From Allomuricauda sp. NBRC 101325 (GTDB lineage Bacteria; Bacteroidota; Bacteroidia; Flavobacteriales; Flavobacteriaceae), in contig NZ_BSQF01000003.1 in assembly GCF_030268205.1 (NCBI RefSeq), positions 235,687 through 299,686 on the forward strand: a stretch of 64,000 nt of DNA, given 5' to 3'. The position numbers were made by a program, and so were the translations under genes. This document shows, one piece after another, positions 1-64,000 of the stretch. A model generated the notes under the pieces. The model searched no databases and was not told where the DNA came from. It worked only from the letters and a program-made list of their open reading frames with translations. Numbering within the stretch: the first letter of the stretch is position 1; each line of letters begins with the position of its first letter.

Positions 1-265
1 CGCTGAAGCCGGTGACAGAGAGTTCTTTATTGAAGTTCTTGGTCCACAAGGAAACGTATTGGGAGAAGGTTTGACCGCTACTACTGAAGAAGGTACTTCC
101 TTGACTTACAGCAAAGCCACAAACTTCTACTACGAAAATGATGCATTGGATGTATGTGACTATCTAAACAAACCTGCCGATGAGTTCCAAAAAGGAAACT
201 ACATGGTAAATGTTTACGATAGCGGATTGAAACTATTGGGTACTTCCAAGTTCATCTTGAAATAA
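1..265 (+). CDS. C-terminal end of an unidentified protein (5' end outside window)
   Basis: The reading frame is open from base 2 and ends with TAA at 263-265, giving about 87 residues. No ATG lies near the left edge, so the gene begins before the window. The visible part is hydrophilic with beta-strand-like patterning (FFIEVLGPQGNVLGEG, YMVNVYDSGLKLLG), ending in KFILK. This alternation looks like an immunoglobulin-like or other beta-sandwich end of an envelope protein, but that is only inference. A strong terminator follows 23 bases downstream. I do not recognise the family. Confidence 0.7.
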   Translation, partial: AEAGDREFFIEVLGPQGNVLGEGLTATTEEGTSLTYSKATNFYYENDALDVCDYLNKPADEFQKGNYMVNVYDSGLKLLGTSKFILK

Positions 266-288
266 TACACACTATTATCACTATCACG

Positions 289-323
289 AAAAAGGCCCGT
301 CCAATTTGGACGGGCCTTTTTTA
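289..323. terminator. Bidirectional intrinsic terminator
   Basis: A perfect 11-bp stem (GGCCCGTCCAA / TTGGACGGGCC, 294-304 and 306-316) has an A-run on the left and a T-run on the right. It can therefore end both the rightward partial gene and the leftward fumarase gene, which converge here. Confidence 0.9.
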
Positions 324-341
324 TTTCAATCGGATTAAGTT

Positions 342-1739
342 TTATTTCAAACTTCCCACCATATCTTCTGGTTTTACCCATTCGTCATAATCCTCAGCGG
401 TAACATAACCTAAGTTAATGGCTTCCTCTTTTAAGGTTGTACCATTTTTATGGGCCGTATTGGCAATCTCGGCCGCTTTGTAATATCCAATTTTGGTATT
501 CAAAGCAGTCACCAACATCAAAGAATTGTTCAAAAGTGTTTTAATGATTTCATGGTTGGGTTCAATACCAACAGCACAATTTTCATCAAAACTAACACAA
601 GCATCCCCAATCAATTGAGCGGATTGTAGAATGTTTGCGGCCATAACGGGCTTAAATACGTTCAATTCGTAATGACCTTGGGTTCCACCAACACCAATGG
701 CAACATCGTTACCCATTACTTGGGCACAAACCATGGTCAAGGCTTCACATTGGGTTGGATTGACTTTTCCTGGCATAATGGAACTACCTGGTTCGTTTGC
801 CGGAATAATGATTTCGCCAATTCCTGAACGTGGGCCAGAGGCCATCATACGGATATCGTTGGCAATTTTGTTCAAAGAAACGGCCAATTGCTTTAATGCA
901 CCATGACTTTCCACAATGGCATCGTGGGAAGCCAAAGCTTCAAATTTATTTTCTGCGGTAATGAACGGTTTACCAGTAAACTCGGCGATGTATTTTGCCA
1001 CAAGCACATCATAACCTTCTGGTGTGTTCAATCCAGTTCCCACGGCAGTACCTCCCAATGCCAATTCACTTAGGTGTGGCAAGGTATTTTTTAGGGCTTT
1101 TAAACCATGGTTCAATTGGGAAACATATCCCGAAAATTCTTGACCCAAGGTTAGGGGAGTGGCATCCATCAAGTGGGTTCTACCAATTTTAACCACATCT
1201 TTAAAGGCTTTGGATTTAGCTTCCAAGGTATCGCGAAGTTGCTCCACTCCTGGAATGGTAACGTCCACAATTTTCTTATAGGCCGCAATGTGCATTCCTG
1301 TTGGGAACGTATCGTTTGAAGATTGACTTTTGTTTACATCATCGTTGGGTTGGATGGTTTTTTCGCCCTCTCCGATTTTTTTGCCAGCAATTTCGTGGGC
1401 ACGGTTGGCGATAACCTCGTTCACGTTCATGTTGCTTTGGGTACCCGAACCCGTTTGCCAGATTACCAATGGAAATTGGTCGTCGTGCTTTCCTTCCAAG
1501 ATTTCGTCACAAACCTGTGCGATCAAGTCTCTTTTTTCAACAGCCAACACACCCAATTCGTGGTTCGCGTAGGCGGCAGCTTTCTTTAGATAGGCAAAAC
1601 CGTAGACAACATCCAACGGCATGGATGCGGGTGCGCCTATTTTAAAATTGTTTCGGGAGCGTTCCGTTTGGGCGCCCCAGTATTTGTCCGCAGGCACTTT
1701 TACCTCGCCCATGGTGTCTTTTTCAATCCTAAAGCTCAT
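342..1739 (-). CDS. fumC: Fumarate hydratase, class II
   Basis: 465 residues, the usual length for class II fumarase, an iron-free cytosolic TCA-cycle enzyme interconverting fumarate and L-malate. The superfamily signature [13 protein letters not shown] is at residues 318-330 and carries the catalytic serine loop. The substrate segment [10 protein letters not shown] is near 97-106, and RTHLMDATP near 187-195 holds the catalytic-base histidine. The [11 protein letters not shown] signature is shared with aspartase, but the overall sequence reads as fumarase. The gene stands alone between terminators, with a -7 element TACCTTTG about 20 bases upstream of the ATG. Confidence 0.96.
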
Positions 1740-1758
1740 AGTTAAAATATTATATATA

Positions 1759-1766
1759 CAAAGGTA
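1759..1766 (-). promoter_or_regulatory. Bacteroidetes -7 element of fumC
   Basis: On the minus strand the sequence is TACCTTTG, a perfect fit to the Bacteroidetes -7 consensus TAnnTTTG, placed 19 bases before the fumC start codon. No convincing TTTG -33 box is visible at the usual spacing. Confidence 0.55.
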
Positions 1767-1826
1767 GGGGTTAGCGAATTTAAATGGTAGCGGAATAAGA
1801 TAAATACACTTTTTTTTGACTTAGGA

Positions 1827-1859
1827 TTTGTTTTTTTTCCGAATAAGAAAGTATCTTTG
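1827..1859 (+). promoter_or_regulatory. Bacteroidetes-type promoter for the small membrane protein
   Basis: TTTG at 1827-1830 and TATCTTTG at 1852-1859 are separated by 21 bases, matching the -33/-7 layout of the Bacteroidetes primary sigma factor. The ATG follows at 1880, preceded by a purine-rich GGAAGAAA. Confidence 0.7.
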
Positions 1860-1879
1860 TGTATCAAAAAGGAAGAAAC

Positions 1880-2053
1880 ATGTTTGAATTTGACCAATAT
1901 TTAGGTTTTTTAGCTTTTTTAACAATTTTGACCATCGGATTTTGGTTGATGATTTTCTTGTTGACCTTTGTAGTACCTTACTGGTTGATTGGTAACCTTA
2001 GGGAAATTTTTAAAGAAAGAAAAGAGGCTAAACAAGCCCAACTAGAAGAATAA
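1880..2053 (+). CDS. Small inner-membrane protein, unknown function
   Basis: 57 residues starting MFEFDQYLGF. A GTG upstream in the same frame (1859) overlaps the -7 box, so the ATG at 1880 is preferred; it has a purine-rich GGAAGAAA a few bases upstream. Residues of about 8-40 form a long hydrophobic stretch, long enough for one or two membrane passes (LAFLTILTIGFWLMIFLL, then VVPYWLIG). A charged cytoplasmic-looking tail follows (REIFKERKEAKQAQLEE). I do not recognise a named family. The gene has its own promoter and terminator, so it is an independent unit. Confidence 0.75.
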   Translation: MFEFDQYLGFLAFLTILTIGFWLMIFLLTFVVPYWLIGNLREIFKERKEAKQAQLEE

Positions 2054-2083
2054 AAAAAGAAGCCGATTGGCTTCTTTTTTGTT
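2053..2083 (+). terminator. Intrinsic terminator of the small membrane protein gene
   Basis: The stem AAAAAAGAAGCC / GGCTTCTTTTTT closes a four-base loop (GATT) directly after the stop codon and is followed by the T-run. Confidence 0.85.
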
Positions 2084-2155
2084 TTGGACCTTATCGTGTT
2101 TGAATCTTTTCAAATTTGATAAGGTTCTTTTTTTGAAGAAAATTTAAATGCATAA

Positions 2156-2187
2156 AAAAAAGGAAGCCTTTCGGTCTTCCTTTTTTC
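2156..2187 (-). terminator. Intrinsic terminator of the TonB-type receptor gene
   Basis: The inverted repeat AAAAAAGGAAG / CTTCCTTTTTT lies about 35 bases beyond the leftward stop codon at 2219. Read on the minus strand it ends in a T-run. Confidence 0.75.
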
Positions 2188-2218
2188 ATTATAGAGAGGT
2201 TGGTTGGTTTCTAATTTT

Positions 2219-4705
2219 CTATCCTTGGAACTGTCTTTCTTCCTCGCCTTCATCCGGTCCTTGTCCACGTCTGTTGTTACGTTCTTTCGGTTGGTTGAAT
2301 CGGTAAATAAAAGATAGGTTAGCCTGTCTTTTTCTCCACTGGAACTCACTATCCGTGGTAAAAGTAGCAGTTTGGGTATATGACTGACGTTTTCTGGAAT
2401 TGAACACGTCGCTTACATTTAAGGATAATGTTGCTTTATCTTTGAACAAGTCCTTGCTCAACGCCAAGTTTAAAGAGAACATCCCTTTGCTTTCGGTCTG
2501 TGCAGTCTGTCGTGGTCCCATAAAGAAAGAGTTGGCCTGTAACTCAATTTTTCCAGGTAGTGTAAACTTGTTGCTCATTCTTGAGAAGAAGCTAGAGTTG
2601 GAAGTTCCATAATTCACACCATTAAATTCCCCGTCAGTAGTGAACGTAAAGAAGTTGATACTTCCGTTCATTCTCCACCATTTTGCAATACTGTATATAA
2701 TCCCGGCTTCGGCCCCGATACGCTCGTTGGTAGAAAGGTTGATGGGTACAGAACGGATAATTTGGATCCCATCGGATGTGAAATTTCCTGTTTCTTCGGT
2801 AATAAATTCAAATGATTGTGTTTCTCTTTGATAGTATACAGAAGATGTTAAGGTAATTTTCTTCCATCTTTTCATATATCCTACATCAAATGCATCTGCG
2901 TAGGCTGGGTCAAGATCCGGATTACCTTGGAACACATTGGTTCTACTTGATCTAGAAGGGAAGGGGTTAATAAACCATCCTCTTGGTCTGTTGATCCTAC
3001 GGTTATATCCAATAGAAATATTTTGTGAGTCCGAAAGCTCATATATCAAGTTTACCGTTGGGAAAAGACCTAGATAGTTTTTATCAAAATTTAGGTCTAC
3101 ATCTTCACCAACAAGATCTTGCAAAACAGAAATATCCACCTCTGAGTCAACATTACCCTTCATTACGGTATTCTCCAAACGCAACCCCAACAATACAGAG
3201 AACTTACCATATTTGTTACCGTATTGGGTATACAAAGCATTTACATTTTCGTGATAAGTGAAAATATTGGTCAGATCCATATTGGTTTGAAAATTACCAG
3301 TACTTTGGTTCAAGGTATCCAATTGGTAATCGTTCACTTCTTTTTTGAAGTTTCCACGATATCCCGCTTCAAACTGGGCATCACCCATAGGCAATACATA
3401 GTCAATTTGGGTCAAAAACTCATCACGGTCCTGAATTTCATAAATGTTTTCAAGTGCAATAAGACTGTCGCTCGGGATATATTGGTCTTCACGAATTCCA
3501 GTTAAAACATCTTCCGTATTAGTTGAATATTGTAAATCTGCGGTCAATTTGTGACCAGCATCATTAATATTATTGGTGTAGTTTAAGGAATATTGGGTAC
3601 TGCGGTCCTTTTCACCTTGATCCTCCGTTCTAAGGGTTCGGCTCATCAAACTTCCATCGTTAAAACGTTGGTTGTTGTTTTCGGTCACATCGTTACCATC
3701 GGACCATCTGTAGAAAACGCTACCGGTAATGGAAGATTTATCGGTTAAATAATACTCCATACCAAGGTTGATGTTAAACCCGTCGTCATTTCGTTCGATG
3801 TTTCTGTCCTCCAAAATTCTATCGAAAGCACTGGCATCTGATAAATATCGGTTGTCGTTAAACCCACCCCCTGGAGATTCCCTGTGGAAATAACCTAGCG
3901 TATTAAAAATGTTGAACTTTTCGGTACGGATGTTCAAATTGGTGGTAGCCCTTGCATTAAAAGGAATACCCACAGTGGTGTTGATTGAACCGTTGATACC
4001 CAAAGTCTTTTCCTTTTTAAGGATAATGTTCAAAATACCCGCGGTCCCTTCGGCATCATATCTAGCGGAGGGACTGGTAATTACCTCTACTTTTTCAATG
4101 GCATCCGCAGGTAGTTGCTGTAAAATATCGGTTGATCCAAAACCTGCCAAAGCAGAAGGTTTACCGTTAATAAGAATTCTTACATTGTCGTTCCCTCTAA
4201 GACTAATGGCACCTTCCACATCCACGGATACGGAAGGAATATTGCTCAAAGCATCGCTTACGTTACCACCACTTGTGGTAATATCTTTTCCAATGTTATA
4301 TACTTTTTTGTCCAAACGAACCTCAACCGTGGTACGCTCCCCAACAACTTCTACTTCAGCTAATTGTGCAACATCTGGAGATAAAGTAATGTTTCCGAGA
4401 TTGGTGTCGGAAGTAAGGGGTTTGCTATTTAAGGAATAAGTTTTGTATGAAATAAATTCAACTCGAATATTATAGGTACCTGGAGCGGTTTCAATGGAAA
4501 AGTTACCGTCTAAATCGGTAATGCCCCCTGTTACACTATTGGGGTCGTCAGCTTTTTGAAGTACAAATGTGGCGTATTCCAGAGGTTGTCCAGAATCGGA
4601 ATCCATTACTTTTCCTGTAACGGTTATGGGTCTTTGGTTCTGCTGCGCCTGACCTTGAATAACAAATGCGGTCATCAACAGCAAAGGAATTATAATCCTG
4701 TGCAT
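2219..4705 (-). CDS. Outer-membrane TonB-dependent receptor-like beta-barrel protein
   Basis: 828 residues. An N-terminal signal peptide (MHRIIIPLLLMTAFVIQGQAQ) is followed by a carboxypeptidase-regulatory-like domain at about 27-110 (VTGKVMDSDSGQPLEYATF...DLDGNFSIE). A plug domain follows at about 115-230 (VEVVGERTTVEVRLDKKVY, RGNDNVRILINGKPSA, AIEKVEVITSPSARYDAEG), then a long beta-barrel of the OMP_b-brl_3 type. The tail is polar and ends EEERQFQG. Such proteins import large ligands, or act as barrels with no known ligand, driven by TonB/ExbBD. No SusD partner is adjacent, so a glycan-uptake role is not supported. A small secreted protein gene lies 101 bases upstream on the same strand. 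Confidence 0.9.
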   Translation of the reverse strand: MHRIIIPLLLMTAFVIQGQAQQNQRPITVTGKVMDSDSGQPLEYATFVLQKADDPNSVTGGITDLDGNFSIETAPGTYNIRVEFISYKTYSLNSKPLTSDTNLGNITLSPDVAQLAEVEVVGERTTVEVRLDKKVYNIGKDITTSGGNVSDALSNIPSVSVDVEGAISLRGNDNVRILINGKPSALAGFGSTDILQQLPADAIEKVEVITSPSARYDAEGTAGILNIILKKEKTLGINGSINTTVGIPFNARATTNLNIRTEKFNIFNTLGYFHRESPGGGFNDNRYLSDASAFDRILEDRNIERNDDGFNINLGMEYYLTDKSSITGSVFYRWSDGNDVTENNNQRFNDGSLMSRTLRTEDQGEKDRSTQYSLNYTNNINDAGHKLTADLQYSTNTEDVLTGIREDQYIPSDSLIALENIYEIQDRDEFLTQIDYVLPMGDAQFEAGYRGNFKKEVNDYQLDTLNQSTGNFQTNMDLTNIFTYHENVNALYTQYGNKYGKFSVLLGLRLENTVMKGNVDSEVDISVLQDLVGEDVDLNFDKNYLGLFPTVNLIYELSDSQNISIGYNRRINRPRGWFINPFPSRSSRTNVFQGNPDLDPAYADAFDVGYMKRWKKITLTSSVYYQRETQSFEFITEETGNFTSDGIQIIRSVPINLSTNERIGAEAGIIYSIAKWWRMNGSINFFTFTTDGEFNGVNYGTSNSSFFSRMSNKFTLPGKIELQANSFFMGPRQTAQTESKGMFSLNLALSKDLFKDKATLSLNVSDVFNSRKRQSYTQTATFTTDSEFQWRKRQANLSFIYRFNQPKERNNRRGQGPDEGEEERQFQG

Positions 4706-4806
4706 AGTTTGATTTTAGTTCCGCAAAATTGTCAGGAATAAAATAAGGCACGAAATTAATATCTATCAACAACGGATTTGTGCCTGCGAATGACCTTAAA
4801 GAATTG

Positions 4807-5286
4807 TTAATCTTTTTTCTTGCCCTTTTTTCGCTTCTTTTTCACTTTAAACTGGTTATTTTGAAGCTCAACATAAGCTTCATACTTTTCAAGAGGGAGA
4901 CCAGCTTTTAGTTCTTCATCTTGTCTTTTTTGGATTTTTTCCACTTCTTCCTTCATTTTCAAAGGCTCCAGTTCCAAAATGGAAAGTTCGATGCGTTGTT
5001 GTACCGATTTTGTCAATGAGGTTCTAACGACTGCAGCTTCAAAAGGGTCCAATCCCAAGGCTTCCGTAATGGAAGGCATTTGCGATTCCACAATTTCCTC
5101 AGCGGTAGGAGGAGCTTCTTTTTTGGTGGATTCAACAGGGCCAGCTTCAGGAACATAGCTACGTCCCCTTCCATACATACCTCCATAACCATATGGTGAA
5201 CCATAACCGTATTGGGCAGCTACTTCGTTAATGGCAAAAAAGCCGATACAAAGTGTTAGAAACAAAAGGGACTGAATATTTTTCAT
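4807..5286 (-). CDS. Small secreted protein with Tyr/Gly-rich N-terminus, unknown function
   Basis: 159 residues with a clear signal peptide (MKNIQSLLFLTLCIGFFAINEVAAQ). A Tyr/Gly-rich stretch follows (YGYGSPYGYGGMYGRG). The rest is a helical, highly charged region of about 100 residues rich in Glu and Lys, ending in a very basic tail (KVKKKRKKGKKKD). The helical part (VVRTSLTKSVQQRIELSILELEPLKMKEEVEKI) could be a periplasmic coiled coil, loosely like LTXXQ/Spy-type proteins, but no motif proves that. It lies 101 bases upstream of the receptor gene and may be co-transcribed. I do not recognise a named family. Confidence 0.75.
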   Translation of the reverse strand: MKNIQSLLFLTLCIGFFAINEVAAQYGYGSPYGYGGMYGRGRSYVPEAGPVESTKKEAPPTAEEIVESQMPSITEALGLDPFEAAVVRTSLTKSVQQRIELSILELEPLKMKEEVEKIQKRQDEELKAGLPLEKYEAYVELQNNQFKVKKKRKKGKKKD

Positions 5287-5353
5287 GGGTTAAATATAAG
5301 ATTTAGGTTTTAATCTATGGAGGAAGATCTGTTAAAATAACTGATTATCAGAA

Positions 5354-5695
5354 TTATAAAATGTTTTTTATCTGCACTGGTGGCCTACCAACGATGGCCT
5401 TTGATCCATTGACCACAATGGGGCGTTCAATGAGTTTTGGATGCTCGACCATAGCAGAGATCACTTCATCATCGGACAAGGTTTTGCCTTTGTAGCGTTC
5501 TTTCCAGATAGCTTCATTCTTGCGAACCAAATCCAAAGGGGAAATACCCAGCTTTCCAATCAAGTTTTTCAATTCTTCTTTGGAGGGCACATCTTCCAGA
5601 TATTTTACAATTTCAAAATCCTGACCAGATTCTTCTAAAATCTGTAAACCTTCCCTAGATTTTCCGCAACGTGGATTATGATAAATTTTGATCAT
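5354..5695 (-). CDS. arsC: ArsC-family (Spx/YfgD-like) thioredoxin-fold reductase
   Basis: 113 residues, the normal size. The active-site segment HNPRCGKSR at 6-14 carries the family cysteine at position 10. The downstream blocks LVRKNEAIWKE, EHPKLIERPIVV and KAIVGRPP are typical of glutaredoxin-linked arsenate reductase ArsC and its YfgD-like relatives. In this family the cysteine attacks arsenate and is recycled by glutathione or glutaredoxin. No arsB, acr3 or arsR gene is near, so a true arsenate role is uncertain; a general redox or Spx-like role is possible. The start codon follows a heptamer repeat tract. Confidence 0.85.
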   Translation of the reverse strand: MIKIYHNPRCGKSREGLQILEESGQDFEIVKYLEDVPSKEELKNLIGKLGISPLDLVRKNEAIWKERYKGKTLSDDEVISAMVEHPKLIERPIVVNGSKAIVGRPPVQIKNIL

Positions 5696-5697
5696 TT

Positions 5698-5756
5698 TTC
5701 TACTTACTAACTACTAACTACTAACTACTGACTACTGACTACTGACTACTGACTAT
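5698..5756. repeat. Heptanucleotide tandem repeat between arsC-like gene and prfB
   Basis: About eight near-perfect copies of a 7-base unit (CTAACTA drifting to CTGACTA) fill nearly the whole gap. On the minus strand the repeat itself supplies the TAG stop codon of prfB at 5755-5753. It is a microsatellite liable to slippage, and slippage would not damage the coding sequence upstream of the stop. Confidence 0.85.
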
Positions 5757-6848
5757 TCCTCCTTCTGTCCCATCATCATAAGATAGGCCTTTAAAAAGGC
5801 ATCCAAATCACCATCCATAACCGCATCCACATTTCCTGTTTCCTCTGCAGTTCGCACGTCTTTTACCAATTTATAAGGGTGCATCACATAGTTTCGAATC
5901 TGTGAACCCCATTCAATCTTCATTTTGGAGGATTCAATTTCTGCACGGGCCTCTTGTTTTTTGCGCAATTCTATTTCGTACAACTGCGATTTCAACATTT
6001 TCATGGCCGTGGCCCTGTTATCGTGCTGTGATCGCGAATCTGAACATGATATTTGGATTCCCGTTGGCTTGTGCACCAATTGCACTTTGGTTTCCACCTT
6101 GTTCACATTTTGGCCACCTGCACCACTGGAACGTGCTGTGGTAATCTCAATATCTGATGGATTGACTTCAATTTCAATGGTGTCATCCACCAAAGGGTAC
6201 ACATACACCGATGCGAATGAAGTATGTCTTTTGGCATTGCTATCAAAAGGGGAGATACGCACCAAACGATGTACCCCATTTTCACCTTTGAGCCAACCAA
6301 ATGCATATTCGCCCTCAATCTCCAAGGTTACAGTCTTTATACCCGCAACATCGCCTTCTTGATAGTTGAGTTCCTTGATTTTGTATCCGTTTTTTTCGGC
6401 CCACATCATGTACATACGCATGAGCATGGAGGCCCAATCACAACTTTCGGTTCCTCCTGCACCAGCAGTGATCTGAAGAACTGCGGTCAGTTCATCACCT
6501 TCTTCGGAAAGCATGTTCTTGAACTCCAGTTTTTCAATGGCTGAAATGGAATTTTCAAATTGCTTGGATACTTCTTCTTCAGAAACTTCCCCTGCTTGTT
6601 GAAATTCCACCAATACTTCGAGGTCGCCAACCAAACTTGTGGCTTCCTCAAAATCTTCAACCCATTTCTTTTTGGATTTTAGCGACTGCATTTGTTTTTG
6701 GGCTTCTTGTGGATTGTCCCAAAAATTAGGTTCGAGGGTTTTTTCTTCCTCGTTTTCTATTTCGATGAGCTTGGCATCAATGTCAAAGATACCTCCTTAA
6801 CGCACCAAGGCGCTCAATAAGATCTTTTTGCTGATCTGTAGTTACCAT
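5753..6848 (-). CDS. prfB: Peptide chain release factor 2 (programmed +1 frameshift)
   Basis: RF2 recognises UGA and UAA and triggers peptide release. The protein is 364 residues when two frames are joined: 21 codons from ATG at 6848 to the CTT before TGA (6785-6783), then the +1 frame from GAC at 6784 to the TAG at 5753. The peptide-release motif GGQ is in [14 protein letters not shown], and [16 protein letters not shown] follows. The N-terminus begins [21 protein letters not shown]. An internal AGGAGG lies three bases before CTT-TGA, the classical autoregulatory layout: low RF2 favours frameshifting. Annotation from the downstream frame alone would lose about 50 residues. Confidence 0.95.
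6782..6797 (-). other. prfB +1 recoding site
   Basis: On the minus strand the sequence reads AGG AGG TAT CTT TGA C. The Shine-Dalgarno-like AGGAGG, the slippery CTT and the in-frame TGA followed by C are all in the positions known for bacterial prfB autoregulatory frameshifting. Confidence 0.95.
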
Positions 6849-6864
6849 GTATTCAATTTTCGGT

Positions 6865-6900
6865 CAAAAATAAGTTTCTTTTGGCACATAGCCTTGCAAA
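6865..6900 (-). promoter_or_regulatory. Putative prfB promoter
   Basis: Minus-strand TATTTTTG at 6872-6865 matches the -7 consensus, and TTTG at 6900-6897 could be a -33 box. The spacing is 24 bases, a little long. It lies between the transglutaminase stop codon and the prfB ATG. Confidence 0.45.
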
Positions 6901-7767
6901 TTATTGCTGCTGTTGTTGCTGTGCCGCTTTTACCATTACGGTGTATTTGGTTTCGTTTTTGCCTTGGGTGTACACTACGCCCTTTAGGGGTGCACAATCG
7001 GTATAATCCTTTCCGTGGCAAACCTTGATATGGTTGTGGTTGGCCAAAAGATTGTTGGTCGGATCAAAACCTATCCAACCTACATTGGGCACAAAAGCTT
7101 CTGCCCACGCATGCATTTGGGAATCTCCAAAAAATCCGTTGCCTTGATGCAAATAGCCCGAAACATAACGCGTAGGAACCCCATGGTGCTTAGCAATGGC
7201 ACAGAACAAATGGGTAAAATCCTGGCAAACGCCATGTCTGTTCTCTATGATTTCATCCAAAGAAGTGTTCACGTCCGTAACCCCTGTTTTAAAATATAAA
7301 TGTTCAAAGGCCCAAGAGTTCAATTCTGTCAAATTTTGGAAAATGGACAGCTCATCTTTAAAGGTGTAGATATTGCTGTGGTGTTCTTTAAGAACAGTGA
7401 ATTTTGTTTTCCTTAAATAGGGTTCATGGTCGGTCTTAAATTCAATACTTTGAAGCAAAGCTCGTTCTTCTGCAACATCCAAAGGCAAATCAAAGTCGAA
7501 GGGATTGATTTCTTTTTTGGTCAACTTAAAATGGGCATTGAACTTAATATGATCTATTAAATTATTGGCTCGTACCTGCACCGTTGTAAAGCCCAGACCG
7601 TTAATGGAAACACTGTTTTTCTCTCCTAGATCATTTTCAAAATGCCAATAGGTAAGTTCTTGTGTTTCATTCTCTTCCGGAATGACCAAGAACTGCCAAA
7701 AAGCAGCATTCAACCCTTTTTCGTACGAATTCCGGGTATCGTAATCTATTTCATAATCGTACAACAT
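6901..7767 (-). CDS. Transglutaminase-like cysteine protease-fold protein
   Basis: 288 residues, cytosolic (no signal peptide). Residues 1-85 match the bacterial transglutaminase-like N-terminal domain (PF08379 type), and about 130-240 are the transglutaminase core. The catalytic triad is visible as Cys181 in HGVCQDF, His219 in SQMHAWAEAF and Asp235 in GFDPTNN. The family cleaves, forms or exchanges amide bonds. It is the third gene of an operon with an alpha-E protein and a circularly permuted ATP-grasp enzyme, an association known across bacteria and predicted to build or process peptide-like tags. Oddly, the protein ends in AAQQQQQQ, six glutamines encoded by mixed CAG and CAA codons. Confidence 0.9.
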   Translation of the reverse strand: MLYDYEIDYDTRNSYEKGLNAAFWQFLVIPEENETQELTYWHFENDLGEKNSVSINGLGFTTVQVRANNLIDHIKFNAHFKLTKKEINPFDFDLPLDVAEERALLQSIEFKTDHEPYLRKTKFTVLKEHHSNIYTFKDELSIFQNLTELNSWAFEHLYFKTGVTDVNTSLDEIIENRHGVCQDFTHLFCAIAKHHGVPTRYVSGYLHQGNGFFGDSQMHAWAEAFVPNVGWIGFDPTNNLLANHNHIKVCHGKDYTDCAPLKGVVYTQGKNETKYTVMVKAAQQQQQQ

Positions 7768-7806
7768 TCACTGCAATTAAAATCGGGCCAATTTAATTAA
7801 ATTCAC

Positions 7807-8754
7807 CTAGTAGTGGAAGAATTCTTTCTCCATGTTCTCGCTAATTTTGAACATTTTGTTAAGAATGTTGTTTAGGTTGCCCTGAATGTCTTCTTGTATT
7901 TCCTCGATCAATTTGAATTCGTATTCCGCACGTATTTTCCCTACTTGAAATGCAGTGGATGCTTTTGCATATTCCACTTTTTTGTCCAATACCAAAATAT
8001 GTTTGTACACTTGGTTGATACAGTTCATGAAGGAACGTGGACAATCTGGGTTGAGCAATAAAAACTCTAGGGTAGAGGTGCTATTAGGAGATTTTTTATA
8101 CAATCTGCGCATCATGTCATACGATTCGGCACATTTGAGCAAGGTGCTCCATTCATAACTGTTGCCAATGGGATCACCATAACTTCCTTGGGCCATCAAG
8201 GCATCGTTGAACTTGGTATTTACGATTCTAGTAATTTGAATCGCCCGTTCAATATTTACACCCAACATGATAATGGCATAAACTTCATCATGCAACAAAG
8301 TACCCCTGATCTTCCCACGGAGAACGGCTGTCATTTCTGTGACATTTACCGTAAAATCATATAGATTGGTTTTCATGTAGGTTTCCGAAGGGTAATCTAT
8401 CACAAAGTGATAAAATTTGTTCAGGGCTTCAAAAAGTTCCGTGGAAATCAAATCCCGAGAGCTACTGGCATTCTCGCGAGCCGATTTGATACTGCTCAAA
8501 ACAGAATAGAATTTATCCTTGTTCAAACCGATATCGTATAAAACTTCTTCTTCCTTCAATTCTATGGAATCGTCCATGACGGGGTCGCCCACCATAAAAA
8601 GCATGGATCTTAATACAAATTGTCGGGATTGTGACAATTGATGCGGTGCATCGAGGGATGAGAAATAATTCACGTTCATAAAACGGGCAATATGTTCTGC
8701 GCGTTCGATGTATCTACCCATCCAAAATAGGTTGTTCGCTACTCTTGCAAGCAT
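7807..8754 (-). CDS. Alpha-E domain protein
   Basis: 315 residues, all-helical in pattern, beginning MLARVANNLFWMGRYIERAEHIARF, the hallmark start of the alpha-E family (PF04168). Family members occur next to circularly permuted ATP-grasp ligases and transglutaminases and have no proven biochemical activity. The start is four bases after the ATP-grasp stop codon, so the two are translationally coupled. The conserved ARENASSSRD block is near residue 92. The likely role is partner or scaffold of the ligase, by association only. Confidence 0.93.
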   Translation of the reverse strand: MLARVANNLFWMGRYIERAEHIARFMNVNYFSSLDAPHQLSQSRQFVLRSMLFMVGDPVMDDSIELKEEEVLYDIGLNKDKFYSVLSSIKSARENASSSRDLISTELFEALNKFYHFVIDYPSETYMKTNLYDFTVNVTEMTAVLRGKIRGTLLHDEVYAIIMLGVNIERAIQITRIVNTKFNDALMAQGSYGDPIGNSYEWSTLLKCAESYDMMRRLYKKSPNSTSTLEFLLLNPDCPRSFMNCINQVYKHILVLDKKVEYAKASTAFQVGKIRAEYEFKLIEEIQEDIQGNLNNILNKMFKISENMEKEFFHY

Positions 8755-8758
8755 AAAT

Positions 8759-10225
8759 TTATTCTTTTAGAACCCAGGTGTCTTTGGAACCACCGCCTTG
8801 GGATGAGTTTACAATAAGATTTCCTTCTTTTAATGCGACCCGTGTCAATCCACCTTTCAACACAAATTGTTCATCTTTTCCTAATACGGTAAAAGTTCTT
8901 AGGTCGATATGGCGTTGTTCAAAGGATTCTTTTTGGTCTATATAGGTAGGATGTACCGAAAGTGACATTATGGGCTGTGCCACATATTTTCTTGGATTGG
9001 CTTTTACCTCTTCTTTTACGGTTTCAATTTCGGCCTTGGTCAACCGATTTCCTATGGAAATACCATAACCACCGGCTTCATCAACAGGTTTGATCACCAA
9101 GTCCTTAATATTATCCAACACATATTGCAACTCTTTGGGTCGACTACAATGGTAGGTATGCACATTTTTGAGGATAGGTTCCTCATCCAAGTAATATTTA
9201 ATAATGTCGGGCAAATAGGTGTAAATGGCCTTATCATCTGCAACACCTGTTCCAGGAGCATTTGCAATGGTCACATTTCCTTTTTTATAGGCAGCGAACA
9301 GACCAGGTACGCCAAGCGTAGAATCTGGATGGAATTCCATAGGGTCAATGAACAGATCATCAATCCTACGATAGACTACATCCACGCGAACTGGACCTTG
9401 AGTGGTTTTCATGTACACAAAATCGTTTTCCACAAAAAGATCACGACCTTCTACCAATTCAACACCCATGGCCTTGGCCAAATAGGAATGCTCATAATAG
9501 GCGGAATTGAATCGACCGGGCGTAATCACAACACAAACGGGTGTATCGACACCATGTGGCTTTGCGGTTTCCAATAGATTCAACAAATTTTCTGCATAAT
9601 TGGTTACGCTATAGGTCTTGTAATGGTTGAAAACGCCAAACAAGGCCCTTTTTAATGCGGTACGGTTACAGATTACATAGCTTACGCCTGAGGGACACCT
9701 TATATTGTCTTCCAAAACATAATAGTTGCCATCGGAATGTTTGATGATATCGGTACCAGAAATATGGTTATAGATTTTATTGGGTGGGTCGACGCCCATC
9801 ATTTGATGCAGATAATTGGGGGAGGAGCTCAATAACTCCAAGGGCACTATCTTATCTTTTACAATCTTCTTTTCGTGGTACACATCCCAAAGAAAATGAT
9901 TGAGGGCAATGTTCCGCTGAATGGCCCCTTTTTCGATGATATCCCACTCTTCTTTGGCGATTATACGCGGAAATAGGTCAAAAGGAAAAATTTTCTCCTG
10001 ACTGTGCTCATCTCCGTATACCTGAAAAGTAATTCCCTGATTGAAAAACGAAGATTTTGCCTTGGTATTCAAGTTCACATAGTCCTCAATGGTTCTGGAT
10101 CCATACAGGTCTAAGAGCTTCTGGTACACAGATTTAACATCGCCGTTGTTTTTGAAAACTTCGTCAAAAAGACCGTCCTTTTTGACATAGCTGGAGAAGA
10201 TGGATTTGTCGATTGGTGGTACCAT
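8759..10225 (-). CDS. Circularly permuted type-2 ATP-grasp protein
   Basis: 488 residues, typical for the CP_ATPgrasp family (PF04174/PF14403). Diagnostic blocks are YHEKKIVKDKIVP, the segment NYYVLEDNIRCPSGVSYV, GVADDKAIYTYLPDIIKYYL, LVIKPVDEAGGYGISIG and HIDLRTFTV. ATP-grasp enzymes join a carboxylate to an amine through an acyl phosphate. Published comparative genomics predicts that this permuted group makes peptide or amide conjugates with alpha-E and transglutaminase partners; substrate and product are unknown. First gene of the three-gene operon; no clear TAnnTTTG box is seen upstream. Confidence 0.93.
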   Translation of the reverse strand: MVPPIDKSIFSSYVKKDGLFDEVFKNNGDVKSVYQKLLDLYGSRTIEDYVNLNTKAKSSFFNQGITFQVYGDEHSQEKIFPFDLFPRIIAKEEWDIIEKGAIQRNIALNHFLWDVYHEKKIVKDKIVPLELLSSSPNYLHQMMGVDPPNKIYNHISGTDIIKHSDGNYYVLEDNIRCPSGVSYVICNRTALKRALFGVFNHYKTYSVTNYAENLLNLLETAKPHGVDTPVCVVITPGRFNSAYYEHSYLAKAMGVELVEGRDLFVENDFVYMKTTQGPVRVDVVYRRIDDLFIDPMEFHPDSTLGVPGLFAAYKKGNVTIANAPGTGVADDKAIYTYLPDIIKYYLDEEPILKNVHTYHCSRPKELQYVLDNIKDLVIKPVDEAGGYGISIGNRLTKAEIETVKEEVKANPRKYVAQPIMSLSVHPTYIDQKESFEQRHIDLRTFTVLGKDEQFVLKGGLTRVALKEGNLIVNSSQGGGSKDTWVLKE

Positions 10226-10421
10226 ATTAGTTTTTCCTTAAAATATGGAATTTCAATGGCTTATGAAATGAAGATCCCAAAAAAATTTAACCCTAAAAAA
10301 GTCAACCCCATAAAAATAGCCGCGCTATTTTATCAAATTGAACAATACTTTGAATGTATGGTGTAAACCCTTTTTTTTAAAATGATTTCCATAATTTAGG
10401 GGGCAATATTTCAACCAAATT

Positions 10422-12824
10422 ATGAAGAATTCAGTATCCCTCTTATCCCTTTTTTTAATTGCATGTATGGGTCTGGGAGCCCAAACCTTTGAGAAAACAA
10501 AAGATTTTCAAAAATTCAGCGGTTATTTCAACTTTTTCTATGACGACAAGTCAGATAAAATCTACCTGCAAGTAGATGACCTCGAAAAGGAATTCCTATA
10601 TGTTTATGCACTCAGCAGCGGCGTAGGAAGCAACGACCTTGGTTTGGACCGTGGTCAACTTGGAAATGAGCAAGTGGTATTTTTTAGAAAAGCCGGCACC
10701 AAATTATTGTTGGTTCAGCCTAATTTAACCTTTAGGGCCATTACCGATAACGAATTGGAACGCAAGGCTGTTGAACAGGCTTTTGCAAAATCGGTTTTGG
10801 AAGGTTTTAAAATCGAAGAAGAATCCAACGGAAGCTACCTTATCGATTTTACCGATTTTTTAATGCGTGATGCGCATGGTGTTTCCAACAGGTTAAAGCA
10901 AAGAAAACAAGGTTCGTACAATTTGGACAAATCCAAAAGTGCATGGGCTTTTGACAGAACCAAGGCATTTCCTAAAAATGTGGAGTTTGATGTGACCTTG
11001 ACCTTTAAAGGCAATCCAGAAGGCTACTATATAAGGTCTGTGACACCTACACCAGAATTGGTAACCGTGGCACAGCACCATTCGTTGATCGCATTGCCAG
11101 AATATACCTTTGAAAAGAGGGATTTTGACCCAAGAAGTGGGGGATATCCATTTTCCTATTACGATTATGCAACTCCAGTACAAGAATCGCTTATTAAAAG
11201 ATCAACCAGGAGACATCACTTGGAAAAGAAAGACCCTAATGCCGCAGTAAGTGAGGCCGTTGAACCAATCATTTATTATTTGGACAACGGAACTCCAGAA
11301 CCCATCCGATCCGCTTTGTTGGACGGAGGTAAATGGTGGAACCAAGCTTTTGAAGCGGCAGGTTACAAAGATGCATTCCAAATGAAAATGTTGCCGGACG
11401 ATGCCGATCCGTTGGATGTTCGTTACAATGTAGTGCAATGGGTGCACCGTTCCACAAGAGGTTGGAGCTACGGTAGCAGTGTTGTTGACCCCAGAACTGG
11501 AGAAATCCTTAAAGGACATGTGAGTTTGGGTAGTCTTCGAATCCGTCAAGATTTCTTGATTGCCCAAGCCTTGATGAACAAGCCTTTTGAAGAAAGAGAC
11601 GACAACTATGGACCAATGTTGGAAATGGCCTTGGCCAGAATCCGTCAACTTTCCGCTCACGAAATTGGACACACTTTAGGATTTACACACAATTTTGCGG
11701 CAAGTACCAACAATCGCGCATCGGTTATGGATTATCCTCATCCACAATTTGAGTTGGACGGAAAAAACATAAGCTTTGTCAATGCCTACGATACTGGAAT
11801 TGGAGAATGGGACAAAGTGATCGTAAAATATGCCTATTCCGATTTTCCTGATGGAACGGATGAAAAAGCAGCATTGAATGCGATAATGAAGGAAGCCCAG
11901 GATCAAGGATTGCGTTACATCTCCGATCAAGATTCCAGACCTCAGGGTAGTGCCCATTATTTGGCACACTTGTGGGACAATGGTAAAAGCGCCAGTGAAG
12001 AGTTGGATGCCATGTTGGCCATTAGAAAACAGGCTATTGACAATTTTTCCGTCGATAATATAAAATCTGGCGAGCCCTATTCTGTTTTGGAAGATGTGTT
12101 TGTGCCCATTTACTTTTTCCACAGATATCAGACCGAAGCAGTTTCAAAAGTTGTAGGAGGTTTGGATTACAATTATGCCGTGAAAGATGGGGGACAAACT
12201 CCAGTAGAAATGGTAGGCAAGGATATTCAGGAAGAAGCTATGGAGTCCATTTTAAAAACATTGGATGCATCTGTAATTGCCATTCCAAAAGATAAATTGG
12301 CCTTATTTCCACCAAGAGCTATTGGGTTTAACAGAACCAGAGAATCCATTAACAGTAGAACAGGGGTTAGTTTCGATGCCCTTGCCGCAGCAGAAACTTC
12401 TGCAGATATGACTTTGGGACTTTTATTGCACCCAGAGCGTGCTTCCCGTTTGATTCAACAGAAAAGTTTAGATAAAAACAACTTGGGTCTGCAAGAAGTA
12501 TTGGATGAAGTTATCGATGGAACCATTGGATCCAGTCACAAAGATACTTACGAAGCAGAAGTTCAGAATACCATCAATTACAGAGTGCTTTATCACATCA
12601 TGAACTTGGCGGCCCACAACGAGGTACACCCACAAGTTAATGCGATTGCCAACCAAACTTTGGGCGAATTGAAAGCGCAATTGTTAAGCGGAGGAAAAAG
12701 TGCAACTGCTTCCGAAATGGTGCGTAGAATTGATGCTTTTGCAAAAGAACCTTCAGAATTTAAATTGATTCCTGTAGAGAAAATTCCTGACGGTTCGCCA
12801 ATTGGGATGGACTGCATGGACTAA
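10422..12824 (+). CDS. Secreted zinc-dependent metalloprotease (DUF5117/DUF4953 type)
   Basis: 800 residues with a signal peptide (MKNSVSLLSLFLIACMGLGAQ). The N-terminal DUF5117-like region is followed by a metzincin active site HEIGHTLGFTHNF starting at residue 413, giving three zinc-binding histidines and the catalytic glutamate. A Met-turn candidate SVMDYPHP follows about 20 residues later. Length and order match the large zinc-dependent metalloprotease family common in Bacteroidetes, exported to periplasm or surface. No T9SS C-terminal sorting domain is visible. The gene is monocistronic by spacing: divergent from the ATP-grasp operon and 111 bases from the next gene. Confidence 0.93.
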   Translation: MKNSVSLLSLFLIACMGLGAQTFEKTKDFQKFSGYFNFFYDDKSDKIYLQVDDLEKEFLYVYALSSGVGSNDLGLDRGQLGNEQVVFFRKAGTKLLLVQPNLTFRAITDNELERKAVEQAFAKSVLEGFKIEEESNGSYLIDFTDFLMRDAHGVSNRLKQRKQGSYNLDKSKSAWAFDRTKAFPKNVEFDVTLTFKGNPEGYYIRSVTPTPELVTVAQHHSLIALPEYTFEKRDFDPRSGGYPFSYYDYATPVQESLIKRSTRRHHLEKKDPNAAVSEAVEPIIYYLDNGTPEPIRSALLDGGKWWNQAFEAAGYKDAFQMKMLPDDADPLDVRYNVVQWVHRSTRGWSYGSSVVDPRTGEILKGHVSLGSLRIRQDFLIAQALMNKPFEERDDNYGPMLEMALARIRQLSAHEIGHTLGFTHNFAASTNNRASVMDYPHPQFELDGKNISFVNAYDTGIGEWDKVIVKYAYSDFPDGTDEKAALNAIMKEAQDQGLRYISDQDSRPQGSAHYLAHLWDNGKSASEELDAMLAIRKQAIDNFSVDNIKSGEPYSVLEDVFVPIYFFHRYQTEAVSKVVGGLDYNYAVKDGGQTPVEMVGKDIQEEAMESILKTLDASVIAIPKDKLALFPPRAIGFNRTRESINSRTGVSFDALAAAETSADMTLGLLLHPERASRLIQQKSLDKNNLGLQEVLDEVIDGTIGSSHKDTYEAEVQNTINYRVLYHIMNLAAHNEVHPQVNAIANQTLGELKAQLLSGGKSATASEMVRRIDAFAKEPSEFKLIPVEKIPDGSPIGMDCMD

Positions 12825-12935
12825 ATAAACTCAAGTTCAAGATCAAAGGTCAATTTTGATTTTTGTGAAGAAACTTGAAATTTTGATGAAAAAATAAAGT
12901 AATGTGTTTGAACTTTATTTTGAATTTGAACTTTT

Positions 12936-13961
12936 ATGACAATTAATCTTATTAGTGATACAGTCACAAGGCCTTCAGCAGGAATGTTGGAGGCCATGAT
13001 GGCTGCCAAGGTTGGGGATGATGTTTTTAAAACTGACCCGACCGTAAATGCTTTGGAGGCCAAAGTGGCCGATTATTTTGGGATGGAAGCCGCTTTATTT
13101 TTTCCAAGTGGGACCATGACCAACCAAACAGCCATTAAAATCCACACTCAACCAGGGGATCAATTGATTTGTGACAAATATGCCCACATTTATAATTATG
13201 AGGGTGGTGGTGTTAGTTTTAACAGTGGAGTTTCCTGTAAATTGGTCGATGGCGACCGAGGTATGATGACCGCGGAACAAGTGGAAGCCTCCATAAATCC
13301 TCCTGATTTTTACCACAGCCCTTTGACTACTTTGGTCTGCATCGAAAACACGACCAATAAAGGAGGAGGAGCCTGTTGGGATTTTGAGGAATTGCAAAAA
13401 ATCCGAAAAGTTTGTGATGACCATAATTTAAAATACCACTTGGATGGTGCCAGACTTTGGAACGCCTTGGTGAAGAAAGGGGAGGACCCAAAAGCTTATG
13501 GTCAATTGTTTGATACGATCAGTGTTTGTTTGAGCAAAGGTATAGGATGTCCCGTGGGTTCCGTTTTGTTGGGAAGCAAAGCCGATATAGATAAAGCCCT
13601 TCGTGTCCGCAAAGTATTTGGTGGTGGTATGCGTCAGTCGGGATTTTTAGCGGCAGCAGGAATTTATGCTATGGAAAATAATGTAGCACGCTTGGCCGAA
13701 GACCACAAAAAAGCAGCAGAAATAGGGGAGGTTTTAGGCTCGTTGGATTTCATTAAAAAGGTGGAGCCGATTGAAACCAACATCATTATTTTTGAGATTG
13801 ATGAAAATAAAATGTCATCCGAGGAATTCTTGAACCAGTTGACCCAAAACAAAGTTTCCATTATCGGAATGGGGCAAGGCAAATTGCGCATTGTTACGCA
13901 TTTGGACTACACCGACGACATGCACTCCCATTTTTTGAATATCCTAAAAACTATTGGGTAA
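12936..13961 (+). CDS. ltaE: Low-specificity L-threonine aldolase
   Basis: 341 residues, fold type I PLP enzyme of the beta-eliminating lyase family. It cleaves L-threonine or L-allo-threonine to glycine and acetaldehyde. The start MTINLISDTVTRPS is typical. The aspartate of the PLP-ring contact is in YHLDGARLWNA, and the Schiff-base lysine is Lys201 in VCLSKGIGCPVGS. GGGMRQSGFLAAAG and the C-terminal domain (about 250-341) complete the usual architecture. It is followed by a repeat-filled 740-base gap. Confidence 0.93.
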   Translation: MTINLISDTVTRPSAGMLEAMMAAKVGDDVFKTDPTVNALEAKVADYFGMEAALFFPSGTMTNQTAIKIHTQPGDQLICDKYAHIYNYEGGGVSFNSGVSCKLVDGDRGMMTAEQVEASINPPDFYHSPLTTLVCIENTTNKGGGACWDFEELQKIRKVCDDHNLKYHLDGARLWNALVKKGEDPKAYGQLFDTISVCLSKGIGCPVGSVLLGSKADIDKALRVRKVFGGGMRQSGFLAAAGIYAMENNVARLAEDHKKAAEIGEVLGSLDFIKKVEPIETNIIIFEIDENKMSSEEFLNQLTQNKVSIIGMGQGKLRIVTHLDYTDDMHSHFLNILKTIG

Positions 13962-14644
13962 TTTGTCGCTTCGAGCGCCCGAATGCGGCAGGCAGGCAGT
14001 CGAAAGAACAGCATCACATTCAGATTTCTCAATCGTCGCGATGCTCCTCATTTCGAAATGACAGGCAGCCTTTTTTATTGGTTTAGTCATTTCGAACCGA
14101 GCAAAGGGAGTGTGAGAAATCTTCAATTGGGGTATTCATTAAATAGGGAAGCATAAGTTCAAGTCTCAAGTTCAATTTTCAAGTTCAAGTCTAAATATAA
14201 AGCTCAAGTTCAAGTTTAATAGCACCGATCAATCCGAGGATCGTAAGTATGACTCTATTTGCACGAATTTTTCGAATTTGCTCGAAGAAAGAAAGTTCAA
14301 GGATCAAGTTCAATTTTCAAGATCAAAGGCAAAAGCTGGTTTTGTTTCAGCCTTTACCCTTTACCCTTTACCCTTTACCCATTGACCTTCCAACCTCTAA
14401 AAATCCAGCAATCCAATAATCCAGCTATCCAAAGCGTTCTCGATACATTCCGAAATGCTTTCGGAACACTCGAACTGATGACCTTTTTCAGACTTCAGAC
14501 ATCAGATATTAGATTTCAGACCACTGACCTCAGACTTCCGACTTCCTTCTTCCGACACCAAACTTCTAACTCCAAACTCCTAACTCCTAACTCCTAACTC
14601 CTAACCCCTCCCGTCTAACATCTCATATCTAACGTCTTACATCT
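13962..14644. repeat. Repeat-filled intergenic island A1
   Basis: No credible gene. It contains REP-like imperfect palindromes around GTCATTTCGA...GAAATCT (14030-14080 and 14086-14125), GTTCTCGATACATTCCGAAA paired with TTTCGGAACACTCGAAC (14436-14478), runs of AAGTTCAAG-type units (14155-14335), and 7-base tandem repeats CCTTTAC (14351-14379) and CTCCTAA (about 14575-14606). Phrase-like degenerate units such as AATCCAGCAATCCAATAATC (14401-14420) recur in the other islands. Short open frames here are translations of the repeats. Confidence 0.8.
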
Positions 14645-14681
14645 AAAAAAAACACCGCAGACCCAAGCCCACGGTGCTTTT
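14645..14681 (-). terminator. Terminator of cadherin/BspA lipoprotein gene A
   Basis: On the minus strand AGCACCG pairs with CGGTGTT across a 14-base GC-rich loop and is followed by a long T-run (plus-strand A-run at 14645-14652). It lies about 22 bases after the leftward stop codon. Confidence 0.75.
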
Positions 14682-14702
14682 ATTTTAAAAATTGATTATG
14701 GT

Positions 14703-16316
14703 TTAAGGGTTACAGTCATTACCACTTGGGGAATCGCCAGAAATTGCCCAACCATATGTGAACATTAGTTCTTCTATTGCAATAGCTGCTTGGTTACAAT
14801 ACACCATTCCAGCTTGATCATTAAAATTAACATTAACTGGAATTTGGGCCTCTCCATCATCCAAAGTCGCCCAGCCAATTAAAGTATTACTGTAATTTGC
14901 TTCAGACATTCCTGAATTTGCGAATATACTGAACGCATTATTAAGACTTTCAATATTCCATTTGCCTAAATTTTGATTGAAGGTAGTTGCATCCGTGAAC
15001 ATGAATGATAGATTGGTTACTTTACTAACATTCCAATTACTAATATCCTTATTAAAAGTGGTAGCTTCTCTAAACATGCCATTCATACTTGTGACATTGC
15101 TAGTATTCCAAGTACTGACATTTCCATTAAAAGCTGTGGCATAACTGAACATTTGGGACATGAAAGAAACATTTTGAGTATCCCAATTACTTAAATCTCC
15201 ATCAAAAGACGTTGCTCCATAGAACATTCTATGCAAAGAAATGTTTTGTTCAGATAAATTAGGTGCATCTTTTGCATTACTAATCATGTTATCGCAAAAC
15301 ATAAAGGCACCAATCAAATCAACCCATGGATTGGAACCCCATTGTTCAACACTTTTGAGGTTGGATTTTGTTGCGGAATAAAACATTCTTAATGCTGGAA
15401 AATCACGAAGTATTGCAACCGAATAGGTGTCAGGATCTTTATAGATGTGTGAAATATTCTCTTGACCGTTCACGTTGATATCTTCCACAACTCCATCCCC
15501 CCAGTCAATGCTAAAATCATATGAATAATTAGATTCTATTCCAATTTGGATCTCCTCATCTGCCATAGATGTTTCCCAAGTGGTAATAAAGGAATTTGGG
15601 TCTTCTTGCAAGGTATCTATCACATTGTTTATTGTAATATTTATTTGAAACTCTACCGTATTTCCCCCATCATCACTTATCCTTATCGTTATATTTTGCA
15701 CTAGATTGGCTGGGTCTATTGCTTCAAAATCCAAAATTTGTCCTTGTATCAGACTTAATTGCCCTTGTTCGTCAATCTCAAAAAGGGTATTGTCGCCCAC
15801 GATTTCAAAATTTACATTCCCGCCTTCGGGATCTTCAGCAGTAAGGGTTGCAAACACAAAATCGTCGGCAATATTCTCTTCCACACTAAATTCGGTGGTC
15901 TCGTTGGTGAGTTCCGGGGCCTCGTCCACATTGGTAACGTTTACGGTAATCGTGGCACTGGCCGAAAGGGTGCCATCGTTAACTATAACTGTTAAATCGT
16001 ATTTAGGGGTCTGTTCAAAATTTAAGGTTTGGCCCACGGCCAAGCTCAGCTCGCCTGTTTTTGCCAAATTGAATGGACTCTCGCCACTAATTGCAAAATT
16101 TAAGGTGTCCCCTTCATCGTCACTGGCATTGATTTTGCCAATTTGTCCTGGCTGTTTGTCCTCGGCCACCGATACGCTCTGATCTTCAATGGTAGGGGCA
16201 GTGTTCTCTTTGTCGGGAGTAGGTTTGGGAGCAGGGTCCTCATCCTTGCTACAGGCCCAAATAAATAGAACTCCCAAAATGATTGGAAGTCCAAAATGTG
16301 CAATTTTTTTCATCAT
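14703..16316 (-). CDS. Surface lipoprotein with cadherin-like and BspA-type (DUF285) repeats
   Basis: 537 residues. The lipobox FIWAC puts the lipidated Cys at 22, and the following SKDED fits the acidic lipoprotein surface-export signal of Bacteroidetes, so the protein is probably on the cell surface. Two cadherin-like domains at about 38-128 and 130-230 contain Ca-binding-type blocks (ASDDEGDTLNFAI, AEDPEGGNVNFEI). A PKD-like segment around 255-310 (FSIDWGDGVVEDINVNG) precedes DUF285 repeats at about 365-480, with units like FDGDLSNWDTQNV..M..MF and FNGNVSTWNTSNVTSMNGMF. These modules suggest adhesion. A paralogue lies at 46266. Upstream are 21-bp-spaced TTGACGG repeats; both flanks are repeat islands. 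Confidence 0.9.
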   Translation of the reverse strand: MMKKIAHFGLPIILGVLFIWACSKDEDPAPKPTPDKENTAPTIEDQSVSVAEDKQPGQIGKINASDDEGDTLNFAISGESPFNLAKTGELSLAVGQTLNFEQTPKYDLTVIVNDGTLSASATITVNVTNVDEAPELTNETTEFSVEENIADDFVFATLTAEDPEGGNVNFEIVGDNTLFEIDEQGQLSLIQGQILDFEAIDPANLVQNITIRISDDGGNTVEFQINITINNVIDTLQEDPNSFITTWETSMADEEIQIGIESNYSYDFSIDWGDGVVEDINVNGQENISHIYKDPDTYSVAILRDFPALRMFYSATKSNLKSVEQWGSNPWVDLIGAFMFCDNMISNAKDAPNLSEQNISLHRMFYGATSFDGDLSNWDTQNVSFMSQMFSYATAFNGNVSTWNTSNVTSMNGMFREATTFNKDISNWNVSKVTNLSFMFTDATTFNQNLGKWNIESLNNAFSIFANSGMSEANYSNTLIGWATLDDGEAQIPVNVNFNDQAGMVYCNQAAIAIEELMFTYGWAISGDSPSGNDCNP

Positions 16317-16380
16317 ACTAATTTTTTGGTTACTAGTACCGATGAAAATAGTGCATAGGTGATCTGCCTAACCCCGCCAA

Positions 16381-16408
16381 TTGACGGATGCCCTTTTTGG
16401 GTTGACGG
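16381..16408 (-). promoter_or_regulatory. LytTR-like direct-repeat operator upstream of lipoprotein gene A
   Basis: TTGACGG occurs at 16381-16387 and 16402-16408, exactly 21 bases apart, with a 14-base spacer (ATGCCCTTTTTGGG). On the minus strand the core reads TCCGTCAA. The proximal repeat is 65 bases upstream of the ATG and about 30 bases upstream of a -7-like TATTTTC at 16350-16344. Equivalent arrays precede the genes starting at 40033 and 47753. LytTR-type regulators bind about 9-bp direct repeats with a 21-bp period, so this is a candidate activator site; no LytTR gene is in the window. Confidence 0.6.
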
Positions 16409-16410
16409 AT

Positions 16411-17065
16411 AAGGGGATTATGTTAAAATTTAGGTGGTTTTGTAAGAGTTTTCAGGATCAAATTACAAGTTCAAGGAGCAAGTTCAAAAGCATCCAAAAA
16501 TTTAAGAATCTAATTATCCAAAAATCGTCTGTTTGATACGAATTTCTCTAATTTGCTCGAAGAAAGAAAGTTCAAGGTCAAATACAAGTTCAAGGATCAA
16601 GTTCAAAAGCATCTAAAAAATAGCTTGACACGAATAACGCAAATTACTCGAATATTATAGTTCAAGTGTCAAGTTCAAGTGTCAAATTCAAACGCAAAAG
16701 CTGGTTTTCTTTCAACCTTCAACCTTCAACCTTCAACCTTCAACCTTCACCTTTAACCCTTAACCCTTAGCCCAAAAAAATAATCCAACCCTCCGAGCCG
16801 TTCTCGATACATTCCGAAATACTTTCGGAACACTCGAACTGACGCATTAAAGTTCAATGTACAAGGTCAAGTTCAGGCATTGAACAATCCAGCAATCCAA
16901 AAATCTAGCTATCCGAACCGTTATTGATACGCTACGCACTCGAACTGACGGATAAAAGTTCAAATATCAAGTTCAAGGTCATCGAATAATCCAGCAATCG
17001 AACTCGTTCTCGATACGCTTCGCGCTCGAACTGACCTCTAACTACTAACTACTAGATATTATCAT
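16411..17065. repeat. Repeat-filled intergenic island A2
   Basis: No credible gene. Contents: caagttcaag-type runs (16455-16680), TTCAACC heptamers in tandem (16711-16747), AACCCTT-like units, a second copy of the GTTCTCGATACATTCCGAAA / TTTCGGAACACTCGAAC palindrome (16801-16842), shorter relatives near 16920-16950 and 17000-17030, CCAGCAATCCAAAAATC phrases, and AACTACT heptamers (17040-17054). A block near 16534-16575 (ATACGAATTTCTCTAATTTG then CTCGAAGAAAGAAAGTTCAA) nearly repeats 14258-14305 of island A1. Confidence 0.8.
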
Positions 17066-17072
17066 CTAATAT

Positions 17073-17399
17073 CTACTTCATAAAAGCATCCATCCCTGGA
17101 ATATTGGGCATACCCTCTTTGGCGACAGCGGCCAATTCGGTCTCATTTACTTTTGTGGCCTTTTCAATGGCTTTATTTAGGGTCAAGATTAAATAATCTT
17201 CCAATTGTTCTTTGTCTTCCAACAACGTATCATCTATTGAAATGGATTTAATCGCTCTATTGGCAGTCAAGGTCACTTTTAATTTGCCATCCGAAGATTG
17301 TTCGTCCACCATTACCGTGTTCAAACGTTCTTTTGTGGCTTCCACTTTTTTCTGGGCTTCTTTAAGTTTGCCCATCATTCCCATTAAATCTCCAAACAT
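17073..17399 (-). CDS. YbaB/EbfC family nucleoid-associated protein
   Basis: 108 residues, the standard length. It starts [26 protein letters not shown] with the family's Met/Gly-rich N-terminus and coiled-coil helix. [37 protein letters not shown] is the conserved core. Members form tweezer-like dimers that bind DNA. It is usually next to recR or dnaX, but here it stands alone on the minus strand, between island A2 and a divergent peptidase gene. Confidence 0.92.
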
Positions 17400-17438
17400 A
17401 GTTTCAATATTTAGTTTTCAAATTCTTTCAATTCAACT

Positions 17439-17492
17439 GTCATGTCGAGCTCAGTCGAGACATTTGCACTTCGACTACGCTCAGGATGACTC
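17439..17492. repeat. REP-like palindrome pair
   Basis: GTCATGTCGAGCTCAGTCGA is followed by GCACTTCGACTACGCTCAGG and ATGACTC. It is a converging pair of the same GTCAT...TCGA / TCGACTACGCTCAGG...ATGAC elements seen in the large islands, here between two divergent genes. Confidence 0.6.
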
Positions 17493-17552
17493 AATGCATC
17501 AAAATTGTAAAATGTAAGCTCAAAAGTAGTAAATTGGCTAAAACACTAACCA

Positions 17553-19691
17553 ATGAAACAATACATTCCAAAGGTATTTATTCTGGGATTATGCCTTATT
17601 TTTGCAAGCTCTTGTAAAAACAGTAAAGAAGAATCCATGAGTATAACTCCCCCTGTGGCCCCAAAACATCCGACCAAACTAGAAAAGCACGGTGATGTTC
17701 GAATCGACGACTATTATTGGATGAACAATAGGGAGGACCAACAAGTTTTGGATTACCTGAACGCCGAGAACGAGTATTACCAAAAAATGACGGCGCATAC
17801 CCAAGCTTTCCAAGAAGCACTTTTCAAGGAAATGAAGGCCAGGATCAAAGAAGATGATTCTTCCGTACCCTATAAGCAAGATGGATATTGGTACATAACC
17901 CGATATGAAGAAGGAAAAGAGTACCCCATCTATTCCAGAAAAAAGGAAACTTTGGATGCCGAGGAGGAAATGCTGTTCGATTGCAATGTAATGGCCGAAG
18001 GTCATGAATTCTTCAACTTAAGAGGTGTTTCTGTAAGTCCGGATAATACCATGGCCACCTTCGGAACGGATACCATTTCCAGAAGACAATACAACATTCA
18101 GGTAAAGAATTTGGATTCGGGAGAGATTTACCCGGATATGATCGAAAACACCACGGGAAGCTCTGTTTGGGCGAATGATAATAAAACTTTGTTCTACACC
18201 AAAAAAGACCCTGTAACGCTGCGTTCGGATCGTATTTTTAAGCATGTTTTGGGCACTTCTTCCGATGAGGACGAATTGGTGTTTCACGAAAAAGATTCCA
18301 CCTACAACACCTTTGTGTATAAAACCAAATCAAAAAAGTTCATTGTAATTGGGTCAGGAAGTACGTTGACCACGGAGTACCGATTTTTAAATGCGGATGA
18401 TCCAAATGGAGAGTTCACTATTTTCTCGCCAAGGGAAAAAGGAGTGGAGTATTCCATTTCGCATTACGATGGCAACTTTTATGTGTTGACCAATAAGGAC
18501 AAGGCCACCAACTTTAAGTTGATGATCACCGATGAGGACCATACGACCTCGGACAATTGGAAAGAATTTATTCCGCACCGTGAAGATGTGTTGTTGGAAG
18601 ATATTGAGATTTTCAAGGACTATTATGTGCTCTCGGAGCGTGATAATGGCCTCAATAAAATGAAAATTTCAAAATGGGATGGTTCAGATAGCTATTATTT
18701 GCCTTTTGATAGTGAAACCTACGTTGCAGGTCCATCTACCAATCTTGATTTTGATACCAAAGAACTCCGTTACTATTACAACGAAATGGGTGCGCCGTAT
18801 TCCATTATCGATTTTAATATGGAGACTCAAGAGAAAACCGTCAAAAAAGAGCAAGAAGTTCTTGGCGGCACTTTTGATAAGAACAATTACAAAACGGAAC
18901 GACTTTGGGCCACGGCAAGAGATGGTGTAAAAGTGCCTATTTCTTTAGTGTACCATAAAGATACCCCGTTGGATGGCACAAGTCCATTGTTACAGTATGG
19001 ATATGGGTCCTACGGTGCAACAATCGACCCTTATTTCTCTTCCATTCGATTGAGTTTATTGGATAGGGGATTTGTATATGCCATTGCCCATATTCGGGGA
19101 GGGGAGTACTTGGGAAGACCTTGGTACGAAGACGGAAAACTCTTCACTAAAAAGAACACGTTTACCGATTTTATCGATGTGTCCAAGTTTTTGATTGATT
19201 CCAAATATACCAGTCCAGAACATTTATATGCCATGGGGGGATCTGCTGGTGGACTTTTGATGGGTGCCGTGATCAATATGGCACCTGAACTCTACCATGG
19301 CGTAATTGCAGGTGTTCCATTTGTGGATGTGGTCACTACCATGTTGGACGATACCATTCCATTGACGACGGGTGAATACGACGAATGGGGGGATCCAAAT
19401 GTGAAGGAATATTACGATTATATCAAAAGTTATTCTCCATACGATAATGTAGAGGCAAAAGCCTATCCTAACATGTACGTTTCCACGGGATTGCACGATT
19501 CGCAAGTGCAGTACTGGGAGCCTGCCAAATGGGTGGCCAAACTCAGGGAATACAAGACTGACAACAATCTTTTGTTTTTAGATACGAATATGGATGCTGG
19601 ACATGGTGGCGCATCAGGTCGATTTGAGGCATTGAAGGAAACCGCCAAAGAGTACGCATTCATTTTAGATCTTGAAGGAAAAGTCAATTAA
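17553..19691 (+). CDS. ptrB: Oligopeptidase B-like prolyl oligopeptidase (S9A), predicted lipoprotein
   Basis: 712 residues. The N-terminal beta-propeller (about 40-440) and C-terminal alpha/beta-hydrolase domain follow the S9A order. Ser564 is in MGGSAGGLL, the Asp is in TGLHDSQVQYWEP, and the His is in DAGHGGASGR. HIRGGEYLGRPWYEDGK is the oligopeptidase B signature block. The family cuts short peptides, usually after basic residues. Most bacterial members are cytosolic, but this one starts with a lipobox (CLIFASSC, Cys21) and so is probably anchored in the envelope, where it would trim peptides for import. A -7 box for the next gene begins 12 bases after the stop. Confidence 0.92.
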   Translation: MKQYIPKVFILGLCLIFASSCKNSKEESMSITPPVAPKHPTKLEKHGDVRIDDYYWMNNREDQQVLDYLNAENEYYQKMTAHTQAFQEALFKEMKARIKEDDSSVPYKQDGYWYITRYEEGKEYPIYSRKKETLDAEEEMLFDCNVMAEGHEFFNLRGVSVSPDNTMATFGTDTISRRQYNIQVKNLDSGEIYPDMIENTTGSSVWANDNKTLFYTKKDPVTLRSDRIFKHVLGTSSDEDELVFHEKDSTYNTFVYKTKSKKFIVIGSGSTLTTEYRFLNADDPNGEFTIFSPREKGVEYSISHYDGNFYVLTNKDKATNFKLMITDEDHTTSDNWKEFIPHREDVLLEDIEIFKDYYVLSERDNGLNKMKISKWDGSDSYYLPFDSETYVAGPSTNLDFDTKELRYYYNEMGAPYSIIDFNMETQEKTVKKEQEVLGGTFDKNNYKTERLWATARDGVKVPISLVYHKDTPLDGTSPLLQYGYGSYGATIDPYFSSIRLSLLDRGFVYAIAHIRGGEYLGRPWYEDGKLFTKKNTFTDFIDVSKFLIDSKYTSPEHLYAMGGSAGGLLMGAVINMAPELYHGVIAGVPFVDVVTTMLDDTIPLTTGEYDEWGDPNVKEYYDYIKSYSPYDNVEAKAYPNMYVSTGLHDSQVQYWEPAKWVAKLREYKTDNNLLFLDTNMDAGHGGASGRFEALKETAKEYAFILDLEGKVN

Positions 19692-19703
19692 AAAATAAAA
19701 TAT

Positions 19704-19711
19704 TACATTTG
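19704..19711 (+). promoter_or_regulatory. -7 element upstream of the cysteate-synthase-like gene
   Basis: TACATTTG is a perfect TAnnTTTG match, 53 bases before the ATG at 19765. No good TTG is at the usual -33 distance. Confidence 0.5.
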
Positions 19712-19764
19712 CAGCGAGTAATTAGCTTATCCCCATAAGTTGTACTCCTTACCTAATACCAGTT

Positions 19765-20805
19765 ATGAAGAAACAGATAAATGCGCATAGCAATATCCTA
19801 GACCTAATTGGAAGTACCCCCTTAGTTAAGCTAAACAGCATTACAGCACCACTTACCGGAAACTTCTACGCGAAATTGGAATCCTTTAATCCTGGGCACT
19901 CTGCAAAAGATAGAATCGCGATTCATATCATTGAAGAAGCCGAGCGAAAAGGTATTTTAAAACCTGGTAGTACCATTATCGAAACCACATCGGGCAACAC
20001 AGGCTTTAGCCTTGCCATGGTAAGTATCGTAAAGGGGTACAAATGTATTTTGGCGGTTAGCTCAAAATCATCTCCGGATAAAATAGATATGCTTCGTACC
20101 ATGGGTGCAAAAGTTTATGTATGTCCTGCTCACGTAAGCGCCGACGACCCAAGATCATATTACGAAGTGGCCAAAAGATTGCATGGCGAAACTCCAAATT
20201 CCATTTATATCAATCAATATTTCAACGAATTGAATATTGATGCACACTACCAAAGTACCGGTCCTGAAATTTGGGAACAGACCAATGGACAGATTACCCA
20301 CTTGGTGGCATGTAGTGGAACTGGTGGAACCATTTCTGGGATTGCCCGTTACTTGAAGGAGCAAAACCCGGATATTAAAATATTAGGGGTTGATGCCTAC
20401 GGTTCTGTATTGAAGAAATATCACGAAACAGGGGAATTTGACCATAACGAAGTATATCCTTACCGCATTGAAGGTTTGGGTAAAAACTTGATTCCTACCG
20501 CAACTGATTTTAACAGTATTGACCGCTATATAAAGGTTACGGACGGTGAAAGTGCCCATATGGCGCGTAAATTGGCCCAGACCGAAGGGATTTTTGCAGG
20601 ATACACCAGTGGTGCCGCAACCCAAGCCTTGTTTCAATTGAACACGGAGGGTGAATTTACCGAAGACAGCAACGTGGTCGTGGTATTCCCGGACCATGGA
20701 TCAAGATATATGAGCAAAGTGTACAGCAACGAATGGATGGAAAACCAAGGCTTTTTCGACATTCAAAACGCTGAAGTGCCCGAAAAGATTGAGTATATCA
20801 AATAA
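19765..20805 (+). CDS. capA: Cysteine synthase/CBS-like PLP enzyme, probable cysteate synthase (capnine pathway)
   Basis: 346 residues, fold type II PLP enzyme. Lys48 in HSAKDRIA is the Schiff-base lysine, TSGNTG (75-80) binds the substrate carboxylate, and [10 protein letters not shown] binds the PLP phosphate. The segment [21 protein letters not shown] resembles cystathionine beta-synthase rather than CysK, yet there are no C-terminal CBS domains. The next gene encodes an acyl-CoA:amino-acid condensing enzyme of the serine-palmitoyltransferase class. In Flavobacteriia this pairing fits cysteate synthase (CapA, phosphoserine plus sulfite to cysteate) supplying cysteate acyltransferase for capnine sulfonolipids. 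Ordinary cysteine or cystathionine synthesis is the alternative; the gene symbol is an inference from context. Confidence 0.75.
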
Positions 20806-20831
20806 AACACTACTACTCTATAACACCTCGG

Positions 20832-20860
20832 AACGGCAATGAAATTCATTGCCGTTTTTT
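20832..20860 (+). terminator. Intrinsic terminator after capA-like gene
   Basis: A perfect 12-bp stem AACGGCAATGAA / TTCATTGCCGTT (20832-20843, 20845-20856) runs into a T-tract. It separates the two PLP enzyme genes, so the second relies on its own promoter or readthrough. Confidence 0.88.
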
Positions 20861-20874
20861 ATATGTGAAAATCG

Positions 20875-20906
20875 TTGTGTGTGGTTCGTAAAAATCTATA
20901 TTTTTG
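20875..20906 (+). promoter_or_regulatory. Promoter of the cysteate acyltransferase-like gene
   Basis: TTG at 20875-20877 and TATTTTTG at 20899-20906 are separated by 21 bases, matching the Bacteroidetes -33/-7 arrangement. The start codon is at 20930. Confidence 0.7.
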
Positions 20907-20929
20907 CAGTTGAAATAATATTAAGGTAG

Positions 20930-22189
20930 ATGAGAGATTTATTCGATAGAATCATTGAGAACAAGGGACCTTTGGGAAAATGGGCTTCACAGGCCGAAGG
21001 ATATTTTGTATTCCCGAAATTGGAGGGACCTATTTCCAACAGAATGAAGTTTCAAGGCAAGGATGTGATAACGTGGAGTATCAATGATTATCTCGGATTG
21101 TCGAATCGACCGGAAATTAAAAAAGTGGACGGAGAAGCCGCAATGGAGCATGGAGCAGCCTACCCGATGGGCGCCCGTATGATGAGCGGACATACCGATT
21201 TTCACGAACAATTGGAGAAGGAATTGGCTGCTTTTGTAAATAAAGAAGCTTCTTACTTATTGAATTTCGGTTACCAAGGATTCATGTCTGTGATCGATGC
21301 CTTGGTATCCAAAGACGATATTATAGTGTACGATGTGGACTGTCACGCCTGTATTATCGATGGTGTACGTTTGCACATGGGAAAACGTTTTACATTTAAA
21401 CACAACGACCCTGAAAGTTTAGAGAAGAACTTGGAACGCGCCACTAAAATGGCCAATGAGACCGGTGGAGGTATCTTGGTTATTTCTGAAGGTGTTTTCG
21501 GTATGCGCGGTGAGCAAGGTATTTTGAAAGAAATCGTTGCCCTAAAAGATAAATTCCAATTTAGACTATTGGTGGATGATGCCCACGGTTTCGGTACTTT
21601 AGGTAAAACTGGCGCTGGAGCAGGTGAGGAGCAAGGGGTTCAGGACCAGATTGATGTGTATTTGGCCACTTTTGCAAAATCTATGGCCGGAATCGGTGCT
21701 TTTGTTGCCGCTGATAAAGAAATCATAGAGTATTTAAAATACAACCTTAGATCGCAGATGTTCGCAAAATCTTTGCCAATGGTGTACGTAAAAGGCGCCT
21801 TGAAAAGATTGGATATGTTGCGTTCCATGCCAGAATTGAAAGCCAAGCTTTGGGAGAACGTAAATGCACTCCAAAATGGACTTAAGGAACGTGGTTTTGA
21901 TATTGGGACCACAACCAGCTGTGTAACTCCTGTGTATTTGAACGGTAGTATTCCAGAAGCAATGGCCTTGGTAAAGGATTTACGCGAAAACCACGGAATT
22001 TTCTGTTCCATCGTTGTATATCCTGTAATTCCAAAAGGATTGATCTTGCTACGTTTAATTCCGACTGCAACCCACACTATGGAAGACATCAATGAAACTT
22101 TGGATGCTTTCTCTTCTATTCGTGAGCGTTTGGAAAACGGAACCTACAAAAGACTTTCTGCCGCTGTAGCCGCAGCAATGGGAGAATAA
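20930..22189 (+). CDS. capB: Alpha-oxoamine synthase family PLP enzyme, probable cysteate-fatty acyltransferase
   Basis: 419 residues, fold type I PLP enzyme of the serine palmitoyltransferase/AONS/KBL class. It would decarboxylatively condense an acyl-CoA or acyl-ACP with an amino acid. His139 (DVDCHACIIDG) stacks on PLP, Asp217 and His219 are in LLVDDAHGFG, and Lys250 in LATFAKSMAG is the Schiff-base lysine. YPMGARMMSGHTDFHEQLE is the conserved acyl-binding block. With a cysteate-synthase-like gene next door, the best fit is the capnine-pathway enzyme making 3-ketocapnine, whose Flavobacterium johnsoniae counterpart is needed for capnine synthesis and efficient gliding. Serine palmitoyltransferase or 2-amino-3-ketobutyrate ligase activity cannot be excluded from sequence alone. 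Confidence 0.8.
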   Translation: MRDLFDRIIENKGPLGKWASQAEGYFVFPKLEGPISNRMKFQGKDVITWSINDYLGLSNRPEIKKVDGEAAMEHGAAYPMGARMMSGHTDFHEQLEKELAAFVNKEASYLLNFGYQGFMSVIDALVSKDDIIVYDVDCHACIIDGVRLHMGKRFTFKHNDPESLEKNLERATKMANETGGGILVISEGVFGMRGEQGILKEIVALKDKFQFRLLVDDAHGFGTLGKTGAGAGEEQGVQDQIDVYLATFAKSMAGIGAFVAADKEIIEYLKYNLRSQMFAKSLPMVYVKGALKRLDMLRSMPELKAKLWENVNALQNGLKERGFDIGTTTSCVTPVYLNGSIPEAMALVKDLRENHGIFCSIVVYPVIPKGLILLRLIPTATHTMEDINETLDAFSSIRERLENGTYKRLSAAVAAAMGE

Positions 22190-22212
22190 GAGCTTTTTAT
22201 ACTCATATTTAG

Positions 22213-22247
22213 TGTGGAATCAATTTCAAATTGATTCCACATATTTT
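22213..22247. terminator. Bidirectional terminator between converging genes
   Basis: The perfect 14-bp stem TGTGGAATCAATTT / AAATTGATTCCACA (22213-22226, 22228-22241) is followed by a T-run on the plus strand. The stop codon of the leftward SRPBCC gene lies in its loop and right arm. Confidence 0.85.
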
Positions 22248-22630
22248 TTAAAGTTGTCGAGTATGGCTTGCCATCCTGCACGTTGTTGTTCCTCGGTGTG
22301 AGTATCCTCTGTTTCAAAAGATTCCACCAATTCAACTCCATTTGCAGATTCTGAAAGTTCAATGGTTACCTTCCGACCATCCGCAATCGTGTAAATAATG
22401 GTTTTTTGAGGGACAACTTCCAAATATTTGCCTTCAAAATCAAAACCCATACTGCCGTCTTTGGCTTCCATGCGACTTGTAAAGGTTCCGCCAACCTGAA
22501 GATTATTTTGGGCAGTTGGGCAGCACCAATCTTCCGAAGCAAAATTCCATTGGGTTATATGTTCGGGCCGCGTCCAGCATTCCCAAACCTTAGCTAAATT
22601 GGAATCGATGGTTGTTGTTATTGAAATCAT
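22226..22630 (-). CDS. SRPBCC/AHSA1-family START-like protein
   Basis: 134 residues. It starts with the family pattern ITTTIDSNLAKVWECWTRPEHITQWNF, followed by GGTFTSRMEAKDGSMGFDFEGKYLEVVPQKTIIYTI and VTIELSESANGVELVESFE, ending GWQAILDNFKKYVE. This is the Hsp90-activator-homology (AHSA1-like) group of SRPBCC helix-grip proteins, which bind hydrophobic ligands. No substrate can be named. The gene is monocistronic and its stop codon lies inside the shared terminator. Confidence 0.9.
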   Translation of the reverse strand: MISITTTIDSNLAKVWECWTRPEHITQWNFASEDWCCPTAQNNLQVGGTFTSRMEAKDGSMGFDFEGKYLEVVPQKTIIYTIADGRKVTIELSESANGVELVESFETEDTHTEEQQRAGWQAILDNFKKYVESI

Positions 22631-22687
22631 GGTTGAGTATTTAAAAGTTATATGTTTGGTAATTTAACTCAAAGTGTACTTTGGTTG

Positions 22688-23104
22688 CTACCTGTCTTTT
22701 GTTCTATATACAAATTTATGGCCGCTCCAATCTGCATCGATTGCTGCCACTTTGGTATCCACAAGTCCATTGTCGAGTCCAAAATTTAAAATGTACATCT
22801 GTTCGATATCGGTTTTGATTTGTGAACTTTTTTTGGGCCAGCTTATCCATAGCATGCCATCCTTTTTCAGGTTGGGTTTGGCTATCGAAAAAAAATGTCC
22901 CAGTTCTTCCTTTGTTTTGCAAAAGATATGAATGAAATCAATTGAAGACGGTATTTGTTCTGCATCGACTATGTGCACATTCTTCGGAAAATCCATAAAA
23001 AAATCAAGGTAGTCTTTTGGGGCATTGAAAACCTGTATCGAATTCCCTTCTTTTATGCCTAACTTTTTAGCGAGCGGTGTTCCAGAATACCCCGTACTGT
23101 TCAT
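22688..23104 (-). CDS. DUF3052 family protein
   Basis: 138 residues beginning NSTGYSGTPLAKKLGIKEG, with DGMLWISWPKKSS and the C-terminal NGLVDTKVAAIDADWSGHKFVYR, all recognisable blocks of DUF3052. The domain resembles a degenerate SAM-methyltransferase-like Rossmann fold, but function is unknown. It has no signal peptide, so it is probably cytosolic. Monocistronic by spacing. Confidence 0.85.
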   Translation of the reverse strand: MNSTGYSGTPLAKKLGIKEGNSIQVFNAPKDYLDFFMDFPKNVHIVDAEQIPSSIDFIHIFCKTKEELGHFFSIAKPNLKKDGMLWISWPKKSSQIKTDIEQMYILNFGLDNGLVDTKVAAIDADWSGHKFVYRTKDR

Positions 23105-23169
23105 GGTTTAGTGTTTTCCATTCCTACTTAACACCAACAATTTAGGATATTTTTCAATTAAGTATTTGG

Positions 23170-23745
23170 TCAATTAAGCCGAATTCCAACTTTTAAGGAT
23201 AATTCGGGGTTAAAAAAAGGAGGGTCATAAGTTTGATTGTCGACCATTATGTCGTCGTCTCCAGCAACACGAAGACTCAACCCAGCCCAAGGGCTCATAT
23301 ATATTCGGTTGCTCAAGTTAATAAGGTATCCAACACTTCCATTTAATAAAAAACTTTGATAAGATGCTGTTTCAATTTTTTGATTGGATGTTATGGTACC
23401 GTCCCATAAAACCAATCCGCCACCAAACCAAAAACCCGTTTGATTTTCATTTAAGAAATAATCTACGATAAGGGCATAGGAGTTGATTTTATTATCGGTA
23501 AATCCATCGGGTACCATAAAATCCGGCATGTTTACTTTGGCATAAAGTGCGCGCCCCCCAAAATGGCCCTTTCTGGCCCAAACGGCACCAAAATAACCTC
23601 CAGTGATATAGGGCAATACGTCCAATTCGACACCAAAGGTTAGTTTTTCCTTTTCTTGGGCGTATCCTTGTAACATACCAAAAATCAAAACTGAACAAAT
23701 CAATATCTTGAATCGTAATGGATTGATTGGCGTAGTGGGCTTCAT
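23170..23745 (-). CDS. Secreted beta-barrel-like outer-membrane protein, unknown function
   Basis: About 191 residues from the ATG at 23745. An ATG 15 codons earlier (23790) is possible, but the signal peptide reads best from MKPTTPINPLRFKILICSVL, ending in GYAQ. The mature part is rich in aromatic and glycine residues with alternating strands (FGVELDVLPYITGGYFG, GFWFGGGLVLWDG, SFLLNGSVGYLINL) and ends ELSLKVGIRLN, a pattern like small outer-membrane beta-barrels. No named family recognised. Confidence 0.75.
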   Translation of the reverse strand: MKPTTPINPLRFKILICSVLIFGMLQGYAQEKEKLTFGVELDVLPYITGGYFGAVWARKGHFGGRALYAKVNMPDFMVPDGFTDNKINSYALIVDYFLNENQTGFWFGGGLVLWDGTITSNQKIETASYQSFLLNGSVGYLINLSNRIYMSPWAGLSLRVAGDDDIMVDNQTYDPPFFNPELSLKVGIRLN

Positions 23746-23842
23746 AACATCTAATTTTATTAGATTAAGGAACCGGTAGGGGAGGTTCATTCCTAAAATT
23801 AACGAAACTTTGAATGCCTAAATCGCTCCATTCAATCTTTTT

Positions 23843-24676
23843 CTACTCCAAAGTGTTCGCAGAATTCGGTGGAATCGGGTCATGGTATTCCTGCTCCAAC
23901 TCTTCCACATTTTTCTTGCTCAGATTGATGGTATGCGATAGCTGCAACCAAAGCGCATTGGTATGCACGTACTGTCCCGCATTTACAGTATTAAAAAACT
24001 GATTGTTCCACGCTAATGCCACGCTCATCCATTTGCTGAATTGAACCGTGGACGTGACCACAAATCTATTTTTGTCAAACACATTGTAAACCACATTTTT
24101 GCCCGCATTTACCATAACCTCATCACTGATTCCCAAACTCAATTTAAAATCAGGATTTTCCTTTGATAGGTTGGCGATGGGAATCTTTGTGCTCAGGGCG
24201 TATCTAAATCGAACTGCAAAGCTGTTTTCGGACAGCATTTTACCATCCACCACCGGATTAAAAAATCTCTGTTCAAATCGAAATCTATGACTCAATCCAA
24301 ACTTTTTACCCGCGGTAGGCACCACCAATATCTCTTCATAAGGTCTAAATTCTGCCTGTTTGCGTTCGCCATCCCCATATAATTCGGCATAGGTAAAGCC
24401 GGTGGCAATACGAACATGGTCCGTAAGCACATAGCGGCCTCCCACACGACCGAAAAAAACGGAAAAGGATTCGAATCCGTCACGCCAACGTACACCGGTA
24501 TTGCCAAAAACAGACCAGTGTTTGTTAAAAAGTACGGTATTGTTGTATTGGAGCCATTGTTCGCCCCGATGGATAATCTCTTTTTCTTGCGAAAAGAGTT
24601 GGGCCATGCTGAGAAGGCATAGCGCAAGAATGGTTTTATGTGCAGTTTGTTTTAGAAGGGGGGAACTTCTTTTCAT
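23843..24676 (-). CDS. DUF2490 family outer-membrane protein
   Basis: About 277 residues from MKRSSPLLKQ; an earlier ATG at 24703 adds nine residues before the signal sequence. A signal peptide (TILALCLLSMAQLFSQ) precedes WLQYNNTVLFNKHWSVFGNTGVRW, RIATGFTYAELYGDGERKQAEFRPYEEI and LSHRFRFEQRFF, which match the DUF2490 pattern of a predicted beta-barrel. Function is unknown. Confidence 0.85.
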   Translation of the reverse strand: MKRSSPLLKQTAHKTILALCLLSMAQLFSQEKEIIHRGEQWLQYNNTVLFNKHWSVFGNTGVRWRDGFESFSVFFGRVGGRYVLTDHVRIATGFTYAELYGDGERKQAEFRPYEEILVVPTAGKKFGLSHRFRFEQRFFNPVVDGKMLSENSFAVRFRYALSTKIPIANLSKENPDFKLSLGISDEVMVNAGKNVVYNVFDKNRFVVTSTVQFSKWMSVALAWNNQFFNTVNAGQYVHTNALWLQLSHTINLSKKNVEELEQEYHDPIPPNSANTLE

Positions 24677-24744
24677 TTGCAACAGGGTTGGATAGGGCCC
24701 CATTGCTTTTTTATAGGTTGAAACATAGGGTTGGTTATTTTTTA

Positions 24745-25863
24745 TTATAGGTCTTTTACATAGGTTCTTCGTCTTTTAATGACTTTGGGATCGAAATGTT
24801 TCCACATCTGCTGGATCGCCAGATTGTCTTCCAATTCTGGAGTCCGTATGCAGTTGACCACGCCTCGCTTTTTAAAGGTATGGTAGTATTCGTTAAATAT
24901 GATAGAGGTAACTCCTTTATTTTGATAATTGGGATGAATTCCTATCAAATAAAATATGGCATCCTTACTATTTTTCCGGGCATTCAATAAATGAAAGAGG
25001 CCGAATGGGAACAATTTTCCATTCGCTTTTTGCAAAGCCTCAGAAAAGGAGGGCATTACTATGGCAAAGGCCACTAAATTGTCCTCTGCGTCCACTACAA
25101 ACTTGATGTATTCAGGATTGATAAAACTGATGTATTTCTTTTTGAAATATTCCTTTTGAATGTCCGTGATCTTAACAAAGGAAGAAAGCTTGGCATAGGT
25201 GTCATTGAAAAGGTCGAACATTTTATCTACCCAAGGCATAATGTCCGCACTTTTTGTAAAGTTGAGCTCTTTGAGACCGTATCTTTTTTTGATGAGGAGA
25301 TTTGCCTTTTCAAAGAGTTTTGGGTCGGCATTGGCTGCCAAAAATTTACTTTCGAGGTATTCCTTTTCCTTGGTGAATCCGTGATGTTCAAAATGGGATT
25401 GATAATATGGGTGATTGTACCAGGTTACCATGGTTCCAATATGGTCAAATCCTTCAATGAGTACGCCCACTTTATCCAAATTGGAAAATCCAACGGGGCC
25501 TTCCATGAATTCCAGTTGATGTTGTTGTCCAATTTCCTTCACTTTATCGAACAAAGCCTTGGAAACCTCAAGGTCGTCCACAAAATCGAACCAACCAAAA
25601 CGCATTTTCTTTACCCCTTGTTCCTCAACCTCCAATCGGTTGATGATGGCGGCAACCCTTCCAATAATTGTATTGTCCTTATATGCTAAAAAGAAAGTGG
25701 CCTCCGCACTTTTAAAAACAGGATTCTTGGTCTTGTCAAAAGACTCCATCTCATCTTTGATGATTGGTGGCACCCAATAGGGTGAACCTTTGTAGAGGGT
25801 AAAAGGAAATTTTACAAAGTCTTTTAAGTCCGATTGGGATTGAACTTCTTTTATGGTAACCAT
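24745..25863 (-). CDS. GNAT-fold acetyltransferase-like protein
   Basis: 372 residues, soluble. The N-terminal part (about 1-130: FPFTLYKGSPYWVPP, ATFFLAYKDNTIIGRVAAIIN) looks like one GNAT half, and the C-terminal half (about 245-360: AIFYLIGIHPNYQNKGVTSIIFNEYYHTFKKRGV) carries the acetyl-CoA-binding block in the form HPNYQNKGV. This is a known Bacteroidetes family with an unknown acceptor, probably with two GNAT-like domains. Monocistronic on the minus strand. Confidence 0.75.
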   Translation of the reverse strand: MVTIKEVQSQSDLKDFVKFPFTLYKGSPYWVPPIIKDEMESFDKTKNPVFKSAEATFFLAYKDNTIIGRVAAIINRLEVEEQGVKKMRFGWFDFVDDLEVSKALFDKVKEIGQQHQLEFMEGPVGFSNLDKVGVLIEGFDHIGTMVTWYNHPYYQSHFEHHGFTKEKEYLESKFLAANADPKLFEKANLLIKKRYGLKELNFTKSADIMPWVDKMFDLFNDTYAKLSSFVKITDIQKEYFKKKYISFINPEYIKFVVDAEDNLVAFAIVMPSFSEALQKANGKLFPFGLFHLLNARKNSKDAIFYLIGIHPNYQNKGVTSIIFNEYYHTFKKRGVVNCIRTPELEDNLAIQQMWKHFDPKVIKRRRTYVKDL

Positions 25864-25927
25864 ACATCCTAATTATACCTCAATATTAGGAATATTACCT
25901 TCAGCAGAAAAGTCTAGGGGCCAAAAC

Positions 25928-26911
25928 TTAAAAATCTATGCCATCTTTATTTTTTTTACCGCGCTTTTTTGACTTTTTCTTATTGGAATTCTTTTTGATT
26001 TTACCATTTACACCCGATTGCTGCTCCACAATGGGAATAAACTCATCTTTATGAAAATCCAATCGGTAGGAGAAACCGAGCACGGCAAATACTCTTGAGG
26101 GGGAATCGTTAAAGCCAGAGCCCAAATGAAAATCTGCCTGGAAGTTTTTATTGATCAAACGGGCCACCCCGGTTCTCAAGATTACATCGGAATATCTATC
26201 TCCAGAGATGCCCTGTCCTTCAAAAAACACGCTCCATCTGGGGTCGCGGAAAGCATGGGTAACCGAAAGGGCAAAGCGCCACTCAGGAAAATCAGTTGTA
26301 ATTCTGTCGTAAACAATATTGGAAATCAAAACAAACCGTGGTGAGAGCCTACTTTGTGTAGATACGGCACCTCGGTATGAAATGGTAGGTTCGCCAATAT
26401 AAAATGGGTTGTCTCCCAATGTAAAATTGGCACCGCCATAAAGCGATACGGCCGGAATCAAGTTTTTCCATTGGAACAAATTATTGGCCCTCCAGCTATA
26501 TAAATTGGGTTTGTTGCGCTCCGGATCTTTATAAGGGTCAAAGATCAAATATTTTACCCCAGCACGGTTTCGGGAAAAATTGGTCAATTTACCTTCGATT
26601 CCCAAATCGGGATAGGTAATGTTCTGCGTGATAAAAGAGCCTTCGACCAGTACCTCCAATTCTTCAAAAAGCAATCCGTACCTAAGTGCGTAATCAATGC
26701 CAAGAATATTGGAATCGGAATTCAGGTCCACATTGTCCTGTTGTTCATACAACATGCCCACTTCCGCTTGCACCACATTTTTACCAACGGCATAGGCACT
26801 TGGAGCCCTTCCAGGTCGGTTCGAATTGATGACATCGGTATATTGAGCGCATAGTATTGCGGGAAAAAGCAAGAATAGGGGCAATGACTTTTTAATGATG
26901 GAAAAATCCAT
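25928..26911 (-). CDS. Outer-membrane transporter-like protein (MetA-pathway phenol degradation-like barrel)
   Basis: 327 residues. A signal peptide (MDFSIIKKSLPLFLLFPAILCAQ) is followed by NSNRPGRAPSAYAVGKNVVQAEVGMLYEQ, typical of the PF13557-type barrels annotated as transporters in Bacteroidetes. Repeated aromatic amphipathic strands follow (IDYALRYGLLFEELEVLVEGSF, NFSRNRAGVKYLIFDPY). The C-terminus is unusual: a strongly basic tail (KKNSNKKKSKKRGKKNKDGIDF) after the last barrel strand. No aromatic-degradation genes are nearby. Confidence 0.8.
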   Translation of the reverse strand: MDFSIIKKSLPLFLLFPAILCAQYTDVINSNRPGRAPSAYAVGKNVVQAEVGMLYEQQDNVDLNSDSNILGIDYALRYGLLFEELEVLVEGSFITQNITYPDLGIEGKLTNFSRNRAGVKYLIFDPYKDPERNKPNLYSWRANNLFQWKNLIPAVSLYGGANFTLGDNPFYIGEPTISYRGAVSTQSRLSPRFVLISNIVYDRITTDFPEWRFALSVTHAFRDPRWSVFFEGQGISGDRYSDVILRTGVARLINKNFQADFHLGSGFNDSPSRVFAVLGFSYRLDFHKDEFIPIVEQQSGVNGKIKKNSNKKKSKKRGKKNKDGIDF

Positions 26912-26970
26912 ATAACTAGGTTTTAATACTTTTTTAAGATACGTTTTACGGGATTACGTGACTAACAGTG

Positions 26971-26978
26971 TAATTTTG
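26971..26978 (+). promoter_or_regulatory. -7 element of the glycan operon
   Basis: TAATTTTG matches TAnnTTTG exactly and lies 20 bases before the ATG of the DUF4834 gene, the first gene of a four-gene operon. No clear -33 box. Confidence 0.5.
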
Positions 26979-26997
26979 ATACAATAATAAAAGCTAT

Positions 26998-27261
26998 ATG
27001 GTTTTATTACAAACGATATTAATAGCCGTCTTATTATACTATGGCTTTAAAATGCTATGGAAATGGTTGGCACCCTTAATGCTGAACTATGCAGTAAAAA
27101 AGACCAGTGAAAAATTCGGTCAGCAGTTTGGCAATTATGAAGATAGCTACAGGAAAGAGACAAGGGAAGGGGAGACTACGGTTGACAAAAAGCCCTTCAC
27201 ACGAAAATCGAATCCCTCAAAAAAAGTTGGAGAATACATAGATTTTGAGGAAATTGATTAA
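26998..27261 (+). CDS. DUF4834 family small membrane protein
   Basis: 87 residues: one N-terminal membrane segment (LLQTILIAVLLYYGFKMLWKW), then an amphipathic stretch and a charged cytoplasmic tail ending KVGEYIDFEEID, as in DUF4834. Function is unknown. It heads an operon with a YfhO membrane protein, a glycosyltransferase and a flippase. Confidence 0.85.
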   Translation: MVLLQTILIAVLLYYGFKMLWKWLAPLMLNYAVKKTSEKFGQQFGNYEDSYRKETREGETTVDKKPFTRKSNPSKKVGEYIDFEEID

Positions 27262-27285
27262 TATTTGTCTTTTCAAAACCTATCC

Positions 27286-29718
27286 ATGAATCTTTCTCCA
27301 AAAGCCCTAATTACACATATTTGCGTTATCGGTTTGTTTATTCTTGCCTCATTGGTCTATTTTTATCCAGTGCTGCAGGGGAAGGCCATTTACCAGTCAG
27401 ATATTGCCCAATACAAGGGCATGGCCAAGGAAAGGGACGATTTTAAACAAGTCACGGGAGAAGAATCCTATTGGACCAATAGTGCTTTTGGAGGTATGCC
27501 CACTTATCAATTGGGTGCCAATTATCCACACGATTATGTGAAAAAGCTAGATCGATTGATTCGGTTTTTACCAAGACCAGCCGATTATCTTTTTTTGTAC
27601 CTGATTGGGTTCTACATTTTATTGCTGTGTCTTAAAGTTGACTTTCGATTGGCAGCTTTAGGAGCATTAGCCTTTGGATTTTCCACCTACCTGATTATTA
27701 TTTTAGGGGTAGGGCACAACGCCAAAGCCCATGCTTTGGGTTACATTCCGATGGTTTTGGGAGGAATCATTCTCGTATTTAGAAAAAAATACATCCTCGG
27801 TTTTATACTGACTGCTTTGGCAATGGCCTTGGAGATAAGTGCCAACCACTACCAAATGACCTATTATTTTATGTTGTTGGTTGTAGTCTTCGGTTTGGTC
27901 TATCTGATCTATGCCATCAAAGAAAAGGAATTAAAGCACTTTTTTATATCGGTAGGACTTTGTGTGTTGGCGGTAGTCTTATCCGTAGCCACGAACGCCA
28001 CTGGACTTTTGGCCACCAAGGAATATGCAGATTGGAGTACGCGTGGTAAATCAGAATTGACGATCAACCCTGATGGAAGCCCAAAGGCAATTAGCACTGG
28101 TTTGGACAAGGATTATATTACCCAATATAGTTACGGCATTGCCGAATCTTTGGATTTGTTCGTTCCTAGATTGTTCGGAGGTTCAGGAAATGAGGATTTG
28201 GGCAAGGATTCCAAAGCCTATGAATATTTGACCAATCAAGGATTAGCTCCGAGCAAAGCGCTGGAATTATCGAGTGGGTTGCCCTTATATTGGGGAGATC
28301 AGCCGATTGTTGCAGGACCTGCTTATGTTGGAGCGATAATTTTCTTTTTGTTTGTTTTGGGCGTGATTTTGGTGCCGGGCAAGAAAAAATGGTGGTTGCT
28401 TTCGGGTGCCATCTTGTCTTTGGTATTGTCTTGGGGTAAAAATTTCCCTTTGTTGACCAATTTCATGATCGATTACTTCCCGCTTTACAATAAGTTTAGG
28501 GCGGTATCTTCCATTCAGGTGGTATTGGAACTTTGTTTACCGTTGCTTGGCATATTGGGGCTTCGCGAGCTGTTTAAATCTTCAGTGGATTCCAAAGAAA
28601 AAATGAAGGCGTTAAAGTTAAGTTTCTTCATTGCTGCGGGATTGGGCATTTTGATTTTCCTTTTAAAAGGTTTCTTCAATTTTGAAGGCATGCGGGACGA
28701 AATGTATCGTGGCTACTTTGGAGATGAGCTCATGGGCATGATCCAAAGGGACCGGGAGGCCGTCTACATCAGCGATACCATCAGATCCTTGATTTATGTG
28801 GCCTTGGCCGCTGCTGTTTTGTGGTTTTTCATCAAGGAGAAGATCAACCGAAACATTATGGTTTTTGCGATGAGTGCCTTGATTTTATTTGATTTGGTGG
28901 GTGTGGCCCTTCGCTACGTGAACGAAGATGATTTTGTGCGTCAACGCGAGGTAAACGAACCTTTTCAAGCCAGTCAGATAGATCAGATGATCCAGCAAGA
29001 CAATTCCATTTTTAGGGTATTTGATCCTAATGAAGGCATTAATGGCGCAAGAACATCCTATTTCCATAAATCGATTGGAGGATATCATGCCGCCAAGCCA
29101 AGGGCGTTGGAAAATTTGGTGGAATACCATTTATATCGAAACAATTTGGAGGTATTGAACATGTTGAATGTGAAATACATTATCCAAGAAGATGAGGATG
29201 GCAGCAGTTTCCCTGCTTTGAATGATAACGCCAATGGCAATGCTTGGTTTGTATCCGAATTGTTGCCCGTATCAAGTGCGGATGAATCCATTCAAAAATT
29301 GGCGGATTTCAATTCCAAGTCACAAGCGGTAGTGAATACAAAAACGTATCCTAGCCTCACAAAACACCGTTACGAAGTGGATTCCTTGTCCCAAATCAAC
29401 TTGGTGGAATATCGACCTGATTATCTGAAATATGAATCGACCAATTCTAATGAAGGTTTTGCGGTATTTTCGGAAATGTATTATCCATCGGGTTGGAATG
29501 CCTTTATAGATGGTGAACCACAACCACACTTTAAAGTGGATTACGCCCTAAGAGGGATGAAGATTCCAGCAGGTGAGCACCAAATCGAATTCTTGTTTGA
29601 ACCAGAAGTAGTGCAGACAGGAAGTCAAATCTCCCTTGCCGCCTGTATTCTTTTAGGTTTGATCATTGTGGGAGGTGTGGGCTTTTCCTTTTACCCTAAA
29701 AAATCGGAAGATTCGTAA
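27286..29718 (+). CDS. YfhO family membrane protein
   Basis: 810 residues from the ATG at 27286; an in-frame TTG at 27265 is less likely. A large N-terminal membrane domain (about 8-530) has a dozen or so hydrophobic segments. An early extracytoplasmic loop SDIAQYKGMAKERDDF resembles the acidic catalytic loop of GT-C glycosyltransferases. A soluble C-terminal domain (about 550-790) ends with one membrane segment. YfhO proteins in Gram-positives glycosylate teichoic acids using lipid-linked sugars; in Bacteroidetes the acceptor is unknown. The stop overlaps the next start (TAATG). Confidence 0.9.
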   Translation: MNLSPKALITHICVIGLFILASLVYFYPVLQGKAIYQSDIAQYKGMAKERDDFKQVTGEESYWTNSAFGGMPTYQLGANYPHDYVKKLDRLIRFLPRPADYLFLYLIGFYILLLCLKVDFRLAALGALAFGFSTYLIIILGVGHNAKAHALGYIPMVLGGIILVFRKKYILGFILTALAMALEISANHYQMTYYFMLLVVVFGLVYLIYAIKEKELKHFFISVGLCVLAVVLSVATNATGLLATKEYADWSTRGKSELTINPDGSPKAISTGLDKDYITQYSYGIAESLDLFVPRLFGGSGNEDLGKDSKAYEYLTNQGLAPSKALELSSGLPLYWGDQPIVAGPAYVGAIIFFLFVLGVILVPGKKKWWLLSGAILSLVLSWGKNFPLLTNFMIDYFPLYNKFRAVSSIQVVLELCLPLLGILGLRELFKSSVDSKEKMKALKLSFFIAAGLGILIFLLKGFFNFEGMRDEMYRGYFGDELMGMIQRDREAVYISDTIRSLIYVALAAAVLWFFIKEKINRNIMVFAMSALILFDLVGVALRYVNEDDFVRQREVNEPFQASQIDQMIQQDNSIFRVFDPNEGINGARTSYFHKSIGGYHAAKPRALENLVEYHLYRNNLEVLNMLNVKYIIQEDEDGSSFPALNDNANGNAWFVSELLPVSSADESIQKLADFNSKSQAVVNTKTYPSLTKHRYEVDSLSQINLVEYRPDYLKYESTNSNEGFAVFSEMYYPSGWNAFIDGEPQPHFKVDYALRGMKIPAGEHQIEFLFEPEVVQTGSQISLAACILLGLIIVGGVGFSFYPKKSEDS

Positions 29719-30986
29719 TGCGAAAAGTTTTGGTCATAGCGTACTATTGGCCTCCAGCTGGTGGACCAGGGGTACAACGTTGGCTTAAATTTGTAAAATA
29801 TCTGCCCGATTTTGGGTTTGAACCTATCGTTTATGTGCCCAAAAATCCAAGTTACCCCATCGTGGATGAGAATTTGGTTTTGGAAGTGCCGGCAAACATC
29901 AAAATACTAAAACAACCCATTAAAGAGCCTTACGCATGGGCTTCGTTACTTTCCAAGAAAAAAACAAAGACCATAAGTTCAGGTATCATCAAGGAAAAGA
30001 ACCCTTCAGTCTTGGAAAAGGTATTACTTTGGGTTCGTGGAAATTTATTTATTCCAGATGCTCGTAAACTTTGGGTTAATCCTTCGATAAAATATTTGGC
30101 AAAGGTTATTGCCGATGAAGGCATTCAGACCATTATCACAACGGGACCGCCCCATAGTTTGCATTTGATTGGATTGGGTTTAAAGAAAAAATACAACATT
30201 CAATGGATTGCGGATTTTCGTGACCCATGGACATCAATCGGTTATCATAAAAACTTACGATTAACCGAATATGCTAGGGAAAAGCACAAGGCCTTGGAAA
30301 AAGGGGTGTTGTTAAAAGCCGATAAAATTGTAGTGACCAGCAATACCACCAAATCTGAATTTGAGAGCATTACCCCAAAGCCCACAAAGGTCATTACCAA
30401 TGGATATGATGATGAATTGTCGACTGTTTCTCTGGATGCTGAATTTACCATTTCTCATATGGGTTCATTGTTAACGGGTAGAAACCCTTTAGGGTTTTGG
30501 CAAGCTATACAGGAATTGAACCGTGAAAACCAAGAATTTAAAAGGTCCCTGAAAATTCAATTAGCAGGAGTAGTGGGGGAAGAGGTGCTGAAGTCTATCA
30601 AGGATTTTGGATTGGAAAGTTATGTGAAACAGATGGGTTATTTGTCCCATGACGAAGTTTTATTGGTTCAGCAGAAATCCCAATTACTTTTGTTGTTGGA
30701 AATAGATTCGGAAGAAACCCAAGGCATTATTCCGGGCAAAATTTTTGAGTACTTCAACGCAAAACGACCTATTTTGGCCATTGGACCAACAGGTTGGGAG
30801 GCAGGCCTCATGGTAGATGAGTATAAGGCGGGCAATTTTTGTTTGCACCCCGATGTTGCGCAAATAAAATCGGTACTTTTAAATGCTTTTCAAGAGTATC
30901 AAAATAATACTTTAGTGTGCAACTCCGTCGGAATTGAACAATTTCATAGAAAAGCATTAACGGAATCTTTGGCTAAATTTATCTGA
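29718..30986 (+). CDS. Glycosyltransferase, GT4-like (GT-B fold)
   Basis: 422 residues. The start VLVIAYYWPPAGGPGVQRWLKF is the typical glycine-rich acceptor-side loop of this group. The region TTGPPHSLHLIGLGLKKKYNIQWIADFRDPW and the C-terminal donor-binding part (GIIPGKIFEYFNAKRPILAIGP) follow GT-B glycosyltransferases. It would add a sugar to a lipid-linked or polysaccharide precursor in the cytoplasm. Start and stop overlap both neighbours by one base (TAATG, TGATG), indicating translational coupling. Confidence 0.9.
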   Translation: MRKVLVIAYYWPPAGGPGVQRWLKFVKYLPDFGFEPIVYVPKNPSYPIVDENLVLEVPANIKILKQPIKEPYAWASLLSKKKTKTISSGIIKEKNPSVLEKVLLWVRGNLFIPDARKLWVNPSIKYLAKVIADEGIQTIITTGPPHSLHLIGLGLKKKYNIQWIADFRDPWTSIGYHKNLRLTEYAREKHKALEKGVLLKADKIVVTSNTTKSEFESITPKPTKVITNGYDDELSTVSLDAEFTISHMGSLLTGRNPLGFWQAIQELNRENQEFKRSLKIQLAGVVGEEVLKSIKDFGLESYVKQMGYLSHDEVLLVQQKSQLLLLLEIDSEETQGIIPGKIFEYFNAKRPILAIGPTGWEAGLMVDEYKAGNFCLHPDVAQIKSVLLNAFQEYQNNTLVCNSVGIEQFHRKALTESLAKFI

Positions 30987-32452
30987 TGGGTATTGTTCTA
31001 AAACAGTCCATACAAAATGTAGTGGTAACCTATGCAGGTTTCTTGTTTGGGGCCGTCAACACCCTATTTCTTTATACCAAGATTTTACCTGACGAATATT
31101 ATGGCCTGGTCACATTTATCTTGGCATCGGGAGCCATTCTTATGCCGGTCATGGCTTTTGGTGTGCACAATACGTTGGTTAAATTTTATAGTGGATACAG
31201 CGATCAGGACAAAGACAGTTTTTTAAGCTTGATGCTATTGGTCCCTTTATTGGGTATAATTCCAATTGCCTTAATTGGAATGGTTTGGTACGATGCATTG
31301 GGGGATTGGGTTTCGCAAGTGAACTCCATGGTAAAAGATTATTTATGGTATGTTTTCTTTGTGGGACTCGCCATGGCCTATTTTGAAGTATTTTACGCTT
31401 GGTGCAAGGTGCACATGAAATCGGTCTTTGGGAATTTCATGAAGGAGGTTTTTGCCCGTATTGGAGTATCGATCCTATTGCTTCTCTTTTATTTTGATAT
31501 AATTTCCTTGGATGCGTTTTTCAAGTGTTTGATAGGACTGTACCTTTTAAGAACCATCATTATTCAACTCTATGCCTTTCGTTTACGGTTTCCGAAAATC
31601 AGCTTTAAGTTTCCAACAGCAACTCGAGAGCTACTGTCTTATTCGTTTTTGATTATTTTGGGAGGTTCGGCCGCTCTGATCTTGTTGGAAATAGACAAGG
31701 TAATGCTCAATCAATTTATCAGTATTGAAAATGTGGCCTATTATGGTGTATCGGTCTACATTGCCACAGTAATTATTGTTCCCTCGCGATCCATGCACCA
31801 AATTACCTATCCGTTAACTGCTGAGCTCTTGAATGCTGGAGATATTGATGGGTTGGGAAAATTATATCAAAAGTCGTCATTGACCCTTTTCATAGCTTCT
31901 GGAATTTTATTTGTCCTTATCATTTTAAATTTGGGCGACCTATATCAGATGTTGCCCGAAAATTATCGAAATGGATTTACCATCGTTTTTTTGATCGGGT
32001 TGGCCAAGGTAATTGATTCGATGCTGGGTAATATCAATTCGATTCTTTACAACTCCCAATATTATAAAACGGTATTGATTTTTGGTGTTTGCCTCGCTGG
32101 TTTGACCATAGTTTTAAACTTGATTTTGATTCCAAAATTTGGATTGGAAGGGGCTGCTTTTGCGAGTTTTATCTCCATTTTCATATTCAATATAGTGAAG
32201 TTGGTTTTTGTAAAAATGAAATTTGGCATTTCGCCATTTACAGCGGCAACCTTTAAAGTTTTGGCAACTTTGCTCTTATTGTCAGCCTTATTTTCATTTT
32301 TTGATTTTTCGTTTCATCCTATTTTAAACATAGCACTTAAGTCTGCTTTGATTGTCATAATGTTTTTGGGGATCCTGTATCGGTTTAATTTATCTGAAGA
32401 TGTTTCGGGTATTTTGGCCAAATGGCTCAAAAAAATACCCCGCAGTGAATAA
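30986..32452 (+). CDS. Oligosaccharide flippase family protein (Wzx-like)
   Basis: 488 residues with about 12-14 membrane segments (VTYAGFLFGAVNTLFLYTKI, ILASGAILMPVMAFGVHNTLVKFYSGY, and paired segments at the C-terminus). The MATE/MOP-superfamily pattern with a polysaccharide-biosynthesis C-terminal domain fits a translocase of lipid-linked oligosaccharides. It ends the YfhO-glycosyltransferase operon, so the three products likely make, flip and attach one envelope glycan. The 3' end overlaps the terminator of the convergent gene. Confidence 0.9.
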   Translation: MGIVLKQSIQNVVVTYAGFLFGAVNTLFLYTKILPDEYYGLVTFILASGAILMPVMAFGVHNTLVKFYSGYSDQDKDSFLSLMLLVPLLGIIPIALIGMVWYDALGDWVSQVNSMVKDYLWYVFFVGLAMAYFEVFYAWCKVHMKSVFGNFMKEVFARIGVSILLLLFYFDIISLDAFFKCLIGLYLLRTIIIQLYAFRLRFPKISFKFPTATRELLSYSFLIILGGSAALILLEIDKVMLNQFISIENVAYYGVSVYIATVIIVPSRSMHQITYPLTAELLNAGDIDGLGKLYQKSSLTLFIASGILFVLIILNLGDLYQMLPENYRNGFTIVFLIGLAKVIDSMLGNINSILYNSQYYKTVLIFGVCLAGLTIVLNLILIPKFGLEGAAFASFISIFIFNIVKLVFVKMKFGISPFTAATFKVLATLLLLSALFSFFDFSFHPILNIALKSALIVIMFLGILYRFNLSEDVSGILAKWLKKIPRSE

Positions 32453-32468
32453 ATCCAACTACGGGGTA
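32428..32468 (-). terminator. Terminator of the basic secreted-protein gene
   Basis: On the minus strand TACCCCG (32468-32462) pairs with CGGGGTA (32442-32436), followed by a T-run. It sits inside the last codons of the convergent flippase gene. Confidence 0.7.
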
Positions 32469-32494
32469 AACAACTAACCAACCTAAAAACTTAT

Positions 32495-33676
32495 TTAATT
32501 CCTTCTAGAATTATTTGATTTTGAAGCTCTTGAAGAACTTGACTTTACGGTTCTTGAGCTATTTCCTGGACTACTTTTTACGGTAGTTCTTGTGCTTTTA
32601 CCAACAGTCGCTCTGCTACCGTTTCCATTACCTCTACTTGTTACAGAATTACTTGATTTTCTGTTTACGGTTTCAGGTTTTCTGTAATTTGTTTTGGTGG
32701 AACGTGTTACGGTTCTACCGTTGTCGTTAGTGGTAACCCTTTTTGTGTTCACACTTGTTTTATTGGGCGAACGAGTAACCGTGGTGCTGGAAACGCTTCT
32801 GCTGCTTCTATTGCCATTGTCCGCTTTTTTGTAATCGTTTTTACGAACAACCTTGTTTGGGCTTTCTTGTCTTCTAACCGTATTGTTGGAACGTGCAACA
32901 TTGTTTCCTTTGTTGTAATTGTTTTGTTCCACATATCTATTGCTTCTTCCAGAATCACCACGTCTTTGAACATTGTTGTCGCGTACGGCAACTCTCTTAT
33001 CATTTCTATAGATATTGTCCCTTCTATAACTATTATCGTTTCTATATTCCCTACCAATTTTAGCGTAGGTTCTACGGGTATTATATCTGTAAGGGGCATA
33101 GTAGGTATATCTCACAGGGCTGTAATATCTTCTGTAAGGTCTTGCATACACATTACAGAATCCAACTGCCGGTCTGGCAAAATACCTGTGGTAAGGTCTG
33201 TACACATAATATCTATTGTAGATGTTGATGTATCCGGTATAGTGGCTGAAAACTCCACCGCGGTAATAAATGTTCAAACCACCGATTCTACGAACCCTAC
33301 CATTGTTGTACCAGATGTCCACATTACCAATTTGAGACACACGTCCGTAGTAATCGTAAAAAACTGGGATGTTCTCTACTTGGACTACGGCACCGTAATC
33401 ATCATATTGTACATAAGGGTTATAGTTATATCCAGAGTTGAAAGTAACTCCAACATTCCCAATTTGTGCTCCAACATTTACATTGACCCTGTTATCCATA
33501 TAAAAGTCGAACTCACCATCCGGATATACGGAAAAGGTCACTCCATCTTCCACAAAGATGAAAGAATTTCCATATCGATAATTGTCAACAGTCACAGTTG
33601 AATTATCTATTGATGCTGCTTGGATACTTGGTATTCCAAAAGCTATCGCTGCTACAAAGAGTACTAACTTTTTCAT
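32495..33676 (-). CDS. Secreted Tyr-rich / basic low-complexity protein, unknown function
   Basis: 393 residues with a signal peptide (MKKLVLFVAAIAFGIPSIQA). The first half (about 25-165) contains loosely repeated YG/IG units (GRVSQIGNVDIWYNNGRVRRIG, then GLNIYYRGG) rich in Tyr and Asn. Residues of about 150-210 are Tyr/Arg-rich (RPYHRYF, RPYRRYYSPVRYTYYAPYR), and the rest to the end is a disordered Ser/Asn/Arg/Lys/Thr tail with almost no acidic residues. The predicted charge is strongly positive. I do not recognise a named family. It is probably periplasmic or surface material that could bind acidic polymers; this is inference. Confidence 0.75.
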   Translation of the reverse strand: MKKLVLFVAAIAFGIPSIQAASIDNSTVTVDNYRYGNSFIFVEDGVTFSVYPDGEFDFYMDNRVNVNVGAQIGNVGVTFNSGYNYNPYVQYDDYGAVVQVENIPVFYDYYGRVSQIGNVDIWYNNGRVRRIGGLNIYYRGGVFSHYTGYINIYNRYYVYRPYHRYFARPAVGFCNVYARPYRRYYSPVRYTYYAPYRYNTRRTYAKIGREYRNDNSYRRDNIYRNDKRVAVRDNNVQRRGDSGRSNRYVEQNNYNKGNNVARSNNTVRRQESPNKVVRKNDYKKADNGNRSSRSVSSTTVTRSPNKTSVNTKRVTTNDNGRTVTRSTKTNYRKPETVNRKSSNSVTSRGNGNGSRATVGKSTRTTVKSSPGNSSRTVKSSSSRASKSNNSRRN

Positions 33677-33788
33677 ACTATCAGTTTTAAGTTCCAGATG
33701 TACCTATTTACATCCACTCTTAAATAATCAAGCAGCGTGCCAAAAATTAAAATAAATTGTAACTAACTGATATATAATTAAATAAAAA

Positions 33789-35705
33789 TTAATTTTTAAT
33801 GATAAACATAGACCTTCTATTTAATTGATGTTCTTCTTCGGAGCATTTTACACCATTGGCACAGTGATTCAACAATTGGGTTTCCCCATAACCTTTTGAA
33901 GTTAATCTAGTGGATTGAATACCGTGGTCTATCAACCATTTTCTTGTAGAGCTCGCCCTATTTTCGGAGAGTTTTAAGTTAAAAGAGGAACTGGACCTGG
34001 AATCGGTATGGGATTCAATATGGATTTTTAATTGGGGATATTCCTTTAAAGCCTGCAAAATTTTGGCCAATTCCACTTCGGCATCCGGTCGTATGTTGGA
34101 TTTGCCATAATCAAAATAGATAGGTTGAAGATCCAAACGACAACCAAGGTCATCGGGTGGGCAATCGGGCGGAACCAATTGAATATCTACTTGAAGGGCA
34201 TTTTTACCATTGGGAGTAGTTAAAGTGGTTTCGGTGGGTAGATACTTTTTGTCCTCGCTGGTTGCCCTTATAGCATATTGTTTCAGGCAATCCACAAAAA
34301 CAGTAAAGGAATAGGTGCCCGATTCAGAAGTCCGTTGTTCATTTATTGGATTGTTTTTATCGTCAATCAATGTAACCATTGCGCCAGAAACTGGTTCTCC
34401 TGTTAGGGCATCGGTAACCAGACCTTCGAGTGTAATGTCACAACTTTCGTAAAAGGCATAGATATCGTCTGAAACACTACCATCTTCACCATCCCTATTG
34501 GAGGAAAAATAACCGCTGTTCAAGGTTTCGTTGATGATGAATCCAAAATCGTCTTGGTTGGTATTTATTGGTTTTTTAAGATTAACTACCTTTTCATCAT
34601 TTTCTTTGATGTTCAGGGAAACAACAAAAATATCCAAACCACCAAGTCCCACATGGCCATCACTGGAAAAGTACAGATTATTGGACTCACTAATAAATGG
34701 GAACGATTCACGTTCAATGGTGTTTATCGTATTCCCAAGGTTTACGGGTTTTCCATAACTATCGCCATCTAAAATATCAACATACCAAATATCAGATTTA
34801 CCCAAAGTCCCTGGCATATTCGATGAAAAATACAATCGCTTTTCATCGATACTCAATGTGGGGTGGGCTACGGAATAGGAATCGCTATTAAAAGGCAGTT
34901 CCTTAATATGGGTCCATTCGCCCTTGGTATTCTTTTCTGCCTTGTAGATTTTTAGTCCAACCAACCTATTTTTTCCTCTCTTTTTCTTGCCGTTGATGTA
35001 ATTGTTTCGTGTAAAATATACTGTTTCCCCATCTTTGGTAAATGCCGTTGAGGATTCATGATAAGGAGTGTTGATATTACCCTTTAAGGCAATGGGGTTT
35101 TTCAGTTTTCCGATAGAATCTTTTTCCGCTTCGAACAAATCCAAGAAGGGGAGACCTGTCCAATCATCCGTTTTGCTCCCTTTGGTATTTTTAGATGCGG
35201 ATGCATAGACAATTTTTTCTCCATAGAATGATGGTCCAAAATCGGAACTGCCAGATGATTCAGTGGCATTGATTATGGAGTATTCCGTTTCAATGGAGTC
35301 CAAAAGGGTATTAAGGGCATAATTGTTAACTGTAGTATTTTGAATGGACTGTCGGTATTTTTCCATCATTTTTGAAGCGGCTGCGTATTGGTCTATACTT
35401 TTTAAAGACTGGGCATATCTATAATAATAGTCCGTTTCCATAGCTTCGGGATAACTCATTAAAAGGCGGTTGTACCACTCCACGGCCTCAATGTATTCAC
35501 TGTTGAAATAATAGGTATCTGCCAATTTTTTAAACACTTGGGCAGACTGATACCCATCCTTTACGATGTTCAGATAAATTTTTCGGGCATCGATGTAGGC
35601 ATAATTGTCAAATTCTTCGTCTGCTTTTTTGATTTTTGGATTTTGAGCCCAAGTGGTTAGAACTAATAAGCAGAATGATATGATGGGTATGACTCGTAAT
35701 TTCAT
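33789..35705 (-). CDS. OmpA-family protein with TPR, PD40 and CarboxypepD-reg domains (T9SS-associated)
   Basis: 638 residues. Signal peptide (to TTWAQ), TPR-like repeats at about 22-150, WD40-like PD40 beta-propeller units at about 190-420 (AHPTLSIDEKRLYFSSNMPG, FPFISESNNLYFSSDGHVG, GYFSSNRDG), a carboxypeptidase-regulatory-like domain at about 425-510, and an OmpA peptidoglycan-binding domain at about 525-638 (IYFDYGKSNIRPDAE, IESHTDSRSSSSFNLKLSENRA). This architecture accompanies PorP/SprF genes and probably links the secretion or attachment machinery to peptidoglycan. It follows the PorP gene by nine bases in the same operon. Confidence 0.93.
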   Translation of the reverse strand: MKLRVIPIISFCLLVLTTWAQNPKIKKADEEFDNYAYIDARKIYLNIVKDGYQSAQVFKKLADTYYFNSEYIEAVEWYNRLLMSYPEAMETDYYYRYAQSLKSIDQYAAASKMMEKYRQSIQNTTVNNYALNTLLDSIETEYSIINATESSGSSDFGPSFYGEKIVYASASKNTKGSKTDDWTGLPFLDLFEAEKDSIGKLKNPIALKGNINTPYHESSTAFTKDGETVYFTRNNYINGKKKRGKNRLVGLKIYKAEKNTKGEWTHIKELPFNSDSYSVAHPTLSIDEKRLYFSSNMPGTLGKSDIWYVDILDGDSYGKPVNLGNTINTIERESFPFISESNNLYFSSDGHVGLGGLDIFVVSLNIKENDEKVVNLKKPINTNQDDFGFIINETLNSGYFSSNRDGEDGSVSDDIYAFYESCDITLEGLVTDALTGEPVSGAMVTLIDDKNNPINEQRTSESGTYSFTVFVDCLKQYAIRATSEDKKYLPTETTLTTPNGKNALQVDIQLVPPDCPPDDLGCRLDLQPIYFDYGKSNIRPDAEVELAKILQALKEYPQLKIHIESHTDSRSSSSFNLKLSENRASSTRKWLIDHGIQSTRLTSKGYGETQLLNHCANGVKCSEEEHQLNRRSMFIIKN

Positions 35706-35714
35706 GCAAATATT

Positions 35715-36665
35715 TTAAAAGAACCTTGGGGTTATGATTCGGTCGGACCTATTGAAGATTTCAAAACGGAGAAAAACCTCATAGGAACCATTGCTGTATT
35801 GTTGTATGTTGGTGGATTGGTAATCGTAAGCAAGTCCGGCAAAGAAACCCCTGGAAATCTGGAAGCCCATCAATGCACTGTATGATGCACTCCATCGATA
35901 GGAAGCTCCAAGCACAAATTTTTCACTGAACATAAAGTTGGCAGCAATATCCCATTGTAAGGGGGCACCACTTACATATTTTACCAATGAAGTGGGTTTG
36001 AACTTTAGATTCCTGTTCAAATCAAACACATAACCAGTGATAAAAAAATAATGAAGGCGCTCCACTGCTATGTTTTCAACATTCATGTTATTTAGGGAAT
36101 CTTCATCAAAATGTTTGGAGTTCAGAAAATTTGGAACGGAAAGACCCGCATAAAACTTTTCACTATATAAATATAGGCCAGCACCCATTTGAGGCTGAAG
36201 TTTGTTGTATATCGTGGTCTGGAAGTATGGGTCGCCTGGGTCAAAAATGTTTAATTTGGAATAATCAACGTTCAGCATATCCAAACCAGCTTTTAGGCCA
36301 AATGCCAATCTTGTGGTATTGGACAAATAAATTTTATAGGACCAATCCATGACCAAATTGGACTCGGTGGCAGGTCCGATTTTATCATAAACTATCGATA
36401 GTCCCAGCCCCATGTCTTTGTATCGGCCCACAGGGGAGTTGACCGAAAGTGTACCCGTCTCGGGAGTACCTTCCAGATTCATCCATTGTGTGCGTCCCAA
36501 TAACCCAATACTCAATGAGCCCCTTGAACCTGCATATGCTGGGTTTACAATTTGGGTATTGTACATGTATTGGGTGTATTGTGGATCTTGCTGGGCTGTT
36601 GTTATTTGTGAAAGGGCCAAACATAGCAGTGCTGTAAGACAAAGAATCTTGGTTGGTTTAAACAT
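35715..36665 (-). CDS. Type IX secretion system PorP/SprF family membrane protein
   Basis: 316 residues with a signal peptide (ALSQITTAQ) followed by QDPQYTQYMYNTQIVNPAYAGSRG, the diagnostic PorP/SprF start. The rest alternates in barrel strands (WSYKIYLSNTTRLAFGLKAGLD, LVKYVSGAPLQWDIAANFMF) and ends FLRFEIFNRSDRIITPRFF. The SprF/PorP group are outer-membrane barrels that serve secretion or surface anchoring of T9SS B-type substrates encoded next to them. The gene lies between such a substrate (36719-40033) and the OmpA protein. Confidence 0.95.
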   Translation of the reverse strand: MFKPTKILCLTALLCLALSQITTAQQDPQYTQYMYNTQIVNPAYAGSRGSLSIGLLGRTQWMNLEGTPETGTLSVNSPVGRYKDMGLGLSIVYDKIGPATESNLVMDWSYKIYLSNTTRLAFGLKAGLDMLNVDYSKLNIFDPGDPYFQTTIYNKLQPQMGAGLYLYSEKFYAGLSVPNFLNSKHFDEDSLNNMNVENIAVERLHYFFITGYVFDLNRNLKFKPTSLVKYVSGAPLQWDIAANFMFSEKFVLGASYRWSASYSALMGFQISRGFFAGLAYDYQSTNIQQYSNGSYEVFLRFEIFNRSDRIITPRFF

Positions 36666-36718
36666 GGTTATTGTTTATTGTATAGGTAATAGGGCCTGAA
36701 TTGTATTTCCATTGATGG

Positions 36719-39700
36719 TTAATCCCTGTTGATATAGAGGTAACCAGAGTAGCTACTTTCACCTGGGTTTTCTCCTATAAAACTTAAGATGTAGAAATAG
36801 GTACCACTGGGCAGTTCCCTATCTTTTTGTAGCGTTGCCCTACCTTCGGAAATTCCATAAAACAAGTTTGAATCCAATCCGTAACCATCGGCTTCATAGA
36901 CCAAAACACCCCATCGATTAAAGATTTTCAAGTTGTTGTTCGGGTAATTTTCAATACCGTTGATTTGGAAATAGTCGTTTAAACCATCATTGTTTGGCGT
37001 GATGCCATTAAAAATTTCAAAATCACTAATCGGACCAGGATCATTGCAAACGATATTGGGAATTAGAGTTTGTGTTGGATCATCCTCATTTGGACTATTG
37101 TCATCGGAAATATCGGATACAGAAAAATCAATATTGACCACTTTAGCAGTAACTGTTGCGGAGTTTGTAACAATGCCAACATCGATGTCATTATCCAATA
37201 GGATATAATTTGCCTCAAAAGTCCATGTTTCACCAACAGACAACATTTGGTCGTTGTCAATATCTGTTCCCTCAACTGGACCAGAAACCATTCCCCAGAA
37301 CAGTTCATTATCGATAAGCTCAACTTCAATTAGATCTAAATTACCTGTGTTTGATACCGTAAAGGTGTAATCAATACTTTCTGGACATCCATCATTATCC
37401 AAATCTGATAGCGCAGCGGTCTTGATCAAGGCAATTCCTGGGGATGCATCTAATAAGCAAGAATCCACTGGGACCAATGTAACTGTAAACCCATCATCAT
37501 CGATTGCCGTTTCGTGTGAATAATCAAAAATTGGAATATTGGTTTGGTCGATTAATCCAGTTGCCAGGGCACGGTTAGACACTTGACCCATATCCAAATC
37601 ATTTTGGGTAAAACCATAAAGAGCTTCAAAGAACCAAGTTTCACCAACTGATAAAATTCCATCACTATTGGTATCGGATTCTGGAATAAATCCAATTAGG
37701 TCAGGGTCGATAAGTTCATCTTCAAGAGATATTTCAATGATATCCACATCGCCATTATTGGTCAATTCAAAGGTGTATAAAATGCTATCGGAACAGCCAT
37801 CCCCGTTCACATCTACCAAATTACCCGCTTTTAACAGGTACATATTGGCAGCACCTTCGGTACAGACATTACCTGATAAAAGGGTATGGGTTTCCCTATT
37901 TTCACTGTTATTGTCAAAATCGGAATCATCAAAAACGGGAAGATTTAAACCTTCTGTTAGCCCCGTAGCCGTTGCTTGATTAATTACCTCTCCGGCATCA
38001 ATATCTTCTTGTTTTAGTTGATATAGTGCTTCGTAGGTCCATACTTCTCCAACGGATAAAATACCATCCAATCCAATATCACTGCCATCTGTTGGCCCAG
38101 GGATATCTGCCAGACCTAATTGATCTTCATCTTCAACAACAATAGAATGGAGATTTATTTCCCCCTCGTTTGTAACGGTAAAGGTGTATAGAATACTTTC
38201 ATCGCAACCATCGTTATCAATATCGATTGGCACACCCTTTTTAATCAATGCAATTTCTGGATTGCCATCGGCACAGCTTTCAGTGACGATAACCCTTGTC
38301 CATCGATTGTTGAAATTATCTGTATTATCCGAGTTATCCGAAACGGGCAGTTCAAGACCCACAGTTTTTCCCATAACTGTTGCCTGATTAACAACAGAAC
38401 CAAAATCTATATCTTCTTGGGTAATGGCATAAACGGCATGATACCTCCACACTTCTCCCACGGAAAGTACTTCGTCCCCTCCAATATCGTCCCCGTCCAA
38501 AGGTCCAGGAATATCAGCAAGTCCCAACAACTCTTCATCCTCCAATACAATATCTTTAAGGTCTACATCGCCCATATTGGTCACTGTGAATTCATAGAGG
38601 ATACTTTCATAGCATCCATCATCATTAAGATCGTATAAATCACCTTTTTTTATAAGCCCAATGCCGGCGGAACCATTAACGCAAGCAATGTTAACGGGTG
38701 TTCTTGTCATTCCATCGGAGAAGGGATCACTTGCATGGGAATCGTCCTGAACCAATAGATTGGTGTTCACGGTGTAGGCATCTACAGAAGCTTGATTGTT
38801 CACACTTGCATTATCAATATCGGTTTGGGTTAGGGCATAAAGTGCTTCGTAGGTCCAAGTTTCTCCGATGGAAAGAATTCCATCCATTCCCACATCGCTG
38901 TTCTCGGTTGGGCCAGGAATATCCACAAGTCCCAAAACATCCTCATCTTCAATTACAATTTCGTGCAAATTTGTATTACCCGTATTGGTTACCGTAAATT
39001 TGTATAGGATGCTGTCATCACATCCATCTTGATTGACATCTACAAAACCATCACTCACTTTAACCAAGCCAATACTTCCATTATCAATGCAACCGGGCTC
39101 GTCAACAGGGGTATTTGTAAAACCATCACTATTAAAATCACTATCATGGGAGAAATCAGATACTTGGGTAGCTGTCCCTATAATCTCGGCAGTAACAATG
39201 GCTTGGGTTTCCATATTTCCACCTATCATTAAATTAGTGTTTACGGGCCAATTAAAGGTGTAATTCCATGTCTCCCCTGGGGATAATACACCAATTTCAC
39301 CAATATCATCTCCTGCAACCGGACCAGGGATATTACCTTGATATACCACAGGAGATGTTACCACAATCTCATCCAAATCAATGGTTCCCGTATTCTGAAC
39401 GGTAATTTTATAGATAATGGTCTCTTTGCAACCATCCCCATTTATATCTACTAAGTCCCCGAAGTTGATAATGCCAATATTTGGCGTTTGACATGCAGTG
39501 AGATCAACCGTGGTCAAATCGTTTTCTAAGGGGCTGTTGTCATCTGACAAATCTTGAACACCCACCAATAGTTGATTCTTTAGATTGGCATTGACTACTG
39601 CTTGATCTGATACTTCGCCATTAATAATGTCTTGTTCGGTTATAAAATAATTTTGGGTAACAATCCAAATCTCGTTGCTATCCAATTCATTATTTAGATT

Positions 39701-40033
39701 ATCATCACCAGAAAATCCAGAGTTGATAATGCCCAAGTTAGGGTCATTGATAACCACATTTGCCAGAATTTCACCTGCGGTACTTTGATTTTCGATAGTG
39801 AAGGTGTATTCAATAAATGCACATCCAACGTCAGTGCCAGATAAATTTCGACGGACTCCTGATTTAACCAAAGAAATTTGAGGAACATATGGGGCAACTT
39901 TGTCTTCGATTTTCAAGAACAAAGTATTATGTTCTTTAAATTTTCCAAAAAGACTAAGGGAACAAAAGGATATTAAAAGCAATAGAACCAAAAAAGCAAT
40001 GGTCCTTTTATTGGGGAGTAGTTGTTTAAGCAT
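36719..40033 (-). CDS. Large T9SS type B substrate with seven DUF11-like repeats
   Basis: 1104 residues. An N-terminal membrane/signal segment (IAFLVLLLLISFCSLSLFG) is followed by seven repeats of about 125 residues. Most begin with a DxNxDGC loop (DINGDGCKETIIY, DVNQDGCDDSILY, DLNDDGCYESILY) and contain LSVGETWTYEALY-like and TQxDIDxGxVxNQA-like blocks. The C-terminus (about 1010-1104) is a gliding-motility-associated B-type sorting domain (NGITPNNDGLNDYFQINGI, LKIFNRWGVLVYEADGYG, SGTYFYILSF). It is thus a surface adhesin-like protein exported by T9SS and likely served by the adjacent PorP/SprF. Upstream are three 21-bp-spaced LytTR-like repeats. Confidence 0.93.
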   Translation of the reverse strand: MLKQLLPNKRTIAFLVLLLLISFCSLSLFGKFKEHNTLFLKIEDKVAPYVPQISLVKSGVRRNLSGTDVGCAFIEYTFTIENQSTAGEILANVVINDPNLGIINSGFSGDDNLNNELDSNEIWIVTQNYFITEQDIINGEVSDQAVVNANLKNQLLVGVQDLSDDNSPLENDLTTVDLTACQTPNIGIINFGDLVDINGDGCKETIIYKITVQNTGTIDLDEIVVTSPVVYQGNIPGPVAGDDIGEIGVLSPGETWNYTFNWPVNTNLMIGGNMETQAIVTAEIIGTATQVSDFSHDSDFNSDGFTNTPVDEPGCIDNGSIGLVKVSDGFVDVNQDGCDDSILYKFTVTNTGNTNLHEIVIEDEDVLGLVDIPGPTENSDVGMDGILSIGETWTYEALYALTQTDIDNASVNNQASVDAYTVNTNLLVQDDSHASDPFSDGMTRTPVNIACVNGSAGIGLIKKGDLYDLNDDGCYESILYEFTVTNMGDVDLKDIVLEDEELLGLADIPGPLDGDDIGGDEVLSVGEVWRYHAVYAITQEDIDFGSVVNQATVMGKTVGLELPVSDNSDNTDNFNNRWTRVIVTESCADGNPEIALIKKGVPIDIDNDGCDESILYTFTVTNEGEINLHSIVVEDEDQLGLADIPGPTDGSDIGLDGILSVGEVWTYEALYQLKQEDIDAGEVINQATATGLTEGLNLPVFDDSDFDNNSENRETHTLLSGNVCTEGAANMYLLKAGNLVDVNGDGCSDSILYTFELTNNGDVDIIEISLEDELIDPDLIGFIPESDTNSDGILSVGETWFFEALYGFTQNDLDMGQVSNRALATGLIDQTNIPIFDYSHETAIDDDGFTVTLVPVDSCLLDASPGIALIKTAALSDLDNDGCPESIDYTFTVSNTGNLDLIEVELIDNELFWGMVSGPVEGTDIDNDQMLSVGETWTFEANYILLDNDIDVGIVTNSATVTAKVVNIDFSVSDISDDNSPNEDDPTQTLIPNIVCNDPGPISDFEIFNGITPNNDGLNDYFQINGIENYPNNNLKIFNRWGVLVYEADGYGLDSNLFYGISEGRATLQKDRELPSGTYFYILSFIGENPGESSYSGYLYINRD

Positions 40034-40158
40034 ACGTTAGTTTTTTGGTGTAGTCGGTCACTGTACACCAAATTGCTTAAATGATAAACTCAGTAAGATT
40101 TGGGAACAGCAATCAATCCATAAATATCGTTTTAAGGTAAATGCGGTGTTGCCACCAA

Positions 40159-40207
40159 TTAACGGATAGGTAGTTTGAGTTGACGGTTCGCCGTTTTGGT
40201 TTGACGA
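40159..40207 (-). promoter_or_regulatory. LytTR-like triple direct-repeat operator of the T9SS substrate operon
   Basis: TTAACGG (40159), TTGACGG (40180) and TTGACGA (40201) are each exactly 21 bases apart. A -7-like TATTTATG sits on the minus strand at 40126-40119, about 32 bases from the proximal repeat, and the ATG is 126 bases away. The layout matches the arrays at 16381 and 47845. Confidence 0.6.
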
Positions 40208-40248
40208 AAAAAATCAGGAAGCTATAATAATTTTAAAACTTCCTGATT
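40206..40248 (-). terminator. Terminator of uvrA
   Basis: On the minus strand AATCAGGAAG (40248-40239) pairs with CTTCCTGATT (40221-40212), followed by a T-run. It lies about 70 bases beyond the uvrA stop codon and touches the distal operator repeat. Confidence 0.75.
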
Positions 40249-40317
40249 ATTAGAGGTAATATCCTACAACATTGAAAAGGAGGATAATAAAAGGTAAATG
40301 AATTGTTATTGAGCTGC

Positions 40318-43095
40318 TTACAGCTTTGGTTTTAAATAGGTAACGGTATAAGAATCTTTATTTGATAGAATTTCTTCCGGAGTGCCTTCCACAACCAAAT
40401 TACCACCGTTTTCCCCACCTTCAAGACCTAGGTCAATGATATAATCGGCGCATTTGATCAAGTCAATGTTATGCTCGATTACGATTACGGAATGCCCTTT
40501 GTCTATCAACTCATCAAAAGATTTGAGCAGTTTTTTAATATCGTGAAAGTGAAGCCCCGTCGTTGGTTCATCAAAGATGAAAAGTGCCTTTTCCTTGGTA
40601 TGGCCCTTTACTAGAAAAGAAGCCAATTTTATCCGTTGTGCCTCGCCACCAGAAAGGGTAGAGGAGGACTGCCCCAGGGTTACATACCCCAACCCAACAT
40701 CTTGCAACGGTTGCAATTTGTTTACAATTTTGCTCTGTTTGAAGGTTTTGAAATGATCAATGGCATCATCAATGGTCATATTTAAAAGATCATCAATGTT
40801 TTTATCTTCAAACTTTACTTCAAGAATATCTTTTTTGAATCTTTTTCCGTTGCAAGCATCGCATTCCAAATGCACATCTGCCATAAACTGCATTTCTACA
40901 GTGATTTCCCCTTCACCCTTACATTTTTCACAGCGGCCACCATCTACGTTAAAGGAAAAATGCTTGGCTTGATACCCCCGAAGCTTACTTAATTTTTGAG
41001 TTGCGAACAAACTGCGAATATCGTCATAGGCCTTTATATAGGTAACCGGATTGGAACGGGAAGACCTTCCAATAGGATTTTGATCAACAAATTCCACATG
41101 TTTAATATGGGAGTATTTTCCTTCTATGGACGAAAACTGACCTGCTTTTTCCCCGTACCCTCCAATTTCCTTTAATATGGCCGGGTATAGAATTTTTTTG
41201 ATGAGCGTACTTTTACCACTTCCCGAAACTCCCGTGACCACCGTAAGCATGTTCAAAGGAAAAGTAACATCAATATTTTTTAGGTTGTTCTCCCGCGCTC
41301 CCTTTATTTGAATATAGTGTTTGGAGTTCCTTCGTTCTTTTGGAACTTTAATTTCCATATTACCATTAAGGTAGGAGGCCGTTAATGAATCAGCATTTAA
41401 AATGGTTTCCCATGGGCCAGCGGCCACCACGTTTCCACCCAAAGTGCCTGCTTCCGGACCAATATCGATAATTTCGTCCGCAGCCTTCATGATGTCCTCG
41501 TCGTGTTCCACTACAATCACCGTGTTACCCAGATCGCGAAGGGATTTTAAAACTTCAATTAGATTTTCGGTATCCTTGGGGTGCAAACCAATGCTCGGCT
41601 CATCCAAAATATACATGGACCCCACCAAACTACTGCCCAATGAAGTGGCCAAATTGATGCGTTGACTTTCCCCTCCAGAAAGCGTGTTCGATTTTCGGTT
41701 CAGGGTGAGGTATCCCAAACCAACCTTGTCCAAAAACTCCAACCTGGTTGTAATTTCTTTCAGCAATCGGTTAGAAACCTGAGTATCATGTTCCGACAAT
41801 TGCAATTCTTCGAAAAAGGGAATCAATTTTTTGATGGGAAGTTCAATCAAATCGGAAATGGATTTAGCGCCAACAGTTACATAATTGGCTTCTTTGCGCA
41901 ATCGCTTTCCTTTACAAACGGAGCATTTGGTTTTTCCGCGGTAGCGAGACAACATTACCCGATTCTGGATCTTATAACTTTTCTCTTCGAGCTGTTCAAA
42001 GAATTCATTGAGTCCAACAAAATGTTCGTTGCCCTCCCAAACCAATTGTTGTTGTGCTTCCGAAAGCTCGAACCACGGTTTGTGGATGGGAAAATCAAAT
42101 TTGTAGGCCGAGTTCACCAATTGGTCCCGGTACCAGCCCATACTTTCGCCACGCCAAGGAAAAACAGCATTTTCATAAACTGACAAAGCTGTGTTGGGAA
42201 TTACCAAGTCCTCATCAATGCCGATCACATCGCCGTACCCCTCACACTTGGGACAGGCGCCGTAAGGATTATTAAAACTGAATAGATGCACATTGGGTTC
42301 CATGAACTTCATGCCATCCATTTCAAACTGGTTGCTAAAGGTCTTGGTTTCACTATTGGCCAAGTTCTCGATGGCACAAACTCCTTTCCCTTCAAAAAAG
42401 GCATTGTCCACCGCATTGGCCAATCGGTTGTAGAAATCCTCATCATCTTTTACAATGATCCGATCCACCACCAAATCAAATTCCCGACCAATATCTTCGG
42501 GAGCTTGATCTATCCGTAATACTTCACCTTTATATTTGATCCTGGCATAGCCTTGTTTAGAAAAAAGTTCCAACGACTTTAAAGGTTCCCTATCTTCTTT
42601 AATATGAACAGGAGCCAGCAGCAATAACTTTTCACCCTCTGGCAACTCCTTTATATAATTAATGACATCGGTTACCGAATGCTTTTTTACTTCCTTGCCA
42701 GAAATGGGGGAGATGGTCTTCCCAACGCGGGCATACATTAATTTAAGGTAGTCGTAGATTTCTGTTGTAGTGCCCACCGTAGACCTTGGGTTGGTGGAAT
42801 TGACTTTTTGTTCGATCGCAATGGCAGGAGCTATACCTTTAATATATTCAACCTTGGGTTTGTCCAGCTTGCCCAAAAATTGTCTGGCATAGGAGGAAAG
42901 GCTCTCCACATACCTTCGTTGTCCTTCCGCATAGAGGGTGTCAAAAGCCAAACTGGATTTACCTGAACCCGATAAGCCCGTAATTACCACCAACTTATTT
43001 CGTGGGATTACCACATCAATATTTTTAAGGTTGTGCAACTTGGCACCTTTTATGATGATATTTTGCTTTGGATCAACGTTTATATTCACTGGCAT
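40318..43095 (-). CDS. uvrA: Excinuclease ABC subunit A
   Basis: 925 residues, normal length. Two ABC ATPase halves: Walker [11 protein letters not shown] at about 39-48 and [10 protein letters not shown] in the second half; signature motifs [12 protein letters not shown] and [12 protein letters not shown]; zinc-finger cysteines in [16 protein letters not shown] and CEKCKGEG...CDACNGKRF. UvrA finds helix-distorting lesions with UvrB in nucleotide excision repair. It is monocistronic, with a -7 box (TATCTTTG) just upstream and a terminator downstream. Confidence 0.97.
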
Positions 43096-43113
43096 ATGTT
43101 AAAATTACGGTCT

Positions 43114-43121
43114 CAAAGATA
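43114..43121 (-). promoter_or_regulatory. -7 element of uvrA
   Basis: Minus-strand TATCTTTG, a perfect TAnnTTTG match, lies 18 bases upstream of the uvrA start codon. No convincing -33 partner. Confidence 0.5.
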
Positions 43122-43346
43122 CGATTCACAACACTTAATACGTATATTGCACCAGTTAACATATAAAAATCGACAACTCACAACATAGATTGTAGATCGC
43201 CTACCTATTTATCTATATTTGAAGTGTAATTAAAATTCTGATAGGCCTATACAGCAATAATTACTTTTTACAGATTAAAAACTAATACCTAAAGTCTTTC
43301 TTGGAAAAGGAGAGGCTGTGATTTTAACCAAAAAAAAGTAATTTGT

Positions 43347-43928
43347 ATGGAACTACAGATTAATGACTCGATTTTAGTAAAGAATTACATCAACGGAGAC
43401 GAAAAGGCTCTAGAAATTCTGATCAACAGACACAACCAACGAATCACCAGTTTTATTTACTCAAAGGTTTTGGACCGCGATGTTGCAGAGGACATCTTCC
43501 AAGATACCTTTATTAAGGTGATCAAAACCCTAAAAAGAGGATCGTACAGCGAGGAAGGTAAATTTTTACCTTGGGTAATGCGTATCGCACACAACCTGAT
43601 CATCGACCACTTTAGAAAAAACAAAAGAATGCCCAAGTTCGAGGGTAGCGATGATTTCAATATTTTCTCCGTAATCCATGATGACAAGCTAAATATTGAA
43701 AAACAGATCATAAAAGATCAGATTGAAAGTGATCTTACGCTATTAATCGATGAATTGCCGGATGATCAAAGAGAAGTGTTGATCATGCGTATCTACAAAG
43801 ACATGAGTTTCAAGGAAATCTCCGAAAACACTGGGGTTAGCATTAATACAGCTTTGGGAAGAATGCGATATGCACTGATCAATTTGAGAAAAATCGTTGA
43901 TCGCAAGAATATCGTTTTAACGAATTAA
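43347..43928 (+). CDS. Sigma-70 family RNA polymerase sigma factor (ECF-like)
   Basis: 193 residues. Region 2 spans about 20-90 (LINRHNQRITSFIYSKVLDRDVAEDIFQDTFIKV, FLPWVMRIAHNLIIDHFRK), and region 4 about 125-180 (LPDDQREVLIMRIYKDMSFKEISENTGVSINTALGRMRYAL). No region 1.1 or 3, so it is an ECF-type factor. No anti-sigma (FecR/RseA-like) gene is next to it. A conserved-looking 47-residue ORF follows after 75 bases, probably in the same transcript, and both end at the terminator at 44168. Confidence 0.95.
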   Translation: MELQINDSILVKNYINGDEKALEILINRHNQRITSFIYSKVLDRDVAEDIFQDTFIKVIKTLKRGSYSEEGKFLPWVMRIAHNLIIDHFRKNKRMPKFEGSDDFNIFSVIHDDKLNIEKQIIKDQIESDLTLLIDELPDDQREVLIMRIYKDMSFKEISENTGVSINTALGRMRYALINLRKIVDRKNIVLTN

Positions 43929-44003
43929 TCGGGCATTATATCGAAGCCTGCAATATTTCCAAACTAGCGGCGTTATCTAATTGTAACATTTTTACGCTAG
44001 AAT

Positions 44004-44147
44004 ATGGAAAACATTTACTCTGAAGAACAAAAATCCGTGAAAACGGTACAAGCAAGTAAGAGAACAATTGACTTCTTACTTAGCTATTCGAAATCGATTC
44101 ATGTAGTTGACTACAAAAAACATCAGTTTGAAGTAACATTAAATTAA
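44004..44147 (+). CDS. 47-residue ORF downstream of the sigma factor
   Basis: An ATG at 44004 opens 47 codons ending TAA at 44147: MENIYSEEQKSV, then KTVQASKRTIDFLLSYSKSI and HVVDYKKHQFEVTLN. It is hydrophilic with no membrane segment. It sits between the sigma factor stop and a strong terminator, filling the transcript, with sensible composition, so it looks real despite its size. It could be a small regulator of the sigma factor; no known family is recognised. Confidence 0.6.
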   Translation: MENIYSEEQKSVKTVQASKRTIDFLLSYSKSIHVVDYKKHQFEVTLN

Positions 44148-44167
44148 TTTAAGGGTCAAACTGACAG

Positions 44168-44195
44168 AAAGAGCCGCAATTAGCGGCTCTTTTTG
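44168..44195. terminator. Bidirectional terminator between sigma operon and nth
   Basis: AAAGAGCCGC / GCGGCTCTTT with a five-base loop and flanking A and T runs. The right half encodes the last codons and stop of the leftward endonuclease III gene. Confidence 0.88.
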
Positions 44196-44842
44196 TTTTT
44201 ATAGTATTCGTCGATCACCGTTTTTCTTCCAATGGTCTTGGTAATGATGTCCTTGTCCAGATCCCAGCCCCGTGCAGGTGAATATTCTCGCCCGTACCAA
44301 ATAATTTGAAGGTGCAAGCGGTTCCACAGCTCTTTAGGAAACAATCTTTTGGCATCCCGTTCGGTCTGTACCACATTTTTGCCATTACTAAAACCCCAAC
44401 GGTACATAAGTCTGTGAATATGGGTATCCACGGGAAAAGCTGGAATTCCAAATGCCTGGGAAACCACTACGCTGGCAGTTTTATGGCCTACGGCGGGCAG
44501 TTCCTCCAAAAGTGCAATGTCCCTAGGGACTTCGCCATTGTATTTTTCAATCAGAATTTTGGACAGACCGTAAATGCCCTTGGCCTTCATGGGAGATAGG
44601 CCAACAGGTTTAATGATCTCACGGATCTCTTCTTCCGAAAGTTTTACCATATCGAATGGATTGTCCGCTTTGGCAAAAAGTAGGGGCGTAATCTGGTTCA
44701 CCCGAACATCGGTACTTTGGGCCGACATCAATACCGCGATCAACAAGGTATAAGGGTCTTTATGATCTAACGGAATGGGAATGGTCGGATATAGTTCATC
44801 CAAGGTTTTTATGGTAAAATCAACCTTTTCTTGTTTGGTCAT
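44180..44842 (-). CDS. nth: Endonuclease III-like DNA glycosylase/AP lyase lacking the Fe-S cluster
   Basis: 220 residues. The helix-hairpin-helix LPAVGHKTASVV carries the catalytic Lys121, and the essential Asp139 is in VDTHIHR. The protein removes oxidised pyrimidines and nicks AP sites in base-excision repair. E. coli Nth has a C-terminal Cys-X6-Cys-X2-Cys-X5-Cys [4Fe-4S] loop; here that region reads YGREYSPARGWDLDKDIITK, and the whole protein contains no cysteine. Some relatives are known to lack the cluster. Divergent from bcp. Confidence 0.93.
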   Translation of the reverse strand: MTKQEKVDFTIKTLDELYPTIPIPLDHKDPYTLLIAVLMSAQSTDVRVNQITPLLFAKADNPFDMVKLSEEEIREIIKPVGLSPMKAKGIYGLSKILIEKYNGEVPRDIALLEELPAVGHKTASVVVSQAFGIPAFPVDTHIHRLMYRWGFSNGKNVVQTERDAKRLFPKELWNRLHLQIIWYGREYSPARGWDLDKDIITKTIGRKTVIDEYYKNKKSR

Positions 44843-44897
44843 ATTTGTTTAACTTTACATATCATTCCATTAAACAATAATTTAAAGAAACAATACT

Positions 44898-45353
44898 ATG
44901 AACATATTAAAAGTTGGGGATAAAGTACCTGAATTTTCCGCAAAAGACCAAGACGGGAACACCATTAATCTCAGTGATTATAAAGGAAAGAAACTGGTGG
45001 TCTTCTTTTATCCCAAAGCCAATACGCCCGGATGTACGGCCGAAGCCTGTAATTTGCGCGATAACTATGCCGAACTGCAAGCCCAAGGGTTTGAAATTTT
45101 GGGGGTAAGTGCCGATTCCGAGAAAAAACAATCCAATTTTAGGGATAAATTCGAGTTCCAATACCCATTATTGGCTGATGAGGACCACACCGTGATCAAT
45201 ACCTTCGGGGTTTGGGGTCCTAAAAAATTTATGGGAAAAGAATACGATGGAATCCACAGAACCACATTTGTTATCGATGGTAATGGAGTAGTGGAAAAAG
45301 TAATCGATAAGGTAAATACCAAAGATCACGCAGCGCAGTTGTTGGATGGGTAA
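44898..45353 (+). CDS. bcp: Thioredoxin-dependent thiol peroxidase (Bcp/PrxQ)
   Basis: 151 residues. Peroxidatic and resolving cysteines are in TPGCTAEACNLRD, five residues apart as in Bcp/PrxQ. The upstream FYPKANTPG, the block VSADSEKKQSNFRDKFEFQYPLLADE and the C-terminal RTTFVIDGNG complete the fold. It reduces hydrogen and organic peroxides using thioredoxin in the cytosol. Pairing with divergent nth puts two oxidative-damage functions side by side. Repeat island B1 begins at its stop codon. Confidence 0.95.
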   Translation: MNILKVGDKVPEFSAKDQDGNTINLSDYKGKKLVVFFYPKANTPGCTAEACNLRDNYAELQAQGFEILGVSADSEKKQSNFRDKFEFQYPLLADEDHTVINTFGVWGPKKFMGKEYDGIHRTTFVIDGNGVVEKVIDKVNTKDHAAQLLDG

Positions 45354-46190
45354 AGGGTTAAGGGTTAAGGGTTTAAAGTTATAAGCTCTAAGTTTTAAGT
45401 TGCAGGTTGTCATTTCGACAGAGCATAGCGACGAGAAATCTCATTGTGGGAAAAGTTAAAAGTTGAAATTTGGTGTCATTTCGAGCGAAGTCGAGAAATC
45501 TTTTTCAATGAACAATTCACAATTATCAATAACCAATTTTCAATTACTGACTCCCGATTCCTAACTACAAACATCTAAAAATCAAACCATCGAACAATCC
45601 AATAATCCAGTTGTAAACTCTAAGTTTTAAGTGCAGGTTGTCATTTCGACAGAGCATAGCGACGAGAAATCTCACTATTTGGGAAGTTGAAAAGTGAAAA
45701 GTGAAAAATGGAAAGTTGAAAAGAAGCAGGGACCCTGAGCGAAGTCGAAGGGGCAATTATCAATAGGTAATGAGTTTAAAGTTGAAAATGAAAAAGGTTC
45801 CTAAACGGTGGTTCCTGAGCGGTGGTTCCTGAGCGTAGTCGAAGGAAGACGAAGGAAGTCTAAGGAATTACCAAATTGTAAGTGCTAAGTTTTTAGTGTT
45901 GAGTACGAACAACCATTAACCTTTAACGAAAAACGAATGAACCAGTTGTAAGCTCTAAGTTTTAAGTTGCAGGTTGTCATTTTGACAGAGCGACCGCCTG
46001 CGGCTGGCAGTAAGCGACGAGAAAACTCAATCCGTAATTAACAATGAACAGTATTCAATAATCAATTACTGCTTACTGGCCACCAACTACTAACTACTAA
46101 CTACTAACTACTAACTACTAACTACTATCCACCAATCCCTAACCATCCAAAACTCCAAAAATCTAACATCTAATATCTCAACTCTCATAT
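45354..46190. repeat. Repeat-filled intergenic island B1
   Basis: No credible gene in about 840 bases. It holds three GTCATTTCGACAGAGCATAG-type REP-like units (45414, 45640, 45975, the last with a GC-rich loop insert), GTTCCTGAGCGTAGTCGAAGG palindromes (45810-45870), and CCCTGAGCGAAGTCGAAGGG (45733-45752). It also has phrases such as TCAATAACCAATTTTCAATT and AACGAAAAACGAATGAACC, and 7-base tandem repeats GGGTTAA (45355-45375) and AACTACT (46086-46128). Copies of most of these recur in island B2 beyond the next gene. Confidence 0.8.
45633..45820 (+). repeat. Direct repeat copy 1 flanking lipoprotein gene B
   Basis: Two blocks are perfectly shared with 48052-48260: 45633-45684 (52 bases, the REP-like GTCATTTCGACAG unit) and 45726-45820 (95 bases). 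Between them lie a variable number of GTGAAAA heptamers. The repeat is in direct orientation about 2.4 kb from its partner. Confidence 0.85.
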
Positions 46191-46194
46191 CTAT

Positions 46195-46233
46195 AAAAAA
46201 AAGCCACCGGAAACCTGAAAGTAACCAGTGACT
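46195..46233 (-). terminator. Terminator of lipoprotein gene B
   Basis: On the minus strand AGTCACTGG pairs with CCGGTGGCT (two G-U pairs allowed) across a 14-base loop, followed by an eight-base T-run. It lies 32 bases after the stop codon. Confidence 0.75.
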
Positions 46234-46265
46234 TTACTATGATGAAGTGTTTGGGATAATTTATA

Positions 46266-47753
46266 CTATGGGCAGTTTATACCGTTTGTATATGAAAAAG
46301 TCCAATTATTAGGCGCTGACTGCAAAATATCTACAGCATCGAATGATTCTTGGGTCAGACAAAAATCAACATTGTCGCACCCAAGTTCAACGCCGGGCTG
46401 TACCACCTGTTTTGACCAACCAATTAAGGTATTGGCAAAGTTGGCTGGCGACATTGCAGAATTTTTTAGCATATTTGTCATATCTGTAACACTGCCAATA
46501 GTCCAGTCTCCAAGATCCTGGTTAAAACTAGCAGCATTACTGAACATACCGGACATATCCTCCACCTTGCTCACATTCCATCCGCTAAGATCCCCATTAA
46601 ATTTTGTTGAACCGAACATTGCTGACATATCGGTTATATTGCTTACATCCCACTGACCAATAGCATTGGCAGCCTCTGCATCAAAACTTGCTATTCCGCC
46701 AAACATACTAGCTAAAGAGGTTGTTTGTGACAAATTGGGTGCATCAGTGGCATTGTACTTCATTCCAATGGCCAATGTAAATGCATCGCTCAAACTTTTC
46801 CATTCGATTGCGCCCCATTGATCCATACTTTTTAAACTGATTCTGGTTGAAAACGGAACATTTTCGTACATCACAAAAGTTGGGAACTCGCCCTGTAAGG
46901 CCACGGTACGTTCCCCTGCAGTGGCATACATATGCGTTGGTTGGGCATCATCCACTGCCAACGTAATGTTCTCAATGGTGCCATCGCCCCAGTCTATGGT
47001 AAAATCGTATTCATATTCAACTAAAGTACCCAAGACTAATTCAAAACCATCTTCGGGTATGTTCCAAGTGGTAATAAAGGAGTCGGCACTGGCGGCCAGT
47101 TCACCGGGCTCTATAATGTTGGTAACGGTAATGGTCACGTCTGCAGTTGTAATATCCTGCCCATCGCTTACGCTCACTTTGATCACGTATTGCTTGGTAC
47201 CTTCATAATCAAGGCTCATGCCTTCGGCCAAGCTAATTTCACCAAGTTCATTGATCACGAACAGGTTATCGGTAGTATTGGTAACGATTTCAAAAATAAG
47301 GTTTGCTCCATTGCCATCTGGATCATTGGCCGTTACCGTACCAATTACCTCTGCATCGGTAATGTTCTCCGGTTTTTCAAAGTCCAAACTGCCTGTGCCA
47401 AATACAGGAGCTAGGTTCTTGGTTTCGGTTACGGTAAAGGTATCCCCAGTTGCGGTTTTCCCACCAACGGTAACGGAGACCTTTCCATTGGTTGCACCTG
47501 CGGGTACCGTTACCACCAGTGTAGTGGCCGTTGCACTGGAAATTGTTGCTGTTGCCGTTCCAATTTTTACAGTGTTCTCGGCTGCCGTGGCACTAAAGTT
47601 TTGCCCTTCAATGGTAACCACTGTACCTACAGGCCCCGAAGGTGGGCTAAATTTTGTGATTTTTGGTGTCAATGCATTTGGGGAGTCATCGTCCTTGCTA
47701 CAGGACCAGACCAAAGCAAGGGCCATTAGGGCCAAGGCAAGGTATTTTTTCAT
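46266..47753 (-). CDS. Surface lipoprotein with IPT/TIG, cadherin-like and BspA-type repeats
   Basis: 495 residues from MKKYLALALM; an earlier in-frame ATG at 47780 is less suited to a signal peptide. The lipobox LVWSC gives Cys18, and the following SKDDD is an acidic surface-export signal. An IPT/TIG domain at about 28-108 (ITKFSPPSGPVGTVVTIEGQNF) is followed by one cadherin-like domain at about 115-220 (ANDPDGNGANLIFEI), a PKD-like part (FTIDWGDGTIENITL), and DUF285 repeats at about 355-450 (GQWDVSNITDMSAMF, NGDLSGWNVSKVEDMSGMF). Paralogue of the gene at 14703 with its first domain exchanged. Probable adhesin. Confidence 0.9.
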   Translation of the reverse strand: MKKYLALALMALALVWSCSKDDDSPNALTPKITKFSPPSGPVGTVVTIEGQNFSATAAENTVKIGTATATISSATATTLVVTVPAGATNGKVSVTVGGKTATGDTFTVTETKNLAPVFGTGSLDFEKPENITDAEVIGTVTANDPDGNGANLIFEIVTNTTDNLFVINELGEISLAEGMSLDYEGTKQYVIKVSVSDGQDITTADVTITVTNIIEPGELAASADSFITTWNIPEDGFELVLGTLVEYEYDFTIDWGDGTIENITLAVDDAQPTHMYATAGERTVALQGEFPTFVMYENVPFSTRISLKSMDQWGAIEWKSLSDAFTLAIGMKYNATDAPNLSQTTSLASMFGGIASFDAEAANAIGQWDVSNITDMSAMFGSTKFNGDLSGWNVSKVEDMSGMFSNAASFNQDLGDWTIGSVTDMTNMLKNSAMSPANFANTLIGWSKQVVQPGVELGCDNVDFCLTQESFDAVDILQSAPNNWTFSYTNGINCP

Positions 47754-47844
47754 GTGTGTTAATTTTTTCAAATGTTCCATAACAATGTTTTATTACGATT
47801 ATCCATGCAAATTCTTGCTTTTAGCTTTGCTATTGGGTCACGAT

Positions 47845-47893
47845 CTTACCAATGCCCCTTTTGGGTTGATGGATGATGGGTTTCGGTTGACGG
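47845..47893 (-). promoter_or_regulatory. LytTR-like direct-repeat operator upstream of lipoprotein gene B
   Basis: TTGATGG (47866) and TTGACGG (47887) are exactly 21 bases apart, and a degenerate CTTACCA sits 21 bases before them at 47845. The 14-base spacer ATGCCCCTTTTGGG matches the spacer at lipoprotein gene A in 13 of 14 positions. The array ends about 92 bases from the ATG at 47753. Confidence 0.55.
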
Positions 47894-48790
47894 GGATGGA
47901 CAATAAACTGTGAACAATGAACAGTGAACAATGAATAATTAGCAATGAGGTGAAGGGGGAAAAGTTAAATGTTAAAAGTTAAAAGTGGAAAGTAAAAAGG
48001 TTGAAAGCTTTAAGCTGTATGCTGTAAGCTCTAAGTGTTAAGTTTTAAGTTGCAGGTTGTCATTTCGACAGAGCATAGCGACGAGAAATCTCACTATTTG
48101 GGAAAGTGAAAAGTGAAAAGTGAAAAGTGAAAAGTGAAAAGTGAAAAGTGAAAAGTTGAAAAGAGGCAGGGACCCTGAGCGAAGTCGAAGGGGCAATTAT
48201 CAATAGGTAATGAGTTTAAAGTTGAAAATGAAAAAGGTTCCTAAACGGTGGTTCCTGAGCTTAGTTGAAGGAAGTCGAAGGAACAATCAAGTTGTAAGCT
48301 CTAAGTTTTAAGTTGGAAGTGGATTAATCGAACAACCATCAACGAAAAACGAATAAACCAGTTGTAAGCTCTAAGTTTTAAGTTGCAGGTTGTCATTTCG
48401 ACAGAACGTACGCCTACTGGGGTATGGTGCTTTAACGTCCCACTTTAGGTTGACACGAATTTCACGAAAGTCGATAATGTTTTATTGGATAAAATGTGTA
48501 ATTCTGAACAAAGTGAAGAATCTAATATTTAGATAACAATGTTTAAGTGTAAAGGGCTAAAGGCAAAAGGTAAAGTTCTAAGTTAAAGGGGCGGACAATC
48601 GAGAAACCATCAACCAAAAACGAATTAACAATTAGCAATAAGCAATGTTCAATTACCAATTACTGTTTACTAACTATTTGTTTCGAACAATCGAATAATC
48701 CAAAAATTCAGCTGTAAGGGTCTAGTTTTAAGTTGGAGTGGAGATTACCGAACAACTATGAACCATCAACGAAAAACGAATCCACAAAGC
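47894..48790. repeat. Repeat-filled intergenic island B2
   Basis: No credible gene in about 900 bases. It has a CAATGAACAGTGAACAATG-type run at 47908-47950, about seven tandem GTGAAAA heptamers (48105-48154), REP-like GTCATTTCGACAGAGCATAG units (48059, 48392), the 95-base block shared with island B1 (48166-48260), AACCATCAACCAAAAACGAA phrases (48340-48355, 48605-48624, 48755-48782) and CACGAATTTCACGAAA. It ends a few bases before the stop of the next leftward gene. Confidence 0.8.
48052..48260 (+). repeat. Direct repeat copy 2 flanking lipoprotein gene B
   Basis: Partner of 45633-45820. 48052-48103 and 48166-48260 are base-for-base identical to 45633-45684 and 45726-45820; the intervening GTGAAAA tract is longer here (about seven units). 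Confidence 0.85.
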
Positions 48791-50242
48791 TTAATCGTTC
48801 TCTTCCAACACCTGACGTGTAAAGAGCTGTTTTTCCTTAATGATTTCGGCAATACCCTCTGGAAGTTCGTTTTCCCAGCCTTCTTCGTTGTCGATGATTT
48901 TTTTGAGTACATCCCTTGAGAAGATATGCATCACATCTGGATCGTAATCAATAATGTCCATTACCTTACCATTGTACTTGAAGAACTTGTACAATTCCTT
49001 CATTCTCGGATGGACTTTTACATTATTGCTGGTTAATATTTGTCCAGTTTCTGGATCTTTCATTGGGTATAGGTACACCTTCAGATCCTTGAAGAACAAT
49101 TTTCCGAAGGCTTCGAGGATACCACCACTTAAGTGACGGTAATATTTTTCATCGAATACATCCACCAAGTTGTTTACCCCCATGGTCAATCCAATTTTTG
49201 CCTTGGTGTAATTATTGAAGAATTCGACCAATTTGTAATACTCTTGGAAGTTGGAAATCAACACATTATGACCCAATGAGCAGAGGAGTTCCGCACGATC
49301 CATAAAATCCTGTTCGTCAATTTCCCCCGCTGCTTTTAGGTTGGAAAGGGTAATTTCAAAAACCACGATGGTATTCTTGTACTCAACGGTCTGTTCACGA
49401 ACAAAAATATCGTAGGATTTTTGGAACATATCCATATTTACCTTGGTAACAGGTCTAAAACTACCACGGAGCGCCAAGATATTCTTTTTGTACAGTACGG
49501 CAGCTGGCAACAGGTTGTTTCCATCTGGCCCGAACATCACGGCATCCGTCATACCGTTCTTGATCAACTGCAAACTCATCAAACGGTTGTCCACATCGAT
49601 AAAATTGGGCCCCGTAAAATTGATCATATCAATTTCCAAGGTGTCCTTATCAATGTGGTCGTATAGATATTTGAGCAGTTTTTTAGGCTTGTCGAACTTA
49701 AAGAAGGCCCCGTACATCAAATTCACACCAAGAATACCCAATGTTTCTTGTTGCAAACGGGCTTCATTCTGTTTAAATCGAATATGGAGAACAATTTCGT
49801 CATACTCCTTTTGCTTGGGATCCAACTGAAAACGAAGTCCAACCCAACCGTGCCCCTTGTATCTTTTGGAAAAGTCAATGGTGGCCACCGTATTGGCAAA
49901 ACAGAAATAAAGGTAATCGGGATTGTTGTCGCGGCTGATACGTTCTTCCACCAAGCGCATTTCGTGGTTCAACATTTTTTTCAAACGCGATTGGGTCACA
50001 TAACGCCCATCTTCCTCAATACCATAAATGGCATCACTAAAACTTTTGTCGTAGGCACTCATCGCCTTTGCAATGGTACCCGATGCACCACCTGCCCTAA
50101 AAAAATGTCTTGCGGTTTCTTGTCCAGCCCCAATTTCTGCAAAGGTCCCATAAATATCCTTGTTCAGGTTAATGCGCAGGGTCTTAGCTTTTAGGGAGGG
50201 AATATTCTCGAAGTTATTTTCTCTACTAGGTATAGCGGGCAT
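48791..50242 (-). CDS. Conserved Bacteroidetes protein of about 480 residues, unknown function
   Basis: 483 residues, soluble, no signal peptide or membrane segment. It starts MPAIPSRENNFENIPSLKAKTLRINL. Striking segments are GTFAEIGAGQETARHFFRAGGASGTIAKAMSAYDK, LGVNLMYGAFF, AVMFGPDGNNLLPAAVLYKKNILALRGSFRPVT, LISNFQEYYKLVEFF and SGGILEAFGKLFFKDLKVYLYPM. I recall it only as a widely conserved Bacteroidetes protein; automatic annotations as a TonB receptor or adenylyltransferase do not fit what I see. Ala/Gly-rich and nucleotide-loop-like stretches suggest an enzyme, but no catalytic motif is certain. It has its own -7 box and is divergent from the MBL-fold gene. Confidence 0.8.
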   Translation of the reverse strand: MPAIPSRENNFENIPSLKAKTLRINLNKDIYGTFAEIGAGQETARHFFRAGGASGTIAKAMSAYDKSFSDAIYGIEEDGRYVTQSRLKKMLNHEMRLVEERISRDNNPDYLYFCFANTVATIDFSKRYKGHGWVGLRFQLDPKQKEYDEIVLHIRFKQNEARLQQETLGILGVNLMYGAFFKFDKPKKLLKYLYDHIDKDTLEIDMINFTGPNFIDVDNRLMSLQLIKNGMTDAVMFGPDGNNLLPAAVLYKKNILALRGSFRPVTKVNMDMFQKSYDIFVREQTVEYKNTIVVFEITLSNLKAAGEIDEQDFMDRAELLCSLGHNVLISNFQEYYKLVEFFNNYTKAKIGLTMGVNNLVDVFDEKYYRHLSGGILEAFGKLFFKDLKVYLYPMKDPETGQILTSNNVKVHPRMKELYKFFKYNGKVMDIIDYDPDVMHIFSRDVLKKIIDNEEGWENELPEGIAEIIKEKQLFTRQVLEEND

Positions 50243-50262
50243 ATCCGAAAGTTTATCGTAGG

Positions 50263-50270
50263 CAAAGTTA
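50263..50270 (-). promoter_or_regulatory. -7 element of the 483-residue protein gene
   Basis: Minus-strand TAACTTTG, a perfect TAnnTTTG match, is 20 bases before the ATG at 50242. Confidence 0.5.
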
Positions 50271-50304
50271 CACTCTTAACGCAATCTATTAAATAAATAA
50301 GTTA

Positions 50305-50312
50305 TAATTTTG
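50305..50312 (+). promoter_or_regulatory. -7 element of the MBL-fold gene
   Basis: TAATTTTG matches TAnnTTTG. Transcription would start near 50318, so an upstream TTG start codon at 50310 is unlikely. Confidence 0.5.
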
Positions 50313-50318
50313 GAAATA

Positions 50319-51095
50319 ATGGATGATCAAATGACCATTACTTTTCTGGGCACGGGTACTTCGCAGGGAATTCCCATTATTGGAAGCAATCATCCTGTTT
50401 GCCTGAGCACCGACCCAAAGGACAAAAGATTGCGTGTTTCCGTTTTAATTTCGTGGAAAGATTATAATTATGTGATTGATTGTGGTCCTGATTTTAGGCA
50501 ACAGATGCTTTCCAATCCCATTGATCATTTGAACGGAATTTTATTCACACACGAGCATGCCGACCACACAGCCGGAATCGATGATATTCGTCCTTTTTTC
50601 TTCAGACAGGGCGATATTCCCATTTATGCGCATGCCAGGGTAATCGAATCTTTAAAAAGACGCTTCGATTATATTTTCGCCAATGAAAACCGTTATCCCG
50701 GGGCGCCCGCAGTACAGGTGTTCGAAGTGAAAAAGGATAAAAACATCCCATTGGGTGATCTGGATGTGGTCCCCATTGAATGCTACCACAATCGACTACC
50801 TGTCTTAGGATACCGATTTGGTGAATTTGTGTACTTGACCGATGTAAAAAAGGTACATGAAGATGAAATCAAAAAAATGAAGGGAGCAAAGGTGTTGGTG
50901 GTGAATGCCCTCCGAATTGAGCCTCACCATTCCCATTTTAATTTGGAAGAAGCTTTGGAGTTCGCCCAAGAGGTTGGAGCGGAGCAAACCTATTTTACAC
51001 ATATTAGCCACTTGTTGGGTTTTCACGAAGAAGTGGAGAAAAATCTGCCCGAAAATGTACATTTGGCCTACGATAACCTACAAATAAAAATTTAA
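50319..51095 (+). CDS. MBL-fold metallo-hydrolase (PhnP-like)
   Basis: 258 residues from ATG 50319; ATG 50331 (MTITFLGTGTSQG) is equally plausible given the promoter position. The metal-binding motif THEHADHTAGIDD is at about 75, and further ligand histidines and aspartate are in PIECYHNRLPVLGYRFGEFVYLTDVKK, HHSHFNLEEALEFA and TYFTHISHLLGFHEEV. The sequence is of the beta-lactamase-fold phosphodiesterase type related to PhnP/RNase Z. The substrate is unknown; no phn genes are near. The next gene starts two bases after the stop. Confidence 0.9.
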   Translation: MDDQMTITFLGTGTSQGIPIIGSNHPVCLSTDPKDKRLRVSVLISWKDYNYVIDCGPDFRQQMLSNPIDHLNGILFTHEHADHTAGIDDIRPFFFRQGDIPIYAHARVIESLKRRFDYIFANENRYPGAPAVQVFEVKKDKNIPLGDLDVVPIECYHNRLPVLGYRFGEFVYLTDVKKVHEDEIKKMKGAKVLVVNALRIEPHHSHFNLEEALEFAQEVGAEQTYFTHISHLLGFHEEVEKNLPENVHLAYDNLQIKI

Positions 51096-51096
51096 G

Positions 51097-51594
51097 ATGT
51101 TGAAGAGTAGAATATTTTTATACCTGTTTGTTTTTACCTTTTTATTGGTGCTTTTTCAATTTGTGACGGCCAATAATATGCAAAAAGCGTTGACCGAAGA
51201 TGTGCAACAAAGGGATGCTAAATTGGAAAAATTGGAAGACTCCTTACAGACGATGCACCTAAAGGTGTTGGATATGCAATACTTTTCTTTAGAGAACAAT
51301 GATGATGCTTTGGTATACTACGACCATTTGAACCTAGAAAATCCAACCCGCTATATTGAGGACAAATTATTGGAAACCAATGAACAATCTGGAGATAATC
51401 CTTTAATTCCGTATGAGGGGATGGAAAGCGATTTTAAAATCAATAAGATCAAGGTACTCAACCATAAATGGATCCTGACCGATTTTTCAGATGGGAAATA
51501 TTGGGGCGAGCTTTTGTTGGAATATGAACTTAAGGATGATCTAAGTATCGACTTCACCATGATGAATCATTTGTTGTATGCGAGGAGCAATTAA
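51097..51594 (+). CDS. Membrane-anchored protein with coiled coil, unknown function
   Basis: 165 residues. An N-terminal membrane anchor (RIFLYLFVFTFLLVLFQFV) is followed by a coiled-coil-like stretch (MQKALTEDVQQRDAKLEKLEDSLQTM) and a soluble domain of about 100 residues ending DFTMMNHLLYARSN. The middle (LSLENNDDALVYYDHLNLENP-like) and the end (HKWILTDFSDGKYWGELLLEYEL) read as a compact conserved domain. Co-transcribed with the MBL-fold gene. I do not recognise a named family. Confidence 0.75.
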   Translation: MLKSRIFLYLFVFTFLLVLFQFVTANNMQKALTEDVQQRDAKLEKLEDSLQTMHLKVLDMQYFSLENNDDALVYYDHLNLENPTRYIEDKLLETNEQSGDNPLIPYEGMESDFKINKIKVLNHKWILTDFSDGKYWGELLLEYELKDDLSIDFTMMNHLLYARSN

Positions 51595-52231
51595 CAATTT
51601 TCAATAAGCAATAAGGTTAAGGGTAAAAGTTAAAAGTAATAAGTGCTAAGTTTTAAGTTAGAAGTTGTCGTGGCTGGCAGACAGTCGAAGGAACACTTTC
51701 AATTAGTAATTTCCAATAAACAATTTTCAATAAGCAATAAGCAATAAGCAGTAGGCAATTGGAATATAGTAATCGGTTCCTGAGCGCCCGCCTTCGGCTG
51801 GCAGGGAGTCGAGAACAATTTAATGAATTGTTGCTAACATAACGTCATGTTAACCTCCTGTCTGCTGAAAGGCACGAAGTTTCAACATCTTATCTTAGTT
51901 AGGTTGATACGCCTGCCTGCCGGAGGCAGAAATTTCACGAATTACTAAAATTTCATATTGATTGGAGTTTATCATTCTCAACAACGTGAAGAATCTTTAT
52001 TCAATGAGCAATTAGCAATAAACAATGAAGAATCAACGAAAAAAGAATTAGCAATTTCACTTATCAGAACTCTAACCACTAAATTCCATCAATCCAATAA
52101 TCCAGTAATCAAAAAATCTCACTACTCATATCCCAATACTCGTTATCTAAATTAAGATTCTTCGGTCGCAATGCTCTCTCAGAATGACAAATGAAATTAT
52201 CTAGTAATCCAACAATCCAAAAATCCAAGCA
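51595..52231. repeat. Repeat-filled intergenic island C
   Basis: No credible gene. It has CAATAAG heptamers (51728-51750), TTTCAATAAGCAATAAGG-type phrases, and a GAGCG...AGTCGAG palindrome with a GC-rich loop (51784-51812). It also holds GCCTGCCTGCCGGAGGCAG (51910-51930), TCATTCTCAACAACGTGAAG (51970-51990), AATCCAATAATCCAGTAATC (52088-52110) and TTCTTCGGTCGCAATGCTCT with TCAGAATGAC (52160-52188). The short open frame around 51960-52155 is a translation of these phrases. Confidence 0.75.
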
Positions 52232-52891
52232 TCAAATCCGTTCTACCAACCACTTTTTAAAGGAGTAGAAATTTTGGGGAGAAACGCCATGACCAACAGG
52301 GAATTCCTCAAAAGTATTGTCAATGCCCATTTCATTCAAGAATTCTGGAGCTTTTTGAGCCCATTCCAGAGGAATTACTTGGTCCACCTGTCCGTGCGAG
52401 GAATAGAAATTAAGATGGCTATGGTCTTTTGTTTGGTAATCTTCCGCTAAAATTTTCTGGTTGATGTATCCGCTCAAAGCAATTACATTTTTCACTTTTT
52501 CAGGGTAGGAGAGAGCAACCGCATAACTTAGAATAGTCCCTTGACTGAACCCTAAAAGGGTAATATTGGAGGTATCCAAATTGTAAGCAGCGATCGCTTC
52601 ATCAATAAATTGCGCAATTTTATCCCTTGACTCCTTGGCTTGTTCATCATCACTCCATTTACCTTGTTCGGCATCAAAATTAATGGCATACCAGGCATGG
52701 CCAAAAGGCTCCAAACTATAGGGTGCTTTTACCGAAAACACCATCAACTCTTCTGGAAGTTCTGGAGCAAAAGAGAATAAATCCTCTTCATTACTGCCAT
52801 ACCCGTGAAACATGAACAGGGCAGGTTTTTTTTCAATATTGGAGTTGGATGGACGTAAAAGATATTCTAACGATAGTGGGGTGGGGGACAT
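52232..52891 (-). CDS. Alpha/beta-hydrolase, carboxylesterase/phospholipase family
   Basis: 219 residues, cytosolic. The nucleophile elbow is GFSQGT (Ser about 114), the oxyanion region is MFHGYGSNEEDLF, and Asp and His are in HGQVDQVIPLEWA and PVGHGVSPQNF. These fit the YpfH/phospholipase-carboxylesterase group (PF02230 type), which hydrolyses short-chain esters or acyl-thioesters. Last gene of a four-gene operon with a BatA-like protein, a dihydroorotase-like protein and a DUF4870 protein. Confidence 0.9.
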   Translation of the reverse strand: MSPTPLSLEYLLRPSNSNIEKKPALFMFHGYGSNEEDLFSFAPELPEELMVFSVKAPYSLEPFGHAWYAINFDAEQGKWSDDEQAKESRDKIAQFIDEAIAAYNLDTSNITLLGFSQGTILSYAVALSYPEKVKNVIALSGYINQKILAEDYQTKDHSHLNFYSSHGQVDQVIPLEWAQKAPEFLNEMGIDNTFEEFPVGHGVSPQNFYSFKKWLVERI

Positions 52892-52900
52892 TGTAAAATT

Positions 52901-53224
52901 TTATGAAATGAATGTGAACCATTTTTGAAAATAGACGCCTAAAAAAGGTAGGGGCTTGGTTTTTTCGTTCAAGGCTTGTAAAAAGCCGAAAACCCAAATC
53001 ACCAAATAAAAAATATAAATGGGAATGGATAAAAACACCATTCCAGAATAGGTAAGCAAAATGGCCAATGCATGAAAAAGTACATGGATTCCAAAAGCTT
53101 GACGAATATGGAATCTGGCAAATTTATTTTTGGGTTCCATATTCATTGTAATGGCGATCAAACAACCAATAATGGTTATGTAGGCCACAATGGCGGCGGA
53201 CTTACCTTCCTGAACTTCACTCAT
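52901..53224 (-). CDS. DUF4870-like small membrane protein
   Basis: 107 residues with three or four hydrophobic segments: AAIVAYITIIGCLIAITMNM, a conserved FARFHIRQAFGIHVLFHALAILL and IPIYIFYLVIWVFGFLQAL. The FHIRQAFG segment is characteristic of the DUF4870/Tic20-like family of small membrane proteins with unknown function. The start overlaps the stop of the dihydroorotase-like gene (TAATG). Confidence 0.85.
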   Translation of the reverse strand: MSEVQEGKSAAIVAYITIIGCLIAITMNMEPKNKFARFHIRQAFGIHVLFHALAILLTYSGMVFLSIPIYIFYLVIWVFGFLQALNEKTKPLPFLGVYFQKWFTFIS

Positions 53225-54477
53225 TACAGTACTATTTGATCATTATTGATAATTCCGTATACCTTTCCTTTAAGTTCAGCGCCCAAATACATGCTATTTT
53301 TGGAGGTGGAAAGAATGTCCTTATCCTCGAAAGTATAAGTCCCTTCCGGATTGAAAAGTGTAAGGTTGGCTTTGGCTCCTTCTTCCAATTTTGGAGATGC
53401 CACACCAAATCTGGAACGTCCTTTCGTCAAAAAGGAAATGGTCTCATTCAATTCGAATAATGAATTCAAGGTTCCAAATGCTGATTCCAGACCCAAACTT
53501 CCATTTTTGGCGTTATCGAATTCCACACGTTTGTGTTCCACATCCATTGGAATATGATCTGTGGTCACAAAATCAATGGTTCCGTCTTTCAATCCTTTCA
53601 TCAAGGCCTTGGTGTCAGATTTAGTTCTAAGGGGAGGGGATACTTTATAATGTGTATCAAAACCCTTTAGGGTTTCATCTGTAAAGAACAGGTTGTGAAT
53701 GGCTACACTACAAGTTACATCCAAGCCATTCTTTTTTGCATTGGCAATCAATTTTACAGAACCTGCCGTTGAAATGGTAGGGATGTGCAATTTACCACCC
53801 GTATATTCCAAAATGAAAAGATCCCGTGCAATCTGAAGTTCTTCCGCCAAAGCAGGGATTCCTTTCAACCCTAAAATGGTGGAAACTTCGCCTTCGTGAG
53901 CAACACCGTGTCCTTTTATGCTGCCATCCTGCGGAAATGAAAATACCAATCCACCAAAGTTTTGGGCATAAAGCAGGGCTATTTTGAGCAAATTGGCATT
54001 GCTGATCTGTCTTTTAAAATCGTAATAGGCCACTGCACCAGCATTTTTCATATCAAAAAGCTCGGCCAAGTCTATCCCTTCCGCATTTTTGGTAAGTGTT
54101 CCCAATGGGTAAATATTTGTGGGTTTACCAAGACCTCTTTCCTTTAGGAAAACCACATTGGAACTGGTATCTGGAACAGGCTGTGTATTCGGGTTGAGTA
54201 CAATATCGGTAAAACCACTTTTTCCAGCCACAAACAATCCGTTGGCGATGGTTTCGCGCTCTTCAAACCCAGGTTCACCAAAACTTACGCCACTATCAAA
54301 CCACCCGAGAGAAACATGAAGATTTTCCAAATCGACCACCTTTGTATTGGATGGTGATTCGATTTTAGCTCCAATTTTTTCAATGATTCCTTTTTTGATA
54401 AGGATATCCCGTGTTTTGAGGTGAATCTCCTTGTTTTCTGGGCATACAATTTTTGCCGATTTCAGCAGAATGTTCAT
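53224..54477 (-). CDS. Dihydroorotase-like amidohydrolase without the HxH metal motif (probably inactive)
   Basis: 417 residues from the ATG at 54477, which overlaps the previous stop (ATGA); longer readings to 54546 are not needed. The fold is dihydroorotase: short N-terminal strand domain (LLKSAKIVCPENKEIHLKTRDILIKKG), barrel, and LNPNTQPVPD and FVTTDHIPMD blocks. The metal motif normally DxHVHxREPG reads DSGVSFGEPG, so both first-strand histidines are lost; the HISTA block reads LHIPTISTAGS. It is thus probably a non-catalytic homologue like the pseudo-dihydroorotases that partner aspartate transcarbamoylase, or it has another function. No pyr genes are adjacent. Confidence 0.85.
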   Translation of the reverse strand: MNILLKSAKIVCPENKEIHLKTRDILIKKGIIEKIGAKIESPSNTKVVDLENLHVSLGWFDSGVSFGEPGFEERETIANGLFVAGKSGFTDIVLNPNTQPVPDTSSNVVFLKERGLGKPTNIYPLGTLTKNAEGIDLAELFDMKNAGAVAYYDFKRQISNANLLKIALLYAQNFGGLVFSFPQDGSIKGHGVAHEGEVSTILGLKGIPALAEELQIARDLFILEYTGGKLHIPTISTAGSVKLIANAKKNGLDVTCSVAIHNLFFTDETLKGFDTHYKVSPPLRTKSDTKALMKGLKDGTIDFVTTDHIPMDVEHKRVEFDNAKNGSLGLESAFGTLNSLFELNETISFLTKGRSRFGVASPKLEEGAKANLTLFNPEGTYTFEDKDILSTSKNSMYLGAELKGKVYGIINNDQIVL

Positions 54478-56396
54478 GTGACAAATTTTTGAATGATAAC
54501 CTCTACAAGCGCCAGAAGCAACGCTAAAATAACAAACCATTTCCAATAAGCGGTTATGTTGTTGTCAGCTTTCAAATAATCGAAAAGCTCGGCAACGGAA
54601 TCTTGGGTGCTGGTTTTGGGCAACTCGTTAATCGATAAGTATTTGAGTTCACTTTCCCATCTAGGGTAATTGAAACTTATTTTTTTTAAGACTTGCTCGT
54701 TTTGCATCACGGAATAAATACCGTCTTCGGTAGGTAGCTGGTCGAACGAAAGTCTAACCCTATTCGGGAAATTCTGCTGCAACGGAATAAACTCGTAACC
54801 CTCTTTGGCCACCTTTAAAATATTGTCTCCGCTAGTTTCAGTTGTGATATCAATTGAATTTGGTTCACCCAAAGTTTGATATAACTCAGGACTTTTTGAA
54901 CCGGATTGTGACATATTGTAAAAGGTAGGCACAATCAATGGGGAATTGATAAAATTGGAATTCTTTAGATCTAATGAAGTTGAAAACACATAAACGCCGT
55001 CCAATCCTACCAAAAAGGGTTCTCCACCTTGTAATGACAGAATGTTGGGCAAACGACCTTGAAGTTTAAAATGGGTTTGGGTTGTTGGATATTGAAAATT
55101 GGTCACTTCTTTTTCAAATACATTAGTATATAAAGGATGGTCGAAAGCAATTTGTGTGATGTTGGAGGGTTGAACTATTTTTTCGGTAAATCGGGTCCTA
55201 CCCAAAGATGACAACAATGCATTGTAATTATTGATATCACTATCCACAGCAGGCACAATGATTACAGTTCCGCCATTGTTTTTAAAACCGTTCAAAACAT
55301 TTTGCAAACTACTGGGAATAGAAGTCAAATCATTTAAAATGACCACTTGTTGCCCATCCAATGCACTATAATTGAATTGGTTAAGTGTGAATTTTTGAAA
55401 TTCAAACTCCTCTCCTTGAAAAAGTCGGTTCAAATAATCCCCATCAGAATTGGAAATAGCAACCACTTTTACTTTTTCTGGAGTGTTGATGTTGAAATAG
55501 AATGTATTATCAAAACTCAAACCACTTTCTGAAATAAACAGCCTACCATTCAACTCCTGATTGTTAGGTACGGTGAATAGTACTTCCGCATTTCCATTTG
55601 AAGAGAATTTTGCAGCGGATTTAGCAATCAACACCTCATTATTATATAATGAGATGGGTAAATTATCCTCTTCATTGCCACCTGAAAGCAAAACTTTGAG
55701 TGATGCTTGCTCACTAGAATTATCCTCAAAATAAATGGAGTCAATCGAGACATTTCCAATATCTTGAGGCCGCAAGGGCACCAAATGAACATTCAGTGTA
55801 GAATCCAATTCCGCATTTGAATCCAATAATAGTTGTTGAAAATCGGAGATGACAATCAAGTTTTTTATGCTGGCAGATGAATTTGAAAATAGCGTATTTG
55901 CTTTTAATCCAATTTCGTTAAGGTTTAATTGTTTGGGTGAAAAGCGGAGCGTCAAAAGTGAATTTTGAATATCCTTAATGGTAACATTGGCTAAGGTTTT
56001 TTCATTAGTAAAAAGACTGAACACCTGCTCTTGCTCACTATTTTTAATCAAATCTTGAATCGCTCGTTCGAGCAAGGAAAATCCATTGTTTTTGGCCTGC
56101 ATGCTGAACGAATCATCCAGATAAATAACCGTTTCCTTTTCTTGTAAAGCTGTTACGGAAGACGAAAAAGGTTGGGCAAATGCGATTATTAGGGCAGCCA
56201 ATAACAAAAGACGGGTGAACAGGAGCAACCATTTTTTAATGCTATTGCTTTTGCGAGATTCGGCAACCACCTTTTGTAGCATGGCCACATTGGTAAAGGG
56301 TGTTTTTTTAAATCGCCTTAGTTGAAATAAATGAATGAGAATAGGAATGATAAGAAGAAAAAGTGACCAAAGAATTTCTGGATGTTTAAACTGCAT
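54474..56396 (-). CDS. BatA-domain / VWA-like membrane protein
   Basis: 640 residues from MQFKHPEILW; Met codons 2 and 10 codons earlier are possible, but this start matches BatA proteins. Two N-terminal membrane segments (LLIIPILIHLFQLRRF, LLLLAALIIAFAQPF) are followed by a von Willebrand A-like segment with DDSFSM (MIDAS-like), a large extracytoplasmic part and a C-terminal membrane segment (WFVILALLLALVEVIIQKF). Related proteins in Bacteroidetes sit next to aerotolerance-type VWA genes. The protein probably faces the periplasm. It is the first gene of the operon, whose second gene overlaps its stop. Confidence 0.9.
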   Translation of the reverse strand: MQFKHPEILWSLFLLIIPILIHLFQLRRFKKTPFTNVAMLQKVVAESRKSNSIKKWLLLFTRLLLLAALIIAFAQPFSSSVTALQEKETVIYLDDSFSMQAKNNGFSLLERAIQDLIKNSEQEQVFSLFTNEKTLANVTIKDIQNSLLTLRFSPKQLNLNEIGLKANTLFSNSSASIKNLIVISDFQQLLLDSNAELDSTLNVHLVPLRPQDIGNVSIDSIYFEDNSSEQASLKVLLSGGNEEDNLPISLYNNEVLIAKSAAKFSSNGNAEVLFTVPNNQELNGRLFISESGLSFDNTFYFNINTPEKVKVVAISNSDGDYLNRLFQGEEFEFQKFTLNQFNYSALDGQQVVILNDLTSIPSSLQNVLNGFKNNGGTVIIVPAVDSDINNYNALLSSLGRTRFTEKIVQPSNITQIAFDHPLYTNVFEKEVTNFQYPTTQTHFKLQGRLPNILSLQGGEPFLVGLDGVYVFSTSLDLKNSNFINSPLIVPTFYNMSQSGSKSPELYQTLGEPNSIDITTETSGDNILKVAKEGYEFIPLQQNFPNRVRLSFDQLPTEDGIYSVMQNEQVLKKISFNYPRWESELKYLSINELPKTSTQDSVAELFDYLKADNNITAYWKWFVILALLLALVEVIIQKFVT

Positions 56397-56429
56397 TCCC
56401 ATTTTTGCTTGATCAAAGATAGGCATTAA

Positions 56430-56840
56430 AATATTCGGATTTTAATTATCAATGTTCAATAAACAATAATCAATCAACAATAGGTAAAGTAGAATAATAA
56501 AGTAAATTATTGTCATTTCGAGATGTCATCCCGAGCGGAGTCGAGGGAGCAGTCGAGAAATCTTTGTTTAATGGACACTAATTTCACAAATGACACGAAA
56601 TCAATAAACAATTAACAATGATCAATCTGCAATAGTCATTTGATGAATAGAAAAAAAGTGAATGTATGTCATTCTGAGCAACGCGAAGAATCTAAAATTC
56701 AGATATCAGATTTCTGAAATTCAACAATCCAAAAATCTAAGAGTTAAAAAGAGATTCCTCGTCGCTTCGCTCTGTCGGAATGACAAAAGTTGGGGCGGGG
56801 AAAAACGATAAAACATCAACTTTTAACGAAAAACGAATCA
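56430..56840. repeat. Repeat-filled intergenic island D
   Basis: No credible gene. It includes GTCATTTCGAGATGTCATCC then GAGCGGAGTCGAG and AGTCGAGAAATCTTTG (56513-56564), TCATTCTGAGCAACGCGAAG (56670-56689) facing the inverted TCGCTTCGCTCTGTCGGAAT with GACAAAA (56761-56788), and CAATAATCAATCAACAATAGG / AAAACGAATC phrases. The inverted pair at 56670 and 56761 resembles a REP-pair. Confidence 0.75.
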
Positions 56841-56844
56841 AAAA

Positions 56845-57852
56845 TCAACAAAAAAAGAAATAATCAAGCATAGGTTTTTGCCCAAACCCTTTAAAATAAT
56901 CAACAATTTCTTGTTGCGCCTTTTCATTGGCAACGGTAATGATACTTTGAGGGTTTTCAAGATTTTTCAGTTCATTAAAGTGAACCATTCGTTTCCCGTA
57001 AATTTTCTTACCAATCTTTTTAGGGTTATTGCACAGCCAAACAAAATCTATTTTTTGCTTTTTTAATCCAAGTGCAATTTTCTTTCCCTTAAAACCAGCG
57101 CCCCAAACTACCAACGGACGGTTTTTGTCAAATTCAAGTTTTAGGAAATAATGCAGTTTAATATCCAAAAAATAATTTTGAGCATAGTGTTCGTGCGTGC
57201 GGGAAGTTCTTGTATTGTAATCGCGCCATAAATGGAGTATTTGTTCACAAGGAATAATTTTTAATCCTGCTTCATAAAATCGAAAGGTAAGGTCGTAATC
57301 TTCAGGATATCTATTATGTTCAAATCCTCCAGAAGCATCAAAATCGGTTCGGTAGGTCATCCAACAGGGGGATGGAATCACGCATTCCTTAAAAATTTCA
57401 GAGTAGTTGGTTCCTTTTGATGTCAGTTGGTTCAACCAAGTTTCGTAGCGTTCGTACCCATTACTTATTCCACGTTTTGAAAAATATTTTACCTGTCCAA
57501 CAGCAACATGTCCGGGATCTTTATTTAATAATGATTCTACCATGACCTGCAGTCGGTTGGGTTTCATGATGTCATCAGAATCCATTCGGGTTACAAATTC
57601 ACCATCACTTTGGGCATAGCCAGTCCGTAGCGCCGGGATTATGCCGTTTCCTTTATTTTGAAAAACTTTGATGCGCTCATCTTTTTCAGCATAGGATGAT
57701 ACGAGATTAAAACTTTGATCATTAGAATGATCGTTGACTGATAAAACTTCCCAGTTTTTATAGGATTGGTTTAAAATGGAATCCAAACATTCGGTCAGAA
57801 AATGGGCGGTGTTCTTAAATGGAATTATGATACTGATTTTGCCACTTTGCAT
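56845..57852 (-). CDS. Family 2 glycosyltransferase with appended WGAG-type domain
   Basis: 335 residues. The GT-A domain at about 1-220 shows ISIIIPFKNTAHFLTECLDSIL, VNDHSNDQSF, the DXD motif MDSDD at about 91-95, and GFEHNRYPEDYDLTFRFYEAGLKI. After about residue 235 a second domain starts (RPLVVWGAGFKGKKIALGLKKQKIDFVWLC), a small nucleotide-binding-like Rossmann motif also found at the C-terminus of some sugar methyltransferases. It probably adds a sugar to an envelope glycan. It follows two genes of the same orientation at short spacing. Confidence 0.88.
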   Translation of the reverse strand: MQSGKISIIIPFKNTAHFLTECLDSILNQSYKNWEVLSVNDHSNDQSFNLVSSYAEKDERIKVFQNKGNGIIPALRTGYAQSDGEFVTRMDSDDIMKPNRLQVMVESLLNKDPGHVAVGQVKYFSKRGISNGYERYETWLNQLTSKGTNYSEIFKECVIPSPCWMTYRTDFDASGGFEHNRYPEDYDLTFRFYEAGLKIIPCEQILHLWRDYNTRTSRTHEHYAQNYFLDIKLHYFLKLEFDKNRPLVVWGAGFKGKKIALGLKKQKIDFVWLCNNPKKIGKKIYGKRMVHFNELKNLENPQSIITVANEKAQQEIVDYFKGFGQKPMLDYFFFC

Positions 57853-57887
57853 GTTCTAAAGTAACAAAAATCTTATCGGTCTGAATT

Positions 57888-58337
57888 TTAGTCAAATGGA
57901 AGTAGGTCAGGGGCAATGTATTCCGTTTTTGTTTTTTCAATTTTCAATGGGTCCGTGCCATAATGTTGTTGCACCAAAGATGTAAAGGAATCATTCAATC
58001 GAGGATTTTCATTAATAAACTCGATAAAGGTTGTTGCCTTGGACTTCTTCATAAAATATTGAACTACTTTCACTGAGGCAACTGTAAGAGTCAAATGATA
58101 CTTGGTGCCATTTCCGTTAAGCTTGTCGAAATTTTGAATGGTTTGACACGTCTTTTTTATAGCCAATTTTTCATCAAATTGATTCAAATAAAGCCAAGCC
58201 AATCGAATATGGGCCTCATGGGAAAAGAGGTTTGGGGGAAAACCTCCTTGTTCCATGTCGTTTATAAATTGCTCGTCCGAAACCTCCAAATGATGGTTGG
58301 GCCGATGCGTTTCCAAATTGGGTCGTGTACAGTGCAT
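57888..58337 (-). CDS. Conserved hypothetical protein (149 residues)
   Basis: 149 residues, soluble, no signal peptide. Recognisable pattern: EVSDEQFINDMEQGGFPPNLFSHEAHIRLAWLYL, helical middle (EKLAIKKTCQTIQNFDKLNGNGTKYHLTLTVASVKVV) and C-terminal EFINENPRLNDSFTSLVQQHYGTD. The FSHEAHIRLAW and KYHLTLTVA blocks, each with a histidine, look like a helical metal-binding domain, but I do not recognise a named function. It starts 11 bases after the sterol-desaturase-like gene and lies 35 bases before the glycosyltransferase. Confidence 0.75.
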   Translation of the reverse strand: MHCTRPNLETHRPNHHLEVSDEQFINDMEQGGFPPNLFSHEAHIRLAWLYLNQFDEKLAIKKTCQTIQNFDKLNGNGTKYHLTLTVASVKVVQYFMKKSKATTFIEFINENPRLNDSFTSLVQQHYGTDPLKIEKTKTEYIAPDLLPFD

Positions 58338-58348
58338 ACCAGATAATC

Positions 58349-59119
58349 TTATTTTTTGTTGATATCCTTAAAGGTCAACATATCCCAAATCCGTTTGGAT
58401 GCTCCATTGTAAAAGCCTGTTTCATCCACATATCCCTTTGGATTATTGAACGTACCAAAAATGATATCATAAAGGGAAATATCGGAATAGTTGTACGCGT
58501 GGATGCCTTTGGCATGGTGCACTGCATGAGCCTCTGGACGTTGTATAATATAACCTATCCAAACTGGGGTTTTGATATTGGCATGTTGAAAAATAGCCAA
58601 AAACGTAGTGAACAGAATAAACACCGTTGCCGCCTGTGGCGTAAATCCGGCAACTACCACTAAGCAAAGGCTTCCCAAAAGGCTGAAACCGATCATATCC
58701 ATAGGACTAAAATAAAAGGCGCCATAGCTATCCATGCGTTCCGCACTGTGGTGCATCTGGTGGAAAATCTTCCATAACGTATCATTTTTGTGCATGGCAT
58801 AGTGCCAAAGAAACAATCCAAATTCATAGATCATTACAGCTACAAAAGCACCCCAAAAGGTCCCCAAGGAGGTAAGGTCAAAAATTTGATAATCCACTAA
58901 ATAAGCATCCCAAATCAATGGAAAATAGGTTGATAAATAAAAGAATACGGTAAATGAGGAAAGCCCAATCAGTCTCCAATTTTTAATTTTTGGCAATTCT
59001 CTTGCAGGAAAAAGTTCTTCCCATAAGATCAAAATGGCATACATACCTAAAATAATCAAGGAAATTGGGTCAGTTAACACCGCCCAAGGATTCGGTAAAT
59101 TTTTTAAAATCTCTAACAT
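58349..59119 (-). CDS. Sterol desaturase / fatty acid hydroxylase superfamily protein
   Basis: 256 residues with four or five membrane segments. Diiron histidine clusters are visible: HYAMH (about 103-107), HQMHH (about 118-122) and HAVHHAKGIHAYNYSD (about 200-215). This fold hydroxylates or desaturates lipid substrates in the inner membrane. The substrate is unknown; in Flavobacteriaceae candidates include hydroxylated fatty-acyl chains and carotenoids. It starts a short run of leftward genes with the hypothetical and glycosyltransferase genes. Confidence 0.9.
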   Translation of the reverse strand: MLEILKNLPNPWAVLTDPISLIILGMYAILILWEELFPARELPKIKNWRLIGLSSFTVFFYLSTYFPLIWDAYLVDYQIFDLTSLGTFWGAFVAVMIYEFGLFLWHYAMHKNDTLWKIFHQMHHSAERMDSYGAFYFSPMDMIGFSLLGSLCLVVVAGFTPQAATVFILFTTFLAIFQHANIKTPVWIGYIIQRPEAHAVHHAKGIHAYNYSDISLYDIIFGTFNNPKGYVDETGFYNGASKRIWDMLTFKDINKK

Positions 59120-59192
59120 TGTCTAAAAGGTTTGTTGTTTACCTAGTAGGCATAAGTTTGAAACTTACATTGTAAGGTGGGGCCGTAAGTTT

Positions 59193-61004
59193 TTAAAATG
59201 TCCAGTCGTGTGGCACTTCTGGGGTGTAACTACAATAACCTCCTGTTTTAATGGAAATCGTTAAATGCTTGGCCAATTTGGGATGCGACTTTTCAATTTT
59301 TTTAATTGCATTTCGAATCCGCCAAGTTACCGCTGCCCTTGCTTTTTCTATGGACGAACCTGTCTTTCTGATTTTATTCGAAAGGCCAACGGTTTGTGAC
59401 AATTGTTCGGAAAATGATTCCAATTCTTCCCGTAGTGCATCCGCTTTTTCATAAAGTCCAATTTCTTCGGCATCGGAAATGGCCACTTGTAATTTTAATG
59501 CCTGTTGTTTGTACTCTTTCTTGGCTTTTTCATCAATTAAAGGAGTTCCACTTTCAATGAAAACGGTTCCCATAAGGTCTGTGCAATGAAAATCTTTTTC
59601 AGGTTCTTGAAGTAATTGGGCAATGTCATGCAAACCCTTACAATCCTTTAACGTAGCGGTTTGGTTGGCGTACTGTATCTCCCAAAACTCTCCTTTTTGA
59701 ATAAAACTTCCCGTTGACGCAGTAGTATTTATGTAAGAACTTGGTTTGGATGTTTCCAAATCCCCTCCCAAAATATGGTCCCAGAAAGGCTCTAATTGGG
59801 TTTTGTTTTTATAGGGATTCACCACGTGCTGCCATTCCACTGCTTCTTTATCAGTAGCTGGCTTTCCTTTGTTGATGTTTTTTTGGAAATATCCTTTATA
59901 AAGTTTCCAATAGTCTTTCATCTTATCGAACTTCCCCAAATGATAACATATTGCTGAAAGAAAGGCGGTAAAATCGGTCCAGATACCCAAATTGGATACT
60001 TTTTCGCCCATTTCAAGTGCTTTTTCAAACTCGCCTTTTTCAAAATAGATAAGAAGTCCGCCCAGTAAATAAGCTTCAGGCTGCAAAGGATTAAGGTTCC
60101 GTGCTTTGTTGTAGAGTTGCTCTGCCTCCTCCAGATATCCCAACCATACAAAACAATTGGAAATCAATATCAAATTATCTGCATCGCTGGGATTCATGCG
60201 AAGTGATTTACGCAGCACATGTTCTGCCTTTGTATATTCTCCCAAATAGGCAAATGAGCGACCTAAAACGGAAAGGGAAACATAATCGTTTTCATCCAAT
60301 TCTATGGCTTTTAGTGCATGATCATGGGCACCTTTTTGATTCAATTCCCAACGATCCCACATTTGGCAGCTCCATTCATTAAAATAGGAAAGAGAAATAC
60401 CTGTGTAGGCTCTTGCGAAATTTGGATTGATTTTTAAGGCATTTTCAAAATAGGCTCGGGCCTTTAGATCACTTTCAATGGTTCCCTTTTTTATTTCATC
60501 CATGCCCAACAGCCAATTTTCATAGGCAGCAAGTTCTACAGCTTCCTTTTTATAGGAATAGGAAAGAAGGTCGTACTCTATTTGTTGTTGCAATACGCTT
60601 ACCATCTGCTGGGTTATGGCATCTTGAGTATTTAGAATGGACTCCATGGTTTCGTCATGGTTTCCTGCAAAAACTATTTTGTTGTCCTTGGACCGCACCA
60701 ATTGTATGCTGATTCTGAATCCTTTAGAGGTGGTTCTAAAACTTCCCGTGATGAGATAATCCGCTCCTAATTTGGCAATGTTTTCCGAATCGTAAATGTC
60801 CTGAATGCCAATACTTGAATATTGGGAGATAACGGACAGCCCTATAAACTTGGAGAAATTTATGATTAGGTCGTCCGTAAACCCTTTGATTATTGGACTG
60901 ATGTTTTCAGTAGCACCAATAATTTGAAAGGGCAATACCGCTAAAGTAGTTTCCCTGTTTTGAATAAGTTCCACGCTGATTTGATTGATGGGACTAATAT
61001 ACAA
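59193..61004 (-). CDS. TolB-like / TPR signalling protein with C-terminal KARAAVTWRIR domain
   Basis: 603 residues. No ATG fits: the frame opens with TTG at 61004 (next GTG at 60974), supported by a -7 box TATTTTTG about 40 bases upstream and an in-frame TGA just above. Residues of about 15-150 form a TolB-like domain (TLAVLPFQIIGATENISPIIKGFTDDLI, NIAKLGADYLITGSFRTT). TPR repeats follow at about 170-370 (ARAYFENALKINPNFARAYTGI, AEHVLRKSLRMNPSDADNLILI). The C-terminal domain at about 490-603 ends KARAAVTWRIRNAIKKIEKS, HPKLAKHLTISIKTGGYCSY, a motif I recall from the ends of cyclase- and ATPase-type signalling proteins. No catalytic domain is present. Confidence 0.8.
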   Translation of the reverse strand: MYISPINQISVELIQNRETTLAVLPFQIIGATENISPIIKGFTDDLIINFSKFIGLSVISQYSSIGIQDIYDSENIAKLGADYLITGSFRTTSKGFRISIQLVRSKDNKIVFAGNHDETMESILNTQDAITQQMVSVLQQQIEYDLLSYSYKKEAVELAAYENWLLGMDEIKKGTIESDLKARAYFENALKINPNFARAYTGISLSYFNEWSCQMWDRWELNQKGAHDHALKAIELDENDYVSLSVLGRSFAYLGEYTKAEHVLRKSLRMNPSDADNLILISNCFVWLGYLEEAEQLYNKARNLNPLQPEAYLLGGLLIYFEKGEFEKALEMGEKVSNLGIWTDFTAFLSAICYHLGKFDKMKDYWKLYKGYFQKNINKGKPATDKEAVEWQHVVNPYKNKTQLEPFWDHILGGDLETSKPSSYINTTASTGSFIQKGEFWEIQYANQTATLKDCKGLHDIAQLLQEPEKDFHCTDLMGTVFIESGTPLIDEKAKKEYKQQALKLQVAISDAEEIGLYEKADALREELESFSEQLSQTVGLSNKIRKTGSSIEKARAAVTWRIRNAIKKIEKSHPKLAKHLTISIKTGGYCSYTPEVPHDWTF

Positions 61005-61042
61005 AACAATGCTATATAGCTGATGTTCAATGTATCAATGCC

Positions 61043-61050
61043 CAAAAATA
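61043..61050 (-). promoter_or_regulatory. -7 element of the TolB/TPR protein gene
   Basis: Minus-strand TATTTTTG, a TAnnTTTG match, precedes the TTG start codon at 61004 by 38 bases. It supports transcription starting upstream of that codon. Confidence 0.5.
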
Positions 61051-61082
61051 CTGTGCAGCGGTAAAAAGTTATATATAGAATG

Positions 61083-61772
61083 CTATTTCAAGGCCTGAAG
61101 AATGCTTTCTTTGACCATTTTTTCCATGATTTTATAACCTTCTTTGGTTACATGCACTTCGTCGGTGGTCAATTCGGAGGGTAATCCATTTCTATCATCG
61201 GCCATAGCAGCAAAATAATCGAGGTAAATGGCACCTTTCTCATTTGCGACCTCTTTTAAAAGCGCATTAAGTTTCGGAATCTTAATATTCGGATTCAATC
61301 CTGGACGCCAAGGGTAATCATATGCAGGTAGTACAGAACAGATAATGGGTTTAATGTTGTTGGCATTCGCCAATTCAACCATACCCAAAATATTGTCACG
61401 AATTTGTTCCAATGTCATAGGGCCTGTATTCCCAGCAATATCATTGGTTCCAGCCAATATTACCACCACTTTAGGTTGTAGGTCAATCACATCTTGACGA
61501 AAGCGCAATAGCATTTGTGGAGTGGTTTGTCCACCAATGCCACGGTTTACAAAATTGTTTTTGGTAAAGAACTCGGGGTTGGCATTTCCCCACATTTCGG
61601 TAATGGAATTACCCATGAACACAACTCTGTTTTCATCTGGAGTAGGTGCTGAAAGTTCCATATTCGCTTTTGCGTATTTCTCTAAATTGGGCCAATCTTG
61701 GGCCATGGTTTTGGAAGTGATCGTAAATCCTAAAAATGAGAGCATGATCCAAAGGATGCCTTGTTTGTTCAT
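61083..61772 (-). CDS. Secreted SGNH/GDSL-family hydrolase
   Basis: 229 residues with a signal peptide (GILWIMLSFLGFTITSKTMAQ). The four SGNH blocks are visible: FMGNSITEMW (catalytic Ser), NRGIGGQTTPQ (Gly), LAGTNDIAGN (Asn) and TDEVHVTKEGY (Asp/His pair). It is an esterase/lipase-fold enzyme, probably acting on acetyl or acyl esters of sugars in the periplasm or outside the cell. Length and layout match the GDSL-like lipase/acylhydrolase group common in Bacteroidetes. Confidence 0.92.
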   Translation of the reverse strand: MNKQGILWIMLSFLGFTITSKTMAQDWPNLEKYAKANMELSAPTPDENRVVFMGNSITEMWGNANPEFFTKNNFVNRGIGGQTTPQMLLRFRQDVIDLQPKVVVILAGTNDIAGNTGPMTLEQIRDNILGMVELANANNIKPIICSVLPAYDYPWRPGLNPNIKIPKLNALLKEVANEKGAIYLDYFAAMADDRNGLPSELTTDEVHVTKEGYKIMEKMVKESILQALK

Positions 61773-61807
61773 AATGTGCAGTTTGGATAAAAATAGGAAT
61801 TAAGTCC

Positions 61808-62074
61808 TTAGCTGAAAAGTAGAAAAAGGACTAAAAACAAAATTAATGTCACAACAACTGCTAAAGCCGTTTGTCGTTTCTCCCTTTGTCTTTGAATAAA
61901 CATTTTTTTCTGAATACGTAAAATGTCTCTTCGTGTTGATTTTTTAAAATGAAGCTTGGTAACACTTTGTTTTCCGTAAATGTCATCTTTAGATTTTAAC
62001 TTTCTCTTTTTAAGCAGTTCACGATTGGCTTTTAAGCTTTTAATCGCGTGCAGCATACCGCCGGCTCCTCCCAT
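61808..62074 (-). CDS. Small basic protein with C-terminal membrane anchor
   Basis: 88 residues: MGGAGGMLHAIKSLKANREL, a very basic middle (LLKKRKLKSKDDIYGKQ, FKKSTRRDILRIQKKM) and a C-terminal hydrophobic anchor (ALAVVVTLILFLVLFLLFS). It would be tail-anchored with a cytoplasmic basic domain. I recall similar small proteins in Flavobacteriaceae but no function. It may be transcribed with the SGNH gene that follows 35 bases away. Confidence 0.7.
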   Translation of the reverse strand: MGGAGGMLHAIKSLKANRELLKKRKLKSKDDIYGKQSVTKLHFKKSTRRDILRIQKKMFIQRQREKRQTALAVVVTLILFLVLFLLFS

Positions 62075-62154
62075 AATTATATTATTTTAACATATAAGTA
62101 TGATTTATTAAGAATTTGTTACATTAATTAGTGTATTGACCGTTTTTATTCAAT

Positions 62155-62189
62155 AAAAAAGCGGTATGACTCAATTTATCATACCGCTT
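62155..62189 (-). terminator. Terminator of the S10 carboxypeptidase gene
   Basis: AAGCGGTATGA / TCATACCGCTT (11 bp) with a nine-base loop; on the minus strand it is followed by a T-run. It lies 30 bases after the stop codon at 62219. Confidence 0.88.
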
Positions 62190-62218
62190 CAAATGCCTTA
62201 ATAATACTACTACAACTA

Positions 62219-63703
62219 TTAGTATTTTGCGCTTTTCCCGTTGGCTTGGGTTCTTAAAATAAATGCTCTAATATCTTCGTTGGCTGTTTTTAAATCTTCG
62301 TTTCTTAAATACATCATGTGTCCGGAACGGTATCCTTTCCACTCGAATCTATCTTTCATTTTACCACTTGGGTCAACTTGGGACATGGTGTATTTGGCTG
62401 CAAAATACGTACAGGCACCGTCATAATAACCTGATTGAACCAAAACGTTCAAATATGGGTTTTGTGCCATAGCTTGACGTAGATTGTCACGTACGTTGTC
62501 ATCACTGTCATCCCAAGGGTGAACAGGGCCGAACATATTGTATTTAATGTCGGTCTTAAAGTTCAATTCTTCTTGCAAATAGTAGTTGATTGCAGGCGTG
62601 AAACTGTGCAACCATGAAGTCAATTCAGGTGAATAATCTGGTCTAGAACCGAACAATTGCTTATCGATACCCAAATAACGGCTATCCAAACGACCAATGG
62701 TGTATCCGCCTTTTTCTTTTAACAAGGCTTTCCAAAAAAATTGGGTGGGTACATCCAAGTTATGATCAATGATGTCTTTCGCATCCAAACCAGAATACCT
62801 GGCCATTTTTTCAGCAATCGCTTTACGTTCTGCATCAGGAATAAATCCACCTTTAGCAATGGCAGGCAATAATTCGTCAATGGTGAATTTTTCCACTTCT
62901 GGCAATACTTCCAAAAGGTCTTTGCTTTGCAAATCGGATGGTAATGCTTTGTGATGCCATGCAGCTGCTGCATAATAAGGCATGTTCAATGCACTGGAAA
63001 CAGGGTCGTTGTCCCTAAATACTTTGTAATCTGCCGGGGAAACCATGATCACTCCGTTCAAATACATCCATTGTTGGTTTTGTAGCGCCAATGAAAGGCC
63101 CATAACACGGGTCCCTCCATAACTTTCGCCCACAATATATTTTGGCGAGTTCCAACGGTTGTTTCTGGTCACGAAAGTGTTCAACCATTCGGATAAATAC
63201 TTTGTATCGGCATTGATTCCGAAGAATTTTTTGCGATCTACATCCTTTCCGGATTCAGGAATTGTTCTTGAGTATCCAGTGTTTACGGGATTTACGTAAA
63301 CGATATCTGTTACATCCAACACGGAATATGGGTTTTCCTTTACTCCATAAGGTTGAACGGGATAACCTTCATCATCAATTTTAAGGATTCTAGGTCCAGT
63401 ATAGGCCAAGTGCATCCAAACGGAACCAGAACCTGGTCCACCGTTGAATGAAATCAATAAGGGACGTGAAGATCTGTCCTTAATACCATTTTTAGTGTAA
63501 TAGGTGTAATGCAGTGTTGCAATCGGTTTCCCCATTTCGTCCCAAACCGGTTGCATACCTGTTACTGCCGTATAATCGATACGGGCACCATTAATAGTTA
63601 CGGCATGTTGAGAAGTAATGGTGGTGTCAACGGGAATTTTTCGATCTTGGGCAAACACAAAGGTTGTGCACAGGGCCAACCCCAGGAATAATAGTTTTTT
63701 CAT
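62219..63703 (-). CDS. Secreted serine carboxypeptidase (S10 family)
   Basis: 494 residues with a signal peptide (KKLLFLGLALCTTFVFAQ). S10 blocks: FNGGPGSGSVWMHLAYTGPR (oxyanion region), VGESYGGTRVMG (catalytic Ser), SGYYDGACTYFAAKYTM (Asp) and YRSGHMMYLRNED (His). S10 enzymes remove C-terminal residues at acidic to neutral pH and are mostly eukaryotic, but this bacterial subgroup is established in Bacteroidetes. It may act in the periplasm on peptides from extracellular protein breakdown, alongside the metalloprotease and oligopeptidase B of this window. Confidence 0.93.
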   Translation of the reverse strand: MKKLLFLGLALCTTFVFAQDRKIPVDTTITSQHAVTINGARIDYTAVTGMQPVWDEMGKPIATLHYTYYTKNGIKDRSSRPLLISFNGGPGSGSVWMHLAYTGPRILKIDDEGYPVQPYGVKENPYSVLDVTDIVYVNPVNTGYSRTIPESGKDVDRKKFFGINADTKYLSEWLNTFVTRNNRWNSPKYIVGESYGGTRVMGLSLALQNQQWMYLNGVIMVSPADYKVFRDNDPVSSALNMPYYAAAAWHHKALPSDLQSKDLLEVLPEVEKFTIDELLPAIAKGGFIPDAERKAIAEKMARYSGLDAKDIIDHNLDVPTQFFWKALLKEKGGYTIGRLDSRYLGIDKQLFGSRPDYSPELTSWLHSFTPAINYYLQEELNFKTDIKYNMFGPVHPWDDSDDNVRDNLRQAMAQNPYLNVLVQSGYYDGACTYFAAKYTMSQVDPSGKMKDRFEWKGYRSGHMMYLRNEDLKTANEDIRAFILRTQANGKSAKY

Positions 63704-63846
63704 TTTTTTGGTTGAATTAGTCTAGACCTTAAAAGTAAGAATTTTGAATTGGCTTGAACTGTTAAAAGAATTGTAAATGCTTTTATAAATCCAAGTTTGG
63801 GCGATTATCCTTAATTTTAAAAGGAAACTCAATAAATCCTGAGGCT

Positions 63847-64000
63847 ATGAGCAAAATATCCCGAAGAAATTTCAACACCCTTACGGCCAAGGGTATTGGT
63901 GGTGCCGCCATATTATCTGCAACGCCTTTCGCCTGCGCATTGGGTGCAAATCAAGATAAAAAGAGTTTGGGTATTGCCTTGGTAGGATTAGGCAGTTATA
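63847..64000 (+). CDS. Gfo/Idh/MocA-type oxidoreductase, N-terminal part (runs off window)
   Basis: 51 residues are visible, starting MSKISRRNFNTLTAKGIGGAA and reaching KKSLGIALVGLGSY, which begins the dinucleotide-binding Rossmann strand of Gfo/Idh/MocA proteins. The N-terminus has a twin-arginine export pattern (SRRNF) plus a hydrophobic stretch (GGAAILSATPFACA), so the enzyme is probably exported folded with its cofactor, like glucose-fructose oxidoreductase. The 3' end lies beyond base 64000. Confidence 0.8.
   Translation, partial: MSKISRRNFNTLTAKGIGGAAILSATPFACALGANQDKKSLGIALVGLGSY

Follow-up and report, generated by a model that had tools for sequence, protein, structure and literature searches.

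Two families of bacterial regulators are known to act at direct repeats with a period close to 21 bp. LytTR regulators bind direct (or inverse) repeats, each 9-11 nt long and 11-13 nt apart, with no common consensus according to the available part of the source (PMC4847170), whereas AraC-type hybrid two-component regulators (HTCS) of Bacteroides have direct-repeat motifs with an average tandem distance of 21 bp, again as given in the accessible text (PMC3878776). In Flavobacterium, the sigma-A promoters have the -7 consensus TAnnTTTG (PMC6847099, PMC9723704, both in excerpt) and a weak -33 element.

Here we describe head-to-tail repeats in a 64,000-nucleotide stretch of Allomuricauda sp. NBRC 101325 (the window). 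As in LytTR operators of the YpdB, AgrA, AlgR, VirR and PlnC types, two direct repeats of about 10 bp recur with a period of about 21 bp upstream of the promoter, at an activator position (available portions of PMC4847170 and PMC4064291); for AgrA-dependent promoters, the accessible text of PMC4227749 also gives a suboptimal promoter spacing. Unlike in those systems, no LytTR gene of this genome adjoins the motif, and the regulon would have dozens of members in one genus only. With the HTCS operators of Bacteroides, the repeats share the 21-bp average period, the direct orientation and a host from the Bacteroidota (PMC3878776, in excerpt), and also the link to AraC-type regulators, in that an AraC-type gene sits in the regulon. 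HTCS regulons, however, concern polysaccharide-use loci in the available part of that study (PMC3878776), whereas the set described here is genome-wide and rich in surface lipoproteins, with one box repeated. Compared with the sigma-A promoters of Flavobacterium, the -7 bases are the same and occur at a preferred offset from the repeats, but the region from about -40 to -70 is here filled by the repeat array. The arrays are very probably the sites of one transcriptional activator, which would control a large regulon that is specific to Flagellimonas (Allomuricauda/Muricauda) and rich in outer-membrane lipoproteins and secreted surface proteins. A literature search, with subscription papers mostly outside its reach, returned no regulon of this kind.

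Repeat arrays upstream of three surface-protein genes

An earlier, sequence-only reading of the window had placed seven-base units at exact 21-bp steps upstream of three surface-protein genes, 29-32 bases from a -7-like element. All unit positions and steps were reproduced in the window sequence, and the distances to the -7-like elements were measured as 30 bp (gene B), 32 bp (gene A) and 30 bp (gene C). The features are as follows, where protein families are from Pfam and the -7-like elements were read from the sequence.

14703-16316, minus strand: gene B, lipoprotein-like, 537 aa, with cadherin and DUF285 (BspA-like) matches
16343-16350, minus strand: -7-like element TATTTTCA before gene B, at a distance of 30 bp to the repeat
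16381-16408, minus strand: two-unit 21-bp direct repeat of gene B, TTGACGG at both 16381 and 16402; coding strand CCGTCAACCCAAAAAGGGCATCCGTCAATTGG; position weight matrix (PWM) score 52 bits
33789-35705, minus strand: OmpA-family protein with CarboxypepD_reg and PD40 matches
35715-36665, minus strand: PorP/SprF-type T9SS membrane protein, on the same strand as gene A after a 53-bp gap
36719-40033, minus strand: gene A, 1104-aa adhesin-like protein that matches DUF7507 in seven stretches and has a type IX secretion signal of the CHU_C kind
40119-40126, minus strand: -7-like element TATTTATG before gene A, at a distance of 32 bp to the proximal unit
40159-40207, minus strand: three-unit 21-bp direct repeat of gene A, TTAACGG at 40159, TTGACGG at 40180 and TTGACGA at 40201
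46266-47780, minus strand: gene C, lipoprotein-like, 504 aa, with TIG, cadherin and DUF285 matches
47807-47814, minus strand: -7-like element GAATTTGC before gene C, at a distance of 30 bp to the repeats
47845-47893, minus strand: three-unit array of gene C with a degenerate proximal unit, CTTACCA at 47845, TTGATGG at 47866 and TTGACGG at 47887

The arrays lie 64 bp (B), 125 bp (A) and 64 or 85 bp (C) from the called start codons, and a later ATG is the likelier start of gene C. Gene A and the PorP/SprF-type gene probably form one operon, of which the OmpA-family gene is a probable third member. At gene B, the -7-like element stands at the offset found genus-wide (see below). The element of gene C has this offset when counted from the degenerate proximal unit, and its first base deviates from TAnnTTTG. 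Nearly identical spacers, which had also been claimed, do exist (16388-16401 and 47852-47865), but they are found at the DUF285 lipoprotein genes B and C and not at the adhesin gene A. An Rfam search of the window gave no match. A REP-like intergenic element, which starts with gtcatttcgacagagc and ends with acgagaaatctca, is present at 48059-48093 of the window and at 6083-6123 of locus L085.

Abundance in the genome and restriction to one genus

The genome of the strain (G000, the own genome) comprises 3,688,068 bases in 12 contigs and is 99.6% complete; C1 and C2 denote contigs, L-numbers loci and the other G-numbers other genomes. The single heptamer TTGACGG was not enriched in the window (8 seen, shuffle mean 6.91), but the 21-bp pair was: with at most three mismatches, it was found 11 times, three of them in a TTGAAGG microsatellite, against a shuffle mean of 4.21 and a largest value of 9 in 100 shuffles. 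Genome-wide, the pattern TTGAYGRATGNNNNTTTTGRRTTGAYGR with at most three mismatches had 54 matches in 3.69 Mb, and the reversed pattern, which served as the control, had none. Most of the 54 stand before genes for lipoproteins or secreted proteins. The pair is not scattered at random positions, which the sequence-only reading had named as an outcome that would refute it; the sites are biased to gene starts. The repeat observation made in the window is real, and larger than had been supposed. A looser pattern gave 81 matches versus 5 for the control, a count inflated by TTGATGG microsatellites, because 7-bp tandem arrays of TTGAAGG or TTGATGG (window 16709-16750; C1:146928; C2:789078) imitate the motif at 21-bp steps.

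Two of the 54 matches in coding genes (L066 and L074) and one in a TTGATGG microsatellite (L067) were set aside, which left 51, and reducing tandem arrays to the pair nearest the gene gave the 47 sites used for alignment; the 48-site set used for gene-start counts retains the microsatellite site. A PWM built from the 47 sites found 60 places above 20 bits, and none when reversed, in 446 kb of own-genome DNA. These were mostly stretches chosen for holding sites, training sites included, and the 60 versus 0 therefore expresses separation and not genome density.

All 60 sampled genomes of the genus, G000 included, carried the motif, with 2-58 matches each (2 each, the fewest, in G139 and G144) and 1206 in total versus 5 for the control. 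The 21-bp spacing is kept in relatives; its loss there was the second outcome that the sequence-only reading had named as refuting. In 119 other genera of the family, there were 64 matches versus 12 for the control, spread over 45 genera with 1-6 matches each, and 24 of the 30 inspected were inside ORFs. A one-mismatch match in G018 occupies, in matching orientation, a 61-bp gap between genes of an operon on one strand, with the next start codon 13 bp further on. Matches of the TTGAACAATGTCC type in six loci lie inside ORFs of 292-299 aa, apparently one conserved gene. Scanning 84,980 species for the exact pattern returned 85 stretches, and 77 of the 80 listed were from Flagellimonas/Allomuricauda/Muricauda. 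The three other listed stretches were from an Algicola MAG, from a Bacteroidia MAG in which the site is 57 bp from a lipoprotein gene, and from a Desulfococcaceae genome in which the match is inside a coding ORF.

Position of the repeats relative to genes and predicted promoters

On the coding strand, the site reads CAT-YCRTCAA-YYCAAAA-nGGG-CAT-YCRTCAA-TTGG, with two head-to-tail units 21 bp apart and sometimes a third unit. In the own genome, the sites are mostly intergenic and in a common orientation, and the lipoprotein or secreted-protein genes behind them follow after about 60-125 bp. For 48 of the 54 matches, a gene on the expected side began no more than 350 bp away without an intervening 100-aa ORF; four fell within called ORFs of 150 aa or longer, two of which (L069 and L075) appear to have over-extended starts, and two were without such a gene. 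Among the 48 non-redundant own-genome sites, a gene start was located within 250 bp on the predicted side in 44 and on the mirror side in 7, and the corresponding numbers for 120 sites of other species were 96 and 32, so that the mirror side cannot be neglected there. Ten of these 120 were within ORFs of at least 100 aa (ORFs called mechanically). The commonest class of site-to-gene distance was 60-70 bp (56 of 203).

When the 47 own sites were aligned on the repeat, about 27 bp that are nearly free were followed by conserved bases, namely A at +59 (81%) and T at +62 and +63 (85% each). The same positions held A in 60%, T in 94% and T in 85% of 112 distinct sites from other species. Positions 59, 62 and 63 resemble the -7 element TAnnTTTG, and about half of the sites have the -7 box TAnnTT at 29-30 bp from the repeats. 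At offset 57-58, TAnnTT occurs in 23 of the 47 own sites, where the mean for any other offset is 0.49 sites, and in 53 of the 112 other-species sites, where this mean is 0.94; an exact TAnnTT is missing there from 24 and 59 sites, respectively. Because the sites were fetched by the pattern, the positions it contains are bound to look conserved to some extent; the orientation, the lipoprotein enrichment and the -7 bases are independent of it, and the last, being absent from the search pattern, are therefore independent evidence of function. Of the 47 sites, 9 had an extra unit with at least 5 of the 7 core bases one 21-bp step upstream of unit I, and 7 had one a step downstream of unit II, compared with 12 of 282 at control offsets. 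With a fixed distance to the -7 box in about half of the sites, the repeats look like activator sites of one regulon.

If the -7 element spans -12 to -5, as the distance from the -7 to the start site published for F. johnsoniae suggests (PMC6847099, available text), units II and I would be centred at about -46 and -67. A class-II activator at these positions could substitute for the absent -33 element, and two or three head-to-tail protomers, lying on one DNA face two helical turns apart, would then recruit RNA polymerase.

Genes behind the motif

Lipobox-like N-termini were more frequent in ORFs downstream of the motif (63 of 145) than in other ORFs of the same loci (67 of 849), as were signal or lipobox starts together (106 of 145 versus 257 of 849); these calls come from a heuristic of our own, with own-genome and other-species ORFs pooled, and 82 of the 145 downstream ORFs are without a lipobox-like start. 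The Pfam survey covered 43 own-genome proteins (44 minus the one at the microsatellite site). Among the 25 of 42 families listed, DUF285 was present in 8 proteins, cadherin in 8 and TIG in 4, and single proteins contained DUF7507, CHU_C, PorP/SprF, SprB repeats, alpha-2-macroglobulin domains, a TacA-type antitoxin, a glycosyltransferase or one HTH_18 regulator. The surface-protein genes behind the motif number dozens and are for the most part not related to one another. The targets in the window fit this regulon: genes B and C encode lipoproteins with cadherin and DUF285 domains, and gene A, for the DUF7507/CHU_C adhesin, stands ahead of the PorP/SprF and OmpA-family genes. Co-regulation of the three, as proposed from the window alone, is strongly supported by the genome-wide and genus-wide recurrence of the arrays, their main orientation, the preferred -7 distance and the enrichment of lipoproteins. 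The TacA-type antitoxin gene is behind a motif promoter at 4582-4881 of L082 (own genome, C2), and a toxin-antitoxin gene may thus belong to the regulon.

Conserved promoter slots with changing genes

Grouping the sites by their upstream gene revealed that the same chromosomal slots recur across species with different genes behind the motif, and this slot behaviour is the new part of the finding. The slot neighbours include genes that we take, from their sequences, to be argH, rluB, leuB and hisS, and also uvrA, named from Pfam. In the argH slot, two of the four downstream genes encode proteins of 333 and 185 aa, and the other two encode lipoprotein-like proteins that differ from each other (302 and 496 aa). 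Six loci of the leuB slot hold six cargo genes, some of them distantly related, and the uvrA slot holds gene A in the window and elsewhere a related 965-aa protein or an unlike 336-aa one. Across 73 pairs from 18 slots, the upstream neighbour was 84% identical at the median while the median cargo pair had no match, with 32 of the 73 cargo pairs retaining some homology. Where both flanks were conserved, 13 of 26 cargo pairs had no detectable homology and 3 reached 60% identity, versus 4 and 49, respectively, of 54 pairs of middle genes in control triplets from the same loci (p = 3.5e-5, indicative only, because the pairs are not independent, several loci being from the same species, and some pairs without a match have probably diverged). 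A wider version, in which the far flank could be any of six downstream genes, gave 33 pairs, 20 of them without detectable cargo homology and 3 with at least 60% identity. Divergence probably accounts for some of the pairs without homology, which are collagen-like or very short lipoproteins (L085/L156 and L072/L191), and the size of the effect is uncertain because of such low-complexity cases and the non-independence of pairs.

As the sites keep their positions while the genes often differ, a regulated promoter slot, and not a fixed gene set, appears to be inherited. In the own genome, a 17-kb run between the rluB-like and argH-like genes (C1:1393004-1410216; L076, L077) contains ten motif promoters and mostly small same-strand genes, including two YceG-like copies, a MORN lipoprotein, a methyltransferase, an AraC gene and others, and some of these promoters are within near-identical blocks of 57-151 bp. 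The same interval in G134 (L162) contains one cargo gene and one motif. The run looks like an expanded cassette-like island, and the argH-side interval, with its single cargo gene in G134, may represent a slot that expanded. We tentatively propose, as a possibility held at less than even weight, that fixed co-regulated promoter slots under one genus-specific activator exchange surface-protein genes, the promoter being stable and the gene variable. This would amount to an expression-site logic for surface variation across co-regulated promoter slots.

The near-identical blocks of up to about 150 bp that recur within this one island could also be taken to mean that the repeats are a spreading repetitive element, either MITE-like or a cassette end, with no regulatory role. 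A MITE-like element, however, is difficult to reconcile with the conservation seen in 47 own and 112 other-species sites, which is limited to the units with their immediate surroundings and to the -7 bases further away, with one main orientation relative to genes, with the persistence of the same slots across the genus and with viral contigs, in which there were 0 exact motif matches; we regard it as very improbable. That a common heptamer clusters by chance, for which the chance-level frequency of TTGACGG alone in the window could be cited, is refuted by 54 pairs versus 0, by the motif in 60 of 60 genus genomes and by the PWM separation, and its probability is negligible.

Candidate regulators

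The regulator survey covered two DNA-binding families, LytTR and HTH_18. The sequence-only reading had assigned the repeats to a LytTR response regulator, and their form does fit: a 10-bp core plus 11 bp makes 21 bp in the 47 own sites, which agrees with the definition of LytTR repeats in the available part of PMC4847170. Nevertheless, the 21-bp period is not diagnostic of LytTR, because AraC-type operators also have a 21-bp spacing. The own genome encodes 14 LytTR (PF04397) matches, among which L052 and L058 stand out as candidates. Each of the 8 other genus genomes tested has an ortholog of L052, a kinase/LytTR pair (C2:57829-58551), with 76-89% identity over the C-terminal part, and there is an ortholog of at least 66% identity in just 9 of 119 other genera, but these nine genera keep it at 66-79% identity and have only 0-2 motif matches each. 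The LytTR domain L058 (C1:716948-717208) is nearly genus-restricted, being 66-79% identical in 5 other genus genomes and at most 48% outside among the matches listed, but it is merely 45-53% identical, below 60%, in the motif-rich G152, G153 and G174. In G171, an ortholog of L058 belongs to a divergent kinase-like/LytTR pair, and a perfect motif is present at a distance of about 270 bp (around 3001-5063 of locus L172; G171 C1:1842162-1848189). The LytTR of this pair is 79% identical to own L058, which has no nearby site.

The other widely shared LytTR proteins, L053, L054, L055, L056, L060 and L063, also occur, among the matches listed, in genera without the motif, and no LytTR among those traced follows the motif distribution in the listed matches, L052 and L058 being nearest. 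L063 (C2:837613-837885), found in the genus and several other genera, is an orphan LytTR with a degenerate receiver whose Response_reg match is below the cut-off. In the 6-15-kb stretches around 13 of the 14 own LytTR genes, there was no PWM site above 9 bits, and around the fourteenth there was one about 3 kb away, before another gene; looser core matches (1-2 mismatches) near several of these genes had low PWM scores. LytTR autoregulation was rejected accordingly, and the expected LytTR regulator with the same motif upstream failed to appear, as no own LytTR operon has an adjoining PWM site. A site beside the regulator gene would help to place the repeats in a LytTR regulon but is not required for it. 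A LytTR protein is thus a candidate reader and not an established one.

The one regulator gene found in the own regulon is of the AraC type. The own genome has 39 HTH_18 matches, and the 21-bp direct repeats match the operator spacing of AraC-type HTCS in the available text of PMC3878776. L298 (C1:1465288-1465935) is a short membrane-anchored AraC gene that encodes 216 aa, with an N-terminal half that is hydrophobic by eye and HTH_18 at 131-211. Genes of this type, judged by frame length and identity, are present in 30 of the 60 genus genomes (59 of 60 have some L298 homolog when longer paralogs are included), and a site is located within 165 bp upstream in 28 of the 30 loci, the two without being L329, a 386-aa paralog, and L337. 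In the 119 other genera, only L298 paralogs of 370-521 aa reach E <= 1e-30 among the best candidates, at most 25 per genome. Genomes with L298 have a median of 26 motif matches versus 10 in those without (p = 4e-5, a value that ignores phylogeny). On the other hand, G150 has 22 motif matches yet no L298 homolog at E <= 1e-20 and no L296-L298 match, and in the motif-rich G153, G170 and G174 the matches listed are longer paralogs or an L296-like domain. G150 therefore rules out L298 as the sole regulator and shows that it is not an essential reader; L298 is a regulon member and perhaps a modulator.

AraC sites are expected to show two boxes in both half-sites, the second box being read by the second AraC helix. 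In the repeats, the CAAAA box after unit I is missing after unit II. The conservation query covered 33 of the own genome's 39 HTH_18 domains in six genomes, and none was both well conserved in three motif-rich genus genomes and clearly absent outside; L288 came nearest (64-75% in the three, at most 54% outside), and L282, L283 and L301 are shared with outgroups. At C1:302747-303355 (L069, L295), a protein with an N-terminal AraC HTH, followed by what are by eye a membrane segment and TPR-like repeats, is encoded divergently from a three-unit motif and a collagen-like lipoprotein gene. Taken together, a LytTR response regulator is a candidate for the activator at somewhat less than an even chance. 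An AraC-type (HTH_18) regulator is almost as likely, with L298, itself in the regulon, as a gene that may amplify or tune it, and a regulator of some other family is less likely than either.

Implications for surface-protein regulation

The motif provides a sharp DNA handle on a large surface-protein regulon of a widespread marine genus. Two matters become testable with it: the family of the regulator that recognises direct repeats of 21-bp period in Flavobacteriaceae, and the way in which promoters with a weak -33 element function when they depend on an activator. If the slot reading is true, regulation would be tied to the turnover of the accessory genome, and new surface genes would arrive pre-wired to a common switch.
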